Under the pieces are notes generated by a model, which was given only the letters and a program-made list of their open reading frames with translations, was not told where the DNA came from and searched no databases. Below, piece after piece: positions 1 to 64,000 of a stretch of DNA of 64,000 nucleotides. This DNA comes from Pseudomicrostroma phylloplanum (Eukaryota; Basidiomycota; Exobasidiomycetes; Microstromatales). The stretch is from positions 186,001 to 250,000 of the forward strand of contig BCHS01000020.1 of assembly GCA_039545275.1 (NCBI GenBank), written 5' to 3'. The position numbers and the translations under genes were made by a program. Each line of letters begins with the position of its first letter. The first letter of the stretch is position 1.

Positions 1-465
1 TTCTTGCGCTGCTAGTTGGGACCTCGGCCTAGTCCCACGCTAGGGCCGAGCTACGCATCATTTCCGGTCCTCGATGCTTAAGTGTGTGTGCGCATTCACG
101 AGGGGAGAGAAGAAGGATGAGGCGTTGGGGCATCGCTTGCTCGCTACGCTTCCCACGATAAGCGATCTTCGGGTCCCATCTCTCGAGGCCGAGGCAACAA
201 TTGCAAATCGGAGGGGACAGACCCCGCCACGCGACCCCAGTCTCAGCTGACAGTCCCCACTCTACTTTCCCTCACTGACCCTACCCGAGATTGTGAGAAG
301 GGTTCAGGGAAGGACCACATCCCGCTCGCGATAGACACAAGTCCAACGGGCACACTAAACAATCCACACAGAAGCGAGTCGTGATTGTGAGCCGCGAAGA
401 TGACAGTGGGGATGTACAATGTATATGGCCTCCGTGTTTGCTCTATGCTGCCCCTATGCCTCCCC
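1..465. other. Intergenic, downstream of bS21m
   Basis: Apart from the hairpin at 23-50, I see no gene. The open frames here are short and resemble nothing known. The part next to 466 should hold the 3' UTR of the minus-strand bS21m gene. Confidence 0.5.
23..50. repeat. Imperfect inverted repeat (hairpin)
   Basis: The left arm at 23-32 pairs with the right arm at 40-50 (10 base pairs, one bulged base), around a 7-nt loop. It lies downstream of the bS21m gene on the opposite strand. It could be an RNA hairpin or chance; nothing else around it suggests a mobile-element end. Confidence 0.4.
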
Positions 466-1276
466 TCATCCTCCGCGATTCTTGATCTCCAGGACCTAGA
501 GGTGTGCAAAGAAAAGGTGCGTGCGTGATCAGTCCTAATCCATGCCTTTTGCCTCAGTCGAGCTGCATTGCCTCCCGGTGTGCGCAGCATCCGAGCTCCC
601 CGTGCGTACTCACCAGCTTGACCTTCTCCCTGATCATCTCAGCGAACCTCCTCCTATGCCTCTCACTCTTCTTCCTGACCCTCATCTGATTCGGCTTCTC
701 ATACCTCTCCGTCAGCTTTAGCTCCCTTCGCACCGCATTCCTGTTCAAGGTGGCCATGAGGATCTTGTACCCAACCGCCACATTCCTTCCCGCTTGATCA
801 ATCTGCACCGTACGACCCGTGTGCGGCTTGGCGGGAGGTGTGCCTAGCAGGGGACGATTGGCCCACTCGGCTTCGAGCTCCTCCTCTCTTGACAGGCTGC
901 GAGCATTCATGGCCGATGGAGAAGAAGAGGAAGGTAGACTGGAAGAGGCGGCGACGTCGGCTGTGAAGACGTCTCCGAATTCCTTCCACTCTTGACGATC
1001 GATGCTAGGAGAAGGTGCGGCGGTGGAGCTGTAGGCAGCCTGAGGTGATGACCTCTCTGAGGCCGAAAGGGGTGACTGCGAGCTCGAAGGAGCGCTACTT
1101 TGACCAGACTGCTGGTCTTGTCGCCGGGGTCCTGCGGAGGAGAAGTGCTTAGGGAGGCTGAGCTGGGAGGGAGGTGCAGTCAGGCGGCTGGTAGAAGCCA
1201 AGCGCCATGCCGAGCCAGAAGCCAGAGCTTGGTACTGAGTTGCAGCTCTCAGCAAGCTCTGTGTACCTCGCATCAT
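466..1276 (-). CDS. MRP21: Mitochondrial small ribosomal subunit protein bS21m (MRP21)
   Basis: Two exons on the minus strand, 1276-614 and 495-466, give 230 residues. The intron (613-496) starts GTGAGT and ends CTCTAG. The last exon is only 30 nt and adds nine residues and a stop. The N-terminal ~160 residues are Ser/Pro/Ala-rich and begin with a basic, acid-free stretch typical of a mitochondrial presequence. From about residue 160 there is the bS21 signature: an LNRN...VRREL element, then ERYEKP and a run of basic residues (RKKSERHRRRF). bS21 proteins sit on the small-subunit platform near the 16S-like rRNA 3' end, so the product should act in the mitochondrial matrix ribosome. Without splicing the frame would run into an unrelated tail, so the mini-exon is preferred. 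The family call is firm; the mini-exon is a prediction. Confidence 0.85.
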
Positions 1277-2514
1277 CGTGAATGGATAGCTGAGATGTTC
1301 CGGACGGTGGTACGATGATCAATGGCGAGCGATAGCTTCAAAAGTGAGATGCAAGGGCAGTTGCGCGCGAAGATCTCTGACGGAAAGCCACGCCCGCCAA
1401 AGTGTGCACCGTGGCCTCCCTTCCGCTCCCGGCCACTGCCAGTACGCTGGGAGCTCAGATCAGTGCACTTTGCTTGAGGTGAACGACAGATCGAGTGAAA
1501 TGCCTCGAGTCAAAGCCTTCACAGCAGTCTCTTTGATCGCTGCCTTACGATGCTTTGCGCAGCTGCGTCCCACGAATGGCGCGCCGCGGTGCCCTGCCCC
1601 CTGTCCGGCTAGCCCCTCGAAGCATGGGTGTGCGTGTGGCATCTCCGTCTGTCCGTCTGTCACGTCGTAGGCGAAGGGACCTCTTCGCCCTCTGACATAC
1701 TCAGTGACCTATCAATGCTCCCTCGCCGAGGTTCCGCGGCTTCCCTCCTTGATTGTTTGGCGACGCAGTGCTTGGCGCTACCCTCTCTCGGCGTGGCTGG
1801 CCGACGTGTCTCTCAGGCCAAATCTGGCAGTCGATCTCTCGGGCGGGGTGCAGAAGGATGCAGCCCCGCCTGTGCGCCCCTTCCGCCGGGACATCAACCC
1901 CCTCTTCCTTCGAACGCGGCCCCTTGAATGGGGGGCTCTTCCCCCCTGTGGGCTCCGAGAAAGCCCCTGGGTATTCCAGTGACTTGGGTGCACCCCTCTT
2001 TCAGTGCTTTCCGACCGGTCTCGGTCTTCTATTTCCATCCCTCGGTATGGCTAGGAACCGACGCTATCCTCCTCGCTCCCTCCTGCTCCCAGCGTGACCT
2101 ATACCCCGTCCTTCGAACGCGCCGCGTCGAGTCTACTATACCCGCCTCGCTCGTCTCTCGCGCTCTTTGCTCTTCAGCGTCACTTCCTCTCGCTTCTCTG
2201 ACCAAGTCACGAGCAGCCTACGCCCCTCACTGAACTCCCTTGATCCCGAGGTCTGCCCTATCCTCCCGATATCGCTCTCATCCGTCATCAATTGCCGCCG
2301 GAAGCCTTATCCGAAGAAGGAAAAGGAGCTTTCCTTTCAGCCGCGTCTCCCGCTCCGGACTATCCAGAGCGGTTACTCGGAGGCTGCTTCTCATCGCGAA
2401 CAGCACTCCTGACGGCTTTCACATCTGAGTACAGCTGCTCCAGCATTGCTGGCTACCTCACCCACGCCTTGCCTTCAGCTCAAGTCCCTGCCAAAGAGAA
2501 GCTATTAGACGAAG
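1277..2514. other. Divergent intergenic region
   Basis: This separates the start of bS21m (minus) from the start of the secreted membrane protein (plus). Several frames of 60-110 codons stay open, but their translations are Ser/Pro/Arg-rich without motifs, as expected from GC-rich DNA. Pyrimidine-rich stretches near 2050-2400 fit a fungal promoter or 5' UTR. No gene is supported. Confidence 0.5.
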
Positions 2515-4646
2515 ATGACAGGTCGGAATGCTGTACGTTCGAGGAGAGGGCTTTTGGCAGCGGCTGTGACGTTACTCGCAATGGCGAGCCTAGTCAGCGC
2601 TCAGCTGGACGTCGCTATATCGGACAATGTTGAGACCTGTGAGTCAGCAGTCTATGCTTCGGTACGATCAGCCTACACGAACTGAAAACGCCCTCTCTTG
2701 TTCCTTCAGGCTCAACCATGACAATCACCTGGGATGTGAGCAGTGGTAGTGCCCCCTGGACGCTGCTCATCGCTCCAGTCAACTGGCTTCCGATAACGGT
2801 TACCATTCCCGCGTCCCACATGTCTTCATCAGCCCTGACTTGGTCCTACGACTGGTCTGTGCCAGACTATTTCGACACGCCCGAAGTTGTTGCAGCCGTC
2901 TCGGACTCCTCGGGCAAACACTCCGGCGTCTCGGCAATCACAACCATCTCTTCGGGCAGTGGCAGCTGTGACGCGCCCAGCGCGGATCTGGATTTTGTAT
3001 GGTACGGGCCTAAGGCTGCTCCTCGGAATTGTGGTAGCTGGAAGATAGAATGGGCCGAAGACAAGGGAAACAGCGGCATCGTGGACCCTGTCGAATTCTC
3101 AATCCTGCCAGAAGGAGGTACTCCAGTCACGTACCGCGCTGACAAGGGCGATACCTCGTGGAAGATGCCAGTCGACTGGATCAAGGGGACCAAGCTCATC
3201 ATTGCCGCCTTTGACGCGGGCAGTTCCGGTACAGGTGGAGTAGGCGATGTGTACACGGTGGGCAAGACTGCCGAGGAGTGTGATACTGGCAGTGGCTCTC
3301 CAACGGCTGGTCTCGTTGCTGCCTCGACGACGGCATCTGCCGCACGTACAACTTCGACGGCCTCTTCCCATCGGAGCAGCACCAACAGCACTGAGAGACA
3401 TCGTTCATCTGCATTGTCCCAACATCGCACTTCATCGGCTGCTGCGACATCTGCAAGTAGCGGGGCTACCAGCGGCACTGGCCTCTCCTCTGGATCGACA
3501 TCCGCCGACGCTGATGCAGCTAGCTTGAGCACCTCAACAAGCAGCTCGAGTGCCAAGATCGGCGCAGCTGCAGCCGCTAGTGCCATTTCCGCTGTGGTAC
3601 TCCTCGGTCTAGCTTTCTGGTGGTATAGAAGACGTCAAGCCAGGAGCGCAGCTGCGCACGGAACGGATGGCAAGGGCAGAGGTCAAGCCCCCTGGCCCGG
3701 TCTCGTCAATGTGGTGCCGTGGAGCAAGATGGAGGATGATGAGAAGGACCGCGGTGGCGCTCACCGGGACTATGTCGACGGCGAGGTGACCGTTGTCACG
3801 GTCGGCGATGACCCGACGGCCAAGTCGCCTCGTGCCTCTCTGGACCCTCCAGAGGCAAGCTACATGGTTACTCGAGGCCATTCCTCGCGACCCTCGAACG
3901 ACCCACACTTGCCGGCTGTCAATGCAACAGGCTCTTCGGCTTTGGGTAATGGCCACGTTTCGAAGCTTTCTCTCAGCTCACGTAACGCCTTCTCCGCTGC
4001 GCAAGATAATGCCGTCCTCCCTACACATGGTCAGCAGCAGCAGCAGCAAGCGCCAGAGCAACACTTTGCGCAAAGTCCTGTCAAGCATACACAACATTCG
4101 CCCCTTCCGAAGCCAGCAAAGGACAAGGTGGTGCCAGATGCAATGCTCTTCCCACCGCCTCCCGTGAGAGCGGCCATGATGCAATCGCCCAAGATGGGCA
4201 GCTCTGCCTCACCAGGGGACTCGAAAGGCGGACCTGCCTACTCGCAGACGGTGCGACCAGGCGCGGGACCAGGAACGGCTGTGACTACTCCTCCTCGGAC
4301 AGGACAGAGGTACGGCGGCCACCAGCCCTCGAGCAGTACCTCGCGGGCGGCGCCTCTGCGCTTTGGTCCCAGTCCTCCACGCGCTGTCTGGGGCGGCCCA
4401 AGCCCTGCCCAGCGTGGCCTCGCCGGGGGTGCAGGTTACCAGCCCCAAGCTCCGCAGATCGGCAATCTAATCCATGGCACGTACCCGCACATGTCGCAGA
4501 TCCTCACGGAGGAGCAGATTGCCCAGCTGGGTGCAGAGGAGAGAACAGAGGGTATACCTGCATCTTCGGGCAGATCTGAAGGAGGAGGAAGAGGAGGAGC
4601 GACAATAGGTCATCTTCCCTCGAGTACTAGTCTTCCGTACCTGTAG
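2515..4646 (+). CDS. Secreted, single-pass mucin-like membrane protein with duplicated ectodomain
   Basis: Exons 2515-2638 and 2710-4646 encode 686 residues. The first exon supplies a start and a signal peptide (about residues 1-29, basic N-terminus, hydrophobic core, cleavage near VSA-Q) that the long open frame alone lacks; the spliced junction forms a Cys codon. Residues about 30-225 hold two similar segments, each beginning with Cys followed by a (T/K)I-(T/E)W strand and ending near a Cys, which looks like an internal duplication. A Ser/Thr-rich stalk follows, then one transmembrane helix at about 324-348 with a basic stop-transfer (WWYRRRQ), then a 330-residue disordered cytosolic tail with a short Gln run. 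The architecture recalls fungal wall sensors and single-pass mucin-like proteins, but I recognise no named family and propose no ligand. Confidence 0.75.
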
Positions 4647-5697
4647 GGAGGCTGATGACACTCGAGGTGTGGGGTACCGGAGATTCGCCGATTTATGTAT
4701 ACCGGGAGCTGGTCGAGTTGGGCAAGAATGCGACATTGTACAGTAGTAATATTGATACCCCTTTTCTTTCAGTTTGCCATCTCCCTCTCCCTCGCTATCT
4801 GCTTGTCTCTGTCCTGACGCTAATGATGCTTGCTTGTGCTTGTGCCTGTCCTGCTCACCTAGGAGGTAGCGAGGGGTATAGACGGCTTAGCCCCGCGTCG
4901 CCCCCTGGTGTGCGCATGACGGGCGTGGGCGCGTGAGTGGGCCTCCCCAAGAAATGAAGCCGGTCGGACCGGGTAGTGTCGTCGCGTGGCCCAGGCTGCC
5001 TGGGGGGGGGAGATGGGGGATTTTTGGCGGGGGGGCAATCAATGCGGTTGGCCCATCCGCTTCCTTTGAAGCAAGCAAGGACATCACTTGACCGGCAAAG
5101 CACAGACGACCAACAGAGGATCTCCCCACACTATCCTGGCTTACCCCCTCATCTGAACGTCGTACGTCGTTAGCACGCTCTTCGTTGCCCAGGCAATAGC
5201 TACAGCCATCTACTCTACTCATCGCATTGCAGACAACTCGCTCTCCTGCAGGCAACACGCAACTTTTCTCCCAGGCACACCATCAAGCCCTTTCCGTCGG
5301 CTGATTGATCCTTGCCCCATCGATTTCCTCTTATCCTTGGATCCTTCTCAACATCTTTACTCATCCCTCCAGGCTCGTTCCCTGAAAGGCATCTACCATC
5401 ATTTTCTCCTCTACACCTCACCTCCTCCGGTCCTCCACAAAGGGCTCACGCTCCCTCTCGTACCGCGCATCGGGGACTATCGGAACCAGCTCCTCGCATT
5501 CAAGCATACAGCCTACAGCTCACTTGAGACATTCGCAGACACCTTCTCCTCGTCCTCTGTTTGGGCAGAAGACTATTCGTCACCGCCCTTGGCTCCTGAC
5601 TGCTCGTCAACCTACTCATCTTCTGCGACAACCCGGCCGGTGGATCAGCACTTCCTCTCACTTATCCAGAACCCCTTACGAGTTCAAGACCTTCCCG
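4647..5697. other. Intergenic region with G-tracts; 5' leader of GPD1
   Basis: The first part is the 3' flank of the membrane protein. Around 5000-5036 there are G runs of seven to nine. From about 5180 the sequence is pyrimidine-rich and is probably the promoter and leader of the glycerol-3-phosphate dehydrogenase gene. The frame leading into that gene stays open from 5386 but holds no ATG before 5698. Confidence 0.5.
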
Positions 5698-7085
5698 ATG
5701 GCATCCTCTTCTTCCTCCTCCTCCTCCTCGCAAGGGAGCTCCTCCTCCCCAGAGAAGCCTCTTCGCTTAGCCATCATCGGCTCAGGCAACTGGGGCAGCG
5801 CCATTGCCCGCATCGCCGGCAACAACCTCCGGCAATACCCAGACCTCTTCGTGGAAGAAGTGCGCATGTACGTGCATCAAGAAGTCATCGACGGCGAGAA
5901 GCTCACAGATATTATCAATACCCGCCATGAGAATGTCAAGTACCTCCCCGGGATCAAGCTGCCGGAGAATGTCAAGGCGGTGGAATCGGCAGAGGAGGCG
6001 GCAAGAGGGGCGGATCTGCTCATCTTTGTCCTGCCGCACCAGTTCATCGAGAACGTCTGTAAGAACTTGAAGGGCAAGGTGGCCAAAGATGCTAGGGCAA
6101 TATCGATGATCAAGGGTGTGGAGGTGAAAAACGGCAACATTAGGATCTTTGCGGATGTGATCGAGGAAATTCTGGGGTGCAAATGCGCTGCGCTGAGTGG
6201 GGCCAACATCGCCAACGAGGGTGAGTGAGACAGACAGAGCGAGAGAGTCTGCGAGACGCAGTTGCTGCAGACGCTGACATCCAGCTGGCGCAAAACCTCC
6301 TCCTCCTTGCTCACAGTCGCTGAAGACAAGTTCTCAGAAACCACCATTGGCTACCGTCCGGGAGATCTAGCGACGGCAGAACGATTCCTCAAGGTCTTCG
6401 ATACGCCCACCTTCCGCGTGGGCTTGGTGGAAGACGTAGCCGGTGTGAGCCTGTGCGGAGCCTTGAAGAATGTAGTGGCCATTGCCGCTGGGTTCACAGA
6501 TGGGCTGGGTTGGGGAAGCAACGCCAAGGGTGAGTTGGGCTGCTGCGAAGGGCTCGTAGGCATGGAGAAGGGATGATCGGACTGGAGAGCTGACCGTATA
6601 CGATTCCTCGATTCACTGGGCTCACAGCGGCGGTGATGCGGATTGGGCTGATGGAAATGAAGCGCTTCGCAGAAGAGTTCTTCGAAGGCGTCAAGCCCGA
6701 GACCTTCACCGAGACCAGCGCAGGAATCGCCGACTTGATCACCACCTGTGAGTCCGCTTCGGCCCTTCACTGGTGGCCCGCCCATCACCCGTGCCCATCT
6801 GACCCACTTCATCCCTACCCCACCTCTACTCCCTTCGTCATTCACACAGGCTATGGCGGCCGCAACCGCAAATGCGCCGAGGCGTTCGTCACCACCGGCA
6901 AGCCCTTTGACGTACTCGAACGGGAGCTCCTCAATGGCCAAAAGCTGCAGGGGACCGAGACGGCTAAAGAAGTGTACGAGTTCCTCAAGGCGAGGGGCAA
7001 GCAGGACGAGTATCCCCTCTTCAGGAGCGTGTACTCGATTGCTTACCAGGGTGGAGAAGTGGTGAATTTGACGAGTCGACTATGA
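5698..7085 (+). CDS. GPD1: Glycerol-3-phosphate dehydrogenase (NAD+), with C-terminal PTS1-like tripeptide
   Basis: Exons 5698-6220, 6317-6529, 6628-6747 and 6850-7085 encode 363 residues; all three introns start GTGAGT. The enzyme interconverts dihydroxyacetone phosphate and glycerol 3-phosphate with NADH, feeding glycerol and glycerolipid synthesis and redox balance. After a poly-Ser N-terminus comes the Rossmann motif GSGNWG (about 28-33), then [15 protein letters not shown], a catalytic-region stretch with [11 protein letters not shown], and the substrate-binding [11 protein letters not shown]. The open frame continues upstream of 5698, but the first usable ATG is 5698. The protein ends in Ser-Arg-Leu, which fits the peroxisomal PTS1 consensus, so a peroxisomal pool is plausible (inference). 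Family assignment is certain; localisation is not. Confidence 0.95.
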
Positions 7086-9040
7086 GTTGCAGAGTTCTGC
7101 AGAGGGTGAGCAGGGGGCAGAAGGCTTGTCTGTCTGGGGCTAGGCTGCGAGATGGGCGGAGTCTTTTGCGTCTCCATCCGCGTTTCGCGTTATCGATACC
7201 GCTACCTTACGTGTCACTGTCCACTTTCCGCTGTCCCCAAATTCACAAAGCACTGCATGTACCGAGTTGCCTCTAGCTTGTGCTATGTGCGCCGCTGTGA
7301 GCGCCTTTCCTGCCGAATCGAAGGCGAGCTTAATCGAACAATAGAATAGAACATAGAATGTCTTGCGATACTTCACCTGAGATTGGCCTCGACCTCGTCT
7401 CGGACTTCGCAGCTGCTGCCGTGAGTGCAAGCTTTTCAGGGGAGGGACGGCGGTGGGCATAAGGCGGACGCAGGGAGGCAACCAGCATGAACCACCTCTA
7501 CCCCCCTGCTGGTGGCTGTGCAGCGGTTTCACTTTCGATCTTTTCGAGAGCTACTTCTACGATCCCCCGTTCACTCGCTTCGAAAGTTACTCCTACGAAC
7601 CCCCGTTCGCTCGCCCGCCGTGTCTGATGCGTTGCCCTGGCAAGCTAGCACCCTCACCCTCCCCCCTCCCTCCCCTCTCCTTCTGTGCGCTACCCACGAC
7701 TTACAGTTCCGCCCTTGCTCGCCCTTCGTATTAGAGTTTCACTGTAATGCAAATAGGCTCGCACACAAAGAGACCGAGGTAAGGAGGCGCTGCTTCGTTG
7801 GAAGCGAGGCTGACTCCCTCTAGCGGCCGCACAGGCACAAGCACAAGGACCCGCAGCTGAAGTCAGCACACTCAGGACGGGCCCTTGATCTTTGAGAGGC
7901 TGTGTAGTGCCCGCTCCCTCGCAGCGGGAAGGAGGGGGCGTCAGCAGTGGGCGGGACAATCCTGCAAAAAGGCAGGCAATCGTAGCAGAAAGGCTTGCTC
8001 TCCTTTCCAGTCTCGATTGACGGCCTTTTGAACCTACTTTTCTTGGAGGGTTGGGCCCTGGAGGCACGAGCACAGAGCACAGAGCAGATCAGGGGAGATG
8101 CACGTCTGCCTCGGAGAAGGGTCCGCGTCATGCGGGGAGGTTGGCGTCAAACTGTCAAGATACGCGAGAAGCAAGGAGGTCCCCAGAGGGTCAGTCGAAT
8201 GACGAAGGCAAGGCCCGAGTCACCAGCTAGAAATCAAGGTCAATTGATGGATGGTGAGGAGGGGGGCCCTTTTCGCAGTAAGTTTCGGCTCTACCTCCCT
8301 TTCCATCTCCATCATCTCTACAGGTCCCCGGCTCTATTCATTGAATGTCAGCTTGTTTGCAAGCAGATTGCGCTTCCCACGCCCGGACCGGACCAATCGG
8401 AGTGCAGATCTTTCCTCGGCTGCCCGCCCTGAGGCAGACGGCGAGGTCTGCAGGTGGGCGGGCGGGAAAAGTAAGTTTGAAGGTCGCCCCCGGCCTGGAT
8501 TAGGTCTTGCTCATGACCTTCCCATCTCTACGACTCTCTAAGCAAGAGGCAAAAGAGAGAGAGGAGGCAAATCAACAGGCCAAGGAGGGCAGTCCCGACG
8601 ATTGATCACAGTAAAGCTGCAGCGAGGAGACGCCCTCGACGCAGTTTCCCGTGCGAGCGATGCAAATGCCGTCGTGCGTGCGAATCAGACGGTGATGGTT
8701 GGTGCCTACGTCCGCCTGACGCGTCCTTCGCATCGCTGGACCTCGTGTCTTCCCCCTGCCTCTCCCTTGGCTGGCAAGCATAAGTAGCCCCCACGCCTCT
8801 CTTCTCTGCCTCGTCCTGCCGCCCTAGCCCTTCCAGCTTCTTCCGACTTACACCGTTAACCCTCCTATCCTATAGTACGGCCCCTCACCGACCGCAGGTA
8901 GCGCAAGTGAGACACGCAAGTCGCTCGCTTCACACCCCTCATCCTCCATCTGCCATCTCCTAGCACATCCTCTGAGGCTACTCCTCCGATACCGGCTCTA
9001 GTCACCTCAAACTTCGAGTCACACTCAGCACAAAGACAAG
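7086..9040. other. Long intergenic region
   Basis: Nearly 2 kb without a supportable gene. It contains a two-copy tandem repeat (7543-7614) and several open frames of 60-145 codons with no recognisable motif and no intron-linked continuation. The last 250 bases before 9041 are pyrimidine-rich and read like the promoter and leader of the seven-helix protein. A small or non-coding gene could be missed here. Confidence 0.45.
7543..7614 (+). repeat. Two-copy 36-bp tandem repeat
   Basis: Units 7543-7578 and 7579-7614 differ at five of 36 positions. In one plus-strand frame both encode the 12-residue pattern FESYxYxPPFxR. Two of the five differences are silent in that frame and one is Asp/Glu. The frame has no ATG start nearby, so coding is unproven. 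Confidence 0.6.
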
Positions 9041-10602
9041 ATGGTTGTGAATCTTAGTTACAATCAGTCGATTGCCACTTTGCAGGCCATGGTGGCGCTC
9101 TGGTGGATGGCCAGTGAGTAGCCTGACGTTGGGCCGCAAGACAGAGGCGCCTGTCGGCTGTTGGCTCATCTCATCCCTGCTTTTGCTCGCTTCCCCATCT
9201 CTTTCTTCTGCAGTCGCAATCACCTTGTATGAGCAATTTGCCCTCTTGTCCTTTGACTGGTCCATCATCACCGGCAAGAGGCGCAGGCGAGCTATACACA
9301 TCGCCTACTTCGGCTCCAAGATTGCATGGTGGTGTTATATGGTCCTGATTATGATCAGGTACTACACTGTCAACGAAGTCGACTGCTCAGCCAACATGCT
9401 CGCTGTCCAGGTACTGATGGGCATGGTCAACACATGTGCCTCGATTGTGAGTAGCTATCATAGGCAGCGGGACACGCGTTGCTGCCTCTTGACACTCCTA
9501 CTGACCCCACCGTCCACTCCTACCGTATCTGCAGCTTCTGGCATGTCGAGCAGTCTGCGTTTACCGCGGCAAGACACGTACCTACATTACTTACGGCCTC
9601 GTCGTCCTCACTCTGGCACTCATTGCTGCTTGGGCCGCCGGTACCCAAGACGTGGTCATGGTGTGGTCAGAGCTACCCCTCTTCCCGTGGGCCTCGGGCA
9701 GTTGCGAGATGGCAGCGGTCAAGACTCAGTACTTTGTCAAGTACCTCATCACCATCCTCTACGATCTTACGGTGCTCCTCCTCACCGTCGGCGGCGTTGT
9801 CCAGATGACACGCGGTGGCTCCAGTCGTATCGGCACCGTCCTGATTGAGCAAGGTGCCTTCTACTTCCTCGCCGTCTTCGTCGTCAACCTACCTATCTTG
9901 GTCTTGACTGCTGCTCAGACCGGTCCGCTTCTCTCCATCTTCTTTGCGGTACCTTCGGCAGCTGTCTCGCTCGTCATCAGCACCCGCATGTACGTTGAAC
10001 TCGCCAACGAGGCTGCACACAAGCCCGGAGGCATCAGCAACGAGCAACTGTCCAGCCAGGGATCCGTATCGGAGAAGGTCATCAACTTCTTCACCCGAAA
10101 GAGGTCCAGCGTCGTTCGACGAGGCTCGGCGGCAGACACCAGCCACCTTTGCTCGCAGGATACTGCCAACAACACTCACAGAGGATCGACCGGCCAGCTG
10201 CCCTACATCATCAACAATGACAGCGGCTCCATCGACCTGGAGAAGCAAAGGATCGGGGTGCCTGCAGTTTTGCCTTCTTCTCGTCGATCCGCAACTCAGC
10301 CATTCAGCACCCTGCCCATTACGGAGCCCAAGCAGGGCGCTACGTCACCCTCCAAGTCTCGCTACCTGGGTCGTTCTCACCCCCAGACCACATCGCTCGG
10401 CTCCCTCGACGGGGTGCAAGTGACGCAGACGCAGACGATCGTCGAGGAGCCCATGCCAGAGTACCTCGTCCACACGGGCTTCCTCAACGAGCACGAGCTC
10501 AACACCATCCAGCCAGACGGTGAAGAGGCCAGGAGGACCCGAGACCCGGTGGCAGCGCAGTACCCCCACCTTCTCAACAGCAGCAAGAACACCAGGCAAT
10601 GA
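9041..10602 (+). CDS. Seven-transmembrane protein, DUF6533-like
   Basis: Exons 9041-9113, 9214-9446 and 9535-10602 encode 457 residues; donors are GTGAGT, and the first junction makes an Ile codon while the second falls between codons. Seven hydrophobic segments fall at roughly residues 18-40, 58-78, 86-112, 121-142, 163-187, 201-226 and 230-256. A cytosolic tail of about 200 residues follows, rich in Ser, Thr and Arg. The first loop has a YEQFALLSFDW...K(R)n pattern close to the start of basidiomycete DUF6533 proteins, a large expanded family of seven-helix proteins of unknown function. It may be a receptor-like protein, but no ligand or G-protein contact motif is visible. The gene model is secure; the family link is by pattern only. 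Confidence 0.75.
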
Positions 10603-11093
10603 GTAGGAGTCCAAGTTCGAACTGAAGCGAAGCAATCGTAGAATCAAAGTCATAGTAGTACCGTTGTCGTTGTCGTTGTCCATGCAGTAGATCACCACAT
10701 CTAGACGGGCTAGTGGGGTTTTTGGGAGCGAGGTGGTGTTTTCTTTCGTCTGCTTTGGCTCGAGTACACAATCGCAGCGACCTTTGTCACCATTGAAGCC
10801 TGCATGAAGGTTGAGCTTGTCGCCGGTGACCTCTTGCATGACTCCCTGCGGTGTGAGGGACGAAGGGTGAGGCTGGCGAGGAGTGAGTGGCACGCCAGAC
10901 TTTTCCGCCTTGGCCCGCCCGCCAATGCCGGTGTGCCGGGTTTCATGCGCCTGCCTCGGCTCGCCTGTCCGCTCCACACTTCCGAAGGTCATACTGAACC
11001 AGACAGAAGACCTTGCCGGTACATCTTCTTTTTCTTCCCCATCACACCATTGTAGACGCTGAGCAAAGAGAGCCTTGGCCGACATCATCGATC
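10603..11093. other. Intergenic region
   Basis: Holds the 3' flank of the seven-helix protein gene, including a short repeated GTCGTT unit at about 10663-10680, then the promoter and leader of the isocitrate-lyase-family gene. No gene is seen. Confidence 0.5.
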
Positions 11094-13206
11094 ATGGCCA
11101 GCAAGCAGATCCTCTCCTCTTCTGGACGCAGCAGTCGAATTCTCTTGGGCCGATCAAAGCCACTTGCCCGCATTGCATCGCCTTCCCTTCGCACTATGTC
11201 CACCTCGCAGCCTCATCATCGCTCTGCCCCTTCCTCGTTAGCTCAGGTGCAGAATGTAGCTGCTACCTCGGCCTTCCCTGCACCTCACCCACTGCGTCTG
11301 CAACCGCCCTCGGCGGAAGAGGAGGCAGCCGACTTCCAGCGTAGCTGCGATGAGGTGCAGGCCTTCTTCGACTCGCCCCGCTTCAAGGGCATCAAGCGGC
11401 CCTATCCTCCCTCTGCCGTGGTATCCAAGCGCGGCTCCATTGCCGCCACTCCACCCCAGTCGTCGCTCATGGCCGACAAGCTCTTCTCTCTGTTGCGCCA
11501 TCGCTTCTCAAAGGGAGAGCCAGTACATACCATGGGCGCAATCGACCCAGTGCAGCAGTCCCAGATGGCCTACCACCAAGAGGTGACCTACGTGAGCGGC
11601 TGGGCCTGCAGTAGTGTCCTCACCACTTGCTCCAACGAGGTCGGCCCAGACTTGGCAGACTACCCTTACACTACTGTTCCCAACCAAGTGCAACGTCTCT
11701 TCAAGGCACAGCTCCACCATGATCGAAAGCACTGGGACGAGAGGTGTGAATTGCCAAAGGAGAAGAGGGAAAAGACACCCTGGGTTGACTATCTCAGGCC
11801 GATCATTGCGGACGCTGATACGGGACATGGAGGATTGACGACGGTCATGAAGCTGGCGAAGCTCTTTGCGGAGAACGGAGCCGCGGCCATTCATCTCGAG
11901 GATCAGCTGCATGGCGGTAAGAAGGTGAGCCCGGGGAGAAGGCCAGGGGATGCAACGTTGAGAGGCCTGTCATACTGATATCACCTCTGCTCCTCGACCA
12001 AATTCAGTGTGGTCACCAAGCAGGAAAGGTCTTGGTTCCAACCTCGGAGCATGTCAACCGTCTCAATGCAACCCGTCTGGCCTGGGACGTCCTCGGTTCC
12101 TCCAACCTGGTCATCGCCCGCACAGACTCCGAGTCCGGCAAGCTCATCTCCAGCAACATCGATGTGCGCGACCACGAGTTCATCAAGGGCGCCTACAACC
12201 TCCCCTCGGACACCCTCTCCCTCGCCGAGAGTCTCTCGAGGGCAGAGAGTGAAGGTAAAGTGGGAGCGCAGGTGGACAAGGTCGAGAAGGAGTGGATGGA
12301 CAAGTGCGACCTCTGCACCTTCGACGAGGCCGTCGCCAAGCACAATGCCTCGAATACATCTGGACTTGAAGAGTACAAGAAGCAAGTGGGAGTAGAGGGA
12401 GGCGTCTCCAACACCCAGGCACGCAGGATCGCTCAAGACATCTTTGGAGCAGAAGGTGTCCCTCTCTGGGACTGGGAAGCGCCCCGCACAAAAGAAGGCT
12501 ACTTCCACTTCACTGGCGGACTTGCTCCGGCCATCAAGCGTGTCAAGATCTTTGCGCCGTATGCTGATATGCTTTGGCTTGAGACGAAGACGCCTGATTT
12601 GAAGGAGGCGCAGGGCTTTGCTAGCAAGATTCACGAGGCGTACCCGGAGAAGATGCTCGTGTATAACTTGAGCCCTTCGTTCAATTGGAGCGCTCATGGC
12701 TTTAGTGGTGAGTAGAAGAGCGAAGCTGTCTTCCCATGTGTGTCATAATGGGCGGCTACTGACTGATGGCCTTATGCTACCTCACTCGTGCACAGAGGAC
12801 GACCTGCGCAACTTCATCTGGGACCTCGCCCAGTCTGGCTTCGTGCTCCAGCTCATCTCCCTAGCCGGCCTACACTCGACGGGAATGATCTCCGCCGAGC
12901 TCGCAAAAGCTTACAAGACAGAAGGAAGTGAGTCTCGGCCCTCCCCTTCCCCCCCGCCACGCCGCCGCTGCTCTCCCTGTGCCATTCGCACCTGATCACT
13001 GACGCCCTCACTTCTTCCTCTCGCTCACAGTGCAAGCCTACGTGAACCTAATCCAGCGTCGCGAAAAGGAGATTGGCACCGATGTGCTCACGCACCAGAA
13101 GTGGAGCGGAGCGGCCCTGAGCGACCGGATGATCCAGACCGTCTCGAGTGGGTCGAGCGCGACGAGTGCAATGGGCGCTGATTCGACGGAGAACCAGTTC
13201 AAGTAG
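11094..13206 (+). CDS. Mitochondrial isocitrate lyase family enzyme, probably 2-methylisocitrate lyase
   Basis: Exons 11094-11924, 12008-12707, 12796-12927 and 13031-13206 encode 612 residues. The first ~36 residues are basic and free of acidic residues, a good mitochondrial presequence. Motifs include IADADTGHGG, HLEDQ, the family signature KKCGHQ (cut by intron 1 between KK and CGH), IARTDSESG, NLSPSFNW and LAGLHST, and a C-terminal HQKWSG. These enzymes cleave (2-methyl)isocitrate to succinate plus glyoxylate or pyruvate. The glyoxylate-cycle isocitrate lyase of fungi is usually cytosolic or peroxisomal, while the methylcitrate-cycle enzyme is mitochondrial. The presequence and the lack of a PTS1 (the protein ends ENQFK) therefore favour 2-methylisocitrate lyase and propionyl-CoA breakdown. 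Substrate choice is inferred from targeting, not from residues. Confidence 0.85.
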
Positions 13207-13358
13207 AAGTGAGAGTAAGAGGGAGGCAAGGGTGAGAGACGGGGTGATGTATCTCTATTCTACCTCTAGTTTGACATAGTCTACAAGGACGTGTGTGTGT
13301 ATTCGAGTGTCCCGTGATAGGAGGAGAGCAACGGCCGTGCTGTGCTGCCAGCCCGCCC

Positions 13359-16300
13359 CTAGACAGGCGCATTCCCCATCCCGTCCCTCTCCAGCAGCGC
13401 CCGCATCACCTCCAGAACCTCCAACGACCGCTGCTCCTCTTCCTCTCTATTCCCAACAACCTCCCCCTCCTCCTCCTGCACCGTCGAATCGCGGTCAAAG
13501 GCCCGGTCGAGGTGTGCGTCGAGCAGTCGACGAAGCTGAGAGCTCAACACACCGATACGCGCTGGAGCGCGCAGCCGCACAAAGCCCTCACCGTCGTCGT
13601 CTGCGTAGACTTCGCTTCGAGGCTCTTGACCACCGGCGGGGCCGCCGTTGACGGGAGTCCCAATTCTGCTACTCCTGCCAGAGTTGCTGCTGCTGCCGCC
13701 GCCGCCAGTGGCAGTCGCTGCTTGCCTTGCAGCGGCTCCACCAGCGGAGGAAGCGAGGGAGATGCCTCCCCTGAGGTGGTGGATCTTGATTCTACCACAG
13801 AAGAGCAAGAGCGCATAGATGGGCGCCTCTGTCGCGTCTCTCAGGTAGACCTTATCTCCCGCGCCCGCACTCTTTTTGAAACAGGCCAAATGACTCGCCT
13901 CGAACTTGTTGCGGCCAAAGAGGACCGACGAGGGCTGCAGGAAGACGCGCCCGGCCTCGTCGAAGAGCTTCACGGAGCGTGCCTCGGTCTCACGCGCGAT
14001 GGTGCCGGAGGAGCCTTGGTTGTATTTCGCCTCGGGATGGGCGATGCGGATCATCGATGGCCACAAGGCGGCGGTCAGCAGTCCGCGCAACAGGGCATGG
14101 TTGGTGGAGTGGGTATCGAGAGGGTGTGGAGAGGACAAATCTTGCACCGGATTGTACCCTTTACGTGGTACGAAGCCGATCTCCTGCAGATTGGACAGAA
14201 GATCGATGCGTGTAGAGGTGATGTCCCTCAGCGAAGATGTGCCGAGGTAGTTGTCCGCGGCAAAGTTGCGCATGTCTGCATTCGAGCCGCCGTTGCGTCG
14301 GATCGAAGCCCACTCGTCGTAGATGGCAGCGTCGGTGAGTAGGTCTGACTTGCCCACGGCTTTACGCTCGCGGACGGCGTTGAGCTCATCCCGCTTTTCA
14401 TAGGGGATGGCAAAGAGAGGTTTGCAGGACATGAGTGCGGCGATGGTGAGAAGGGGACCCAGACATTGGAAGGTGCATCCCAAGATGAGCAATTTTCCTA
14501 GTCTCAGGTCCAGCGGAAGATTGGTCAGATGGCGACCGAGGGCTGTTGGGGTCAGCTCTTCTCGCGAGGCGAGCGAGCGCACGGCTCCGGCCTCGAGCAG
14601 ATTGGTGATTGCGGAAGAGATCGAAGCCATCGAAGGAGGATCCAGTGCTGAGGACAGGTACGTCGTCACATCCTTCTTCTTCATCGAGAGGGCATGTAAG
14701 ATCACACTTTCGAGTGCCACTCTCGTCATCTCGGGCTGACTATCCTGAGGCATCTTCTTCTCCTCAAGAGTCCTCGTGAAAAGCTTCCAGCATTCGCCTC
14801 GTCTTGTTCGACCGGCTCTGCCTCTTCTCTGCGTTGCGGAGGATCTCGAAGTGTACTTCTCCACAAGCCTCGTGAGACCAGTATCGGGGTCGTAGCTTGT
14901 CTCTTTGACTCGGCCGGAATCGATGACAGCAGTGACTCCATCGATGGTGATGGATGCTTCTGCCACATTGGTAGAGACGACAATTTTCCTCGCTCCAGGG
15001 CGTACTGGACGGAAGACCTGCTGCTGTTCCTCATTGGACAAGTTGGAATGGAGGGGCAACACCTCGATCGGCATGCCTTGCAGCGTCGATTTGATGGCCT
15101 CGCAGGCTTGACGAATCTCGCCTACACCCGTCATGAAGACGAGAATCGCTCCGATGCGCCCATCATTGCTGGCCTGCTCCTTCGCTGCCTCCCTCAAAGC
15201 CACGTGCTTGACCGCTCGACCCACGAGCTCGAAGTCGAGTGGCCCAACGGCCTGACCTGGTCTCTCTCTTTCAAGCACCTCCAGGGCAGTGATCTCGCCT
15301 TCACTGAAGCCTTGAGCTGCCAGATCATTCCTGAGTCCTTTCAGTGGACCAGCACCACGGTCCATACCACCTCGTCCGAAAGACGATGAGGATGAAGCTG
15401 CTGAGGGACGATAGCCCGTCTCTCGCACTAGGTCTTCCAGGTAGAAGTCATCGACTGGATGTATCCGACCCTCCACGTCGACGCTTCCGATACCTTCTGC
15501 ACCAGCATCGATCCTGCCCGCAAAGTACTTAATGAACTTCTCTTTCTGCAGGGTGGCGCTCATCAGCACCACCTTGATCTTTGGGTTCATCTTGAGCAAT
15601 GACGCAATCTCGAGAAGGAGGAGATCGGAGTCAAGGGACCTCTCGTGGATCTCGTCGATGAGGAGGTGGGAGGTGGAAGCCAGATCAGGCTCTGTCTGCA
15701 GACGTCTGAGCAGCAGACCAGTTGTGGTGAAGAGGATCCTGTTGGCCCTTCCCACTTTCCTTTCTCCTCTGACGGCCCAACCGACCATGTTGCCAATGGT
15801 CTCGCCCCTCTCGTGGGCTACACGCTCGGCGATGCTCATGGCAGAGACTCGTCGCGGCTGCGTGACGATGATCTTGCACTCGCTTCCTGAGCCTGCCTCG
15901 ATAGATGAGTCCAGGATATATTGAGGTAGCTGAGTCGTCTTTCCACTACCTGTCGATCCCGTCAGGAGTGTCAGGCGGTGAGCCGAAAGCGTCGAGACGA
16001 TGGAGGCGTAGTGGTGGGAGATAGGCAGTGTGGCTCGCTGAGAGAGCAGCTTTTGCCCGCCAGGGGAAGCTTTAAACGCTTGGTGCGCACTCAGTAGAGT
16101 CGCATCCGTACCCGCATCTCTCCTCAGTGGCGGAGCAGGTGCGAAACTCTGTCGAGATGGGTTGTCTTGTGTAGCTTCCTTCGCGTCTGTGCCGACAGCC
16201 CTCTGCCGTCGAGCTGTAAAGCCCGCCATGACCTCTTCGAATCTGACTTTGTCGCCGTTGACGATCGCCTGCCAATTATCCTCCAAGTCTTCGACCATGG

Positions 16301-18332
16301 GCAGGAGGGCCTGACCATCTTCGAGCCATGTCTCAGTCTGCAGCTTCTTGAGGAGCTGCCTCGTCAGAGCTAGAGGCAAGTAAGAAGGGAGACGGGGAGC
16401 ATCGTAGCTGGTGGACAGGGCGGGAGAGGCGACGTAGAAGGTCGGTCTCACGGGTTGTTCGCCCTCGAGGGTTGGGTAAGGGTCCATCTTCCAGACTACC
16501 CTGAGTCGAATTTCTTCCTTGCCCCACTTGCCGCCACCTTCCACCTGCATACGAGATGGTCCAGCGATGATGATGTCAAAGCAGTCGTCTGTAGAATCGG
16601 TGCAGCCAAGAGGCCTCTCTTCGACTGGGACGGCACACAGCCGATCGTCTCCCAGGATAGACTTTAGCACCATAACCTCCTCGCGCCGTGCTTCTAGTCT
16701 TCGCGCCGAGAGCATTGAGTCAATGTCACTACCTGCTTCCTCTTCTTGGCCTAATCTCCCAGCAAGGCTCCTCAAAGCTGCGAGCTCTCTAGCTCCGACG
16801 TCCTCTCCTCCCTCAGTAGTGATGGCAGCCTCGACGGCGTTGCGAGGGTAGCCTGCCGCCTTGACTATACGCTCAGCGGCCCACTGAGTCTTCAAAGCAT
16901 CCTCCTTCGACTGGCCTCGCTGAGTGGACGTAACGAAGCCTTCGTTGGTAGAGCTCTTTGAGGCCTTGAAGCGATCAGGAAGGTCCTCCTCCGGCACGTA
17001 TAGTGTGAGGTATGTCAGAAGAGCTTCGTGATCCGATTGTTGCTTGATGGAAGCGATGAGATGATCTTTGACCTTGCTCTGGCCCAGAAGAGCTGACCGG
17101 GCGCGTGTCAGCCAGGAGAGGGCAGAGGAAACGTAGCCCGAGCGAAAGCCAAGCTGTGAGAGCTGAGTTTCGAGGCGCTTCGTATCGATTGTGGCCTTTA
17201 CGCTGCCATTGAGAGCACTGGTAGACGAAGAGCCTTCGCCTTCATCAAGATCGCCGGCTTCGTCATCATATGCACTCAGGCTCCCTGCTTTGACGATTTC
17301 CTCTACCCAGTCCCTCATGCTCTTTGTCATCCTGACCTCTCTTGCCTCTTTCCACCTCTTCGGTAGCTTGTCTTCATCGATGCCGCTGTTGTTGAGAACA
17401 TCTGCCTTGACCTGAGCCTTCTTCAGAGCCTGCTGTTCCCGTTCTTTCTTTGCAGCTCGGGCCTGCTCCTGAGCGAGAAAGGGATCTGGGGCAAATAGAG
17501 TTGCCTGAATGTGTGGTGGAAGGGACTTCTTCCATGCCTCGAGAGAAGACCAGTAGTCTCTGAATTGGGGCGGCAGCATCAGAGCCAATGAGAGCTGCGA
17601 GAACAGCTGGTGATGCGGCAAGTTGCAGTTGCAGGGTGAGGGTTTCAGTACGGACCTCTTGGGCAGCTCTCCTGCCACATCTAGACTTACCCTAAAGAGA
17701 GCGTACGTAGCTCCGTAATGCCTTGCCATCTCCTTGCTCTCCACCATACCAGCCGCAAATCTCTGATTTGAGTCTCTCTCATCGGGCACTAGCCTCACTA
17801 CATCGTTGGTACTCTTGTCCTTGGGGTTTGGCCTGGATAGCGTGACGTAACAGGTCCACGGCTGAGGAGCTCCGTTGCCCTCGTGCTGTCCGGCTTTGCC
17901 GTTGTCATATTGGAAGAAGTTGCCATCCGAGCCTTCGTCCTTGTCGGCCTCCTTCGTCGAGCCGGTGGGCGCTCTGACGGGGTGAGGATGGTACTCGGGC
18001 CTATTCCAGTCCTTGTGAAGCTTCTGCACTCGTTCGTTCAGCAGGTTGAGAGGAGTCTTGGTGCCAGGAGGAAATAGCGGTGGAGGTCGGACAGGCTGTG
18101 AGGAAGGTCCAGCCGTGGAAGTGGCATTATTGCCATTGGCCTCGCCTTTGCTGTCCTTATTGTCTGCTTTGCCGGCCTTGTCAGCGGCAGTGGAAGAAGC
18201 AGAGGACGCAGCAGCTGTCCCTGGCGGAGGAGGTTTGGCCCCCTTATTCTTGACCCAGTCTGGCAGAGGCGCGGCCTTGGAGGACGTCGCTCCACTGGAC
18301 TTGATCTGAGCGCTCTTCTTCCTCGGCGCCAT
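13359..18332 (-). CDS. DEAH/RHA-type RNA helicase, DHX29/DHX57-like
   Basis: A single exon of 1657 residues starting at the ATG at 18332; the frame is open further upstream but has no earlier ATG. Domains in order: disordered Lys/Ala/Pro-rich N-terminus; a dsRNA-binding-like segment around 180-250; a UBA-like segment (QLSQLGF...VSSAL, about 389-430); an RWD-like segment (from about 545); then the helicase core. Walker A (GSTGSGKTT) is near 790, motif II is DEIH near 892 and motif III SAT near 923. Motif VI (QRRGRAGR), an HA2/ratchet region and an OB-fold C-terminus follow. UBA plus RWD plus DEIH is the arrangement of DHX57/YLR419W-type proteins, and DHX29 is the close alternative. DHX29 helps ribosomes scan structured 5' leaders; the role here is inferred. 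The 3' end converges on the lyase gene with 152 bp between. Confidence 0.9.
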   Translation of the reverse strand: MAPRKKSAQIKSSGATSSKAAPLPDWVKNKGAKPPPPGTAAASSASSTAADKAGKADNKDSKGEANGNNATSTAGPSSQPVRPPPLFPPGTKTPLNLLNERVQKLHKDWNRPEYHPHPVRAPTGSTKEADKDEGSDGNFFQYDNGKAGQHEGNGAPQPWTCYVTLSRPNPKDKSTNDVVRLVPDERDSNQRFAAGMVESKEMARHYGATYALFRVSLDVAGELPKRSVLKPSPCNCNLPHHQLFSQLSLALMLPPQFRDYWSSLEAWKKSLPPHIQATLFAPDPFLAQEQARAAKKEREQQALKKAQVKADVLNNSGIDEDKLPKRWKEAREVRMTKSMRDWVEEIVKAGSLSAYDDEAGDLDEGEGSSSTSALNGSVKATIDTKRLETQLSQLGFRSGYVSSALSWLTRARSALLGQSKVKDHLIASIKQQSDHEALLTYLTLYVPEEDLPDRFKASKSSTNEGFVTSTQRGQSKEDALKTQWAAERIVKAAGYPRNAVEAAITTEGGEDVGARELAALRSLAGRLGQEEEAGSDIDSMLSARRLEARREEVMVLKSILGDDRLCAVPVEERPLGCTDSTDDCFDIIIAGPSRMQVEGGGKWGKEEIRLRVVWKMDPYPTLEGEQPVRPTFYVASPALSTSYDAPRLPSYLPLALTRQLLKKLQTETWLEDGQALLPMVEDLEDNWQAIVNGDKVRFEEVMAGFTARRQRAVGTDAKEATQDNPSRQSFAPAPPLRRDAGTDATLLSAHQAFKASPGGQKLLSQRATLPISHHYASIVSTLSAHRLTLLTGSTGSGKTTQLPQYILDSSIEAGSGSECKIIVTQPRRVSAMSIAERVAHERGETIGNMVGWAVRGERKVGRANRILFTTTGLLLRRLQTEPDLASTSHLLIDEIHERSLDSDLLLLEIASLLKMNPKIKVVLMSATLQKEKFIKYFAGRIDAGAEGIGSVDVEGRIHPVDDFYLEDLVRETGYRPSAASSSSSFGRGGMDRGAGPLKGLRNDLAAQGFSEGEITALEVLERERPGQAVGPLDFELVGRAVKHVALREAAKEQASNDGRIGAILVFMTGVGEIRQACEAIKSTLQGMPIEVLPLHSNLSNEEQQQVFRPVRPGARKIVVSTNVAEASITIDGVTAVIDSGRVKETSYDPDTGLTRLVEKYTSRSSATQRRGRAGRTRRGECWKLFTRTLEEKKMPQDSQPEMTRVALESVILHALSMKKKDVTTYLSSALDPPSMASISSAITNLLEAGAVRSLASREELTPTALGRHLTNLPLDLRLGKLLILGCTFQCLGPLLTIAALMSCKPLFAIPYEKRDELNAVRERKAVGKSDLLTDAAIYDEWASIRRNGGSNADMRNFAADNYLGTSSLRDITSTRIDLLSNLQEIGFVPRKGYNPVQDLSSPHPLDTHSTNHALLRGLLTAALWPSMIRIAHPEAKYNQGSSGTIARETEARSVKLFDEAGRVFLQPSSVLFGRNKFEASHLACFKKSAGAGDKVYLRDATEAPIYALLLFCGRIKIHHLRGGISLASSAGGAAARQAATATGGGGSSSNSGRSSRIGTPVNGGPAGGQEPRSEVYADDDGEGFVRLRAPARIGVLSSQLRRLLDAHLDRAFDRDSTVQEEEGEVVGNREEEEQRSLEVLEVMRALLERDGMGNAPV

Positions 18333-18844
18333 GGCTGCCAAATGCTCTACACGACTCGGAGACGGTCGTGATGTCGGCCCTCTGTACGCAGCGTCGTAGA
18401 ATGGTGTGAGTGGTAGGACCCTGCAGCCGTTGCGAAGGACCTCAGGTGTCAAAATCCCATGCGACAGTCTGAGCGGAGTTGGAATGGAGTGTGCGGAAGT
18501 GGGATCGCATGCAACGCCCAGATTCGCATCTCGGATCGGAGCCCCTAGCCGAGGGACAAGGGGGAAACAGGACTCACCAAGGACTCACCAGTCGCCCTTC
18601 CTCAGACCCATCATCGTGGTAGACACAAACACTCGGTCCTTGGTCTCTATCTTTTCCTTGATGGCCTTGGCATCCCTCATAGCACCACAGATACCCACAT
18701 AGGCGCAAGAACCAAGCCTACGTACCTCGCGACGACGTGAGATATCGGCTCAGCGCTTACGGTCATGCGGCCAGTGCGAGCAGAGCCCACACTCCATTCA
18801 TCACAGCTGCACCCCGCAATCCATACAAGAGGGGATTGGCAGCC
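18333..18844. other. Divergent promoter region
   Basis: A shared upstream region of 512 bp between the helicase (minus) and the low-complexity protein (plus). No motif stands out and no gene is seen. Confidence 0.5.
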
Positions 18845-21800
18845 ATGAGCAGCTCAACAACAGGAGCAGCAGGGTCGTTCGCTAGTCCAGGTAATCAGGT
18901 CCGGGGCAACGGCGTAGCGTTCGCAGATCAGTGCATCCTGATGTGAGTAGGTGCCAGAGCACATCCGCTTGGCAGCGCAATGCAACGCTCGATGCAGCTT
19001 CTGACCAGGTAGCAGAGATCTCTCATCCCTATCACTTTACTTACTTGCAGACCAGTCGGCTTCGCTTCTGCCACACCGCCCTACTCAACGGCCGAATATG
19101 ATACCTCTGCGACGGCTGGCCCGAGCAGAACGAGAGGCTCTGAGGATCTGCAGCACACGCTGCCTCAGCTCTCCCATGAGAGCACGCCAGCATCCGATGC
19201 AGTGTCTGCTGGTGGACGGAACTCATCTCACCATGGCACAGGCAACACCTTGCAGCAGACAGCAGAGCTTTCTTTGAGCTCATCGGACGTGACTTCAAGC
19301 TGCTTGGTCCCATCCAGCACTGCTAATACTGTCTCAATAGTGCCGACGCCGAAGAGCATCCTGAAGCAGCCTCGCAGGGCCAGGGCGAGTAGCATGAGCA
19401 AAGATCGAAGCTCTTCATCCCTCCCTGGAGCCTCGAGAGGGTCGACCTCTGCTGCCGTCCCTATTGTTTCTTCAGCTTCACCGAGCACGCCAGCCAAGGT
19501 CGCCCCGCTACCTTTCAAGGCCACATTGCAAGCGCCTACTCCTCAGAAGGGGGTCGCAGCTCCTAGGCCTGCCTATCGACCGCTAGTTCTCGGATCGGCC
19601 AGCGACGATGAAGACGATCCACCGTCGCCAAGGAAGGAGGCTGCACCAGGAGTCTCGGCTCCACCTCCTCTTCCGCTAGGTTCGGTGTCTTCCACATCTG
19701 GGAAACGTTATCCTCACGACGGCCAGGGTCCCCCAATTGTCCACGCAGAGGGGCTGTTGGAAGCAGCTGGCAGACGGTACCGGAGTACCTTTGAGCAAAC
19801 GACAAGGTCGGCGCCTCCCTCCCCGTCTCTCTCCATTCTAGAGCTTTCAGCGAAGCCGTCGCCCACTCTCTCCGACACGTCTGACACTCGAAATAAGTCT
19901 GAACAATATGCGGAGGGCTCTCGCGTGAGCGTTCCCTCCACGGGAGCATCAATCAGCACCGAAGCGAGCACTGCACGGACATCGGGTACTACGCTCACTC
20001 GATCGGTCTCCGAATCCTCTCATCTCGTGGGAGCTGCTCCCGGCGGCCGTCGCCCACATTGGCTAAGAATGACCAGACACTCTCCCTTGTCTCATCCCGA
20101 AGATACTACGACAGACGATCATGTTTCTGACTCGGAAACAGATCCCTCTTCGCCGAGTGTATCTGAGCCCGAACTGGTCCCCCTGAACACCGAATGTGTC
20201 TGCCAACATTGCTCTGGCAGGATCACTGCTGGTCTCTCTGCAACCTATATCGCTCACTGGTCCAAAGGTGCGAGAGCAAAATGGTTGGCGGACCGGAAGC
20301 AAGCAGCCCAGAGTGAGGGCGGAGGAGATCGCGTGTTGGCTCAGGCATTGAGTCTGTCTCGCGGTGATGCAGCTCTGGTACTGCCTGACAGCAGTCGCAG
20401 GTCTACAAGATCACCGCCTCCCCTGTCGTCGAAGCGGCCATTCGACCCGACAAGGGGAAGCGCGCCCATTGGCTCTCATCAGAGCTTTAGAGGTGTAGTC
20501 ACCTATCATTCTGTCTTGCAGGACCCTACGCGCCCGCCCGCAGTCAATATAGCACTGAGACCTCCATCCGCTGTCGAGCAAGGCGACGAAGATGCGACTG
20601 CTGACCTGCAACAAATCTTGGACCGCAACAATCGGAATATCTCTTCTTTGGCTGACAAGGTTCAGGTCGACGAGGTAGACAAGAAACACGGGCGAGCTAG
20701 TCAACCTAATGCCATAGCGGGTCTGACGTCACCTGAGCTCGAGGTGGCTCAAGAGGGATTCTTTCCCCCTGTTGATTCGTTCCCCGTCTTTCGTCGAAGT
20801 CCTGTTGGAGTGAGCGAAGAGGAGACCATCGATGCCGATGCAGCTCTCGCTCATCAGGTCGAGCTCGAAGTCCGAGCTAGGGAGGAGAAGCAGAGGAATG
20901 AGAAGGTGCGAAGGAGAGGCGGCGCTCGAGGCATGCTTGCCATGTTGGAGGAAGCCGGAACGCAAGAGGACATCGCAAAGGAGCGCAGGCTGTTGCGGAG
21001 ATCTTCGACTGGAGAGTCCCGGTCCCCGCTCACGAGCGGTCACGATGAGCCGCATGGAAAAGCCTTCCTTCCCCCTTCGCCTGCGCTCCCGTCGCCAGGC
21101 AGTCGTTCGAATAGCCCTTTCTTCGATCGACTGAGAGACGGCTTCAGGAGCTCCAGTCGGAGCTCCAACAGAAGCTCTCATTCTCAAGATTCAAGACAGG
21201 CTGCAGCCGAAGCTCAGTCATCCCTCGTACAGCTCCCGATAGCTCCTTCAGGCAAAGTGCAAATGGCAGAGGAAGATCGCACTCGGCGGCCAAGGCATAG
21301 TACCGGTGGACTGAAGGAGCGAAGCACCGCGAGAGGCTCAGACGGGCTCTTGACTCCTGCGATCAACCAGTCCTATCTCTCGCCACGGTTCAATGGCAGA
21401 GAGCCTTCCCGCAATTCTCCACCATCTCAATCTTCAAGACCAGACAGCTCTCGTCCGGTGAAATCCAGTAGATTAGGCTTGAGCCCTAGTCCCACTTCTG
21501 CTCTCTCATTACCACTTGCTTCAAAAGCCTCATCTACACCTGGAAGTGTGGACGACGGCAAGAGTGCGGACCCAGTCCGCGCGAAACGTCCGAGCGTCGA
21601 AGACCGCAGGATCACAGATGCAGATCGTGCGGCTATTGCGGCGATGAAGATTGCTCCGGCGAGTGTCTCCATGAGTCCCACTAAGAGCCAACAGAGCAGG
21701 GACAAGGAGAAGGTGTATTTCGGTACGACGTGGAACCCTTCACTTTCTTCTAGCGCGGCTTCTCTACCGCCTGGATCTTCTCCGCCCGAGGCCAAGCCTT

Positions 21801-22195
21801 CCACGGGCCAGACTCAGAAAGGAGCAGCCACTTCGGCCTCTCAGCTCAATGCTGTGGGCGCCAGTACATCTGCCGCGCCTGCACCTGCTACTACACCCGC
21901 GCAAGCACGAGATGTAGCCGCCGCCAAGAGAGCCTCTGTTATCCGCGAGAACGTCAGCGCGCCCAGTGTTCCTGCTGCCCCTGCCGCCCCATCCATGTCT
22001 GTTCGCCGATCTGCCAGTCAGGGACAGCCTCCTTCGACACAGAGGGAGACGGGGAAGAAGGCCCCTCCGTCGCAATCTAGGCCGACTGAAGCTGCGGCTA
22101 CCAGTGCGGACCAGACGGCGGAGAGGCTGAAGAAGAGGAGTCTGCGCAGAAGGCTGTCTGCACCGATCAAGGGCTTCTTTGAGTCGAAGTCGTAG
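18845..22195 (+). CDS. Large low-complexity protein of unknown function
   Basis: Exons 18845-18942 and 19051-22195 encode 1080 residues; the junction forms an Ile codon and the intron starts GTGAGT. The start is the first ATG in frame; the open frame of exon 2 alone begins at a GTG. The protein is mostly disordered, with Ser, Pro, Ala, Arg and many SP/TP sites of the kind that proline-directed kinases use. One compact segment near residue 405 has a CxxC pair (CVCQHC) followed by an amphipathic stretch (IAHWSKGARAKW). The last 30 residues are strongly basic and contain KKRSLRRRLS. A TPKSILK element lies near residue 125. I recognise no family; it could be a cortical or cytoskeletal scaffold, but nothing proves that. 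Gene model good, function unknown. Confidence 0.7.
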
Positions 22196-22938
22196 GGCGG
22201 GAGTCGTGCCGGATGAGGAGATGCTGTGTCTACGTTTTTGGCACTTTCAGTTTGCAATTCGGGTCACGTTGGATCAGGTCAGTCCAGTATTCGCCATGGC
22301 TCGGGTCTTTGCCCTCATGTACATTCTAGTATCCTCCCATTGCAACGTTTTGGTCATTGTCACTGTCGTCGCGAGTGAGTGCGAGAGGGAGGGAGGCGTC
22401 GGGGATTTCGGCAAGTGGAGCGCGAGGGGCGTGCATGATCCTTTGCCAAATTTGGCCGTGGGGCGTGGCGGCGGTGCGCCTGGCTGGCTGGTTGCCTTTG
22501 CTCCTGCACGCTCTCTACGCGACAGGTGAGGCCGAGACGCGCCAGGCGGAGCCAAAGATGGGAATCTAGAAGGCGACGCAGGGCAAGGGAGAGACGCCTC
22601 TGCTCGCCTTGACCTCGCCCTCCTCCCTCCCTACATCTATCACACCTTACCTACCCACTACCATCACCTCGACATAGACGCCTGACTCATCGCAACACAC
22701 TCTTATACCCCACCCCATTACCATTGCATTGCTCCTGCTCTTCCTCGGCACAAAGACCTTCACGCGCCGCTTTGCGAACATCTACCATCTGTCTTGCACG
22801 CTCAACGACCCTTTTGCCTCCGGACGAGCATTGCGAGCATACTTCAGCAAGCCGATTCTCATCTCAAAACGTACCAACAGCCACCATTATCATCACGACA
22901 CAACATAATCGCCAAGTGAACCCCTCACATTTGCCGTA
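22196..22938. other. Intergenic region
   Basis: The 3' flank of the low-complexity protein, then a pyrimidine-rich promoter and leader (about 22590-22938) for the Ams2/SPT21-type gene. Open frames are short and unremarkable. Confidence 0.5.
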
Positions 22939-25900
22939 ATGGCCCTCGGAGCTTCGGCTCCGTCGTCCTCTGCTGGCAGCTCGAGGCGGCGAAGGCCTGA
23001 AAGACGCGTCATGGATGGTGAGTGCTCAGCAGTAATCGAGTCATTGGCTCATACGTGGACTGCCACTCACAGCTTAATGCCGTTCTTCCATCCCCTGCTT
23101 TCTCGGCCCTCCTAGTACGGGTCTGGTACACACTAGAGTCCTCCCCTCACCGCATGCTCGCTCCTCTGGGTCGTCCAACTGGCATCGAGCTCCTGCCACC
23201 CATGAGGCGCACCTCGAATAGTACGGGCGAGATGAGTGGAGCCACTGGTAGCGCGACGCAGCGATTTGGCAAGGTCACCCTCAAGACGTGTCTGAGCGCC
23301 ATTTGCATCTCTAGGTGAGTTCGGTACAATGAGAAACTTTCACGAGGGAAAAGCGCGCTGACATCTGCTCCTCTCACTTCTGGTAGTCCTGAGCTGATAC
23401 TCGACCGCAAGAAGGACTTCATCCTCTACGTAGTTGATCCCGAAGAGACATACAAGGCAACAAAGAGGCATCGAGCTCACCGAGCCTCTACCGTCCAATC
23501 ATCGCCTTCTGTCGCCTCTGGCTCCCGCGACAGGGAAACATCGAAAGACCCCAACTCCATCTTCGTAGGGAGAGGCTTTTTCGGGTGGGTACTGGAGGAA
23601 GAGGGAGACGGCGACACAGTCGTCGTGGGCAAAGTCTCCTCAGAACGATCAGACCGCGGCTGGGATCAGAGCAGCGACTCGGATCAGGAGGAAGAGGAAG
23701 AAGACGTCGTCGAGTACCTCGACGTTGAGATTCGCATGAAGGAGACGCAAGCGCAGAGTCGGGAGCAGTACTTCAATATGCTGAAGCAGTTCGGCGGGAC
23801 GACCCGACCGACGAGCGCCGCTGCTACACCCACCTCTTCTGGAGGTGCCAAAAAGCAAGTCATCTCTGCTAGTTCGCCAGTCAGGCAGCGTCCCACACAA
23901 ACATCCTCTCAGTCTGGACCCAGTCGATCCTCCTCTGGACTTTCAGCACCCATGCACAGTGCCCAACGGAGCTCCTCTCCAGTCCCGCCTCCTCAGCTCC
24001 CTGCCCAACTGCCACCTGGAACGACATCTGCCCAACAAGCTCAGGCAATGCAACTACTGGCCCTTGTCCAGGCTCTGCAAGCGCGACAGGCCCAGAATCA
24101 AGCCAACAGCCTGCCGGCCGTACCTGAAGGTGGGCAAGGCTCGAGACTGAGTCGGTCTGTGTCTCAACCGCACATCAACAGTGGCGCCGCTGTCACTCCT
24201 GCTTTCTCACGGACCTTCAGCGCCATCGGGCTGTCTTCAGTCGCTGAGCCCGCTGCTTCAACTGATGAGGATTCTACCCCCTCTGGCAGCGGAAGCAAAG
24301 CCGAGCAGATGTACCAGTGCTACAACTGCGGGCAAGAGGACAAGATCAAGGCCGTCTGGCGCATCGTTACTCTCAGCGAGGGCACCAAGGTACCTTTTCC
24401 GGGAGCTTTCGAGTCCAATCCTTGCAAAGATGCAACGCCAGTGGAGGAGCGACAGAGTCTGGAACCCGACTCGGCCGGCTCGGTGACCGCAAACGGCCGT
24501 AGTTCCTGGCGCGCTTGCAACCGCTGTGGCCTCTTCTGGCAGAAGTGGAGGAAGAGCAGGCCGGAGAAGCTCGAGAAGCGCAAGTATCCTGCGAAGCGCA
24601 AAGTGAGGGAGACGGGCCCGGGAGAGAGCGACATGGGCGATGAGGACGAGAGGGACGAGATCGAGTACTCCTCGCCAGTTGCTGGCCGGGAGACGCCTCA
24701 GCCTCCTCCTCCACCACCGCCGGCCAGGAAGCGGGTACGAAACCGTGCACCACTGGACGAGCAGGATCTGGCTGTGGACAACTTTGGCCAGCTAAGGTCG
24801 AAGCGATCAATCCGTGAGAACCCTGATGGGAAGAAGCCTGGCAGGCCCAAGGGATGCAAGACAGGCGCTGGCAAGGGTAAAAGTAGAGACGCCAAGAACA
24901 GAGAAAGGCTGTCGAGCGTTGCAGCTATGCCTGCCAGTGAGCCCGGAGATGATCAGCCCGCCGATGAGACGGTAACGATGGCGCCGATCGCGCAGAGCTC
25001 GCCAGTGAGGCCGATGGGGGGACGGACCTTTCCCTGGGACTCAACAGCAGCAGCATCGATGTCAAAGAATCCTGCCAACCACCACATCATCCACTCGACG
25101 CCTGGCATCACTCCTGCTCGCCGCCGCTACGGAGCTCCTTCTCACATCCTGGACTCTAGCCCGACCAGCGCTCTCGATGCGCTCCTCGATCGCGACTTCA
25201 ACAACTTTGACTTCAATGACCCAAAGCAGGTCATGTCCTTTGTCAACAGCTTCCCTGGTCTGACAGGAGCAGGCGATGTTCCGCGAAGAAGTCCTCGAAA
25301 GAACCCTACTGGGACGCGAGAAGACAAGAATCCCTATGCTACAGCATCGGGCAGTCCTACCAGCAAGCGCGGCAAGTCTGACAGCCAAGCCGCTCTCTCT
25401 TCCTTTGTTGCAAATGCAGCAACCGGAAGCGCTACTCCGACTCTCGATCTCGATGTCTTCAGTGCCTTCACGAACTTCAAGTCGCCCATCTCCACCATGA
25501 AGGCTTCGCACAAGGTCGATACAGCTGCCAGGCTGCCAGCTACTTCATCACCGTCATCCCGTCTTGGCGACGAGTCAGAAGAAAGATCGATGCGCAACGA
25601 GTCGAGCGCTTTGACATCTCTCACCTCCCCTGGCTCTCCAAGCCCATCGCGCAATCGCTTTGACAACAAGTTGACCAAGGGAAGGTCGCATCTGCTCAAG
25701 AGCAACTCGGCCAGCTCGTTGATGTTCTCGAGCTCGCCCACGACCAGGTCACAATCTGGCAAGACTCCTGTGCAGATCGGTCGGGATGAAGACGATGACG
25801 ATGAGGAGGAAGATGGTCCAGGGGGCGACTCGCCTACAATGGCGAGAAAGGGCAGGATGGGCAGCAGTCAAGTCTGCCCCCCCAGCCCTTCGCTCGGGCA

Positions 25901-27578
25901 GAAGAGGAAGCGAGATGCGGCTGCTGCTGCTTCTTCCGGCAGCAATGCCTCTCTACCTAGCTTCAACGTCACATCGGCTGATGGTTCAGAGACCAAGCTG
26001 ACGAAAGGCGTCAGTCCTTCGCCTGCCAGATCCACGTCTTCCCGTCTGGCTCGCAATGACGAGACGGACGTCTTTGGCGGCCGATCGACACCGATTCATC
26101 CTCCTCCGATCGCTCCGATTGCTCGTGCATCCCTCTCGCCCGCCCAGAGGAAGAGACTTGCGTCCAGCCCTCGCAAGAGTCCCATGTCGACGGCGCTAGT
26201 GCCCCATCGCAAGCCACTGCCTGCTACTGTAGAGGACGCTCCGTCGTCCTCGGCTGGATCTTCTCCCAGAGACGATCTCTCTGTCCTGTCTCCCTACGAC
26301 CACGCTACCGTCGAGTCGTACCTCGACATGCTCGAAGACCCATATGGACTGCTCCAAGCCAGCAACTTTGGTATCCCTGGAGCAGGCGGCAGCATCGAGA
26401 TCCAGGGCAATGGCTCTATGAGTCTGGATCACTTTGCTGGCGGTATTCAGCTGCACGAGAAGCTCGACTTTGGTCAACATCTGCGAGACTTTACTGAGGA
26501 GGGATCAAAGGGAGTAGCTGCGTATGCTCTGCCTGGCGTCAACCTGAATGGGGCCGACCGAGGTGAAGGGTCGAGCGGCAAAGCGGGGGGCACAACTTCT
26601 ATCGCCGGTACGCCCTTCGATGCTACTGGTCAATCTAGCGAAGGACAAACGCCAGTGCTGGAGCCACGCTCGCCAAACACACTCCTCACGCCCAGAAAAG
26701 GAAGCAACTCGAGCCCGAAGGCCTCTTCCAAGGTCGATGCAAGCGTCGCCCCCCCGACGACTCCGGGCAAAGTTCGCAGCTCGCCACGCTTCACCAACAG
26801 GACCGACGTGGATTCTTCAACGAGCCTGGCTATGGCTCCGCCCCTGGTACCGCCCAAGACGCCTCGTCTAGGTGGAGGGGAAGCAAGCAAGGAGAGCAGC
26901 CTCAGCTTCCCGCGCACCCCTTCAAGCAAGTCTGGCGTGAACCCAACCTCTCTCGCTCTAGCCTCGGCCGTGGCTCGCTCTCCTGCTCTACAGCGCGTGC
27001 TGAATGCCGCCTCCCCTGGTGGAGTAGGAGCAGGACCCACCGGGTGGGACTTTTCGGCCCTGCTGGGCTCGCATGGCTCCTTCAGCCCGCTGTTTGCCAC
27101 TCCTGGTGTGGGGTCTCGAGGTGCTGCTGGCATGGGAGCAGGGCCGACGCCTAGAGGAGCAGCGGGGAGGACTGCTGTGAACCCGATTCCCTTCCCGGAC
27201 CTGACGCCGCTGTCCCCTAGCCTGTCGCGCCTCCTGAGCGGTTTCGACCCCAGCAATGGCAGTGGCAGTGGTGAGCACCAGCAGCTCGCAGCAGCTCCTC
27301 CTTCGTCCACTACTACGTCAGACGTCGCCTTCAACTCTTCTAGCTCCGCACTGGCCTCTTCAGCCTTCCCAGAGAACGGCAAGGACCTAGGGACGGGTGG
27401 AAGCGCAGGCGCAGTCGCAGGTGCAGGTGGTGAGCTGAACGAGGAGATCCGCCACGAGGCGTACATGGACTTTCAGGCGATGATGCAGGATCCAGCCTTT
27501 CGCGAGCTGTGGGACAATGCCAGTGCGGCAGGAACTGTGGGCCAGGGGCATGGACAGGGTCAGATTGCTGATCTGTGA
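22939..27578 (+). CDS. Ams2/SPT21-type transcription factor with GATA-like zinc finger
   Basis: Exons 22939-23017, 23116-23314 and 23387-27578 encode 1489 residues. Residues about 26-210 match the N-terminal domain shared by fission-yeast Ams2 and budding-yeast Spt21: a VRVWYTLESSPHRML start, GKVTLKTCLSAIC-SSPEL, DFILYVVDPEETY, VGRGFFGW and a final VEYLDVEIRM segment. A GATA-like finger follows, CYNC at 404-407 and CNRCGLFWQKW at 470 onward. The second half looks like GATA, but the loop between the Cys pairs is about 62 residues rather than 17-20. An AT-hook-like KKPGRPKG sits near 575. The rest is disordered and Ser/Pro-rich. Ams2 and Spt21 activate histone genes in S phase, so a histone-gene or cell-cycle role is likely (inference). 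The domain match is from memory of the family. Confidence 0.8.
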
Positions 27579-28084
27579 AGACGAGGTGGAAGGGGGATGC
27601 GAGGACTGCCTCGAGTCTGCCGACATGGCCATGAATGTGTATTGTCCATACGTCACAACATCACTATCCTTTTACCACTTGCAATTTTGTGACCTTGTGA
27701 TTGGCTGAACACAGTGTACCATGGCTGCCGTGTGGTGTGGTAGAGGGGCGTGGCGCGAGTGAGCGTGGGTGGGTGGGGTAGCTAGTCTTGGCCGCCGGCG
27801 GTGTGGTCGATGCTTCCTGTCGGGTGAAGTCAACTCGCACGGTGCGCCTGTCAAGTTTTGCGCCCCGACTGTCGCGCCCCGTGCCTGGGCGGGCCAAGCC
27901 GCCGTTCCGGTGGGAAATTGGGGGGCAGAAGCTGGGGGGCACAGCAATCAATCGTGGTGCGACATCTGCCCCACTCCACCACCGCCCACCACGCACTCCC
28001 TCCCTCACTCATCACGTCCTGCTATCGTCCCTTTCAGGTATACCCAGGGGAGAAGAAGAAGGACAATAAGAAGAAGAAGAAGAG
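27579..28084. other. Intergenic region
   Basis: The 3' flank of the Ams2-type gene and the promoter of the GT90 gene. An AAG/AAGAAG-rich purine stretch lies at 28051-28083, directly before the GT90 start codon. No gene is seen. Confidence 0.5.
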
Positions 28085-30020
28085 ATGACCTCCTCCTCGG
28101 CGGGCTATGAGCCCCTCGGGCAACATCCACACTCTTCCTCGTCCTCGCTGCGCAGGAGCCGCGGCCCTTTACACCTCGTCATCACCCATGTCCCTCCGCT
28201 CCTAGCCGCCCTACTCTGCGCAGTCGCACTCGTATTCAGTGTCCTCCCTCCCACGGGCCCTGCTGCCTTGGGCCAAAGCGACCCCTGGTTGAAGACGTCC
28301 ACCAATCCCCTCCCAGCCTCCGCCCGCAACACCCTCGCCCTCTCCGAGTCCGTCTGCGCAAAGGAGTTCCCCCTCCTCTACCCGCAGTTGGAGGAGCTCA
28401 AGCAGTACTGGAAACGCAGGGGTGGCATCTCCAAGCGCGACGTAGACGACCTGGAGCGTGCGGCGAGTGGGCAGAACAATTGGGGATGGGCAAGGGTGAT
28501 CATCAGGGATGGCAAAGTCTACATACGCTCCCTACGTAAAGGAGTGGATACGCGCCTCACCGCAATCCTCATGCTTCTTCACGATGCTGTGAGCGCAGAC
28601 CCTGGTTCCTATGCTCCGGGCACCGGAGATCAGCCTCTCCCTCCCATCGACCTGATCCTGTCCGTGGGAGACAAGGAGGGGTTTCCTGGAGACGAGTCGG
28701 GTCCCGCCTGGGTTCTGGCAAAACTAATGGCCGATCGCAGATCAGAGGGCAACTGGCTCTCCCCAGACTTTGGCTTCTCAGCCTGGCCAGAGGCTCGCGC
28801 ACCCAGCTACCCAGAAGTGGTGGAATTGAGTAGGCAGGTGGAAGAGCAAGTGGGGGGTTGGGCAGGCAAGGACGATCGGGCCTTTTGGCGTGGGCTTCCC
28901 AACTGGTACCCCATCCGCAACGACCTGATGAGCCGCACAAAGGCTGCCTCTGTACTCCCCGCAAACCACCCAGACGCCTGGGCCGACATCTTCCCAACGA
29001 CCTTCTGGGCGCAGGACCCGGGAGACTACAAGCCCCTCGTGGCATTGCAGGACCACTGCTCCCGCAAGTACCTGGTGCACTCAGAGGGAAACTCCTACTC
29101 GGGAAGGAGCAAGTACCTTTATAGCTGTCACTCGGTCACCATTTCCCACAAGATGGAGTGGACACAGCACTTCCATCCTGCACTCGTCAGCGATCCCCTC
29201 TCCCCCGCGCAGAACTATGTAGAGGTCACGGGGCCACTGTTTGAGGGATTGGAAGAGGTGGTGAGAGGGATGTGGGAGGCGGATGGGGATCCCAAGGCAA
29301 AGGGAGTGGAGGGATGGTGGCACAAGGCCACTCAAAAGGACATGGTGGGCTGGCTACCCCCAGAGAAGATTGCGGACAATGCTAGAGACTCCTTGAGGGA
29401 TCGTGAGTAGCCGCTGCGAATTCGACTACGGCGTAAGCTGGCGGAGGACTTACACTGCCTACTCTTCTCCGCTCGCTTGTGCCTCCAGGATACCTCACGC
29501 CAGCAGCTACAGCCTGCTACTACCGAGCAGCCCTCCGGGCCTATGCCTCGGTGCAGGTGAGTTCCCCCTCCTTCCTCCCTCTATGCCCTGCCTTTCCCCC
29601 TCCCTCCCCCCCCGCTTTACTCACCTTTCCTCTCGTCTCCTCCACTTTTCTCCCTCCCCACGCACGCAGAACCCCTCAACCTGGAGCCCCACCGGCCCCC
29701 TCCCGCAAGCAGGCAACGGCGTCCCCCCACTTCCACAGCGCGGTGCAAACGGCACCAATACGCCCCTGGTGGGCGATGCGGGCGCAGTGGGGGACATCAG
29801 CTGGGCCAGTTGGACCTTGACGAGGGGCACCGCAAAGGGGGATAGGGGAAGGGAGAGCGATTGGCCTCCGCCTGAGCCTGAGCCTGAGCCTGAGTCTAAG
29901 CACGAGCACGGGTACGAAAAGGGAGCAGTGGCGGTGGCGGTGATAGGGACGGGGACGGGGACGGGGACGGGGACGGGCAAGACGGGAGCCAGCAGTACCA
30001 GTCGTAGTACCAGTAGCAAT

Positions 30021-30062
<42 letters not shown>

Positions 30063-30104
30063 GGAGGAGGAGGAGGAGCGCGGGGAGCGACTACTCGCAT
30101 CTAG
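28085..30104 (+). CDS. Glycosyltransferase family 90 (CAP10-like), type II membrane protein
   Basis: Exons 28085-29402, 29489-29556 and 29670-30104 encode 606 residues. A cytosolic N-terminus ending in basic LRRSRG precedes one transmembrane helix at about 36-54, then a lumenal catalytic domain: type II topology, as expected for a Golgi transferase. Family features include DLILSVGDKEG, a PDFGFSAWPE segment, W-rich loops (FWRGLPNW), and KYLVHSEGNSYSGRSKYLYSCHSV, the nucleotide-sugar region of CAP10/KTELC proteins. CAP10 of Cryptococcus is needed for capsule; related enzymes add xylose or glucose to glycans. Exon 3 encodes an odd tail of Glu-Pro repeats, Gly-Thr repeats, a Ser tract and a Gly tract, all derived from short DNA repeats, which suggests a recent, variable extension. 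Confidence 0.85.
29945..30078 (+). repeat. Microsatellite cluster in the GT90 3' coding end
   Basis: A (GACGGG)n run at about 29948-29978, an (AGC)n run at 30021-30061 and a (GAG)n run at 30061-30078 lie in tandem. A (GAGCCT)n run at about 29872-29893 precedes them. All are read in frame as Gly-Thr, Ser, Gly and Glu-Pro tracts. Length changes by multiples of three would only lengthen or shorten the tail. Confidence 0.85.
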
Positions 30105-30300
30105 ACCTCGTCGCAACACCCACTTTCAGACCCCGGGCAGACGGGCAAGAGGAGTGGACCAAGGGGAAGAGGTTGTTGTCCCTCTCTGTTCTTCTTCTTC
30201 TTCTTTTTGTCATTGCGATATTGTACATACGTGTCATCTCTGTTCTCAGCCGCTACTGCACTCGAGACTGTCTCGGGGAGACACGCACGCTCCTCGAATT

Positions 30301-30385
<85 letters not shown>

Positions 30386-30500
30386 CACGTGTGTCCATCC
30401 CCCGGCTCTCTGTACAAGATCCTGTGCACCCAGCTGCGCCTGCGCCTGAGCCCTCCTCTTGCGTCCTTCCTCGTCCAGTAACCCCTCATCCAGTCGACTC
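30105..30500. other. Convergent intergenic region containing a poly-C tract
   Basis: This gap lies between the 3' ends of GT90 (plus) and PWP2 (minus). It is dominated by the C tract at 30303-30384. A T/C-rich stretch at 30185-30210 may belong to the GT90 3' end. No gene is seen; the Pro/Gly-rich frames are products of the homopolymer. Confidence 0.6.
30303..30384 (+). repeat. 82-nt uninterrupted poly-C tract
   Basis: 82 consecutive C residues on the plus strand, G on the minus strand. Such a tract can form i-motif and G-quadruplex structures. The exact length may be wrong, since homopolymers of this size are hard to sequence. Confidence 0.9.
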
Positions 30501-33500
30501 TCATCTCACGCTCACCATCCCCTGCTCTACCGCCGTGGTACCCCGCACCCCTTTTTCTTTCCTCTGCAACGCCTCCCACGTCCAAATCGCCCCCGCTCCC
30601 GCATCCTCCCCGAGCCGCTTCACTCCCCTCCTCAGCTCCGCAAGCGCAGCGCCAACGGCTCTGCACGCCGTGGCGTACTCGCCGACATTGGCGTTGCTCT
30701 GGATTAGGGGGCCGTGGATGGTGAGGAGGTGGGAGAGGAAGAGGAGGGAGAACTCGAGGTGGGGAGAGCCGCTGGGTGTTGAGGTGGTGCGAGCGGCGGT
30801 GCTGCTGCTGCTGGTGGAAGAGGAGCCGTTGATTGGCTTGCTCGAGCTTGTGGACGAAGAGGAGACGGGGCGCAGACGACTGGCGATCAGTCGCATCAAG
30901 GGCGGGAGGTACGCCTTCGGGGTAGGCAGCCTCGAGAGGATCAGCGGCGCCTCGTTGATCGGCACCTGCTCGTAAACCTCTGCCAGCAGCGGACCTTCAT
31001 TGAGACGTAGAGCACCCAGCAGGGCCAGGAGCGCGTCTCCCTTCTTCATGGCCGAACGCACAGCCTCGGGGGTGAGCTCGATTTCCAGCTCGAGCGGGTC
31101 GAAGGAGTCTTCTGCTAGCAGGCCAGGAGCGTCTAGACTGTACACTAGCAGGCCGAGCGTGGTAGCGGCGGCAAAGGATCGGCCGGTAGGGTTGAAACGG
31201 ATGGCCTTGGTTCGCGCTTTGCGCCTGGTGGTCCTCTTGGCCATGTCGCCCGACTGCGCGCCAGGCAGGGAGCGATCCATGCGCTCTTGAGGTGTCATCT
31301 CGTCTTCATTCTGGAACACATCCAACAATTCCGCTGCACCTGCCTCTGTCAAGCGGCGAGAGTCAAGACGATCTTGTGTGCCGTCGAGTGTAAGGTCGAG
31401 GGAGAGCTGCCAGCGGTTGAGCAGCACTCGCTCTGCGATCGAATATAGGCAGATGAAGTTCGCGTTGCCTCCTGCTAGAATCGCACTACCGTCTGCCGTG
31501 TAGCTCAAGGTGGTGAAGGCAGTACCACCCGCATTGGCATTGCGAGAGACCTTATCGTCCACGGCCCTGCCTCCAGCAATGTCTCGTCGACACTCAATGA
31601 TAGCCGTCTGCTTCGAGGTGCGTGAGTCGAAGAAGGCCAGCTGACCGTCGAAAGTCGCGATGCAGATTTCCAGACCGTCGGGACGGAAGGCAAGCGCGAG
31701 GCCTTCTGCGTTGAGCGTCACTGGCTCCACTGTCGCTGTGCGTCGGAAGATCTCCCAGACCCTGAAAGATCTGTCCCACCCGGTCGTCGCAAGCATGCCT
31801 GAGCCGTTGGGCGAGAACATCATCGAGCTAACAGGGCCTTCGTGGCCACTCAGGACATCAAGCAGCTTGCCCGTTTGGACATTCCAAAGGTAGACGTCGA
31901 AAGAGTCGGCCGTGCCTCCAGCACAAATGATCTCGCCATTGGCTTCGACTGCGAGTGAGCCGAATTGGCAGGGGGACGGGGAGGTGAAGGTTCGGAAGTT
32001 GCGGTAGCGCAGCAGATCCCAGGCTCGGACTGTACCGTCCAGCGAGGCCGAGAACAAGACGCCTGCTCCCCCCTTTGAGAACTCGAGAGCGGTGACAGGA
32101 GCAGAGTGTTCCTGGAAAGTGGCAATGCAGAAGCCGCTCTCTACGTTCCAAAGCTTCACCCGCCCGTCGTCTCCTCCCGTGGCCGCAATGCTACCATCGG
32201 CTGTGTATGCTACGGCATTCATATCAAAGTAGTGTCCCTGCTGTTTCAGGATGTAGCTCTCCGACTGCCACTCCCAGACGAGCAGCTGACCCAGTCCGCT
32301 CGCGCCGAACGCCAGCCATTCTCCAGTAGGGTCTAGTGAGACAGACGAGATGTTGGTGTTGGAGATGGACAGCGTATGAATGGAGTCAAAAGAAGGCATA
32401 GTCCAGAGACCGAAAACTCCGTCAGAGAAGCCTGCCACGAGAAGAGCGCTACCAGGGTGGAAAGATGCACAGGTGACTCGTGTGTCGGGCCTGGAGAAGT
32501 AGTTGCGCTTCAGAAGACCCCATCTGGTAGTGGCGATACGAGCAACCTCCTCGTTGAGATTGCCGGAGCGCATGGCCGCAGAAGTGAGAGCGGCCTGATT
32601 AGCGGCTGGCTCAGGGTCGTCCTCTTCCGAGTCCACCTCATCGTCATCCTCGTCCATCTGTTCGGGGTGCTTGCCGCGCCATACGAAGCAAGCTCCATCC
32701 CTTGAGACGGTGTAGATCTCCTTTTCGTCGTTTGACCAGAAGGCACCGATGACGGGAGCTCTGTGGCCCGAGAAGGTCTTGGGTCTGAAGCGTGTAGTCG
32801 AAGGGCCGGAGCCTACTGAGTTCGGGTTGGGAGGTAGTGGAATGGGGTCGCGCGAATAGAGTCGACAAGTGTGATCCTTCGATGTTGTGAGGAAGAAGCT
32901 GTGGCGTGGGCGACAAGAACGGAGCGAGGTTCCCGTCAGCGCCTGGCTCGAAAAGCGTTGCGATCCAGCCTCCCCTAGCAATTCTCTCTTCGCTTCCCAC
33001 ATGGTCATCTCTGTCTAGATTTCCCTCAGTCGTATGCGACAATTTCTCGGCCAGTCGGCCGCCTCATTAAATCAGTATATTTTGTTTTGAAGCATCATTA
33101 GGAACTTGATGACCAGTAGGGGAAGCTCAAAGGGACCCTTCTTTTCCAATGCCTCATTCGAAAGCTTTCGCTGTTACTCACCTTGAGTCTTTGCTCCACT
33201 CGATCCAGAGAATATCATCGGAGTGCCCAGTGTAGGTACGGTGTAGCTCAAAAGGATTGAACTGTCTCCCCGCTCCCAAGGGTATCCTCCACACTTGCAC
33301 CTGCGATCCATGAGATACGGCGATGAATCTGCCATCATTGCTGAACCTAGCAGCGCGGAGAGGTCTCTTGAAATTGATCGACGCTATCACGCTCCGCCGT
33401 GAGATGTCTGCGAGGAGTGCTCGTCCATCTTCATCTGCCACCAGGACCAAATTGGGATCTCTGGGGTTGAGTGCGACTCTGGCGATTGGCTTGCGCGTCT

Positions 33501-33657
33501 GAAAGGGCAGCGTGGTGGAAGTGTTGCGTGTGAGGTGGAAGATGGAGAGGCGATTGCCCACTGGGCTGATCACCGAGGATCCATCTGGGGTGAATACGAC
33601 GTTGCCTCCGGAGTAGACTGATCCCAGGAGGTTTGAGAACTGGTACGACGTCTTCAT
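30501..33657 (-). CDS. PWP2: PWP2 (UTP1), U3 snoRNP/SSU-processome WD40 protein
   Basis: Exons 33657-33182 and 32898-30501 encode 957 residues. The start reads MK-SYQFSNLLGSVY, which matches the family N-terminus, and the junction gives WSKDS-S-FFLTTSKD, restoring a WD repeat. PWP2 is a core UTP-B subunit that packages the pre-rRNA 5' region in the nucleolus during small-subunit assembly. Tandem beta-propellers fill most of the length, with an acidic insertion after KHPEQ, family blocks such as LLVWEWQSESYILKQQGH and GTVRAWDLLRYRNFRTFT, and a C-terminal helical domain. Compared with yeast the acidic tail is missing. The intron (33181-32899) is 283 nt, by far the longest in the window. The family call is certain. 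Confidence 0.96.
33018..33105 (-). ncRNA. Possible C/D-box snoRNA in the PWP2 intron (speculative)
   Basis: Read on the minus strand, the oversized PWP2 intron holds an AT-rich stretch with a C-box-like ATGATGC (33092-33098) and a D'-like CTGA (33072-33075). A C'-like AATGAGG and a D-box CTGA (33026-33029) follow. A TTCC/GGAA terminal stem flanks the outer boxes. The C box deviates from the consensus at its last base, and I could not match a guide to rRNA. Treat as a candidate only. Confidence 0.25.
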
Positions 33658-34005
33658 CTGTGGCGATCAGAGTGAAGGTGCGGCTACCAGCCTTGCTTTT
33701 GGAAGAAGCCCCGGGCCAAGTCTGAAATACGAAGGTGTGCCTGGCCTTGAAATGCAAGGAAGCGAGGCAAATTTACCGCGCACAGGCACAGGGCGAGCAT
33801 GGCATCGGAACGGAAGATCGGGCCTGTGGTCGGCGTAGATGCGTTGCAGGACCACGTTGTTGGGAAGGAATCAAAAGGCTGCAGCAGAAGGGAAGGGTCG
33901 CATGCACTCAATGGATCACGGCCTGCAATCGAAAGCACTCACTCTGCCCTCTACACCTCACCATCTTCCATCCCACCAACCCACTACACACACTCCCATA
34001 CCATC
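33658..34005. other. Divergent promoter region
   Basis: A 348-bp region between PWP2 (minus) and the HAD phosphatase (plus). The 60 bases before 34006 are rich in C, A and T, typical of a fungal leader. No gene is seen. Confidence 0.5.
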
Positions 34006-34960
34006 ATGAGCCAGCCAATCGTAGACGAGGCAAAGTACAAGGATGCCAAGTACATCGTCATCACCGACTTCGATGGAACCATCACCCTCCTCGTGAGTTA
34101 CATCTCTGCGCCAGACAGGGTCATTTGCAATGATCCGCATCACTGACATCACAATACCTCCCGCCCTCATCTCTTCTCACCGATCAGGACTCGAACGACC
34201 ACATGGTAGACACCGTCGGCATGGGCTACACTGAGCGAAGGAAGATTAACGAGGAGATCATCAACGAGCGAGTCTCTTACCAGGATGGTTTCAGGACCAT
34301 GCTCGAGTCTGTGCACAGGCCCTTCAAGGAGATGGAGGAGCTCGTCAGGAGAGGTGAGGACCAGGAGGCCAGAGGGGCAGAATCCATAGCGCTGTCACCG
34401 AGAGACAGATGTGTCTGACTCCAGCTCTTCCTTTCCCCCATTTCGCAGACGTCACCCTCGACCCTGGCTTCAAGGAGTTCTACGCCTACGCCAAGGAGCA
34501 CGATGTCCCCGTCGTAGTCGTCTCCTCCGGCATGGTTCCCATCATCCGCTCCATCTTCTCCAACCTCATCGGCGAGGAAGAGGCCAACAAGATCGACATT
34601 ATCGCCAACGAAGTCGAGTTCACCGACCCGGAGAAGGAGGGCAAGACCTGGAAGCTCGTCTACCGTCACCCGGACAACCACTACGGACACGACAAGAGCA
34701 AGAGCATCCTCCCTTACCGCGCTCTGCCCAACCCTCCCCTCATCTTCTTTGCCGGTGATGGAATCTCGGACATGTCTGCCGCTGCCCACGCTGACGTCCT
34801 CTACGTAAAGGAGAAGCAGGACAATGACCTCAAGGTCTACTGTGACAACAAGAAGATCAAGTACACCCTCTTTGGATCTTGGCTCGTCATCCGTGACCAG
34901 CTCAAGGACATCATCGAGGGAAAGATCGACGTCGACTCCCTCAGGAAGAAGGTAGAGTAA
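34006..34960 (+). CDS. HAD-family phosphatase, yeast Pyp1 (YNL010W)-like
   Basis: Exons 34006-34092, 34188-34353 and 34449-34960 encode 254 residues, close to the 241 of the yeast protein. The HAD motifs are all present: DFDGT at 21-25 with the nucleophile and acid/base aspartates, a VVSSGM motif II, a lysine region (KSILPYR), and GDGISD near the end. The first intron falls shortly after the nucleophile motif. Yeast Pyp1 removes phosphate from polyol and sugar phosphates, limiting side-product build-up; annotators also call relatives phosphoserine phosphatase-like. The cytosol is likely, as there is no targeting signal. The family call is firm; the substrate is by analogy. Confidence 0.85.
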
Positions 34961-35308
34961 GCTCTCCGCTCCATCTACGGTCTAGGACTGGGCAGTAGCT
35001 CGAACTCAGAGCGTAGCTTCCCTCCTGATCAGTCTGATCTGGCTTGCTTTTGGATAGTGATGAAGGAACACACACACATAGATCGTCGGGATAGTAATTG
35101 TTATAACTTTCCGTACCACAGTGGCTCTAGCCCCGCAATAGTATTGCTGCTCCACACTTTCGAGTCAGATGTGTGAGCTGTTGAGGGTATGGCAGTGGTA
35201 TTGCATTGCATTGTTTGCGTCTGAGGGTGCCGGTAGAGATGGGGGACATGTGATGCAGAAGTGAAGGATGACAAGAAGATGCGGACGATCATGAAGATGT
35301 CAGGTCGC
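34961..35308. other. Convergent intergenic region
   Basis: This gap lies between the 3' ends of the HAD phosphatase (plus) and TTI2 (minus). It holds a short CA-rich run near 35070-35079 and AT-richer stretches suitable for 3' end formation. No gene is seen. Confidence 0.5.
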
Positions 35309-37183
35309 CTAGGTCCCTGCGAAAAGATCCTGCAAGCCAGGCTCAGCAGCCACCACCCTCTCTCGAATCTGGGTACAGCACGACGAACCGCCAGCAGTAG
35401 CAAGGGACACTCTGTCAGTCTTTCGTTCGCTCACTCGCCCATTCGCCCCTCGATGCAGAGACTCACCTCCTCAACCTGCTCAGGCAACACTCGCGTCCAG
35501 ACACGTACCGCCCTGCTCAACTCCTCGGCCAGCTCCTGTTCCTCCTCCTTCTCTTCCCCCCGCTGCAGTGACGGCGCGTCGCTGAGAGCCAGCCAGGCCT
35601 TGATGTACGCAGAGAGACACTTGGAGGTCCATTGTGCTAGTCCGGGGGGAACAGTGGGGAAGAAGGGGTCGTCTTGCTTGCCGGCGGGTTGGTGTTGGTC
35701 TGGTGTGGGCTTCTGCTGCTCGTCTGGCGCTGATGCAGGTCCTGAAGGTGGTGCTGGTGCAGCAGCGGACTCGAGTGCGTCCACACAGGCCTGCTCCACG
35801 AGTACCCTTGAGGCTCGCACTGCCTCTCTCCCCCTCCCGAGCTTTCCCCTCGTCTTCTTCCTCTCCTGCTCCAGGTCCACAAGACCGGCGAATGTCTTCG
35901 AGTCGGGTCTCGAAGAGGTACTGCTCACGAGGCTTTCGTACAACCCGGCGATTTGAGCCGAGAGGAAATCCAAAGCCACGTCCAGGAAGCGGGCAGAGAA
36001 GATTCCGAGCTCGGAGCTGAGGGAGGACAGGTGCATGAAAGTCGTCGTGAGGACGTCCCTCTCCGTTGCTAGCTCTGCTCCTTCTCCGTCCTCGTCCTCG
36101 TCCTCGTCAAGAGTTCCTGGCATCGAGCCGATACTCTTCGGCATGAAGGTCCAAGTACGAAGCACTCCCTCCTGCAGAATCCTCATCAGCATCTCTGCTC
36201 GCTCGCGACTGCGCTCAGGGAGGCTCCTGGCCAAGAGGATCAGGGCGGATAGAGCGTAATGCAATAGACTGGCACCGAGCGGGTGCGAGAGGTACGTGAG
36301 GGAGTTGAAGAGAGTCGTCTGCAGGAGAGGAACCAAGTTTGAGCGCTGTAGCAGCTGGACAGGCACAGCTTGTAGCTTGGCCATGGAGCGGCCTTCGCGG
36401 CCGAGGCCTGCTGCGGAGCGTCGTGTCAGGACTTGCTCGACGAGTAGTCTTGTCCCTCTCTCCCTCCAAACAGGATCCGAGTCCTCGATGAGCGTGACGA
36501 GCGGTGGGACGATCAACGGCCACAGTGCCTCCCATGGCTCCCCCTCTACCCCTGCTCGTTTGCTGCTCGATAGATTCGCAATAATGTCCAAGCACACCTT
36601 CAGAGTCAGATGGCTCCCCGCTCCGTCGCTCCTCGGCATATCGACGCCTGGAATGTCTGCCCGCTGCTTGCCCTTCCACTTTTCCCCCTCTTGGTATGCG
36701 GACATCTTTGCCGAATTCGACAGATGGGCCCGCTCGTGTCGTAGCCTGCCCTCTTCGTTGACTGAACCGGGAGAAGGGGAAGCGAAGAGAGATCGCATGT
36801 GACCCCGCAGCACGTGGCGAATGACAGCGAGACTGGGCCTTACGGAGGAGCTCAAGATAGCTCTCGCGAGTTTTCGTGAGTCAGTCGACGTCCAAGGAGA
36901 CCTCTCAACAAAGCGGGAAGCAGCGATTGTCACGGCTGCTTGGACACTCGTTACCTCGTCAGATGCTTGTGTCTTGAGACGACGACAGCGTATTGTGTGA
37001 GTGTGCAGGGTTTTGACGAGTTTGCGTAACGTGGAAGGGGCGTCGACTGTCCGCCAATGCCTCAATTTCCGCTCCTCTTGGTCGTCTCGCTCAGCTGCAA
37101 AGGCATCACGACCCTCTTGCAATGCCAGCGGCGGTATCAGGGACCTGCACATGCCCAGTATGCTCTTCTGATCTTCCTTGAGC
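35309..37183 (-). CDS. TTI2: TTI2-like HEAT-repeat protein (TTT complex); may be the C-terminal half of a SHQ1 fusion
   Basis: Exons 37183-35467 and 35368-35309. If separate, translation starts at the ATG at 37152 (581 residues including a 19-residue last exon). If joined to SHQ1 through the intron 37276-37184, this is the C-terminal ~590 residues of a 1005-residue protein. The sequence is helical and Leu/Ala-rich, with the TTI2-like block LIVPPLVTLIEDSDPVWRER followed by LVPLLQTTLFNSLTYL and ALSALILLAR. TTI2 works with TEL2 and TTI1 to stabilise PIKK kinases together with HSP90 and R2TP. An acidic insert and a Pro/Gln-rich linker interrupt the repeats. Only 120 bp lie between the SHQ1 stop and the ATG at 37152, too little for a comfortable terminator and promoter. 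Family assignment is probable, not certain. Confidence 0.65.
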
Positions 37184-37272
37184 CTGAGAAAAGGGGAGAT
37201 GCAGGCGCAACAGTGTCAGACCTGTAAACAGAGCTGAATCTCATGTCATTGCAACCGGCTGAGACAACACAC

Positions 37273-38666
37273 CTACCGGCTTTCTTGCTCTCCTCCTTGC
37301 TCAGCTATCACCTCCTCCGCCATTTGCTCCAATAGCTCAAGATCCCAGGATGGCGCCACGTGCGACTTCGTGAGACCTCCTGCTGCCGCTTTGACCTCTC
37401 CTGCCAATGCGGAGAAGGAAGCATCGCTGTCTGCTTGCACTTTGATGATCAGCGGTCTCACCACCGACTCGTTCAGGGTGCCCCATCTGGCGGCTTCATC
37501 GGGTCCTTCTGTGGCCTCCTTCTCCCCTTCGGCGAGGCAGCCTGACAAACCCGAGAGACCATCTAGCACCTCTTGCCTTCCGGACGACAGACGTGATACC
37601 ACATCTTCGGCGGCTCTATGACAGAGCCTCCAGCTGCGATGTAGAGGGTAAGCGAGGCCTCTCCTGAAGCCTGAGCGCATCACAGAGGCTACTGTATCGG
37701 AAGTAGCGAAGGGCGGGCAAGGCGGAGCTGACAGAGACCTTGATAGTGTGCAGAGCAGCCAGGGGTATATCGGCGGTCCTGTGCTGACGAGGAGGGAGAG
37801 ATGGTATGCGTAGAGCAAGTCTAGGAGGACAAGGCGCAGGTGACCAGGCAATGCTGGATCCGTAGCTTCTGCTGTTGAGGCTGAAGAGGAGGACCCTGCT
37901 TCGTACTTCCAGTGGAGCAGCTCGTCGATCTCCCCTTCCTCATCTACAAACGAATCGAGATACGACTGCTCGTCGAAGCGCTCGTCCTCGGCTGCCTCTG
38001 CCGCGGCCTGGTTGGCCTCGAGCTGTTCCGTGCTCAGATTGGCAAACAATTCGCCGACTATTGAGAGAGCTTCGGATGGGTCAGCACACCCTCCAAGGGC
38101 TTCTGACATTACGTTTCTACTCACCACCGCTGGATCTGCTGCTGCGCTTCTCCGCCTTATCCTCCTTAACAGCCGTCATATTCTCCCTCTGCAGTACTTC
38201 CTTGAGAATCGCCTCTGCCTCTTGGTCCTTTTCCCTCTTCTGTTTGGATGGCCCGGCTGTGGCTCCCGAAGAGGACTGAGAGTCGGCGTCTACGAACATG
38301 GTGGGCTGGATGTCCTCCAGGCCAATGAAGTCCAAGCCAGCGTCTGCTTTCCGCAGGTCGACACGGATGACGGAGCCAGAGCGATGTACCTGCTCCACCG
38401 ATGACAGGGAGGCGGGAAAGTGTAGCCTAAGATAAGGGAACAGGAGAAGCAGCGCCCTCGTCAGCAGCTGCTCAGTCATCAGCAGATGTCGCTTCACTGT
38501 CCACTCACGGGAGGTAGTAAGGCGGACATCTTAGCGCGAAGATGGTTTCCTCTACCACTGCTTCCGGCTTGAGATTGGCAGGGGTGAGGGGACACTGCGC
38601 CTCGATGATGACGTGAGTGTCCGTCTGATTCACCCTGAAAGGAGGCGTGACCAATTCGTTCTCCAT
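37273..38666 (-). CDS. SHQ1: SHQ1, H/ACA snoRNP assembly chaperone
   Basis: Exons 38666-38509, 38426-38125 and 38057-37273 encode 414 residues when read to the TAG at 37275-37273. The first ~90 residues are a CS/p23-like domain starting TPPFRVNQTDTHVIIEAQCP and continuing across intron 1 (CPPYYLP-LHFPASL). A charged linker follows, then the SHQ1-specific helical domain: ERFDEQSYLDSFVDEEGEIDELLHW, YPLHRSWRL and the final ELLEQM. SHQ1 holds dyskerin/Cbf5 before H/ACA RNP assembly and is released with the R2TP ATPases. The stop codon is embedded in a GTAGGT donor, so splicing from 37276 to 37184 removes it and continues in frame into TTI2. The gene is divergent from the hydrolase, with only 213 bp between start codons. 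Confidence 0.88.
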
Positions 38667-38879
38667 CGTGGATCAGGCAACGATGGAAAGCAGTGGTATC
38701 GATGCAAGTAGAGACGAGGGAACAGGCGAGAAGCAGAGCACGAAGAGGAACATCCGACTTTTGGAGCGGAGCCATGGACGGACGGAAAGAGCCACACGGC
38801 AGGAGGGGTGCGCTCCAGCCATGCCATGAAGCTATCGGTCAAGCAGCACCTCCTCCTTGGCGCAACTTCATCAAACACA

Positions 38880-40155
38880 ATGTCGTCGAGCAGCGCCGTA
38901 AGATTGTTGCCGAGGTCCACTCGTGGCAGTATCGGTAGCCAGCTGGCTGGAGCCAGTCGCCTGACACGCGCCTTGCCTCAGCTGGCCACACCGGCATCTG
39001 CACCGCATACCCATCAAGCGCTGCTACCACTCCAACGCCTGCCCCGCTCCTTCTCTACTACCCTACACCGAGCAGCAACGACGGACCCCTCTAAATCTTC
39101 CCCTCCAGTCCCTACCGAGAAGCCCGTCTCGCTGGTGTACGAGCTCCACTCTCCTCCCAAGGACGCCTCGCCCAATGCCGGCGGCGCCCAGTCCCTGGTC
39201 GTCTGCCACGGCCTCTTTGGCTCAAAGCAGAACTGGCGCTCCCTCGCCAAGGCCATGGCCAAGCAATTCGGCGTACCCGTATATGCAGTCGATCTACGCA
39301 ATCATGGCACTAGTACGGACCATGTAGAGGGAATGAGCTACAGGGATATGGCTCTGGACCTGCTTGGATTTGTCGAGGAGCACAACCTCGAGAAGATTGC
39401 CCTCGTGGGACATTCCATGGGCGGAAAGGCGGTCATGGCATTTGCGCTTTCGCCTGAGCTGAAGACAGGGACGTTGGAATACCTGGTCAGTGTGGATATG
39501 AGCCCTGCGAGAGGCCCTTTGAGCAAGGAGTTTGAGGAGTACATCGAGGCGATGCTGGCCATTGAGAAGAAGGGATGTCGTACGAGGGGAGAGGCAGATG
39601 AGCTACTCAAGGAGACTGAGCCGGTGAGTGAAAGTGGATCGATGCAAATCAGATGCGTTTGCTCAGACTGACTCGTGTGGAGTATGATTCTCACCTCGAA
39701 TCTCTCTCACAGGACGTTGGGGTACGTCAATTTCTGCTCACCAACCTACAAAAGCCCGAGTCGTCCGATTCGTGGTCCTTCAGGATCCCAGTCTCCTTGA
39801 TCAAGAGGTACATGAGCCAAATCGGCGACTTTCCCTATGAGGCCTCAGACCGGACATGGGACGGAAAGACGTTGTTTGTCAAGGGGACAAAGAGCAAGTA
39901 CATCAATCGGAGGAACAAGCCGCTATGTAACGTGAGTGAAGCTGAACGGACGATGGCACGGAGGTACAATTTGCATCTGTGTAATTGCAGAAGCTCACGT
40001 CTCCCGAGCCCTCCCTCCCTTACCTTACACCGATGGCCTAGGAATACTTTCCCAATGCTGCACACGTAGACGTGGAGGCGGGTCACTGGGTGCAAGCAGA
40101 GAAGCCGCGAGAGTTCATCCAGGCCTTGTCAGACTTCTTTGGCGGGAAGCTGTAG
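38880..40155 (+). CDS. Mitochondrial alpha/beta hydrolase, ABHD11/Imo32-like
   Basis: Exons 38880-39623, 39713-39931 and 40042-40155 encode 358 residues; all junctions fall between codons. The first ~68 residues are rich in Arg, Ser, Ala and Leu with almost no acid and end around RSFSTTLHRA, a clear mitochondrial presequence. The hydrolase core has HGLFGSKQNW (oxyanion loop), VDLRNHG, the nucleophile elbow GHSMGG, and a C-terminal catalytic His in AAHVDVEAGHW. This is the ABHD11/Imo32/Eat1 group; ABHD11 keeps the oxoglutarate dehydrogenase lipoyl groups intact, Imo32 is a mitochondrial processing substrate, and Eat1 makes acetate esters. I cannot choose between these roles from sequence. An upstream in-frame ATG at 38826 is possible; 38880 has the better context. 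Confidence 0.85.
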
Positions 40156-40466
40156 AGCTCGAGGGAGCTGGTGAACAGATTTGAGAAATTATAATAATAA
40201 TGCATAAGCATACCTGTCAAAGTACGACTGCCTGTGTATACGAGTGCAAAGGCGCTGTGGCGTGCTCTGGCCAGGCGGGCAAGTCGAGCGGAAAGAGGCA
40301 AAGTCAATCGAGGCGCGGCCTTTGAAATTTTGGTTTTGCGTCGGATGCTGCATCGCCATCGTCGTTCCTTCTGACCACAGCTACCCATCGCATCCTCTCA
40401 TCCCCAGACCTCCTTGCCACCCTTTGTCACCCAGCTTTACATCATCCCATCACTCCTTCGACAGCC
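40156..40466. other. Short intergenic region
   Basis: The 3' flank of the hydrolase gene (with ATAATAAT near 40188-40201) and the promoter and C-rich leader of IMP4. No gene is seen. Confidence 0.5.
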
Positions 40467-41470
40467 ATGCTTCGCCGTCAATCCCGCGAGCGTCGCGAGT
40501 ACCTCTACCGCAAATCCCTCGAGGCGCAAGAAGCCCAGCTCTACTCGCGCAAGCAACGAATCCGCCAGCTCCTCGCCGAGGGTAAAGCCATCCCCAAGGA
40601 GCTTCGCGGGGACGCTACCTCTCTCCAGGGGGAGAAGCTCGCCCGAGGTGTAGACCTAGACGCAGCTCAGTCTGATCCTTTGACCAGCTTTGATTCGGAG
40701 TATGCCACGGCGGGCAGCCGTGATCCGCGCATCCTCCTCACTACCTCCCGTAATCCCTCTAGCAGGCTAACGGCTTTCGCAAAGGAGATGCGTCTCGTCT
40801 TTCCCAACTCGACGAGGATCAATCGTGGTGGATACAAGGTCAACGATCTGGCCGCCGCTGCGAGGGCAAACGATATCAGCGATCTAGTCGTAGTGCACGA
40901 GCACCGCGGTGTCCCAGACGCAATGGTCGTCAGCCACTTCCCTCACGGACCCACCGTCCTCTTCACCCTACACAACGTCGTCCTCCGCCACGAAGTCGCT
41001 GCGCATGCCACTTCGACCGTCAGCGAGCAGTACCCGCATTTGATCTTTGACGGGTTTGAGAGCAAGCTGGGAGCGAGGGTGAGGGATGTGCTCAAGTACT
41101 TGTTTCCGGTGCCGAAGGAGGAGAGTAAGAGGGTGATGACGTTTAAGAATGAGCGGGACTTCTTGAGCTTTAGGTGAGTAGGAACGCGCCAGAGGGGAGC
41201 TACCATCCATTCACTCGACTTCGTTCTTCCGCATAGAGCTGTCCACTGACCTGACCCCTCCCCTTCCTTCACTATCCCCACACGCCGCACAGACACCACG
41301 TCTTCCTCAAGACCTCTCACCGTGAAGTGTCCCTCGCCGAAGTGGGCCCACGCTTCGAGATGAGGCCCTATGAGATCCGACAGGGCACGCTGGAGATGGG
41401 AGACAGCGCCGACGTGGAGTGGATCCTGCGGCCGTACATGCGGACTAGTGGCAAGAGGAACGTCCTCTGA
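40467..41470 (+). CDS. IMP4: IMP4, Brix-domain U3 snoRNP protein
   Basis: Exons 40467-41173 and 41293-41470 encode 294 residues, against about 290 in yeast. The N-terminus is the basic helix typical of IMP4 (RRQSRERREYLYRKS...). The Brix domain starts with ILLTTSRNPSSRL and includes NRGGYKV, HEHRG-PDAMVVSHFPHGPT, LIFDGF and a C-terminal VGPRFEMRPYEI-QGT. IMP4 bridges U3 snoRNA and pre-18S rRNA in the nucleolar SSU processome, the same particle as PWP2. The last exon closes the Brix fold and restores an Arg codon at the junction. Confidence 0.96.
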
Positions 41471-41695
41471 TTGCGGGTCAAGAGGAGGAGGGGCTAGGGA
41501 AGAGGGAGATGGTGGAAGTCTCTTATTTTGTTCACTTGTACTTTAGACATTCATTCTCAACTTGAGCATACACGCACACATGCACATACATCTCTGTGAC
41601 TGGTAGCACACTTGACTGTTTATTGACTCGCTATTGAGTACAGCGACGAAGTAGAGGTTGGAGTCCAGCCTCTGTAGCCCCGTTCCCTTCTTCTG

Positions 41696-41712
41696 CCCCC
41701 CCCCCCCCCCCC
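41696..41712 (+). repeat. 17-nt poly-C tract
   Basis: Seventeen consecutive C residues on the plus strand, in the 258-bp gap between the convergent IMP4 (plus) and coatomer alpha (minus) genes, just 17 bp past the coatomer stop codon. Confidence 0.9.
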
Positions 41713-41728
41713 TCTCTCCCTCTCATCC

Positions 41729-44700
41729 TCAGATCCAAGTCCTCAACCCACTCCCAACTTTTCCAACCTCACTAATGCGACTAATCCTACACGTCGACCC
41801 CTTGAACTCGGGCAAATACTTGGCTCCCGTGAAAGGGTCCTCAATGGCACCTTGACCACCAGCAGGGATAAGCACCTGGCTTCCTGCGCAAATGACAAAG
41901 TCCCTCTCGTGGGCATCGTACCCAGACACCAGCACTGCATCCCGCGGGTTTCGGTCCGCGGCAGCGATGACGCTTTGGGCTAGCTGCTCCACCTTGGGGT
42001 TGGAAGGCTTGAGGTCCAAGAGACGCTTGGCGAACCCAGCGGCCATCTTTAGGTTGCCCACTTTGCGAGACTCGTTCATGGCTGTGCGCAAGGCGAGTTG
42101 CTGGTGGGGTGGTTGCATCTGTGCGTGCGTGAAGAGGGCTGCGAGCTCCAGTTGGCGGGAGACGTCCTCTGGGTGAGAGGCAAGGTGCTGTCGGCGGGCC
42201 AGCTCGACGCCCACTCCGAGGAGATACTCTCGGCAGAGGATGATCAGGTCCAGGATCTCTTGGCCTTCCACGGCATCCTTTCCAACAGTCATCGCCAGCT
42301 TCCACAGAATACCGCGGAACAAGTCTTCAGCCTCTTCCAGCTTGTTTGTATTCACGGCCTTGTACGCATCCTGTAGCTCTCCAGCAGTGATGTCTCGCAC
42401 GCTCCTAGCCTGGGCGGGGAGCACCTTCGAGATCTCCTCCTCGTCCACGTTTCTCCTCAGCGGAATCTCAAGGGAGGGCAAGGAAGCAGCGCCTGCTCCT
42501 GGCAAGAATGCTCTCGAGCCTTGGTAGGCAGAGAGGAAGTAAGGCTTGAGAGGGTTGAAGTCGGTGATACCTGCTTGGCGAGTGAGGAGGGTCATCGCTG
42601 TGTCGAAGGATCCGGCAGCAGCGTGATCGGCAGCAACCGGCGAATTCCTCAGCCAGTGCTCCGCTTCGGAAGACCCTGGATCCAGCGACCCCTCTTGAGC
42701 ACTCGGCGCTGATAGAGGAGCAATCACAGGAGCGTCGGCCTCGTCGACAGGTAGGTCGGGATCTTCCAGATCCCACGCTTCCTCGTCTCCAGCGTCCACT
42801 GCAATCGTGCCACTCGTTGCTGCTCCGTAGCCATCCTCCTCTTCGTCCTCAGCATCGACAAAGTCATCTCCGTCCAACCAGCCATCGGCATCGTGCTCTC
42901 CATTCACGGCATTGTCCTTGAAGATGTTGCCACCCTCTTCCACATCAGCCAAGAGAGCTTTGTCGAAGTAGGACTCCGTGGTGTCCTTCAGCGGCCAGTT
43001 GTACTGGTAGGACTTTGTGACCACGGGAGGGGGTCGGAGAATGTGGGAACTCGACGAGCCCACATTGTTGGTCATCTCGATCTCGGTCATCCCACTCTCA
43101 ATACCGGCTCCAGCAGCAATCTGAGCGGCGCCGTCAAGGTCACCGCTGTTCTTCGCACTGACGTATGCCAGGGCATCGAGGCCTACATCTGACAGGATCC
43201 TCGACCTCGCCTTGGCATCGCCTAGATATAAGGCGTTGTGGAAGCGGCTCATAGGGTCTCCCCTCTTGTCAGCAATGACTGCCATCTTGGCCAGCTTCTC
43301 AGTGTTGCCGGTGATGAGGTAGAGGAAAGAGAGGCGCTCGAAGTTCTTGGTCTTTTGGTACGCTCGTTCAACAATCTTGTGGTTGCCCTGCTTCAGAGCA
43401 GCATCTGCCAGTCGTTCCCAGACCTCCTTCGCCCCGATCGATTCAGCAGTCTCAAGGGCGACCTCGAGGTTCCCGCATTCAATGGCAAGGTCGAAGCGAG
43501 TCGACTTATCTTGGACAAAGTGTAGCGCAATCTCTGGGTATCCCTTCTTCTGCAAATAAGCAATGATGGCCTGACCGACGAGATTCGAGTTCTTGATGAT
43601 CTTCATGACCTCCTCGTGTTGACCTTGTACCAGGGCCAACTTGAAGCGGTACTCAGTTGGGTCGATGGCAATGTTGCGAGGCCGAGCGGTTCGGTCAAGG
43701 CAGGAGACAGTCTTTCCCTTGATCTTTGTCAAGTAGACGGGCTGCTCCAAGGTCTTGATGATACCAGAGTCACCCTGAGGCAGCGCGTACTTGATGTGGT
43801 TGAGCGTAGAGTAGAGCAGAACACCAGCATCATCCCACGCAGCGGACTTGATGCGAATCGTCTCGTGAACTAGCGAGGTCTTGCTAAGGGTCTTGTCAGC
43901 CAAGGTGATGCTGTGCTTGGAGAGCAAAGCAACGTGCGAGTTGTCCTGAGACCACAGAACGTACTTGACAGTGGGAGACGCCACCTCGGCCAGAATCTTC
44001 TGCTGTTGAATATCGAAGAGAGCCACGCCAGTGGCAGTAGACAGCAGGAGCGAAGCTGTTCCACCAAAGAAGATCTCATTGACTACGACTGGGCAAGGCA
44101 TCGTCTTTGTGATGCTGTTGTTGAGGTCGCGGATATCAATCGTCTGCGCTGCCTTGTCAAAGGTCGCTAGACGGTTACGAGCGACGAAGAGAGCCGTGTT
44201 GGCATTTGCCCTCTTGCCGATGGTACCAGACTCGCCAAGTTCAGAGGGCGCACTGCCCTCCTTTGGCAGCGGAGCGAGGTCAAAGACGCCCTGCTCGCCA
44301 GAGATGGAGGTCACAATGACAGACCGCTCCGCAGGGTTGAAGCTGAGGGAGCGCGGCTGAACGTACTGGTTGCCCAGTCGCTTGACTGAAAGCAAGGCAT
44401 GGTCCGAGCCAGTACTGTAGTCGAGCTGGCGAACCTGCTTGTCGCGAACGTAGAAGAGCAGGTTCTGGTACACTGAGTGAGCTGGCCTCTCTCTGTCTAG
44501 CTTGAAGACGATGAGACCATTGTCGTGACCAGCAGCAAACAGATTGAGGTTAGGGTGAGCAGTGAGGACCCAGAAGCGGTCATTCTCCCTCCTGAACGTT
44601 GCTACTGCCGTCCGCTTGCCCATGTCCCACACCCGGATGGTCTTGTCCTCTCCGTTGGACACGATCAGCTCGTGTCGCGGGTGGAAGAGGGCAGAAGAGA

Positions 44701-45558
44701 CGTTGTTGAAGTGTCCTCGGCATGTGTCTACCTCCCAAGCCCTTGTGTCTGACATCCTCCAAAGCTTGACCTGCCTGTCGTCTCCAGCAGAGACGATGAG
44801 GGGCAAAGTGGGATGGAAGGTGGCCCAATTGACTCCACGGTCGTGACCCTCGAGGACGTACTTGACCATGGCATCTGTGTTGCCGAATAGATCTGCCTGC
44901 CCAGTGTTGGCTCGGGCAATCTGCTCTTCGATGCTGAGAGGCTGGGCCGATGTGCTCCTCTTGCGGAGGCCAGAGATGTCCCAGACTCGTACGGTCTGAT
45001 CCATCGATGCCGAGACAATCAGGTCTTCTTTTGGATGGAATTGCGCGCACATGACGTAGTGGTTGTGTCCGGTAATGATGGCAATGCACGTCCTGCTCTG
45101 CCAGTTCCAGATCCTGATCGTCTGATCATCGGAGGCGGAGAGGATCCATGGCTGCTCGTGGTGGAAGTAGACTGTCCTGACATAGTCGAGATGTCCGCTG
45201 AGGGTGTAATTGCATCTCCTCGTCTTGTGGTTCCAGATCTTGATCTTGTAGTCGTCTCCTCCGGACACGAGGAGGGGTTGGGAGTGATGGAAGGCAATGG
45301 CCCTCACGGGTCCGTCGTGCTCTTCGAGGCGATCATAGATTGTTCCTGTTTGGTAGTTCCACAGCTGGATGGAGCCGTTGTGAAGAGCGGCTGCCAAGAG
45401 GGGCAGCTTGGGATGAAATGCGATACCCTTCACTCGATTGGACTTGGACTCGAACTGTTGGGAGTAGTCAAGGTGAAGTGTAGGTAGCAAGGGTGAGTCA
45501 AATGAGCTCCTGTGAACCTAAACAGATCAGCAGTACCGACCTTTGTGAGCATCTGCAT
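41729..45558 (-). CDS. COP1: Coatomer subunit alpha (COPI)
   Basis: A tiny first exon (45558-45541, six codons) joins 45454-41729 for 1247 residues. The junction gives MLTK-FESKSNRVKG, exactly the start expected for alpha-COP; reading the intron instead would give an unrelated leader. The N-terminal WD40 propeller (to about 320) includes GGDDYKIKIWN, ILSASDDQTIRIWNWQSRTC and GHNHYVMCAQFHP. A second propeller and a helical solenoid follow, then an acidic linker, and the C-terminal coatomer domain ends with the zinc-binding-like ICAGSQ...EFKGSTCRISRISEVGK. Alpha-COP recognises KKXX cargo and forms the COPI coat for Golgi-to-ER transport. The intron donor reads GTCGGT, unlike nearly all other donors here. 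The second ATG (45552) is the conserved family start. Confidence 0.96.
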
Positions 45559-46202
45559 GTTGGCGTACGCTGATCTACAGCTTGGCTTCTATGGGGGTAT
45601 GATCAGCAAGTTGTGCGTCGTGGTCCCTGTCGGGGCGAGGACGTGTGCTACCCTTTGTAGCTGCACGGGCGGACTGTGAGGAGAGAGCGGCAAGGGTGAC
45701 CGGGCAGAATGGAGGTGGGAGGATGCTGTTGGGCCCTTGTGCTGGGTATGTACGCAGCAATGGAGAGGTGGTAAGCCAATGCGCGTGAATTTCGGTTGCC
45801 CTGTATTGGTATGAGGCCGAGGGTGATGGTGTGGTGGTGATGGTATGCGGTGTGGGTGCGAGCCGTGTGCGCTCGAGAAGGTCTCCTGCGACACGAGCCT
45901 GTCCTGGCTGGGAGGAGCGCTGCCTTGGTCCCCCGCCCCTCCGCTCTCGTTGGCAGGCAGACAGGCAGGCAGGGCCACTTGCGCCGCGCGGAGCCGCCGA
46001 GATCAACACCTGCCTTGGCGGACCACGCTGCCCTTTCCGCTTCGCGACCAGGAAGGAGCAGGTCGGGGAGAATATAGGCGCTACACTGACACGCCTGACA
46101 GGACAAGCTTGTACCCAATCACGAAGCGAAGGGCCTTGGTAGCGCTCCACGTCCTGAGCCACTCGAGGGGAGAGGGAGCTTCCATAGAGCTCCTGATCAA
46201 CT
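45559..46202. other. Divergent intergenic region
   Basis: Shared upstream region of coatomer alpha (minus) and the unidentified protein (plus). Frames on both strands stay open for about 100 codons or more, but their Arg/Pro/Ser-rich translations look like composition effects. No gene is seen. Confidence 0.5.
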
Positions 46203-48038
46203 ATGGCTCCCCCTTCTAGCCTCCCAGTCCAGCTGCCTTCCTCAACGCTCCTCCCGCGACTATCATTCACAGCGTCCATCGAAAAGCATCTCGCCTCATC
46301 CAATGCCAATGGCAACACTATAGCATCTGCCAATGCCCTCAAGGGCGAAGGCTGCTCAAAAGATGGGCCGCGCATCGCACAGGAGATTGCAGCCGCACTG
46401 GCGACGGCCTCTCTGAAGCACATTGCATTCGCAAGGGGACTGGTCAGCACCACCTTTGCGCAGCTGGACAAGGAGAGGACAATGGAGCAGACGAGCAGCG
46501 AGGGGACTCAGAGGAGGAGTAGAGGTGCCAAAGCTATCAAGAGAGACCAAGTGAGTGACGTGGTAGCCCAACGGCGAAAGAAAGGTCATCGCTTTGCCTC
46601 GCAGCCCCAGCAAGCATGTAGCTTACCCCGCGCGACCTCTGCCCTCTCGCTCTAGCTGCTCTCCTCTATCTCACAGGTGCAAAGGCATCTCCTCTCAGCC
46701 ATTCACGCATCGTCAGGGCCCCCTGCTAGCGATCCAGGCCTCCCGCTAATCCTCGTCATAGGTTTTTCGCCGATCTCGCCGAAAGAGATCTACTACCTCG
46801 ACCTCGAAACTCCACCTTCCTCCCCGTCCTCCTCCGCCTCCTCCTCCTCCGCCTCCTCCTCCTCCCCTGCCTCGAAAGATACCCCGACGAGTGCAAAGCT
46901 CCTCTCTACCCTCGAGCGTCAGCTGATACGCTTCCTCATATCAACAGAGGAGATATCGGACGTGATCATGGGAGACCCAGTGGCGCGAGGAGGAGGCAAG
47001 ATGTCCCTCTTCCTCTTCACGTTCAGGAAGAGCTCGTGGAGAGCAGAGGGCTGGAGGGTAAGAAAGGGATTGAGGCTGAACATGGAGGGTCTGCGGACCA
47101 TCCGCCAGGAGCTAAGTGAGGAGGAGGATGTGCAGTCAGAAAGTGAGCAAGGGAGCGATATGCAACTCCCGTCGGCCTATCTGTCGCAAGGAACAGGAAC
47201 ACCTCATCGGCAGCTCCTGGACGACTCGCGTCCCTCCACGCCCGCCTCCTATGCAAGCCACTCGAGCCAGCGCACCGACTCCCCCGGATCAGACTTGACC
47301 AAGCTGGCAGAGGTTCTATCCCCTGCAAGGCGAGCCGAGGAGAGCAATCACAGTGGGACCTTTGGTGCGAGACCACCAGCAAGACCGCCCCTGGTGGCTA
47401 GACAGTCGAGCTACCTCGAGTCAAAGGGCAGCACGAGTAGCGCTGCAAACAAAGCCCTGCCTGCTCTTCGCCCCAAAGAGATTGAGAATCAGGCCTTTCC
47501 AGCTGCTAGCTCTGCCTGTATCCCTACTCGGGACAATGGGAGCCCCTTACCGCACCCGGACCCCTCTTCCCACCTCATCGGGCCACTCCACGCCCTCTCG
47601 CTAGACCCTCGTCCCCCAGGCTCCCGCCTCTTCCCGCCGAATATGGACCTGGCTACCAGTCTCCTCGCAAGAAGTCGGCTGAGCTCCTCCTCCTCCTCTT
47701 CTTCTTCCTCATCGGTTTCGGCTTCAGCGCAAGGGCGGAGGGGGCTATTGACAAGCTCAAATGGGGGAACTTCAGGACTGGTCGGAGGAGGAGGAGGAGG
47801 GGCAGAGCGAGAGAGCAGACGAGCAGCAGGCCTCTCGACGGGTTTGCGAACAGTGAGAGGTCGAGCGCCTCCCAAGGGAGCGGGCTTTGTGCTGGACTGC
47901 TCACTACACCCTAGCCCTTCGTTCAAGGAAGGAGAGAGAGAGCAGAGCTCAGACGAAGCGCACGAAGCGGACGAAGCAGGGGACGACGAGCTGGTCCTCT
48001 TCCAGTGCGAAGTGGTCATCCCTTCCTACCACCCTTGA
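46203..48038 (+). CDS. Protein of unknown function with a possible folded N-terminal half
   Basis: Exons 46203-46550 and 46677-48038 encode 569 residues; the intron starts GTGAGT and ends CACAG, between codons. Residues about 1-290 look folded: SIEKHL, a helical HIAFARGLV, LILVIGFSPISPKEIYYLDLE, a low-complexity Ser/Ala insert, then LERQLIRFLISTEEISDVIMG, MSLFLFTFRKS and GWRVRKGLRLNMEGLRTI. The rest is disordered with Ser, Pro and Gly tracts and an acidic C-terminal stretch. The last residues (LVLFQCEVVIPSYHP) look ordered again. I recognise no family. It has no signal peptide or membrane helix. Confidence 0.65.
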
Positions 48039-48704
48039 TAGGCACCAGGCCCCAGGCAGGAGTGGGCTTCTGTCTGTCCGCGGGGCTCTGTGCTGCTGAT
48101 GTATGCTCGCTGCTCATTTCTTGTTGCTCGCTGCCCATGACTCGCTGCATCTATTGACATCCGCCTGCACCGCAATGCTCAATGCAACCATTCACATCCA
48201 GCCTGAGAATCACGACGACGACCACGTGTGCATGCGAACGACTCGACGCGACTACTGGATGAGAGGGAGGTTAGATTGCTGGATGGATGGGTGTACGTAC
48301 ATAGAGTAAGTGGAAGGCGATATGCTCTCCTCGGGGTTTGTCGTGTCTACCCCATCGGTGGAGCGGTGCATCATCGAAGTGCTTCCCGAGGATCTGGGGG
48401 TATCTTGAGATCTCTTGGCGATGACCAAGAACCAAAGCGAGCGCTGGCGACAGGTCCAGAGCGTCTCGATTCCTGGGACTGGCCGGCTAGCTGGCGAATC
48501 GTCGGCGAAGGGTGGGAATCAGTCAAAGAGGCCGTAGGCTCTCTTGACTGTGTGTCTATTGGGTACGGGTAGCCAGCGCAAGTTTCGCTCATACCAGGTG
48601 GGTCGTGGGCTGGTGAGCGTAGGAGGGCGTAAGATCGTGAGATGGAGCGCTTGTGTCAGCATTCATCACAATGGTGTACCTCAATATGTCAGTTGCAGTG
48701 AGAC
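48039..48704. other. Convergent intergenic region
   Basis: Between the 3' ends of the unknown protein (plus) and the two-helix membrane protein (minus). A minus-strand frame at 48371-48592 could be a last exon of the latter through a GTGAGT donor at its stop codon, but the acceptor is weak. Nothing else is seen. Confidence 0.45.
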
Positions 48705-49559
48705 TCACAGCTCCTCTTCCCCTGCCTCATTCATCAACGGTGGTGGTCCAGCAATCGACTCATAAGGACACGGTCTCTTCGGCGGCGCCAACATACTTCT
48801 CCTCCACATAAAGATGGTATAAACCGCCGAAAGCGTAAAGCTCGCAATCGCTCCCAAATGTCCACTCATAACCTCGTACGTGTACAGAAATGCCAGGAGG
48901 GTGATCCCTCCGATTTCCATGAGGAGGAGCATGATCGTCGTGTGTTTCCTCGAGTGGTACTCCTGCACTGCAGAATGATAGCGGACGAGGCGTTCTTCGT
49001 ACCTCTTCCGTGAGAGCTCCCTCGTGACACGACTCTTGTGTTCCTCCAGAACCTCCTCGACCGTCTCTCTCAAGCGGGCACGAGTGCTTTTCTCTTGTTC
49101 AGAAAGGGAGTTGGAGAGGGTACGACGGAGAGTGGGCTCGAGACTGTCGGCGAAGGCTTTGAAGAAGGCTTGGACTTGCTTCTTGGCGCGGAGCTCGGCT
49201 AGATCGATGGGCTTGCCGTGCCTGTCTAGCGGTACCGTGGGCGCTCCCGAGTGCGAGTGGGAGTGCGAGGTGGAGTGCATGTGTGGATGTAAGTGGGAGG
49301 AAGAGGAGGAGGACTTGGCGTGCTTCTCTGGGGCAGGGCCTGAGGGTCTGTTTGGCTCAGAGATGGGAGGGGCAGTACGCTTAGTCGTGTTGCTGGTGGT
49401 ATTCCTGCCGCGGTGGTGGGACTTGCTCTTCTGAATGGTGGTAGCGGGATGGGTGGAGGAGCGACTAGGTGAAGGAGAGCTCAGTGGTGGACGTCCAGCT
49501 GGGGACATAGATCTAGGTGGTGAGTAGAGGGGGTGCTCGACGGGCTGTGCGACGGGCAT
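48705..49559 (-). CDS. Two-helix membrane protein of unknown function
   Basis: The ATG at 49559 gives 284 residues; an in-frame ATG at 49634 would add 25. The N-terminal half is disordered (Ser, Pro, His-rich, with a run of alternating Ser and His). A long charged helix follows (about 125-205, LAELRAKKQVQAFFKAF... to ...YEERLVRYHSAVQEYHSRK) and probably forms a coiled coil. Two hydrophobic helices lie at about 207-230 and 234-252, then a short tail. Both ends are therefore predicted in the cytosol, a hairpin-like topology seen in ER proteins. I know no family. The stop codon overlaps a GTGAGT, so the C-terminus could change if an intron is used. Confidence 0.6.
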   Translation of the reverse strand: MPVAQPVEHPLYSPPRSMSPAGRPPLSSPSPSRSSTHPATTIQKSKSHHRGRNTTSNTTKRTAPPISEPNRPSGPAPEKHAKSSSSSSHLHPHMHSTSHSHSHSGAPTVPLDRHGKPIDLAELRAKKQVQAFFKAFADSLEPTLRRTLSNSLSEQEKSTRARLRETVEEVLEEHKSRVTRELSRKRYEERLVRYHSAVQEYHSRKHTTIMLLLMEIGGITLLAFLYTYEVMSGHLGAIASFTLSAVYTIFMWRRSMLAPPKRPCPYESIAGPPPLMNEAGEEEL

Positions 49560-50972
49560 CTTTGGCTGCTGGGTGAAGGATGATGAGCAGGAACAGGAGG
49601 CGGGACAGTAAGATAGTGAAGACCACAAGGCCATCACTGGCTAGTTCGCGTGTGCGTGGATAGCGGTGAGGAGCAGGTCGGTCTCTATGCACCATGCAGG
49701 CAGTCTGCCGTGCTCCCCAAGGGTCCTTCAGCCGCGCCATTTGCTTCAGCGTGATAAAAACACTACTGCCAGGCTAACCATCCATCTATTGCGAAGCAGC
49801 CTCTCTTCTTGATGTGTGCATTTGTTGTTACCAGGGTGTGATATCACGGCAAGGTCGTACCACAGTCTACATTTCCAAGAGTTCGCGGGGTCAGGCGTAG
49901 GGCGGTGGTGTATACTATGGCTGCACCGGGATTGTCGGCCAGGATGACCTCATCTGCAACGTGGCTCGGGGAAAAGCACCTCTCGATGAGGCCATGGTAT
50001 ATAGATCTCGCCGTCCGATAGCACTGACTGGCCAATCAGAGCGAGGCCTCCCTCGGGTGGCTAAGCCTTATCTTTGGACGTCAATCGCCTCCCCTTTGCT
50101 ACATCGAGGATCTCATCTGCTCATGCGTCATTTAGCAATGACTCGAGTGTGGGGTGGATAGGTGCCTCTCCGCTCTGAGCCCCGCTGTGCTCTGGCCCAC
50201 CCCTGGGAAGTCTATCGGGGTAATCGGCGAGGCAGGGTGGCCCGTTCAGGCAATCGGATGACGTTGCCCGGTGCTTTTGCCGAAGGGGGCGGGGGCGGAG
50301 CAGCGGAGCGGCAGCAGCGGGAGCGGAGAGGAGAGGAGACAAGGCGCAAAAGGCAAACGGCGATTTCATTCTTTTTCTCTGGTGCCCTGCCGCCGGGCCA
50401 TGAGGGCGATGCAGACGCACAGGCAGCACCTCCGAAGAGCGTCTCCTCTCACTTGGGCGCTGGGGAGGTCCAGAATCAGAGCATCATCGATGGGTGAGCA
50501 ACAGAGTCTTACCGCTAGGCCACCCCATCACAGCCGGGCAACTCGCCTCGCTCAGCCCTAGGCCAGGCCAGGCCAGCTACCCAACCTAACAGGTTCTGCG
50601 CCGGCTCTTTCTGTCCAGCGGGTACACACCTGGCCCATTTGACGCCTTGCCATCCCAACTCTTTCTTAAGACGCTTCTAGTCGGCTCACTCGTCTCCTCT
50701 GCCTGTTGCCCGCCTCTTCCTCCAGCCCATCCACCATTAGAATCCATTCCTTCCTCAGCTTTTGGTCTGTCTACCCTTGTGCTTCTAGACCTCGTAGACT
50801 CCAGCTACCCAAGACTCGCCTCACACGACCAAGGTACGTCCGACGTGCTATCCTCTTACCACCGCCCCTTCGCCATTCGCCTGACCCTTACCTTCGGCCC
50901 TCCCTACCGCGAATCGCTCAGCCGACTGGCTCTCTCCTTCCCCCCCGCCATCTCCAGCAACACCTCGAGGAA
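49560..50972. other. Divergent intergenic region
   Basis: About 1.4 kb between the two-helix protein (minus) and the amino-acid transporter (plus). A pyrimidine-rich leader at 50640-50970 precedes the transporter ATG. Short GGCCA repeats occur near 50560-50577. A tRNA A-box-like string on the minus strand near 50500-50525 lacks a B box. No gene is supported. Confidence 0.45.
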
Positions 50973-52536
50973 ATGTCGCACGAAGGTTCCACTCTGGCCT
51001 CCCCCACCGGTAGTGCTCACCACGAGTACTCGAACTCTCAGAGGCACTCGCCAAACGGCAAGACCGACGATGAGATTCTCGTGTCAAAGGACTCGCCACG
51101 CACAGGCGAAAAGGGAGCTTCCCTCACCGATGTCAACTTGGACGATGTGTCTCAAGACCAGGCCAAGTTCCACAAGTTGACATGGCCACGACTCACCATT
51201 GTCCTCATCGTCGAAGCCATCGCACTGGGATCCGTGAGTGTACCTTCCTGAGGAGGCGCGTGCGCAGCCACCTGGTACTGACTTTCCGCAACGCGTCATT
51301 GCCTGACCTCCTCCGCAGCTCTCCATGCCAGCTACCTATGCCACCCTCGGTCTTGTTCCAGGGCTGCTCATCACCGTAGGAATCGGCTTCATCGCCATCT
51401 ACTCTTCACTCAACATTGGAAACACCTGGCTCAAGTTCCCGCACCTGGAGAACTACCCCCTCGCCGGTGGACTCCTGTTCGGCCGCATGTTCGGTGGTTC
51501 CAAGATGGCCACTTCCATCGGCTACTGGTTCACCACGGCATGCTTCCTCTTGCTCCTGTCCTTCACCACCGGTTCCCATGCGCTCACTGGAAAGATTCTC
51601 TTCCAGACCGTCACCGGGTCCAGTGTCTGCGCCATCGTCTTCACGGTAGTCAGCGCCATCATCCTCTTCCTCTTGGCTCTTCCAAAGACTTTCAGCGAGA
51701 TGGCCATCCTCGGATACATTGACTTCACTTCCATCATGCTTGCCATTGGCGTGACCATCATCGCTGCTGGCATCACGGGAAGCAAGAAGCCAGGAGGACT
51801 CGACGGAATCGACTGGTATGCATTCCCGCAGACCAACCCAGGCTTCGCAGAGGCCTTCGCCAGCGTCTTGAACATCGTCTTTGCCTTTGCCTATGCCCAA
51901 TGCCAATTCTCCTTCATGGCAGAGTTGCGCAGGCCAAAGGACTTTACAAAGTCCATCTGGGCTCTAGGACTGTGCGAGATTATGATCTACTCTCTCACCG
52001 GAGCCCTCGGCTTCGTCTTCATCGGATCCGACGTGCAGTCTCCCGCCCTCCTGTCCAACTCAAGAGTGGTGAGTCAAGTCGCCTTTGGATTGGCCATCCC
52101 CGTCGTCTTCATCAGCGGATCCATCAACACCCAAACTGCCGCTCGGTTCATCTACGATAAGATGTACCGCGGCACCCCGCACCAGTGGATCAGCACCAAA
52201 AAGGGTACCATCGTATGGGTCGCCCTCGTGCTGGGAATCACAATCTTTGCCTGGTTCGTAGCCGAGCTCATCCCCTTCTTCTCGGCTCTCCTGGGACTCA
52301 TCTCGAGCTTGTTCATCTCGTGGTTCACATTCTGTTTCCCACCACTCTTCTGGATCTTCCTCCTACGAGAGGGAGACTGGAAAAAGGGAAGGAACTTGGT
52401 GCTCACCATTCTCAACGTCGCGGTGTTCCTCATTGGAATGCTGATCCTCGTGGCGGGGACGTACGCGAGTGTAGTTGATATTCAGACGAGCTTCGCAGAG
52501 GGGGAGGTGGGGAGTCCGTTCTCCTGCACGTCCTGA
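50973..52536 (+). CDS. Amino-acid transporter, AAAP family (MTR/AVT-like)
   Basis: Exons 50973-51233 and 51319-52536 encode 492 residues; the junction lies between codons and falls in the first membrane helix (EAIALGS-LSMPATYATLG). About 75 hydrophilic residues precede roughly eleven hydrophobic helices. The helix-1 break with GS-LSMP, the YSSLNIGNTW segment and the NIVFAFAYAQCQFSFMAEL-RP block are typical of the amino acid/auxin permease family, and the last resembles Neurospora MTR-type neutral amino-acid permeases. The protein probably imports or exchanges neutral amino acids by proton coupling at the plasma membrane or vacuole. Which membrane and which substrate cannot be told from sequence. 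Confidence 0.88.
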
Positions 52537-53269
52537 GGAGAGCTGACGCAGCTGCGGTAGCGGTAGCGGTAGCGGGAGCGGCAGCGGCAAGAGTAGAGAG
52601 GTACCTGCTCCTGCGACAGAGCCGACTACCCTCGGTGAGGTCAGCTCCTCATAGGATTCACACAGAAGCGACTCTTCCACTTCCTGTGACAGGGTCGCAG
52701 GTTGACAGGCTATGTCGATACGCACCCATTCCAGCCTCACTTACCCTTGTCTCGTCTCCTATCGTCTCGCGTCTCTGCACACCCAGCCGTCCAGCCAGCC
52801 AGTCAGCCAGGCAGTCATGTATTGTACACTAGCCCCAGCCCCCTTCCCGTCCCCATATCCGTCTTAGTCCCGAGCACCTACAACGTACGTTACCATTTCA
52901 ATTTTCGACGATTTGTGAGTGTGGTTCCTCGTGATTTATGACTGGTCCGTCAATCCATGACTGAAGAGCAGGGGAACACGAGAAGGGCAAGGGTCAGGGG
53001 AGGAGGGGGATGCCAGGAGTATGATTGTATGACATTTGTTGACGTGACGAGAGCTAGTCTGATGGCGGAGTGGAATGGGGTGGAGCATGGTTGTCCAGGG
53101 GATGACCGATCGCTGCGGAGCTGCCCTTTTGTCTTCTCTCTGAGTGCCGTCCCAGGCACAGTGCCTCTTCATCTCTCGCTCTTCCCATGCTTTTGGCTCC
53201 CCTCTCTCCTCATGCTTTTGGCTCCCCTCTGCCCCCTCTCCCCTCTTCCCCTTCAACCCCCCNCCCCCT
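52537..53269. other. Convergent intergenic region with short repeats
   Basis: Between the 3' ends of the transporter (plus) and YIF1 (minus). It has a (GGTAGC)n run at about 52554-52580, a (CAGC)-like run at about 52789-52814, and a tandem 22-bp repeat near 53187-53230 containing CATGCTTTTGGCTCCCCTCT. A C tract with one undetermined base lies at 53257-53268. No gene is seen. Confidence 0.55.
53257..53268 (+). repeat. C tract containing the window's undetermined base
   Basis: Six C, one N (53263) and five C. The tract lies directly beyond the YIF1 stop codon (53272-53270), outside the coding sequence. The N probably reflects uncertain homopolymer length or base. Confidence 0.85.
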
Positions 53270-54921
53270 TTATCCAGTCACCCTCAAACAAAGTCCCGCC
53301 CCAAGCAAGAACTGCAGCACCGCGACGATGAACAGCAGCTGAACACGCTTGTTTCGCTGGGCGTGTGTGATGGTTGTGACGCTTGCAGAGGAAGAAGGGG
53401 CACTGGCTGCGTCTGGGAGGATGATGTGGCGGAGGGAGCGGAGCTGAGCGCGAAGCGAAGAGGAGCGAGAGTGAGAGAGAAAGGAGAGAGGAGATGGGTT
53501 AGTGGGCCAGTCAGTGTTACCTCGGCGGGTCGCTCTATCTCTCTGCTTGTCTACTTACGAGGAAAAAGGCCAGTGCGGCAAACGAATACACAAAGCTCAT
53601 CCACCACACCAGTCCTCCCAGCTTAAGCGCCGAAGCGGCCAATGTAACGCACGCCGGCACAAACTTGTACCCTGCATAGCTCGTCAGGTCCAGAATACCA
53701 TAGTGGTTTCCTTGGACATTGAGTAGATAGCAGGCCAGCTTGATCAGCAGGAGCTCTACGCCGATGATGATTAGGGCGCGAGAGGCTGTTAGGCCGAGGA
53801 TCTCAGGACGGAACTTGTTGGAGAGGCCGAGGATGACGGATATGAGGAGGACGTAGGTGACAAAGGACATGACTGGGAAAGGTAGGGGCAAAACGCGCAA
53901 AGAAGAGAGAGGTTGAGTACCCAGTCGCTGGGGCTCGTCTTTGTGAACAACTCACCAGGGATGTACAGGTCCGGCGCATTCACGTCCTCTCTCGGCGCAG
54001 CATAACCCTCCATCATGACTCTCCTCTGCGTCTGCCATTCCATTGTCCCTCCTGCCGCTTCCGCTCCACCACTGGGAGGCACTCCTCCTACCGCTACTCC
54101 CCCACTTCCCGCCGCCCGATGAGCTCGAGACCAGGGTCTATGCCGCCAGGGGAAAAGGATGACGCGAAGCTTGTGAAGGACGTAAGAATTTGATACGTTG
54201 AAGAAGGGTCTCAGAGTTGCCATTGACGGCAGGTATGTGGAGATCTGGTACGAGGCAGGAGCATGAGACACCATGTGAGCTCCTTCTCCATAGACTAGGA
54301 CCGTTCTCCCTGCATTCAGTAACTCACGTTCTTCTGCATGTACTCTCCTCCAACGCTCGCCATCTGCTGGCCAAAGTGCATCCCCATCTGAGCGGTCATA
54401 TTCACATTGGGATCGCTCGGCAGGAAGTTGGCAAAGCCGCCAAACTGACTCTGCTGCTGCTGTCCTCCTCCTCCACCGGCCTGCTGGGGGTAGTACGGCG
54501 GTTGCTGAGGGTTGCCATATCCGCCTTGCTGATGCTGCTGCTGCTGTTGGCCGTACGCCGAATGGTCATTCATTGCCGAGCCGAAGCTCTGTCCGTATCC
54601 CATCCCAGCTCCACCTCCCATTGTATCGGCCTGCTGAGGTTGGATCGGCGGGCTGCTATATCTGGCATAGGGCGCCTGGCCCGACGGACCACTGCCGCTA
54701 GAGCTCGTTCCAGCGCTCATGGTCGAGGAGATCTGGCCAGTAGGAGCTGCGCCGCCTGCTCGGGAACGGACCGAGCTCATGTGTGCGTCTGCGGAGCCGG
54801 AGACGGCTGCCGAGGGAGTGGGTGTGCCCGGTGGGTCGGGTACTTGCCGCGGAGGATGGGTAGGGATGGGATGTTGAAGAGGAGGCGGGGAGCGAGTGGA
54901 GTGGTGAGGCGGCGAGTACAT
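53270..54921 (-). CDS. YIF1: YIF1, Yip1-interacting factor (ER-Golgi membrane protein)
   Basis: Exons 54921-54328, 54244-53956, 53872-53559 and 53443-53270 encode 456 residues. The N-terminal 200 residues are Pro/Gln/Gly-rich and disordered. The family core begins with YLPSMATLRPFFNVSNSYVLHKL and FPWRHRPWSR, then [36 protein letters not shown] and LDLTSYAGYKFVP. The last exon gives LRSLRHIILPD and a final membrane helix. About five helices are predicted. YIF1 pairs with YIP1 and Rab GTPases and acts in ER-to-Golgi vesicle traffic. The intron between exons 3 and 4 starts GTAAGT, the others GTGAGT. The start at 54921 is the least certain part; a later in-frame ATG would shorten only the disordered region. 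Confidence 0.9.
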
Positions 54922-56376
54922 TGTAGGGCACGCTGGAGGGGGTCAAGGACTTGCCCTTGTGGAGCTGGGAGGTAGGCTGCTGGCAAAGCTCCAGACGTGT
55001 GCGTAAAGCGACAAGGTGTGATTCCGCTCAGAGAAGGAGTATGGCTCGCCTGGATAGGACTCTGTAGCACTGCGGCTATCGTGTGTATGCCAATGCTATG
55101 GGCTGGCAATGGTAGGAATGTAGGTAGCTGGCTGGTTGCTGCCCGCGAGAAGAACACGCACGATGAGCTGGAGTCGTCCGCCCAGTTGCTCTGCATGGAC
55201 CGCCTGGTGGACTGTGAGCGTGGCCTTTCGCGCGCGCCTCTCACCGCCCACTGCCGGCAGCGCTGCTTCCGCTCCGATCTTCGCCAGAGGGATTACATTG
55301 GCTCAGGTTGGTGCTTCGCTACAACACTGAGATCATGGTGGTGTTCGAGACAGACTCGCCGAAGCGTACTGATCGACGGTGGGGGGTGACCAGAGAGTAG
55401 ACGTCTCTGCCGGCCGCCCATTGCTGTTTCTAAGACGAAGCCTAAGTTGGTCTAGTGATACCCAAGACCGACTCCTGACGCCGCATACTAGCGTCCCCCT
55501 CTGCCCTGCTCGCTCGCCCACCTGTAAAGTGAGCTGCGCTGCTATAATTTGGCCTGCCCACACCACTCGGAGTATTGTGTTGTACCTCGAGTGTCTCAGA
55601 AGCTTTGCAGCACTGCTGAGCGCGGCTGATTGTTGTACAGGTCATCTGTTTCTGCGATGCCTCTATTGCTGCCTGTCCATTCTTTGCTCTGCTCTTCAGT
55701 GCAAATGAAAGAATCGCGTGGCTGCGACGCGCCGTGGAGAAGTTTGACGTGAGCCGCTCCTCGTCAGACCGGAGGTGGTGGCCGGACGGAGAATGAAATC
55801 TCGGGTGTCAATTGCTTGTGGGCTGCAGAGGGGCGGGCGGGAGTACCACAAGGCGGGGGCACAGGCACCACGCCTCGCAAAAAAGTTTGCTGCACAACGC
55901 CACCCCTGCTGCCACTTCTCTGGCCAATGGCCCGCCAGCCCGCCAAGGAGAGAGCGATAACCATCCCAACCAGCCAAGCGATTCGGGGACAGGTAGCAAG
56001 AGTTTGCCTTCGTCTCTTCTTGTTCTCCTAGTCACATCGTCACCATACCCTCTGGGCTCACCTTTCCTCCTATATCCATATCTACCCCGCGCCGGCTCTC
56101 AGCACTGCACCTCGGACCACCTCCGCCACGCGCCTCTTCTCCGAGGATCACGGATCTAGCAGACAATCTCGCTTGAGCCCCCTCTGCTCCCCTATACCCG
56201 ACCCCTGCATTCCGAAATTTCACCCAGAGCTGGTCTCACCTGTCTGAAACCACATCTCCAGGCTCGATAAGAGTCGACCAAGGAAAAGCACAATTTTCTC
56301 AGTGTTGCTCTTCTTGTCTGCATTACTACCCCACATCTACTCCTTCAGCTAGCTGCACATATTCCTCGCAAGCAGC
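54922..56376. other. Divergent intergenic region
   Basis: About 1.45 kb between YIF1 (minus) and the myristoylation-motif protein (plus). Open frames up to 130 codons have non-ATG starts and no motifs. The last 350 bases before 56377 are pyrimidine-rich like a promoter and leader. No gene is supported. Confidence 0.45.
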
Positions 56377-57649
56377 ATGGGTAACTCCTCGTCTCGTTCC
56401 GGCAGCTCTGGCCCTACCATTGTGGCAGAGGCCATTGAGCCCCTCCCGCGATACTCGGACCTCTGCTGCATCCTGGGAGGAGTGAATAGGAGGGAGCACA
56501 CCCTGCTCAAGGTAGCATTGGGATTCGGAGGTATGACGGGCAAGTTGTCGGTAAAGGACGTCAGGCGGCAAGGAGCCGTCGTGCTCAAGAGTGAGGTGAG
56601 TAGTGCGCAGAGACAGCTCCATCTGACAAACATGACTTAAGCTGGTAGGGGCATTGTGAGCTGATTCCCTCTCCTCGGTGTCCTTCCCTTCTCACCATTC
56701 CTACCCTACCAGAGCAAGTCAAATCGCAAACGCACAATAACATCCATCAACACCGCACAGGGTCAACAGCTCCTTCGTATCGAAGGCACTCACGAGTGCG
56801 TCGGCTTTCGTAAAGGCTGCATCATGACCCCACGCGGCATCGCTGGACCAGACGGAGAGTACATGGTCCCTGCAGCCAGTCCTCGCAGTGCAGGCCCTCG
56901 ACATAGCGACACAGCAACCAGCATCGCCTCCTCCGCTTCGCGCTCCAGTGGTCTAGACGCCTCCTACAATCCTCAATCGGATCTTGCCTTCACAGCACGG
57001 GCTCTGGATTGCACCTTCTTCGAATGGGGTGTGGAGCTGCGGTCCAACCTGAGCCAGGACGGGCACAATAATGCCGGACCTGCCTCGATCTGGGTGCAAG
57101 AGAATGCTGGGATGGGTACAGTTGATTTCACGTGGGAGGGAAGGGTCGTGGCCAGGATTGGTGCTAGCCCAGGTGGCAGCATCGTGTGGAATGGAGAGAA
57201 GTTCGACAGTGAGTAATGCCGATCGGACTCGGCTTCTGCGAGCTTCGTGACTGACGGTCCCTCTGTTTTTCCTGCCACTGCCAGTCCCCAAGAATGCCGT
57301 TGCAATGGTGATAGCTCCAGGCATGGACTGGGTTCTGATCAGCACAATGTGCATCCTCCTCCTCTGTCGCCAGTCCGAGCACGACGCCGGCCTCTCCACA
57401 CGCGCGGGTGATCTGTCCCTCCTCTCTTCTCTCCTCGACGCCCGGAGCGACCGCAACTCCTCGAGCAAGAGCTCCAACAGTCTGGGCGGCAAGAGTGGTG
57501 GCAGCCGAGGAGAACCACTCAAAGGCAGGCCAAGTGGGCCTGGACCAGTGTCAAACGGCATGGTACCGAGCCGCAGCGGTAGTGGCAGCATTGGTTCTGC
57601 ACCCAAGAGGGTTCATGCGCAGAGGATCGTTGAAGAGGACGACTATTGA
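56377..57649 (+). CDS. Putative N-myristoylated protein with LURP1/tubby C-terminal-like fold
   Basis: Exons 56377-56595, 56713-57208 and 57285-57649 encode 359 residues. The N-terminus MGNSSSRS fits the myristoylation consensus (Gly2, Ser6). After LPRYSDLCCILGG comes a run of beta-strand-like segments: GKLSVKDVRRQGAVVLKSE, then RKRTITSINTAQGQQLLRI, FFEWGVELRS, TVDFTWEGRVVARIG, and VAMVIAPGMDWVLISTMCILL. The AxxVAPGxDxxLI-like end resembles the last strand and helix of LURP-one-related and tubby-like C-terminal domains, which bind membranes or phosphoinositides. The C-terminal 80 residues are disordered. The fold call is from pattern only; a lipid-anchored peripheral membrane protein is my best guess. 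Confidence 0.65.
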
Positions 57650-58290
57650 TTGTAGGAGAAGGGAATGGGAGGAGCATAAGGCAGGCCCGGTGGTCCTACC
57701 CGCCGTTCTCTCGTCAGTAGTCCAGTGCAGCGTGCCCAGTGGCGCAGCTCTAGGTTGCTTTGTACCATCTATCGTGCTCGTGTCTTGTTGTCTCTGTAAT
57801 AGCTACCCAGTCACGCTTTGCTATGTTTCGAGTAGAGAGTCTTGTGCTCGCTCATCCAGGACTCGGGCGCGGAGGTGGGTGTGGCCGGCAGTGGGTGAGC
57901 CGTGGCTTTGCCTGAGCAGGATTGAGCTCAGCCGAGCCGAGGCGATGCGCCCCAAATTTCGACTCCCGTAGACTAAGATCTCTTCCCTTGGCATAAGACT
58001 ACATAGATCTACCTTACCTTCCTACCTACAACGCCCTGGCCGAGCTCTGACGACGCATCCTTGAGCTCTCACCTACCCGGACACGGCCCCCACGCGCATT
58101 CACCACGTCGACCCGCTGAGCCAGACGAGTGAGCCCATCTCGTGCGATTGAGCTCACGGCTCCTCGCCAGGCTCTCGGCAATCCCAATCGCTCCTTCCCG
58201 GACTCCCCGGTCGCGCCCATCACATCTCATCTACGCCGCCTGCTACTGCCGCTGCTGCTGCTGCTGCTACAGCGAGTGATCTAAGACTAC
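57650..58290. other. Intergenic region and leader of the Zn2Cys6 gene
   Basis: The 3' flank of the preceding gene and the promoter of the Zn2Cys6 factor. A short CTG run sits at about 58250-58268, just upstream of the start codon at 58291. No gene is seen. Confidence 0.5.
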
Positions 58291-61200
58291 ATGTATCATT
58301 CTCGGCAGGGCATGCCTGCCGGCAACGGCAATGGCAACAATGGCGGCGCTGGACCTTCGGGATCCACGTCTTCCCTGCCGGCTTTCTCCCATCCACACTC
58401 CGGCATACGTACACCGCCCAACGGACATTCGCCCCATGCCTCACCCTATGCCACGCCCGCGCCAGTCTACCAGTATACGAGCATGAGCAGAGGAGGATCG
58501 GTCATGGCTGGTGGAACATGGACTCCTACCGAGAGCAACACTTCCAGAGCTGGTGGGGCTCACGTCAACGTGAAGAGTGAAGACGAGATGGACGAGGAAG
58601 AGGATGACGAGGATGAAGATGACGACGAAGATGACGAGGACGAGGATGATGACGATCTAGGCGACGGAGATGAAGATGGCGAGCCTGGTCAGGCTAACGG
58701 CAGTCACCGAAAGCGCAAGCGTGACGGGTCGAATGGAGCTGCCACAGGTCAACAACGCCGTCTTCAAGACTCACGAAGACAGGACTCTACCAACCGTTCC
58801 GCCTCTGGTATGAGCCCAGACCAGGGCGAACCAGATCAGGGAGGCTCGAGGAACCCCAAGCCCCCGCGGGGATCGAAGGCTTGTACTCACTGCCGGAAAC
58901 TCAAGATGAGGTGTACAGGTGGTGAGAATGGACCACCCTGCGATCGTTGCAAGCATTCCGGATATGTCTGTCACTTTGAGGAGAGCAATCGAGGCAAAAA
59001 GGCAGCTGCCAGCGCTGCTGCTGCTGCAAAGGCGAGAGCAGAGAAGGCCGTCGTGGCCAATGCTAGCAACCAAGCTCAGCCAGAAGAGCAAGGAAGCCCG
59101 AACAACTCCTTCTCAGCGGCGGGCATCAAAGGGGTCAGCAAAGCCAAGGGCAAGCAATCGAACGTAGACTTGGCAAAGAGCTTGGAAAAGATGGAGGCTA
59201 CGCTCAATACTGTACTTCGATCTATTCGAGACCCTTCACACGCCCATAGCCTTGGACATGCCAGTGGAATGCTCACGCGGCCTCATTCGCCCGTCCGCGA
59301 GCTGCTGCCTCCCACTCCTGCTGGCTCTTCCTCCCGTCGGGGTCTGATGGACCCTCCCACCAGTATCGCGCCGAGTCAGCTGACGGCCTCTGGAGGCGGA
59401 CCAGCTTGTACGATTCATCCATCACAGACGCAGACTCAGGCCAAGTATGCCTCAATGGCACCTGGCCTTGTGTCGTCGTCTGCGCCCAGCTCCTCCGCCT
59501 CGAGGCATCGAAGACCTCCTAGCCCTCGGCTACACTCGCTGCCTCCAGACAGCATGAACCCTCTAGGACTGCTCGCCGAGGCCAGTCTAGGGAATCAAAT
59601 GAGCTCGATGAGGAGGAGCAAGCAAGATAGCAGAGGAGGAGCTTCTGCAGGCGAAAGCAAAGATGGACGCCCAGATACTGCAGGAAGCAAGGGGGAAGAG
59701 ACTGAGGGCGCAGGCGGCGATGCGCAAGGCAAGAAGGGTGGGAACAAGTTCAAGCGCAAGGGTTCGCTCTCGGATGAGCCCGCCCTTGGCGTCGCAAGCA
59801 AGACCTACTTCCGACCTGGACCAATGTCGATGCTGCCTCTGCGCAAAGTCATCATCGACAGGGAGCTTCCCCCTGAGCTGCTGACCAGTGGAACAGTCAG
59901 TGATGCGGAGGTGCTCGACCTCTTCAGCATCTTCTTCCACAACTGCGATCAACACATCATCCTTCTAGACCCCGAGTGGCACACGCCTCAATTTGTTTGT
60001 GGCAGGTCGCCCTTCCTCTTTACAGTCATCCTCGCTATTGCTTCGCGATACTATACTGCACGGCCCGATCTTCACACCAAGTGTCTGCAGCAGGCAACAA
60101 AGGAAGCGTTCCGGTGCTTGGAGAAGGGCTACAAGTCTGTGGAAATTGTCCAGGCCTTCCTCTTGTTGACCATGTGGGGCCAGCCAGCCAAGAGGTTCGA
60201 GGAAGACAAGAGCTGGATCTTTGCTGGTATCGCGTTCCGAGTTGCCACAGATCTCAACCTGCATCGTAAGTCCGTAGCCAGCTTGCCAGGTCACCCACGT
60301 ACGGATGATCCTACTGTACTCGAGAGGGAGAAGGAGATCCGCAATCGTGAGAGGACCTGGATCTTCTGCTTCGTCGTGGATCGCTCTCTGAGTTCACAGA
60401 TGGGTAAGCCTAGCATGATCCGCGAGGACTACATCATTCGCAACAGTCGAGCCTGGGCTCTGGATCGACTTGCTCAACCGGCCGATGTCGCCCTCAGCGC
60501 CATCAGCGAATTTGTACGCTTGACTTCGAGGCAGATCGACCTCCTCTACTCGTCTGTCAGCTCAGTCACTGGTCTCAATGCCGATCTGGACTTTTCCAAC
60601 ATGATCCGGATCTTCTACGAGCAAATGGAGGAGTGGAGACACTTCTGGGGGGCTAGAGGTCTCGTCGTTGGCGACAGCCGCAATCGATTCCCCGCTATTC
60701 CTCCCTTCGACGAGACGCTTTCGGCGCGGGAGATTGAGATCTCTCAACTTTTCGCAGCGGCCAATAGGCCGACTCCGCCTCCCGACGACGCCGATCATAC
60801 CATGAGGACGCTGTACTACCTCATACAACAGGCTCCTCTTCGATACCACTACGCTTCTCTGACAGTCCACTCCTTTGGGTTGCAGTTCGGCAGCTCGATG
60901 GACCGAGGGCTCTACTTCTACAAGTGCTACGATGCAGCCAAGGCCCTCTTCTTTGCTGCCCGCGATGGAATGAGGCCAATCTTGCGCTACGCCCCCGATA
61001 CGCAGATCCTGCTCCTCTCATTTGCTCTCGTCTTCATGCTCAAGCTCACCAGGCCCACCTTTAGCAACTATGCTGATTGCGATGAGATCTTTAGCCTCGT
61101 GGAGGAAGGAGCAGATATGCTCGTGGAAGTGGCTGCTGGGCCCACGCATACCCCTGCGCTCTATGGACGCTTCTTGCGATCTACCTTGGCTCATGCTAAA

Positions 61201-62031
61201 GCGGAGAAACAGGGCCGTGGGACATGTGGTGCAGGTTCAACCTACAGTCGTTTCCCATCGCGTGCCGTCTCGCCGAACCAACAGCAGCAGCAGCAGCAGC
61301 AGCAGTCAGGAGCAGGTGTCAACATCGCAGACCTCACTCGTGGGCTCAACGAGGCGAACGGACACAACAACGGCTACCCCAATGGCAACAATGACCCCGC
61401 CTCAGCCTCGGCCGCTTTCAGCATCGGCGACTCCGGCGCGGACCCTATGCTCGGTACAGGGCCAGGTGGTCGTACCACGGGCCGCAATTCTCCTATCGGC
61501 GGGGAGCAAGGAGGACCAGATCTCAGCGGCGGCACTGGTCTTCCATTCAACGCCTCTACGATGTTCCCCTCGGCTTCGTCCACGAACATGGACTCGTCTT
61601 CGCTCATGCTCGACAATGTCTGGTGGTCCCAGCTTGTGCCTGCAGGTCTGGGCGGACCCTTAGACGGACTCAATGGCGGCATCGACATGCAGCCCGCTTC
61701 TGTCCCCTCTGACGACTCGGTCGGGGCGACACCTGGCAGCGGACATGGCGGACGTGGTGGAAGTGGCGACCACCACGATGCTTTTGCGGGACTGGCGGAC
61801 GATACCTCGGGCGAATACCACGGCGCGGGCACGGGCGTCACGCGGCCCAGCAGTCCGCATGGAGACGATTCTACTTCCGGAGCGGGAGGAAGTGGGACTG
61901 GTGGTCAGGCCGGTTCTGGAGGAGGAGGAGGTGGAGGAGGAGCAGGGGGAAAGGGCAAGGATTCTTCGTCTGGCGTGCTGAACCAGTTCGGCCCGGGCTA
62001 CCTGAGCTTCGATTTCTCGCATGGCTTTTGA
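58291..62031 (+). CDS. Zn2Cys6 binuclear-cluster transcription factor with fungal-specific regulatory domain
   Basis: A single exon of 1246 residues. A long acidic run (Glu/Asp, about 98-130) and a basic KRKR patch precede the zinc cluster at about 198-228, six Cys in the classic C-x2-C-x6-C ... C-x2-C-x6-C spacing, with CTHCRKLKMRC at the start. A basic Ala-rich stretch and a coiled-coil-like dimerisation helix (LAKSLEKMEATLNTVLRSI) follow. The fungal-specific middle homology region runs from about 540 to 950 (FSIFFHNCDQHIILLDPEW, then LLTMWGQPAKRFEEDKSW and RVATDLNLHRK). The C-terminus is disordered with a Gln tract near 1000 and Gly-rich ends. It acts in the nucleus as a DNA-binding regulator; the target pathway is unknown. 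The neighbours give no clue. Confidence 0.92.
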   Translation: MYHSRQGMPAGNGNGNNGGAGPSGSTSSLPAFSHPHSGIRTPPNGHSPHASPYATPAPVYQYTSMSRGGSVMAGGTWTPTESNTSRAGGAHVNVKSEDEMDEEEDDEDEDDDEDDEDEDDDDLGDGDEDGEPGQANGSHRKRKRDGSNGAATGQQRRLQDSRRQDSTNRSASGMSPDQGEPDQGGSRNPKPPRGSKACTHCRKLKMRCTGGENGPPCDRCKHSGYVCHFEESNRGKKAAASAAAAAKARAEKAVVANASNQAQPEEQGSPNNSFSAAGIKGVSKAKGKQSNVDLAKSLEKMEATLNTVLRSIRDPSHAHSLGHASGMLTRPHSPVRELLPPTPAGSSSRRGLMDPPTSIAPSQLTASGGGPACTIHPSQTQTQAKYASMAPGLVSSSAPSSSASRHRRPPSPRLHSLPPDSMNPLGLLAEASLGNQMSSMRRSKQDSRGGASAGESKDGRPDTAGSKGEETEGAGGDAQGKKGGNKFKRKGSLSDEPALGVASKTYFRPGPMSMLPLRKVIIDRELPPELLTSGTVSDAEVLDLFSIFFHNCDQHIILLDPEWHTPQFVCGRSPFLFTVILAIASRYYTARPDLHTKCLQQATKEAFRCLEKGYKSVEIVQAFLLLTMWGQPAKRFEEDKSWIFAGIAFRVATDLNLHRKSVASLPGHPRTDDPTVLEREKEIRNRERTWIFCFVVDRSLSSQMGKPSMIREDYIIRNSRAWALDRLAQPADVALSAISEFVRLTSRQIDLLYSSVSSVTGLNADLDFSNMIRIFYEQMEEWRHFWGARGLVVGDSRNRFPAIPPFDETLSAREIEISQLFAAANRPTPPPDDADHTMRTLYYLIQQAPLRYHYASLTVHSFGLQFGSSMDRGLYFYKCYDAAKALFFAARDGMRPILRYAPDTQILLLSFALVFMLKLTRPTFSNYADCDEIFSLVEEGADMLVEVAAGPTHTPALYGRFLRSTLAHAKAEKQGRGTCGAGSTYSRFPSRAVSPNQQQQQQQQQSGAGVNIADLTRGLNEANGHNNGYPNGNNDPASASAAFSIGDSGADPMLGTGPGGRTTGRNSPIGGEQGGPDLSGGTGLPFNASTMFPSASSTNMDSSSLMLDNVWWSQLVPAGLGGPLDGLNGGIDMQPASVPSDDSVGATPGSGHGGRGGSGDHHDAFAGLADDTSGEYHGAGTGVTRPSSPHGDDSTSGAGGSGTGGQAGSGGGGGGGGAGGKGKDSSSGVLNQFGPGYLSFDFSHGF

Positions 62032-62182
62032 TAATTTGGGTGGGGTCGCAGGCTTAGAAAGATACACGAGATACCCCGACTTCCCTTGTGCGGGCAGCCA
62101 GAGGTGGGAGAGAACAAGATGCCTATATTGTACTTTGAGTTTTCCATGACCACAAACCAACCTTTCTTCTCCGCTCAATGTC

Positions 62183-64000
62183 CTACTCGTCCTCGTCGTC
62201 CTTTGCGTAGATCTTCTTTGGCTCATTCACCTCCCAAGCCTTTGTGAACTTCCTCTCCTCCTCTCCATCCTTGCCCGCGGTGTGATACCGGAGCAAAGCC
62301 TCTCTAGGGTCTTCTTCCCTGGTATTGTCCCTGAAGATGCCCTGCACAACATGCTGCGTCGCCGCCGAACCGATCCGGCCACCCCTCCCCGGCCCGCTCA
62401 TCGGCACCTGAGGGATGCGGGAAATGGCAGGGTCCTTCCTCTCCCGCTCTAGACGGCGCTTCTTGGCTGCAGCGCTCTGCCCCTGCCCGCGAGAAGAGGC
62501 CGAGTCCGTCGCGCCTGGAGTGATGATGGGGCCGTGGAAACCCTCTTCCCCTGGCTCGGGAGATGGAGCGCGGGTGCGACGCGAAGTCGTCTTGCCTAGG
62601 GGGAGAAGAGCTCCACGCAGGGAGTGGCTGGGAGAGTAGAAGATGGTGCAGCTGCCCGAGGAGGTGGTGCTGAAGAGTTGATTGATCTTGGGGTGCCATT
62701 GTAGCTTGATGACCGAGTGCGGCTTGCTGCTTGGGGAAGCAGAGGGAACCTGTACGGACTGAACAGGGGAGAGGTCGAGGCGGGTGAAGATCTCGATGCA
62801 GCCACTTGTCGTGGCAGAGGAGGAGGCGGCAATATCGTCCCCTTCTTCTACTGCCTTGCCGCTCCTTGAGGCTGATGTGCCTGTCAAGACCGTCCGCTCA
62901 TCCGACGAGAAGATGACGCTCGTCTGTCCGTAGCTGTTCGGTAGCCCAGATCTCTCTGCCAACGGCTTCCGGAATGATCTGACGTCCCACAATTTGAGAG
63001 TATCGTCTCCTCCTCGGCTAGCTAGTGTCCTGCCGTCGGTAGAGACGACGACGCAGCTGGTATCCGTTCCTTTTGCATGAGCGCCTTCGATGGTCGAGTT
63101 AGGTCTCGAGTAAGACCCAGAAGTGGACCATAGATGCAGTGCGCCATCCGTGCAAGCGGCCGCCAGCGTCTTTCCATCATGACTGAAGGCATGTGTGCTG
63201 ACCTTTGTCCTTGCCCCTCGGTCCTTTGACTTGACACTGATGACCGTCTTCTGCTTGCGCCTGTCCTCGACGTCCCACAATCGTATTGTGGAATCAGCAC
63301 TGCTAGTGGCAAAGGTGTTGGCCTGGTTCGGCAACCAGCTACAAGACGTCACCTCGGCAACGTGCCCTGCCGTCTGCTTCATATCTCTGATGTACACATC
63401 TCCCTTCTGAAAAGTAGCAATCTCCCCACCTTCCCGATCGAAGAGCTTCGGCTGGCTAGTCCCGCTAATGGCGAGAAGCTGCTCACCGTTGTTAGACCAG
63501 GCCAGATCGTGGATCCAGTAGGAGCCAAAGGGTTGGAATGTCTTGAAGGGGAGGAGGGAGTTGGAGGACATGCCGCCAAAGTCCCACAACCGCACGTCAT
63601 AGTCGTACGAGCCCGTGGCTACACGAGCACCTGACGGGTCAACGGAAAGGGCTGAGACTGACTTTGTATGCTGAGAGAGGTGTAGTGTTGATCGAAAGGG
63701 CAGTGATGTACTCGAAGGGTCTGCTCCTATTGGCTCTGGGCCGAGATCGGCAGAAGAGTCGGAAGCATTGCCGTCATCGTCATCGTCATCCTCGTCGTCA
63801 TCGGGTAGCGCCGAAGCTGCGGCTCTCTCCTCCGCTGTGAGCCCATCATCCTCGTCATCCTCATCCTCGTCACTGTCTTCGGCTCTCCTCCTGCTAGCAG
63901 CCATGGGTCCCATTGCGGGCCCCTGTACCACCTTTGCGGAAGAAGTGGATGGCTTAGAGGAGAAGTCATGGCTGCCACTCCCGCTGCCGTTGCTGCTGCT
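62183..64000 (-). CDS. WDR70-like WD40 protein (5' end beyond the window)
   Basis: The frame is open from the window edge to the stop at 62183; the start lies outside, so at least 605 codons are present. The visible part opens with Ser/Gly-rich and highly acidic sequence, then a WD40 propeller: HTKSVSALSVDPSGARVATGSYDYDVRLWDFGGM, GTSQPKLFDREG, FQKGDVYIRDM-QTAGHVAEVTSCSW, SSADSTIRLWDVEDRRKQKTVI and RGGDDTLKLWD. The C-terminus reads EPKKIYAKDDEDE. This pattern is that of WDR70, which in fission yeast and humans works with the CRL4-DDB1 ligase in histone H2B ubiquitination and DNA-break resection. The gene converges on the Zn2Cys6 gene with 151 bp between. Family call good. Confidence 0.88.
   Translation of the reverse strand, partial: SSSNGSGSGSHDFSSKPSTSSAKVVQGPAMGPMAASRRRAEDSDEDEDDEDDGLTAEERAAASALPDDDEDDDDDDGNASDSSADLGPEPIGADPSSTSLPFRSTLHLSQHTKSVSALSVDPSGARVATGSYDYDVRLWDFGGMSSNSLLPFKTFQPFGSYWIHDLAWSNNGEQLLAISGTSQPKLFDREGGEIATFQKGDVYIRDMKQTAGHVAEVTSCSWLPNQANTFATSSADSTIRLWDVEDRRKQKTVISVKSKDRGARTKVSTHAFSHDGKTLAAACTDGALHLWSTSGSYSRPNSTIEGAHAKGTDTSCVVVSTDGRTLASRGGDDTLKLWDVRSFRKPLAERSGLPNSYGQTSVIFSSDERTVLTGTSASRSGKAVEEGDDIAASSSATTSGCIEIFTRLDLSPVQSVQVPSASPSSKPHSVIKLQWHPKINQLFSTTSSGSCTIFYSPSHSLRGALLPLGKTTSRRTRAPSPEPGEEGFHGPIITPGATDSASSRGQGQSAAAKKRRLERERKDPAISRIPQVPMSGPGRGGRIGSAATQHVVQGIFRDNTREEDPREALLRYHTAGKDGEEERKFTKAWEVNEPKKIYAKDDEDE

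Follow-up and report, generated by a model that had tools for sequence, protein, structure and literature searches.

SHQ1 and TTI2, lying side by side on the minus strand of a 64,000-nucleotide stretch of the Pseudomicrostroma phylloplanum genome (hereafter, the window), are probably one gene of five exons that encodes a single 1005-residue SHQ1-TTI2 protein. In such a protein, SHQ1, a chaperone and RNA-placeholder of the H/ACA pseudouridine synthase with a CS domain and an SHQ1-specific domain, would be followed directly by TTI2, a HEAT-repeat-like subunit of the TTT complex. The original prediction of one spliced gene is supported by the intron signals, the SHQ1 ends of relatives, and the helix model of TTI2, although it is not proven: the atypical GTAGGT donor, the coincidence of the SHQ1 end with that of yeast Shq1, a search for a full-length fusion protein that found none, the separate NCBI models, and a Met at the TTI2 ATG in relatives are points against it.

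We found that the SHQ1 frame ends with ...CGG-TAG at 37273 and that the first TTI2 ATG is at 37152, with 120 bases between them. Removal of a 93-base intron (37276 to 37184, minus strand) takes out the SHQ1 stop and puts SHQ1 and TTI2 in one frame, and the five exons joined by splicing form one open frame of 1005 codons plus a stop (cumulative exon lengths modulo 3 after exons 1 to 4 are 2, 1, 2, and 0). The coordinates, the 120-bp gap, and the five-exon joined frame of 1005 residues had all been proposed before and all matched when the sequence was rechecked. The joining intron, intron 3, would begin at the old SHQ1 end; its donor (context CG/GTAGGT) overlaps the stop, so that splicing to the acceptor CAG at 37186 to 37184 would delete the stop. 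The features of the locus are as follows.

38509 to 38666, minus strand: exon 1, beginning of SHQ1 with the greater part of the CS domain (PF21413 at residues 7 to 90)
38427 to 38508, minus strand: intron 1, 82 nt, GTGAGT donor, CTRAC 35 nt from AG
38125 to 38426, minus strand: exon 2, end of the CS domain and linker (from the frame and Pfam)
38058 to 38124, minus strand: intron 2, 67 nt, GTGAGT donor, CTRAC 24 nt from AG
37277 to 38057, minus strand: exon 3, SHQ1-specific helical domain, complete as far as the solved yeast Shq1 domain extends (PF04925 at residues 227 to 331 and AlphaFold model)
37273 to 37275, minus strand: in-frame TAG within the donor GTAGGT, the SHQ1 end if the next intron is kept
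37184 to 37276, minus strand: intron 3, the candidate joining intron, in phase 2 and 93 nt long, with GTAGGT as donor, 13/13 pyrimidines before CAG, and CTGAC 33 nt from AG
35467 to 37183, minus strand: exon 4, most of TTI2 (PF10521), with ten codons ahead of the ATG at 37152
35369 to 35466, minus strand: intron 4, 98 nt, GTGAGT donor, CTRAC 47 nt from AG
35309 to 35368, minus strand: exon 5, TTI2 C terminus, ending ...AAEPGLQDLFAGT (the Microstroma glucosiphilum model ends ...AAEPSLQDLFAAL)

Two other features of the window were also recorded. An alpha/beta-hydrolase gene on the plus strand (frame 38712 to 39668, first listed start codon a GTG at 38808) is divergent from SHQ1, whose start is at 38666; as the two starts lie between 38666 and about 38808, a short promoter may be common to both. 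Isocitrate lyase at 10998 to 12712 (plus strand) is split over two frames that overlap and whose matches to the profile abut at positions 192-193, so that an intron lies between the frames.

Pfam analysis revealed a CS domain followed by an SHQ1-specific domain in the SHQ1 part (PF21413, E value of 9.2e-10, 38.8 bits, cutoff 27; PF04925, E value of 9.9e-14, 51.7 bits, cutoff 22), as in SHQ1/Shq1p, the H/ACA RNP assembly factor (PDB 3zuz, 3uah, 3zv0, and 3uai), whereas the frame at this locus runs on into TTI2 once intron 3 is removed. A PDB sequence search with the SHQ1 alignment returned three yeast Shq1 sequences. The TTI2 identity, earlier regarded as probable, is now firm, with PF10521 matched across two stretches (E value of 9.8e-26, 91.3 bits, cutoff 25.2). 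This protein shares PF10521 and a helical-repeat model with TTI2 of the TELO2-TTI1-TTI2 (TTT) complex, but it may have no start of its own, and its first helix would follow SHQ1 directly. With the TTI2 alignment as query, the PDB yielded only two matches, both at chance level, and no TTI2 structure. Likewise, no TTI2 chain was present among the best 50 of 587 Foldseek matches to the TTI2 model (0 of the 587 had an E value of 0.001 or lower) or among the matches listed by a second structural aligner; both gave generic HEAT/ARM-type proteins. In a search of the whole genome (17.08 Mb, 20 contigs), the single SHQ1 match was at this locus, and both stretches matching the TTI2 profile were within one frame here. 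As no other match to either family turned up in that search, both proteins seem to be encoded at this locus only.

The same arrangement could be read as two tandem genes, with SHQ1 ending at its natural stop, TTI2 starting from 37152 under a promoter in the SHQ1 coding region and the gap, and the intron signals arising by chance or belonging to a 5'-UTR intron of TTI2; we consider this unlikely. We evaluated the chance of such signals by dinucleotide shuffling of the 120-base gap 20,000 times. Some in-frame GT...YAG join was permitted in 12,771 of the 20,000 shuffles, so that in-frame joining alone is common, a point in favor of two genes, and the argument that it proves a fusion was rejected. 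Requiring in addition CTRAC at 20 to 48 nt and at least 8/13 pyrimidines left 492/20,000 shuffles, CTGAC with at least 11/13 pyrimidines left 29/20,000, and a further GTRRGT donor left 6/20,000, the smallest counts flattering the candidate because the thresholds were picked with it already known. The branch site and pyrimidine tract of intron 3 are thus rare by chance, which argues against two genes. Besides, a terminator, a promoter, and a leader would all have to fit in the 120 bases, a short distance for two separate genes. Five poly(A)-like hexamers were looked for in the gap, and none is present; the gap has two more ATGs, at 37249 and 37244. Pfam analysis of 20 longer frames of the window gave too few named neighbors for a distribution of gene spacing.

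We further compared intron 3 with a set of 41 seed introns taken from 264 kb of the genome (C1:200001-400000 and the window), which were picked by a GTRAGT donor and a CTRAC branch and are therefore not independent of those motifs. Its length (93 nt) and CTGAC distance (33 nt) are within the 5 to 95 percentile ranges of the seed introns (72 to 113 and 12 to 42, respectively). About 95% of these seeds, all of them chosen for CTRAC, have CTGAC as the branch. As regards donors in the 264 kb, open frames are joined at 29 of the 53 GTGAGT sites that have branch and acceptor signals, and the corresponding figures are 2/2 for GTAAGT, 0/3 for GTAGGT, and 0/8 for GTRGGT; the total excess of GT introns over non-GT controls was 26.5, nearly all of it GTGAGT. 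Thus, the CTGAC, pyrimidine tract, length, and phase of intron 3 fit the introns of this genome, whereas the GTAGGT donor is atypical where GTGAGT dominates, and this favors two genes. GTAGGT nevertheless pairs with U1 well enough to be a reasonable donor.

The predicted structures bear on both sides of the junction. The AlphaFold model of exon 3 (mean pLDDT of 73, pTM of 0.77; final helix at 239 to 259) has the SHQ1-specific fold and aligns along its length with the yeast Shq1 domain, through residue 507, indicating that SHQ1 is complete at the TAG. In a fusion, TTI2 would therefore be appended to an intact SHQ1; it is just as possible that the TAG is the true end, and the coincidence with the yeast Shq1 end makes a natural, conserved stop plausible, as two genes would have it. 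In the model of exon 4 (mean pLDDT of 68, pTM of 0.68), residues 1 to 10, encoded by the ten codons that precede the TTI2 ATG, have a mean pLDDT of 90, and a helix at residues 2 to 14 crosses Met11. This result comes from the window sequence alone, as the row of no relative spans those ten residues. It supports the view that the codons just upstream of the ATG are modeled as part of the TTI2 fold, and a confidently predicted helix at this position speaks against a separate TTI2 gene. In the fused protein, the last helix of SHQ1 would probably run into the first helix of TTI2.

Because retention of intron 3 gives a complete 414-residue SHQ1 with the whole SHQ1 domain, a splicing switch is mechanically possible, in which the kept intron yields SHQ1 alone, its removal yields SHQ1-TTI2, and the weak donor tunes the ratio. 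Intron 3 is also the sole one of the four introns of the locus to lack a GTGAGT donor, in line with such tuning. Nevertheless, a stop at the exon-intron boundary follows from any phase-2 GTRA donor, so that no switch is required to account for the arrangement, and a conserved stop is in itself no sign of regulation. Furthermore, an mRNA with a very long 3' region, as the kept-intron form would be, might be degraded. We regard this switch as quite improbable, and in the single-product reading that we prefer, removal of intron 3 would be the rule.

The SHQ1 end in relatives is consistent with one fused gene. Nine SHQ1 relatives were found (P0007 to P0015), the nearest named one being from Sympodiomycopsis kandeliae (57% identity; Microstromatales, Exobasidiomycetes). 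The frames of eight of them (P0007, P0008, and P0010 to P0015) stop at the same alignment column with R as the last residue, and most columns just before this end vary (...EQESR in P0007 and P0008, EQGAR, EIEAR, NAVER in three near-identical frames, and EQEAR). Two close groups are present among these eight rows, which therefore represent about five lineages. In the ninth relative, the NCBI model P0009 from S. kandeliae, the last nine residues fail to align. A phase-2 donor AG/GTRAGT or CG/GTRAGT reads as arginine-stop; hence, an R followed by a stop is what a conserved intron would give. As a control, we inspected the 116 frames in the 264 kb that are 250 codons or longer. R was last in 5 of 10 frames with GTRRGT over the stop (the candidate being one of the 10) versus 18 of 106 others. 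R at the SHQ1 end is thus favored by donor overlap but not diagnostic of it; the stronger claim that R before the stop proves a donor is weakened, since R also ends those 18 of 106 other long frames.

The nearest named TTI2 relative was P0002 from Microstroma glucosiphilum (75% identity; Microstromatales, Exobasidiomycetes). The longest contig is 8060 for both P0001 (TTI2) and P0008 (SHQ1), and 5706 for both P0004 (TTI2) and P0015 (SHQ1). From these equal values, the TTI2 and SHQ1 frames are probably adjacent on one contig in these two relatives. The P0001 and P0004 frames begin at the same Met as the TTI2 ATG of the window, with strong similarity directly after it (about 20 residues are well conserved in P0004, though it is only 39% identical overall), as would be expected if TTI2 started there as a gene of its own; these Met starts, however, were presumably picked by an automatic frame caller. 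The separate NCBI models, P0002 with TTI2 only and P0009 with SHQ1 only, would likewise fit two genes, but both look defective, since about the first 105 TTI2 residues are absent from P0002 and the end of P0009 does not align. No SHQ1 of M. glucosiphilum was among the nine SHQ1 matches. If the fusion is real, it is also a warning that a gene of this kind may be broken in two by gene callers, to which both of these odd models point.

A fusion in related genomes, which the original prediction had proposed as a check, was not found as a protein: the search for the full-length fusion, in which 7990 candidates were scored, gave one match, P0001, over the TTI2 part only. Most protein matches are records resembling unspliced frame calls, in which a fusion could not appear. 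Four pattern scans, two of viral and two of genome contigs, which cover viruses, bacteria, and archaea and are uninformative on fungi, gave 17, 283, 36, and 101 matches and no relative.

We found no report of an SHQ1-TTI2 fusion in titles and abstracts of the open-access literature. Tandem-gene chimeras (read-through transcripts) are similar in that two neighboring frames are joined and the first stop is removed by splicing. In contrast to these, the two partners here would both assist assembly that is linked to R2TP/HSP90, and their joining may have become fixed in a fungal lineage rather than being a rare transcript. Tandem or read-through fusions are already known, but this pair at this junction would be new.

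The description of SHQ1 and TTI2 as R2TP/HSP90 partners is fair for both. SHQ1 keeps RNA off its client NAP57/Cbf5, the H/ACA enzyme, and RUVBL1/2, components of R2TP, strip SHQ1 from this client, whereas TTI2 is connected through TTT, which acts with HSP90 and R2TP on PIKKs (PMC9406135). Joining the two would hold two R2TP/HSP90-linked assembly routes, those of H/ACA RNPs and PIKKs, in a fixed ratio or place, and the fusion may be common to related Microstromatales. A more far-reaching scheme, which we think improbable as a whole, is that the fusion is fixed in Microstromatales and near kin, that the ancestral SHQ1 stop became part of a phase-2 donor, and that the intron choice sets SHQ1 alone against a bifunctional SHQ1-TTI2 that couples H/ACA RNP (ribosome, telomerase) to PIKK (TOR, ATM/ATR) assembly.

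If the single fused gene is real, it would show a simple route to fusion, as a G before a stop (G-TAG, G-TAA, or G-TGA) is already most of a phase-2 donor. Furthermore, two essential factors, one for H/ACA RNP assembly and one for PIKK assembly, would form a single chain in a fungal lineage, and this would be natural "Rosetta stone" evidence that two R2TP/HSP90-linked routes are coupled physically or quantitatively.
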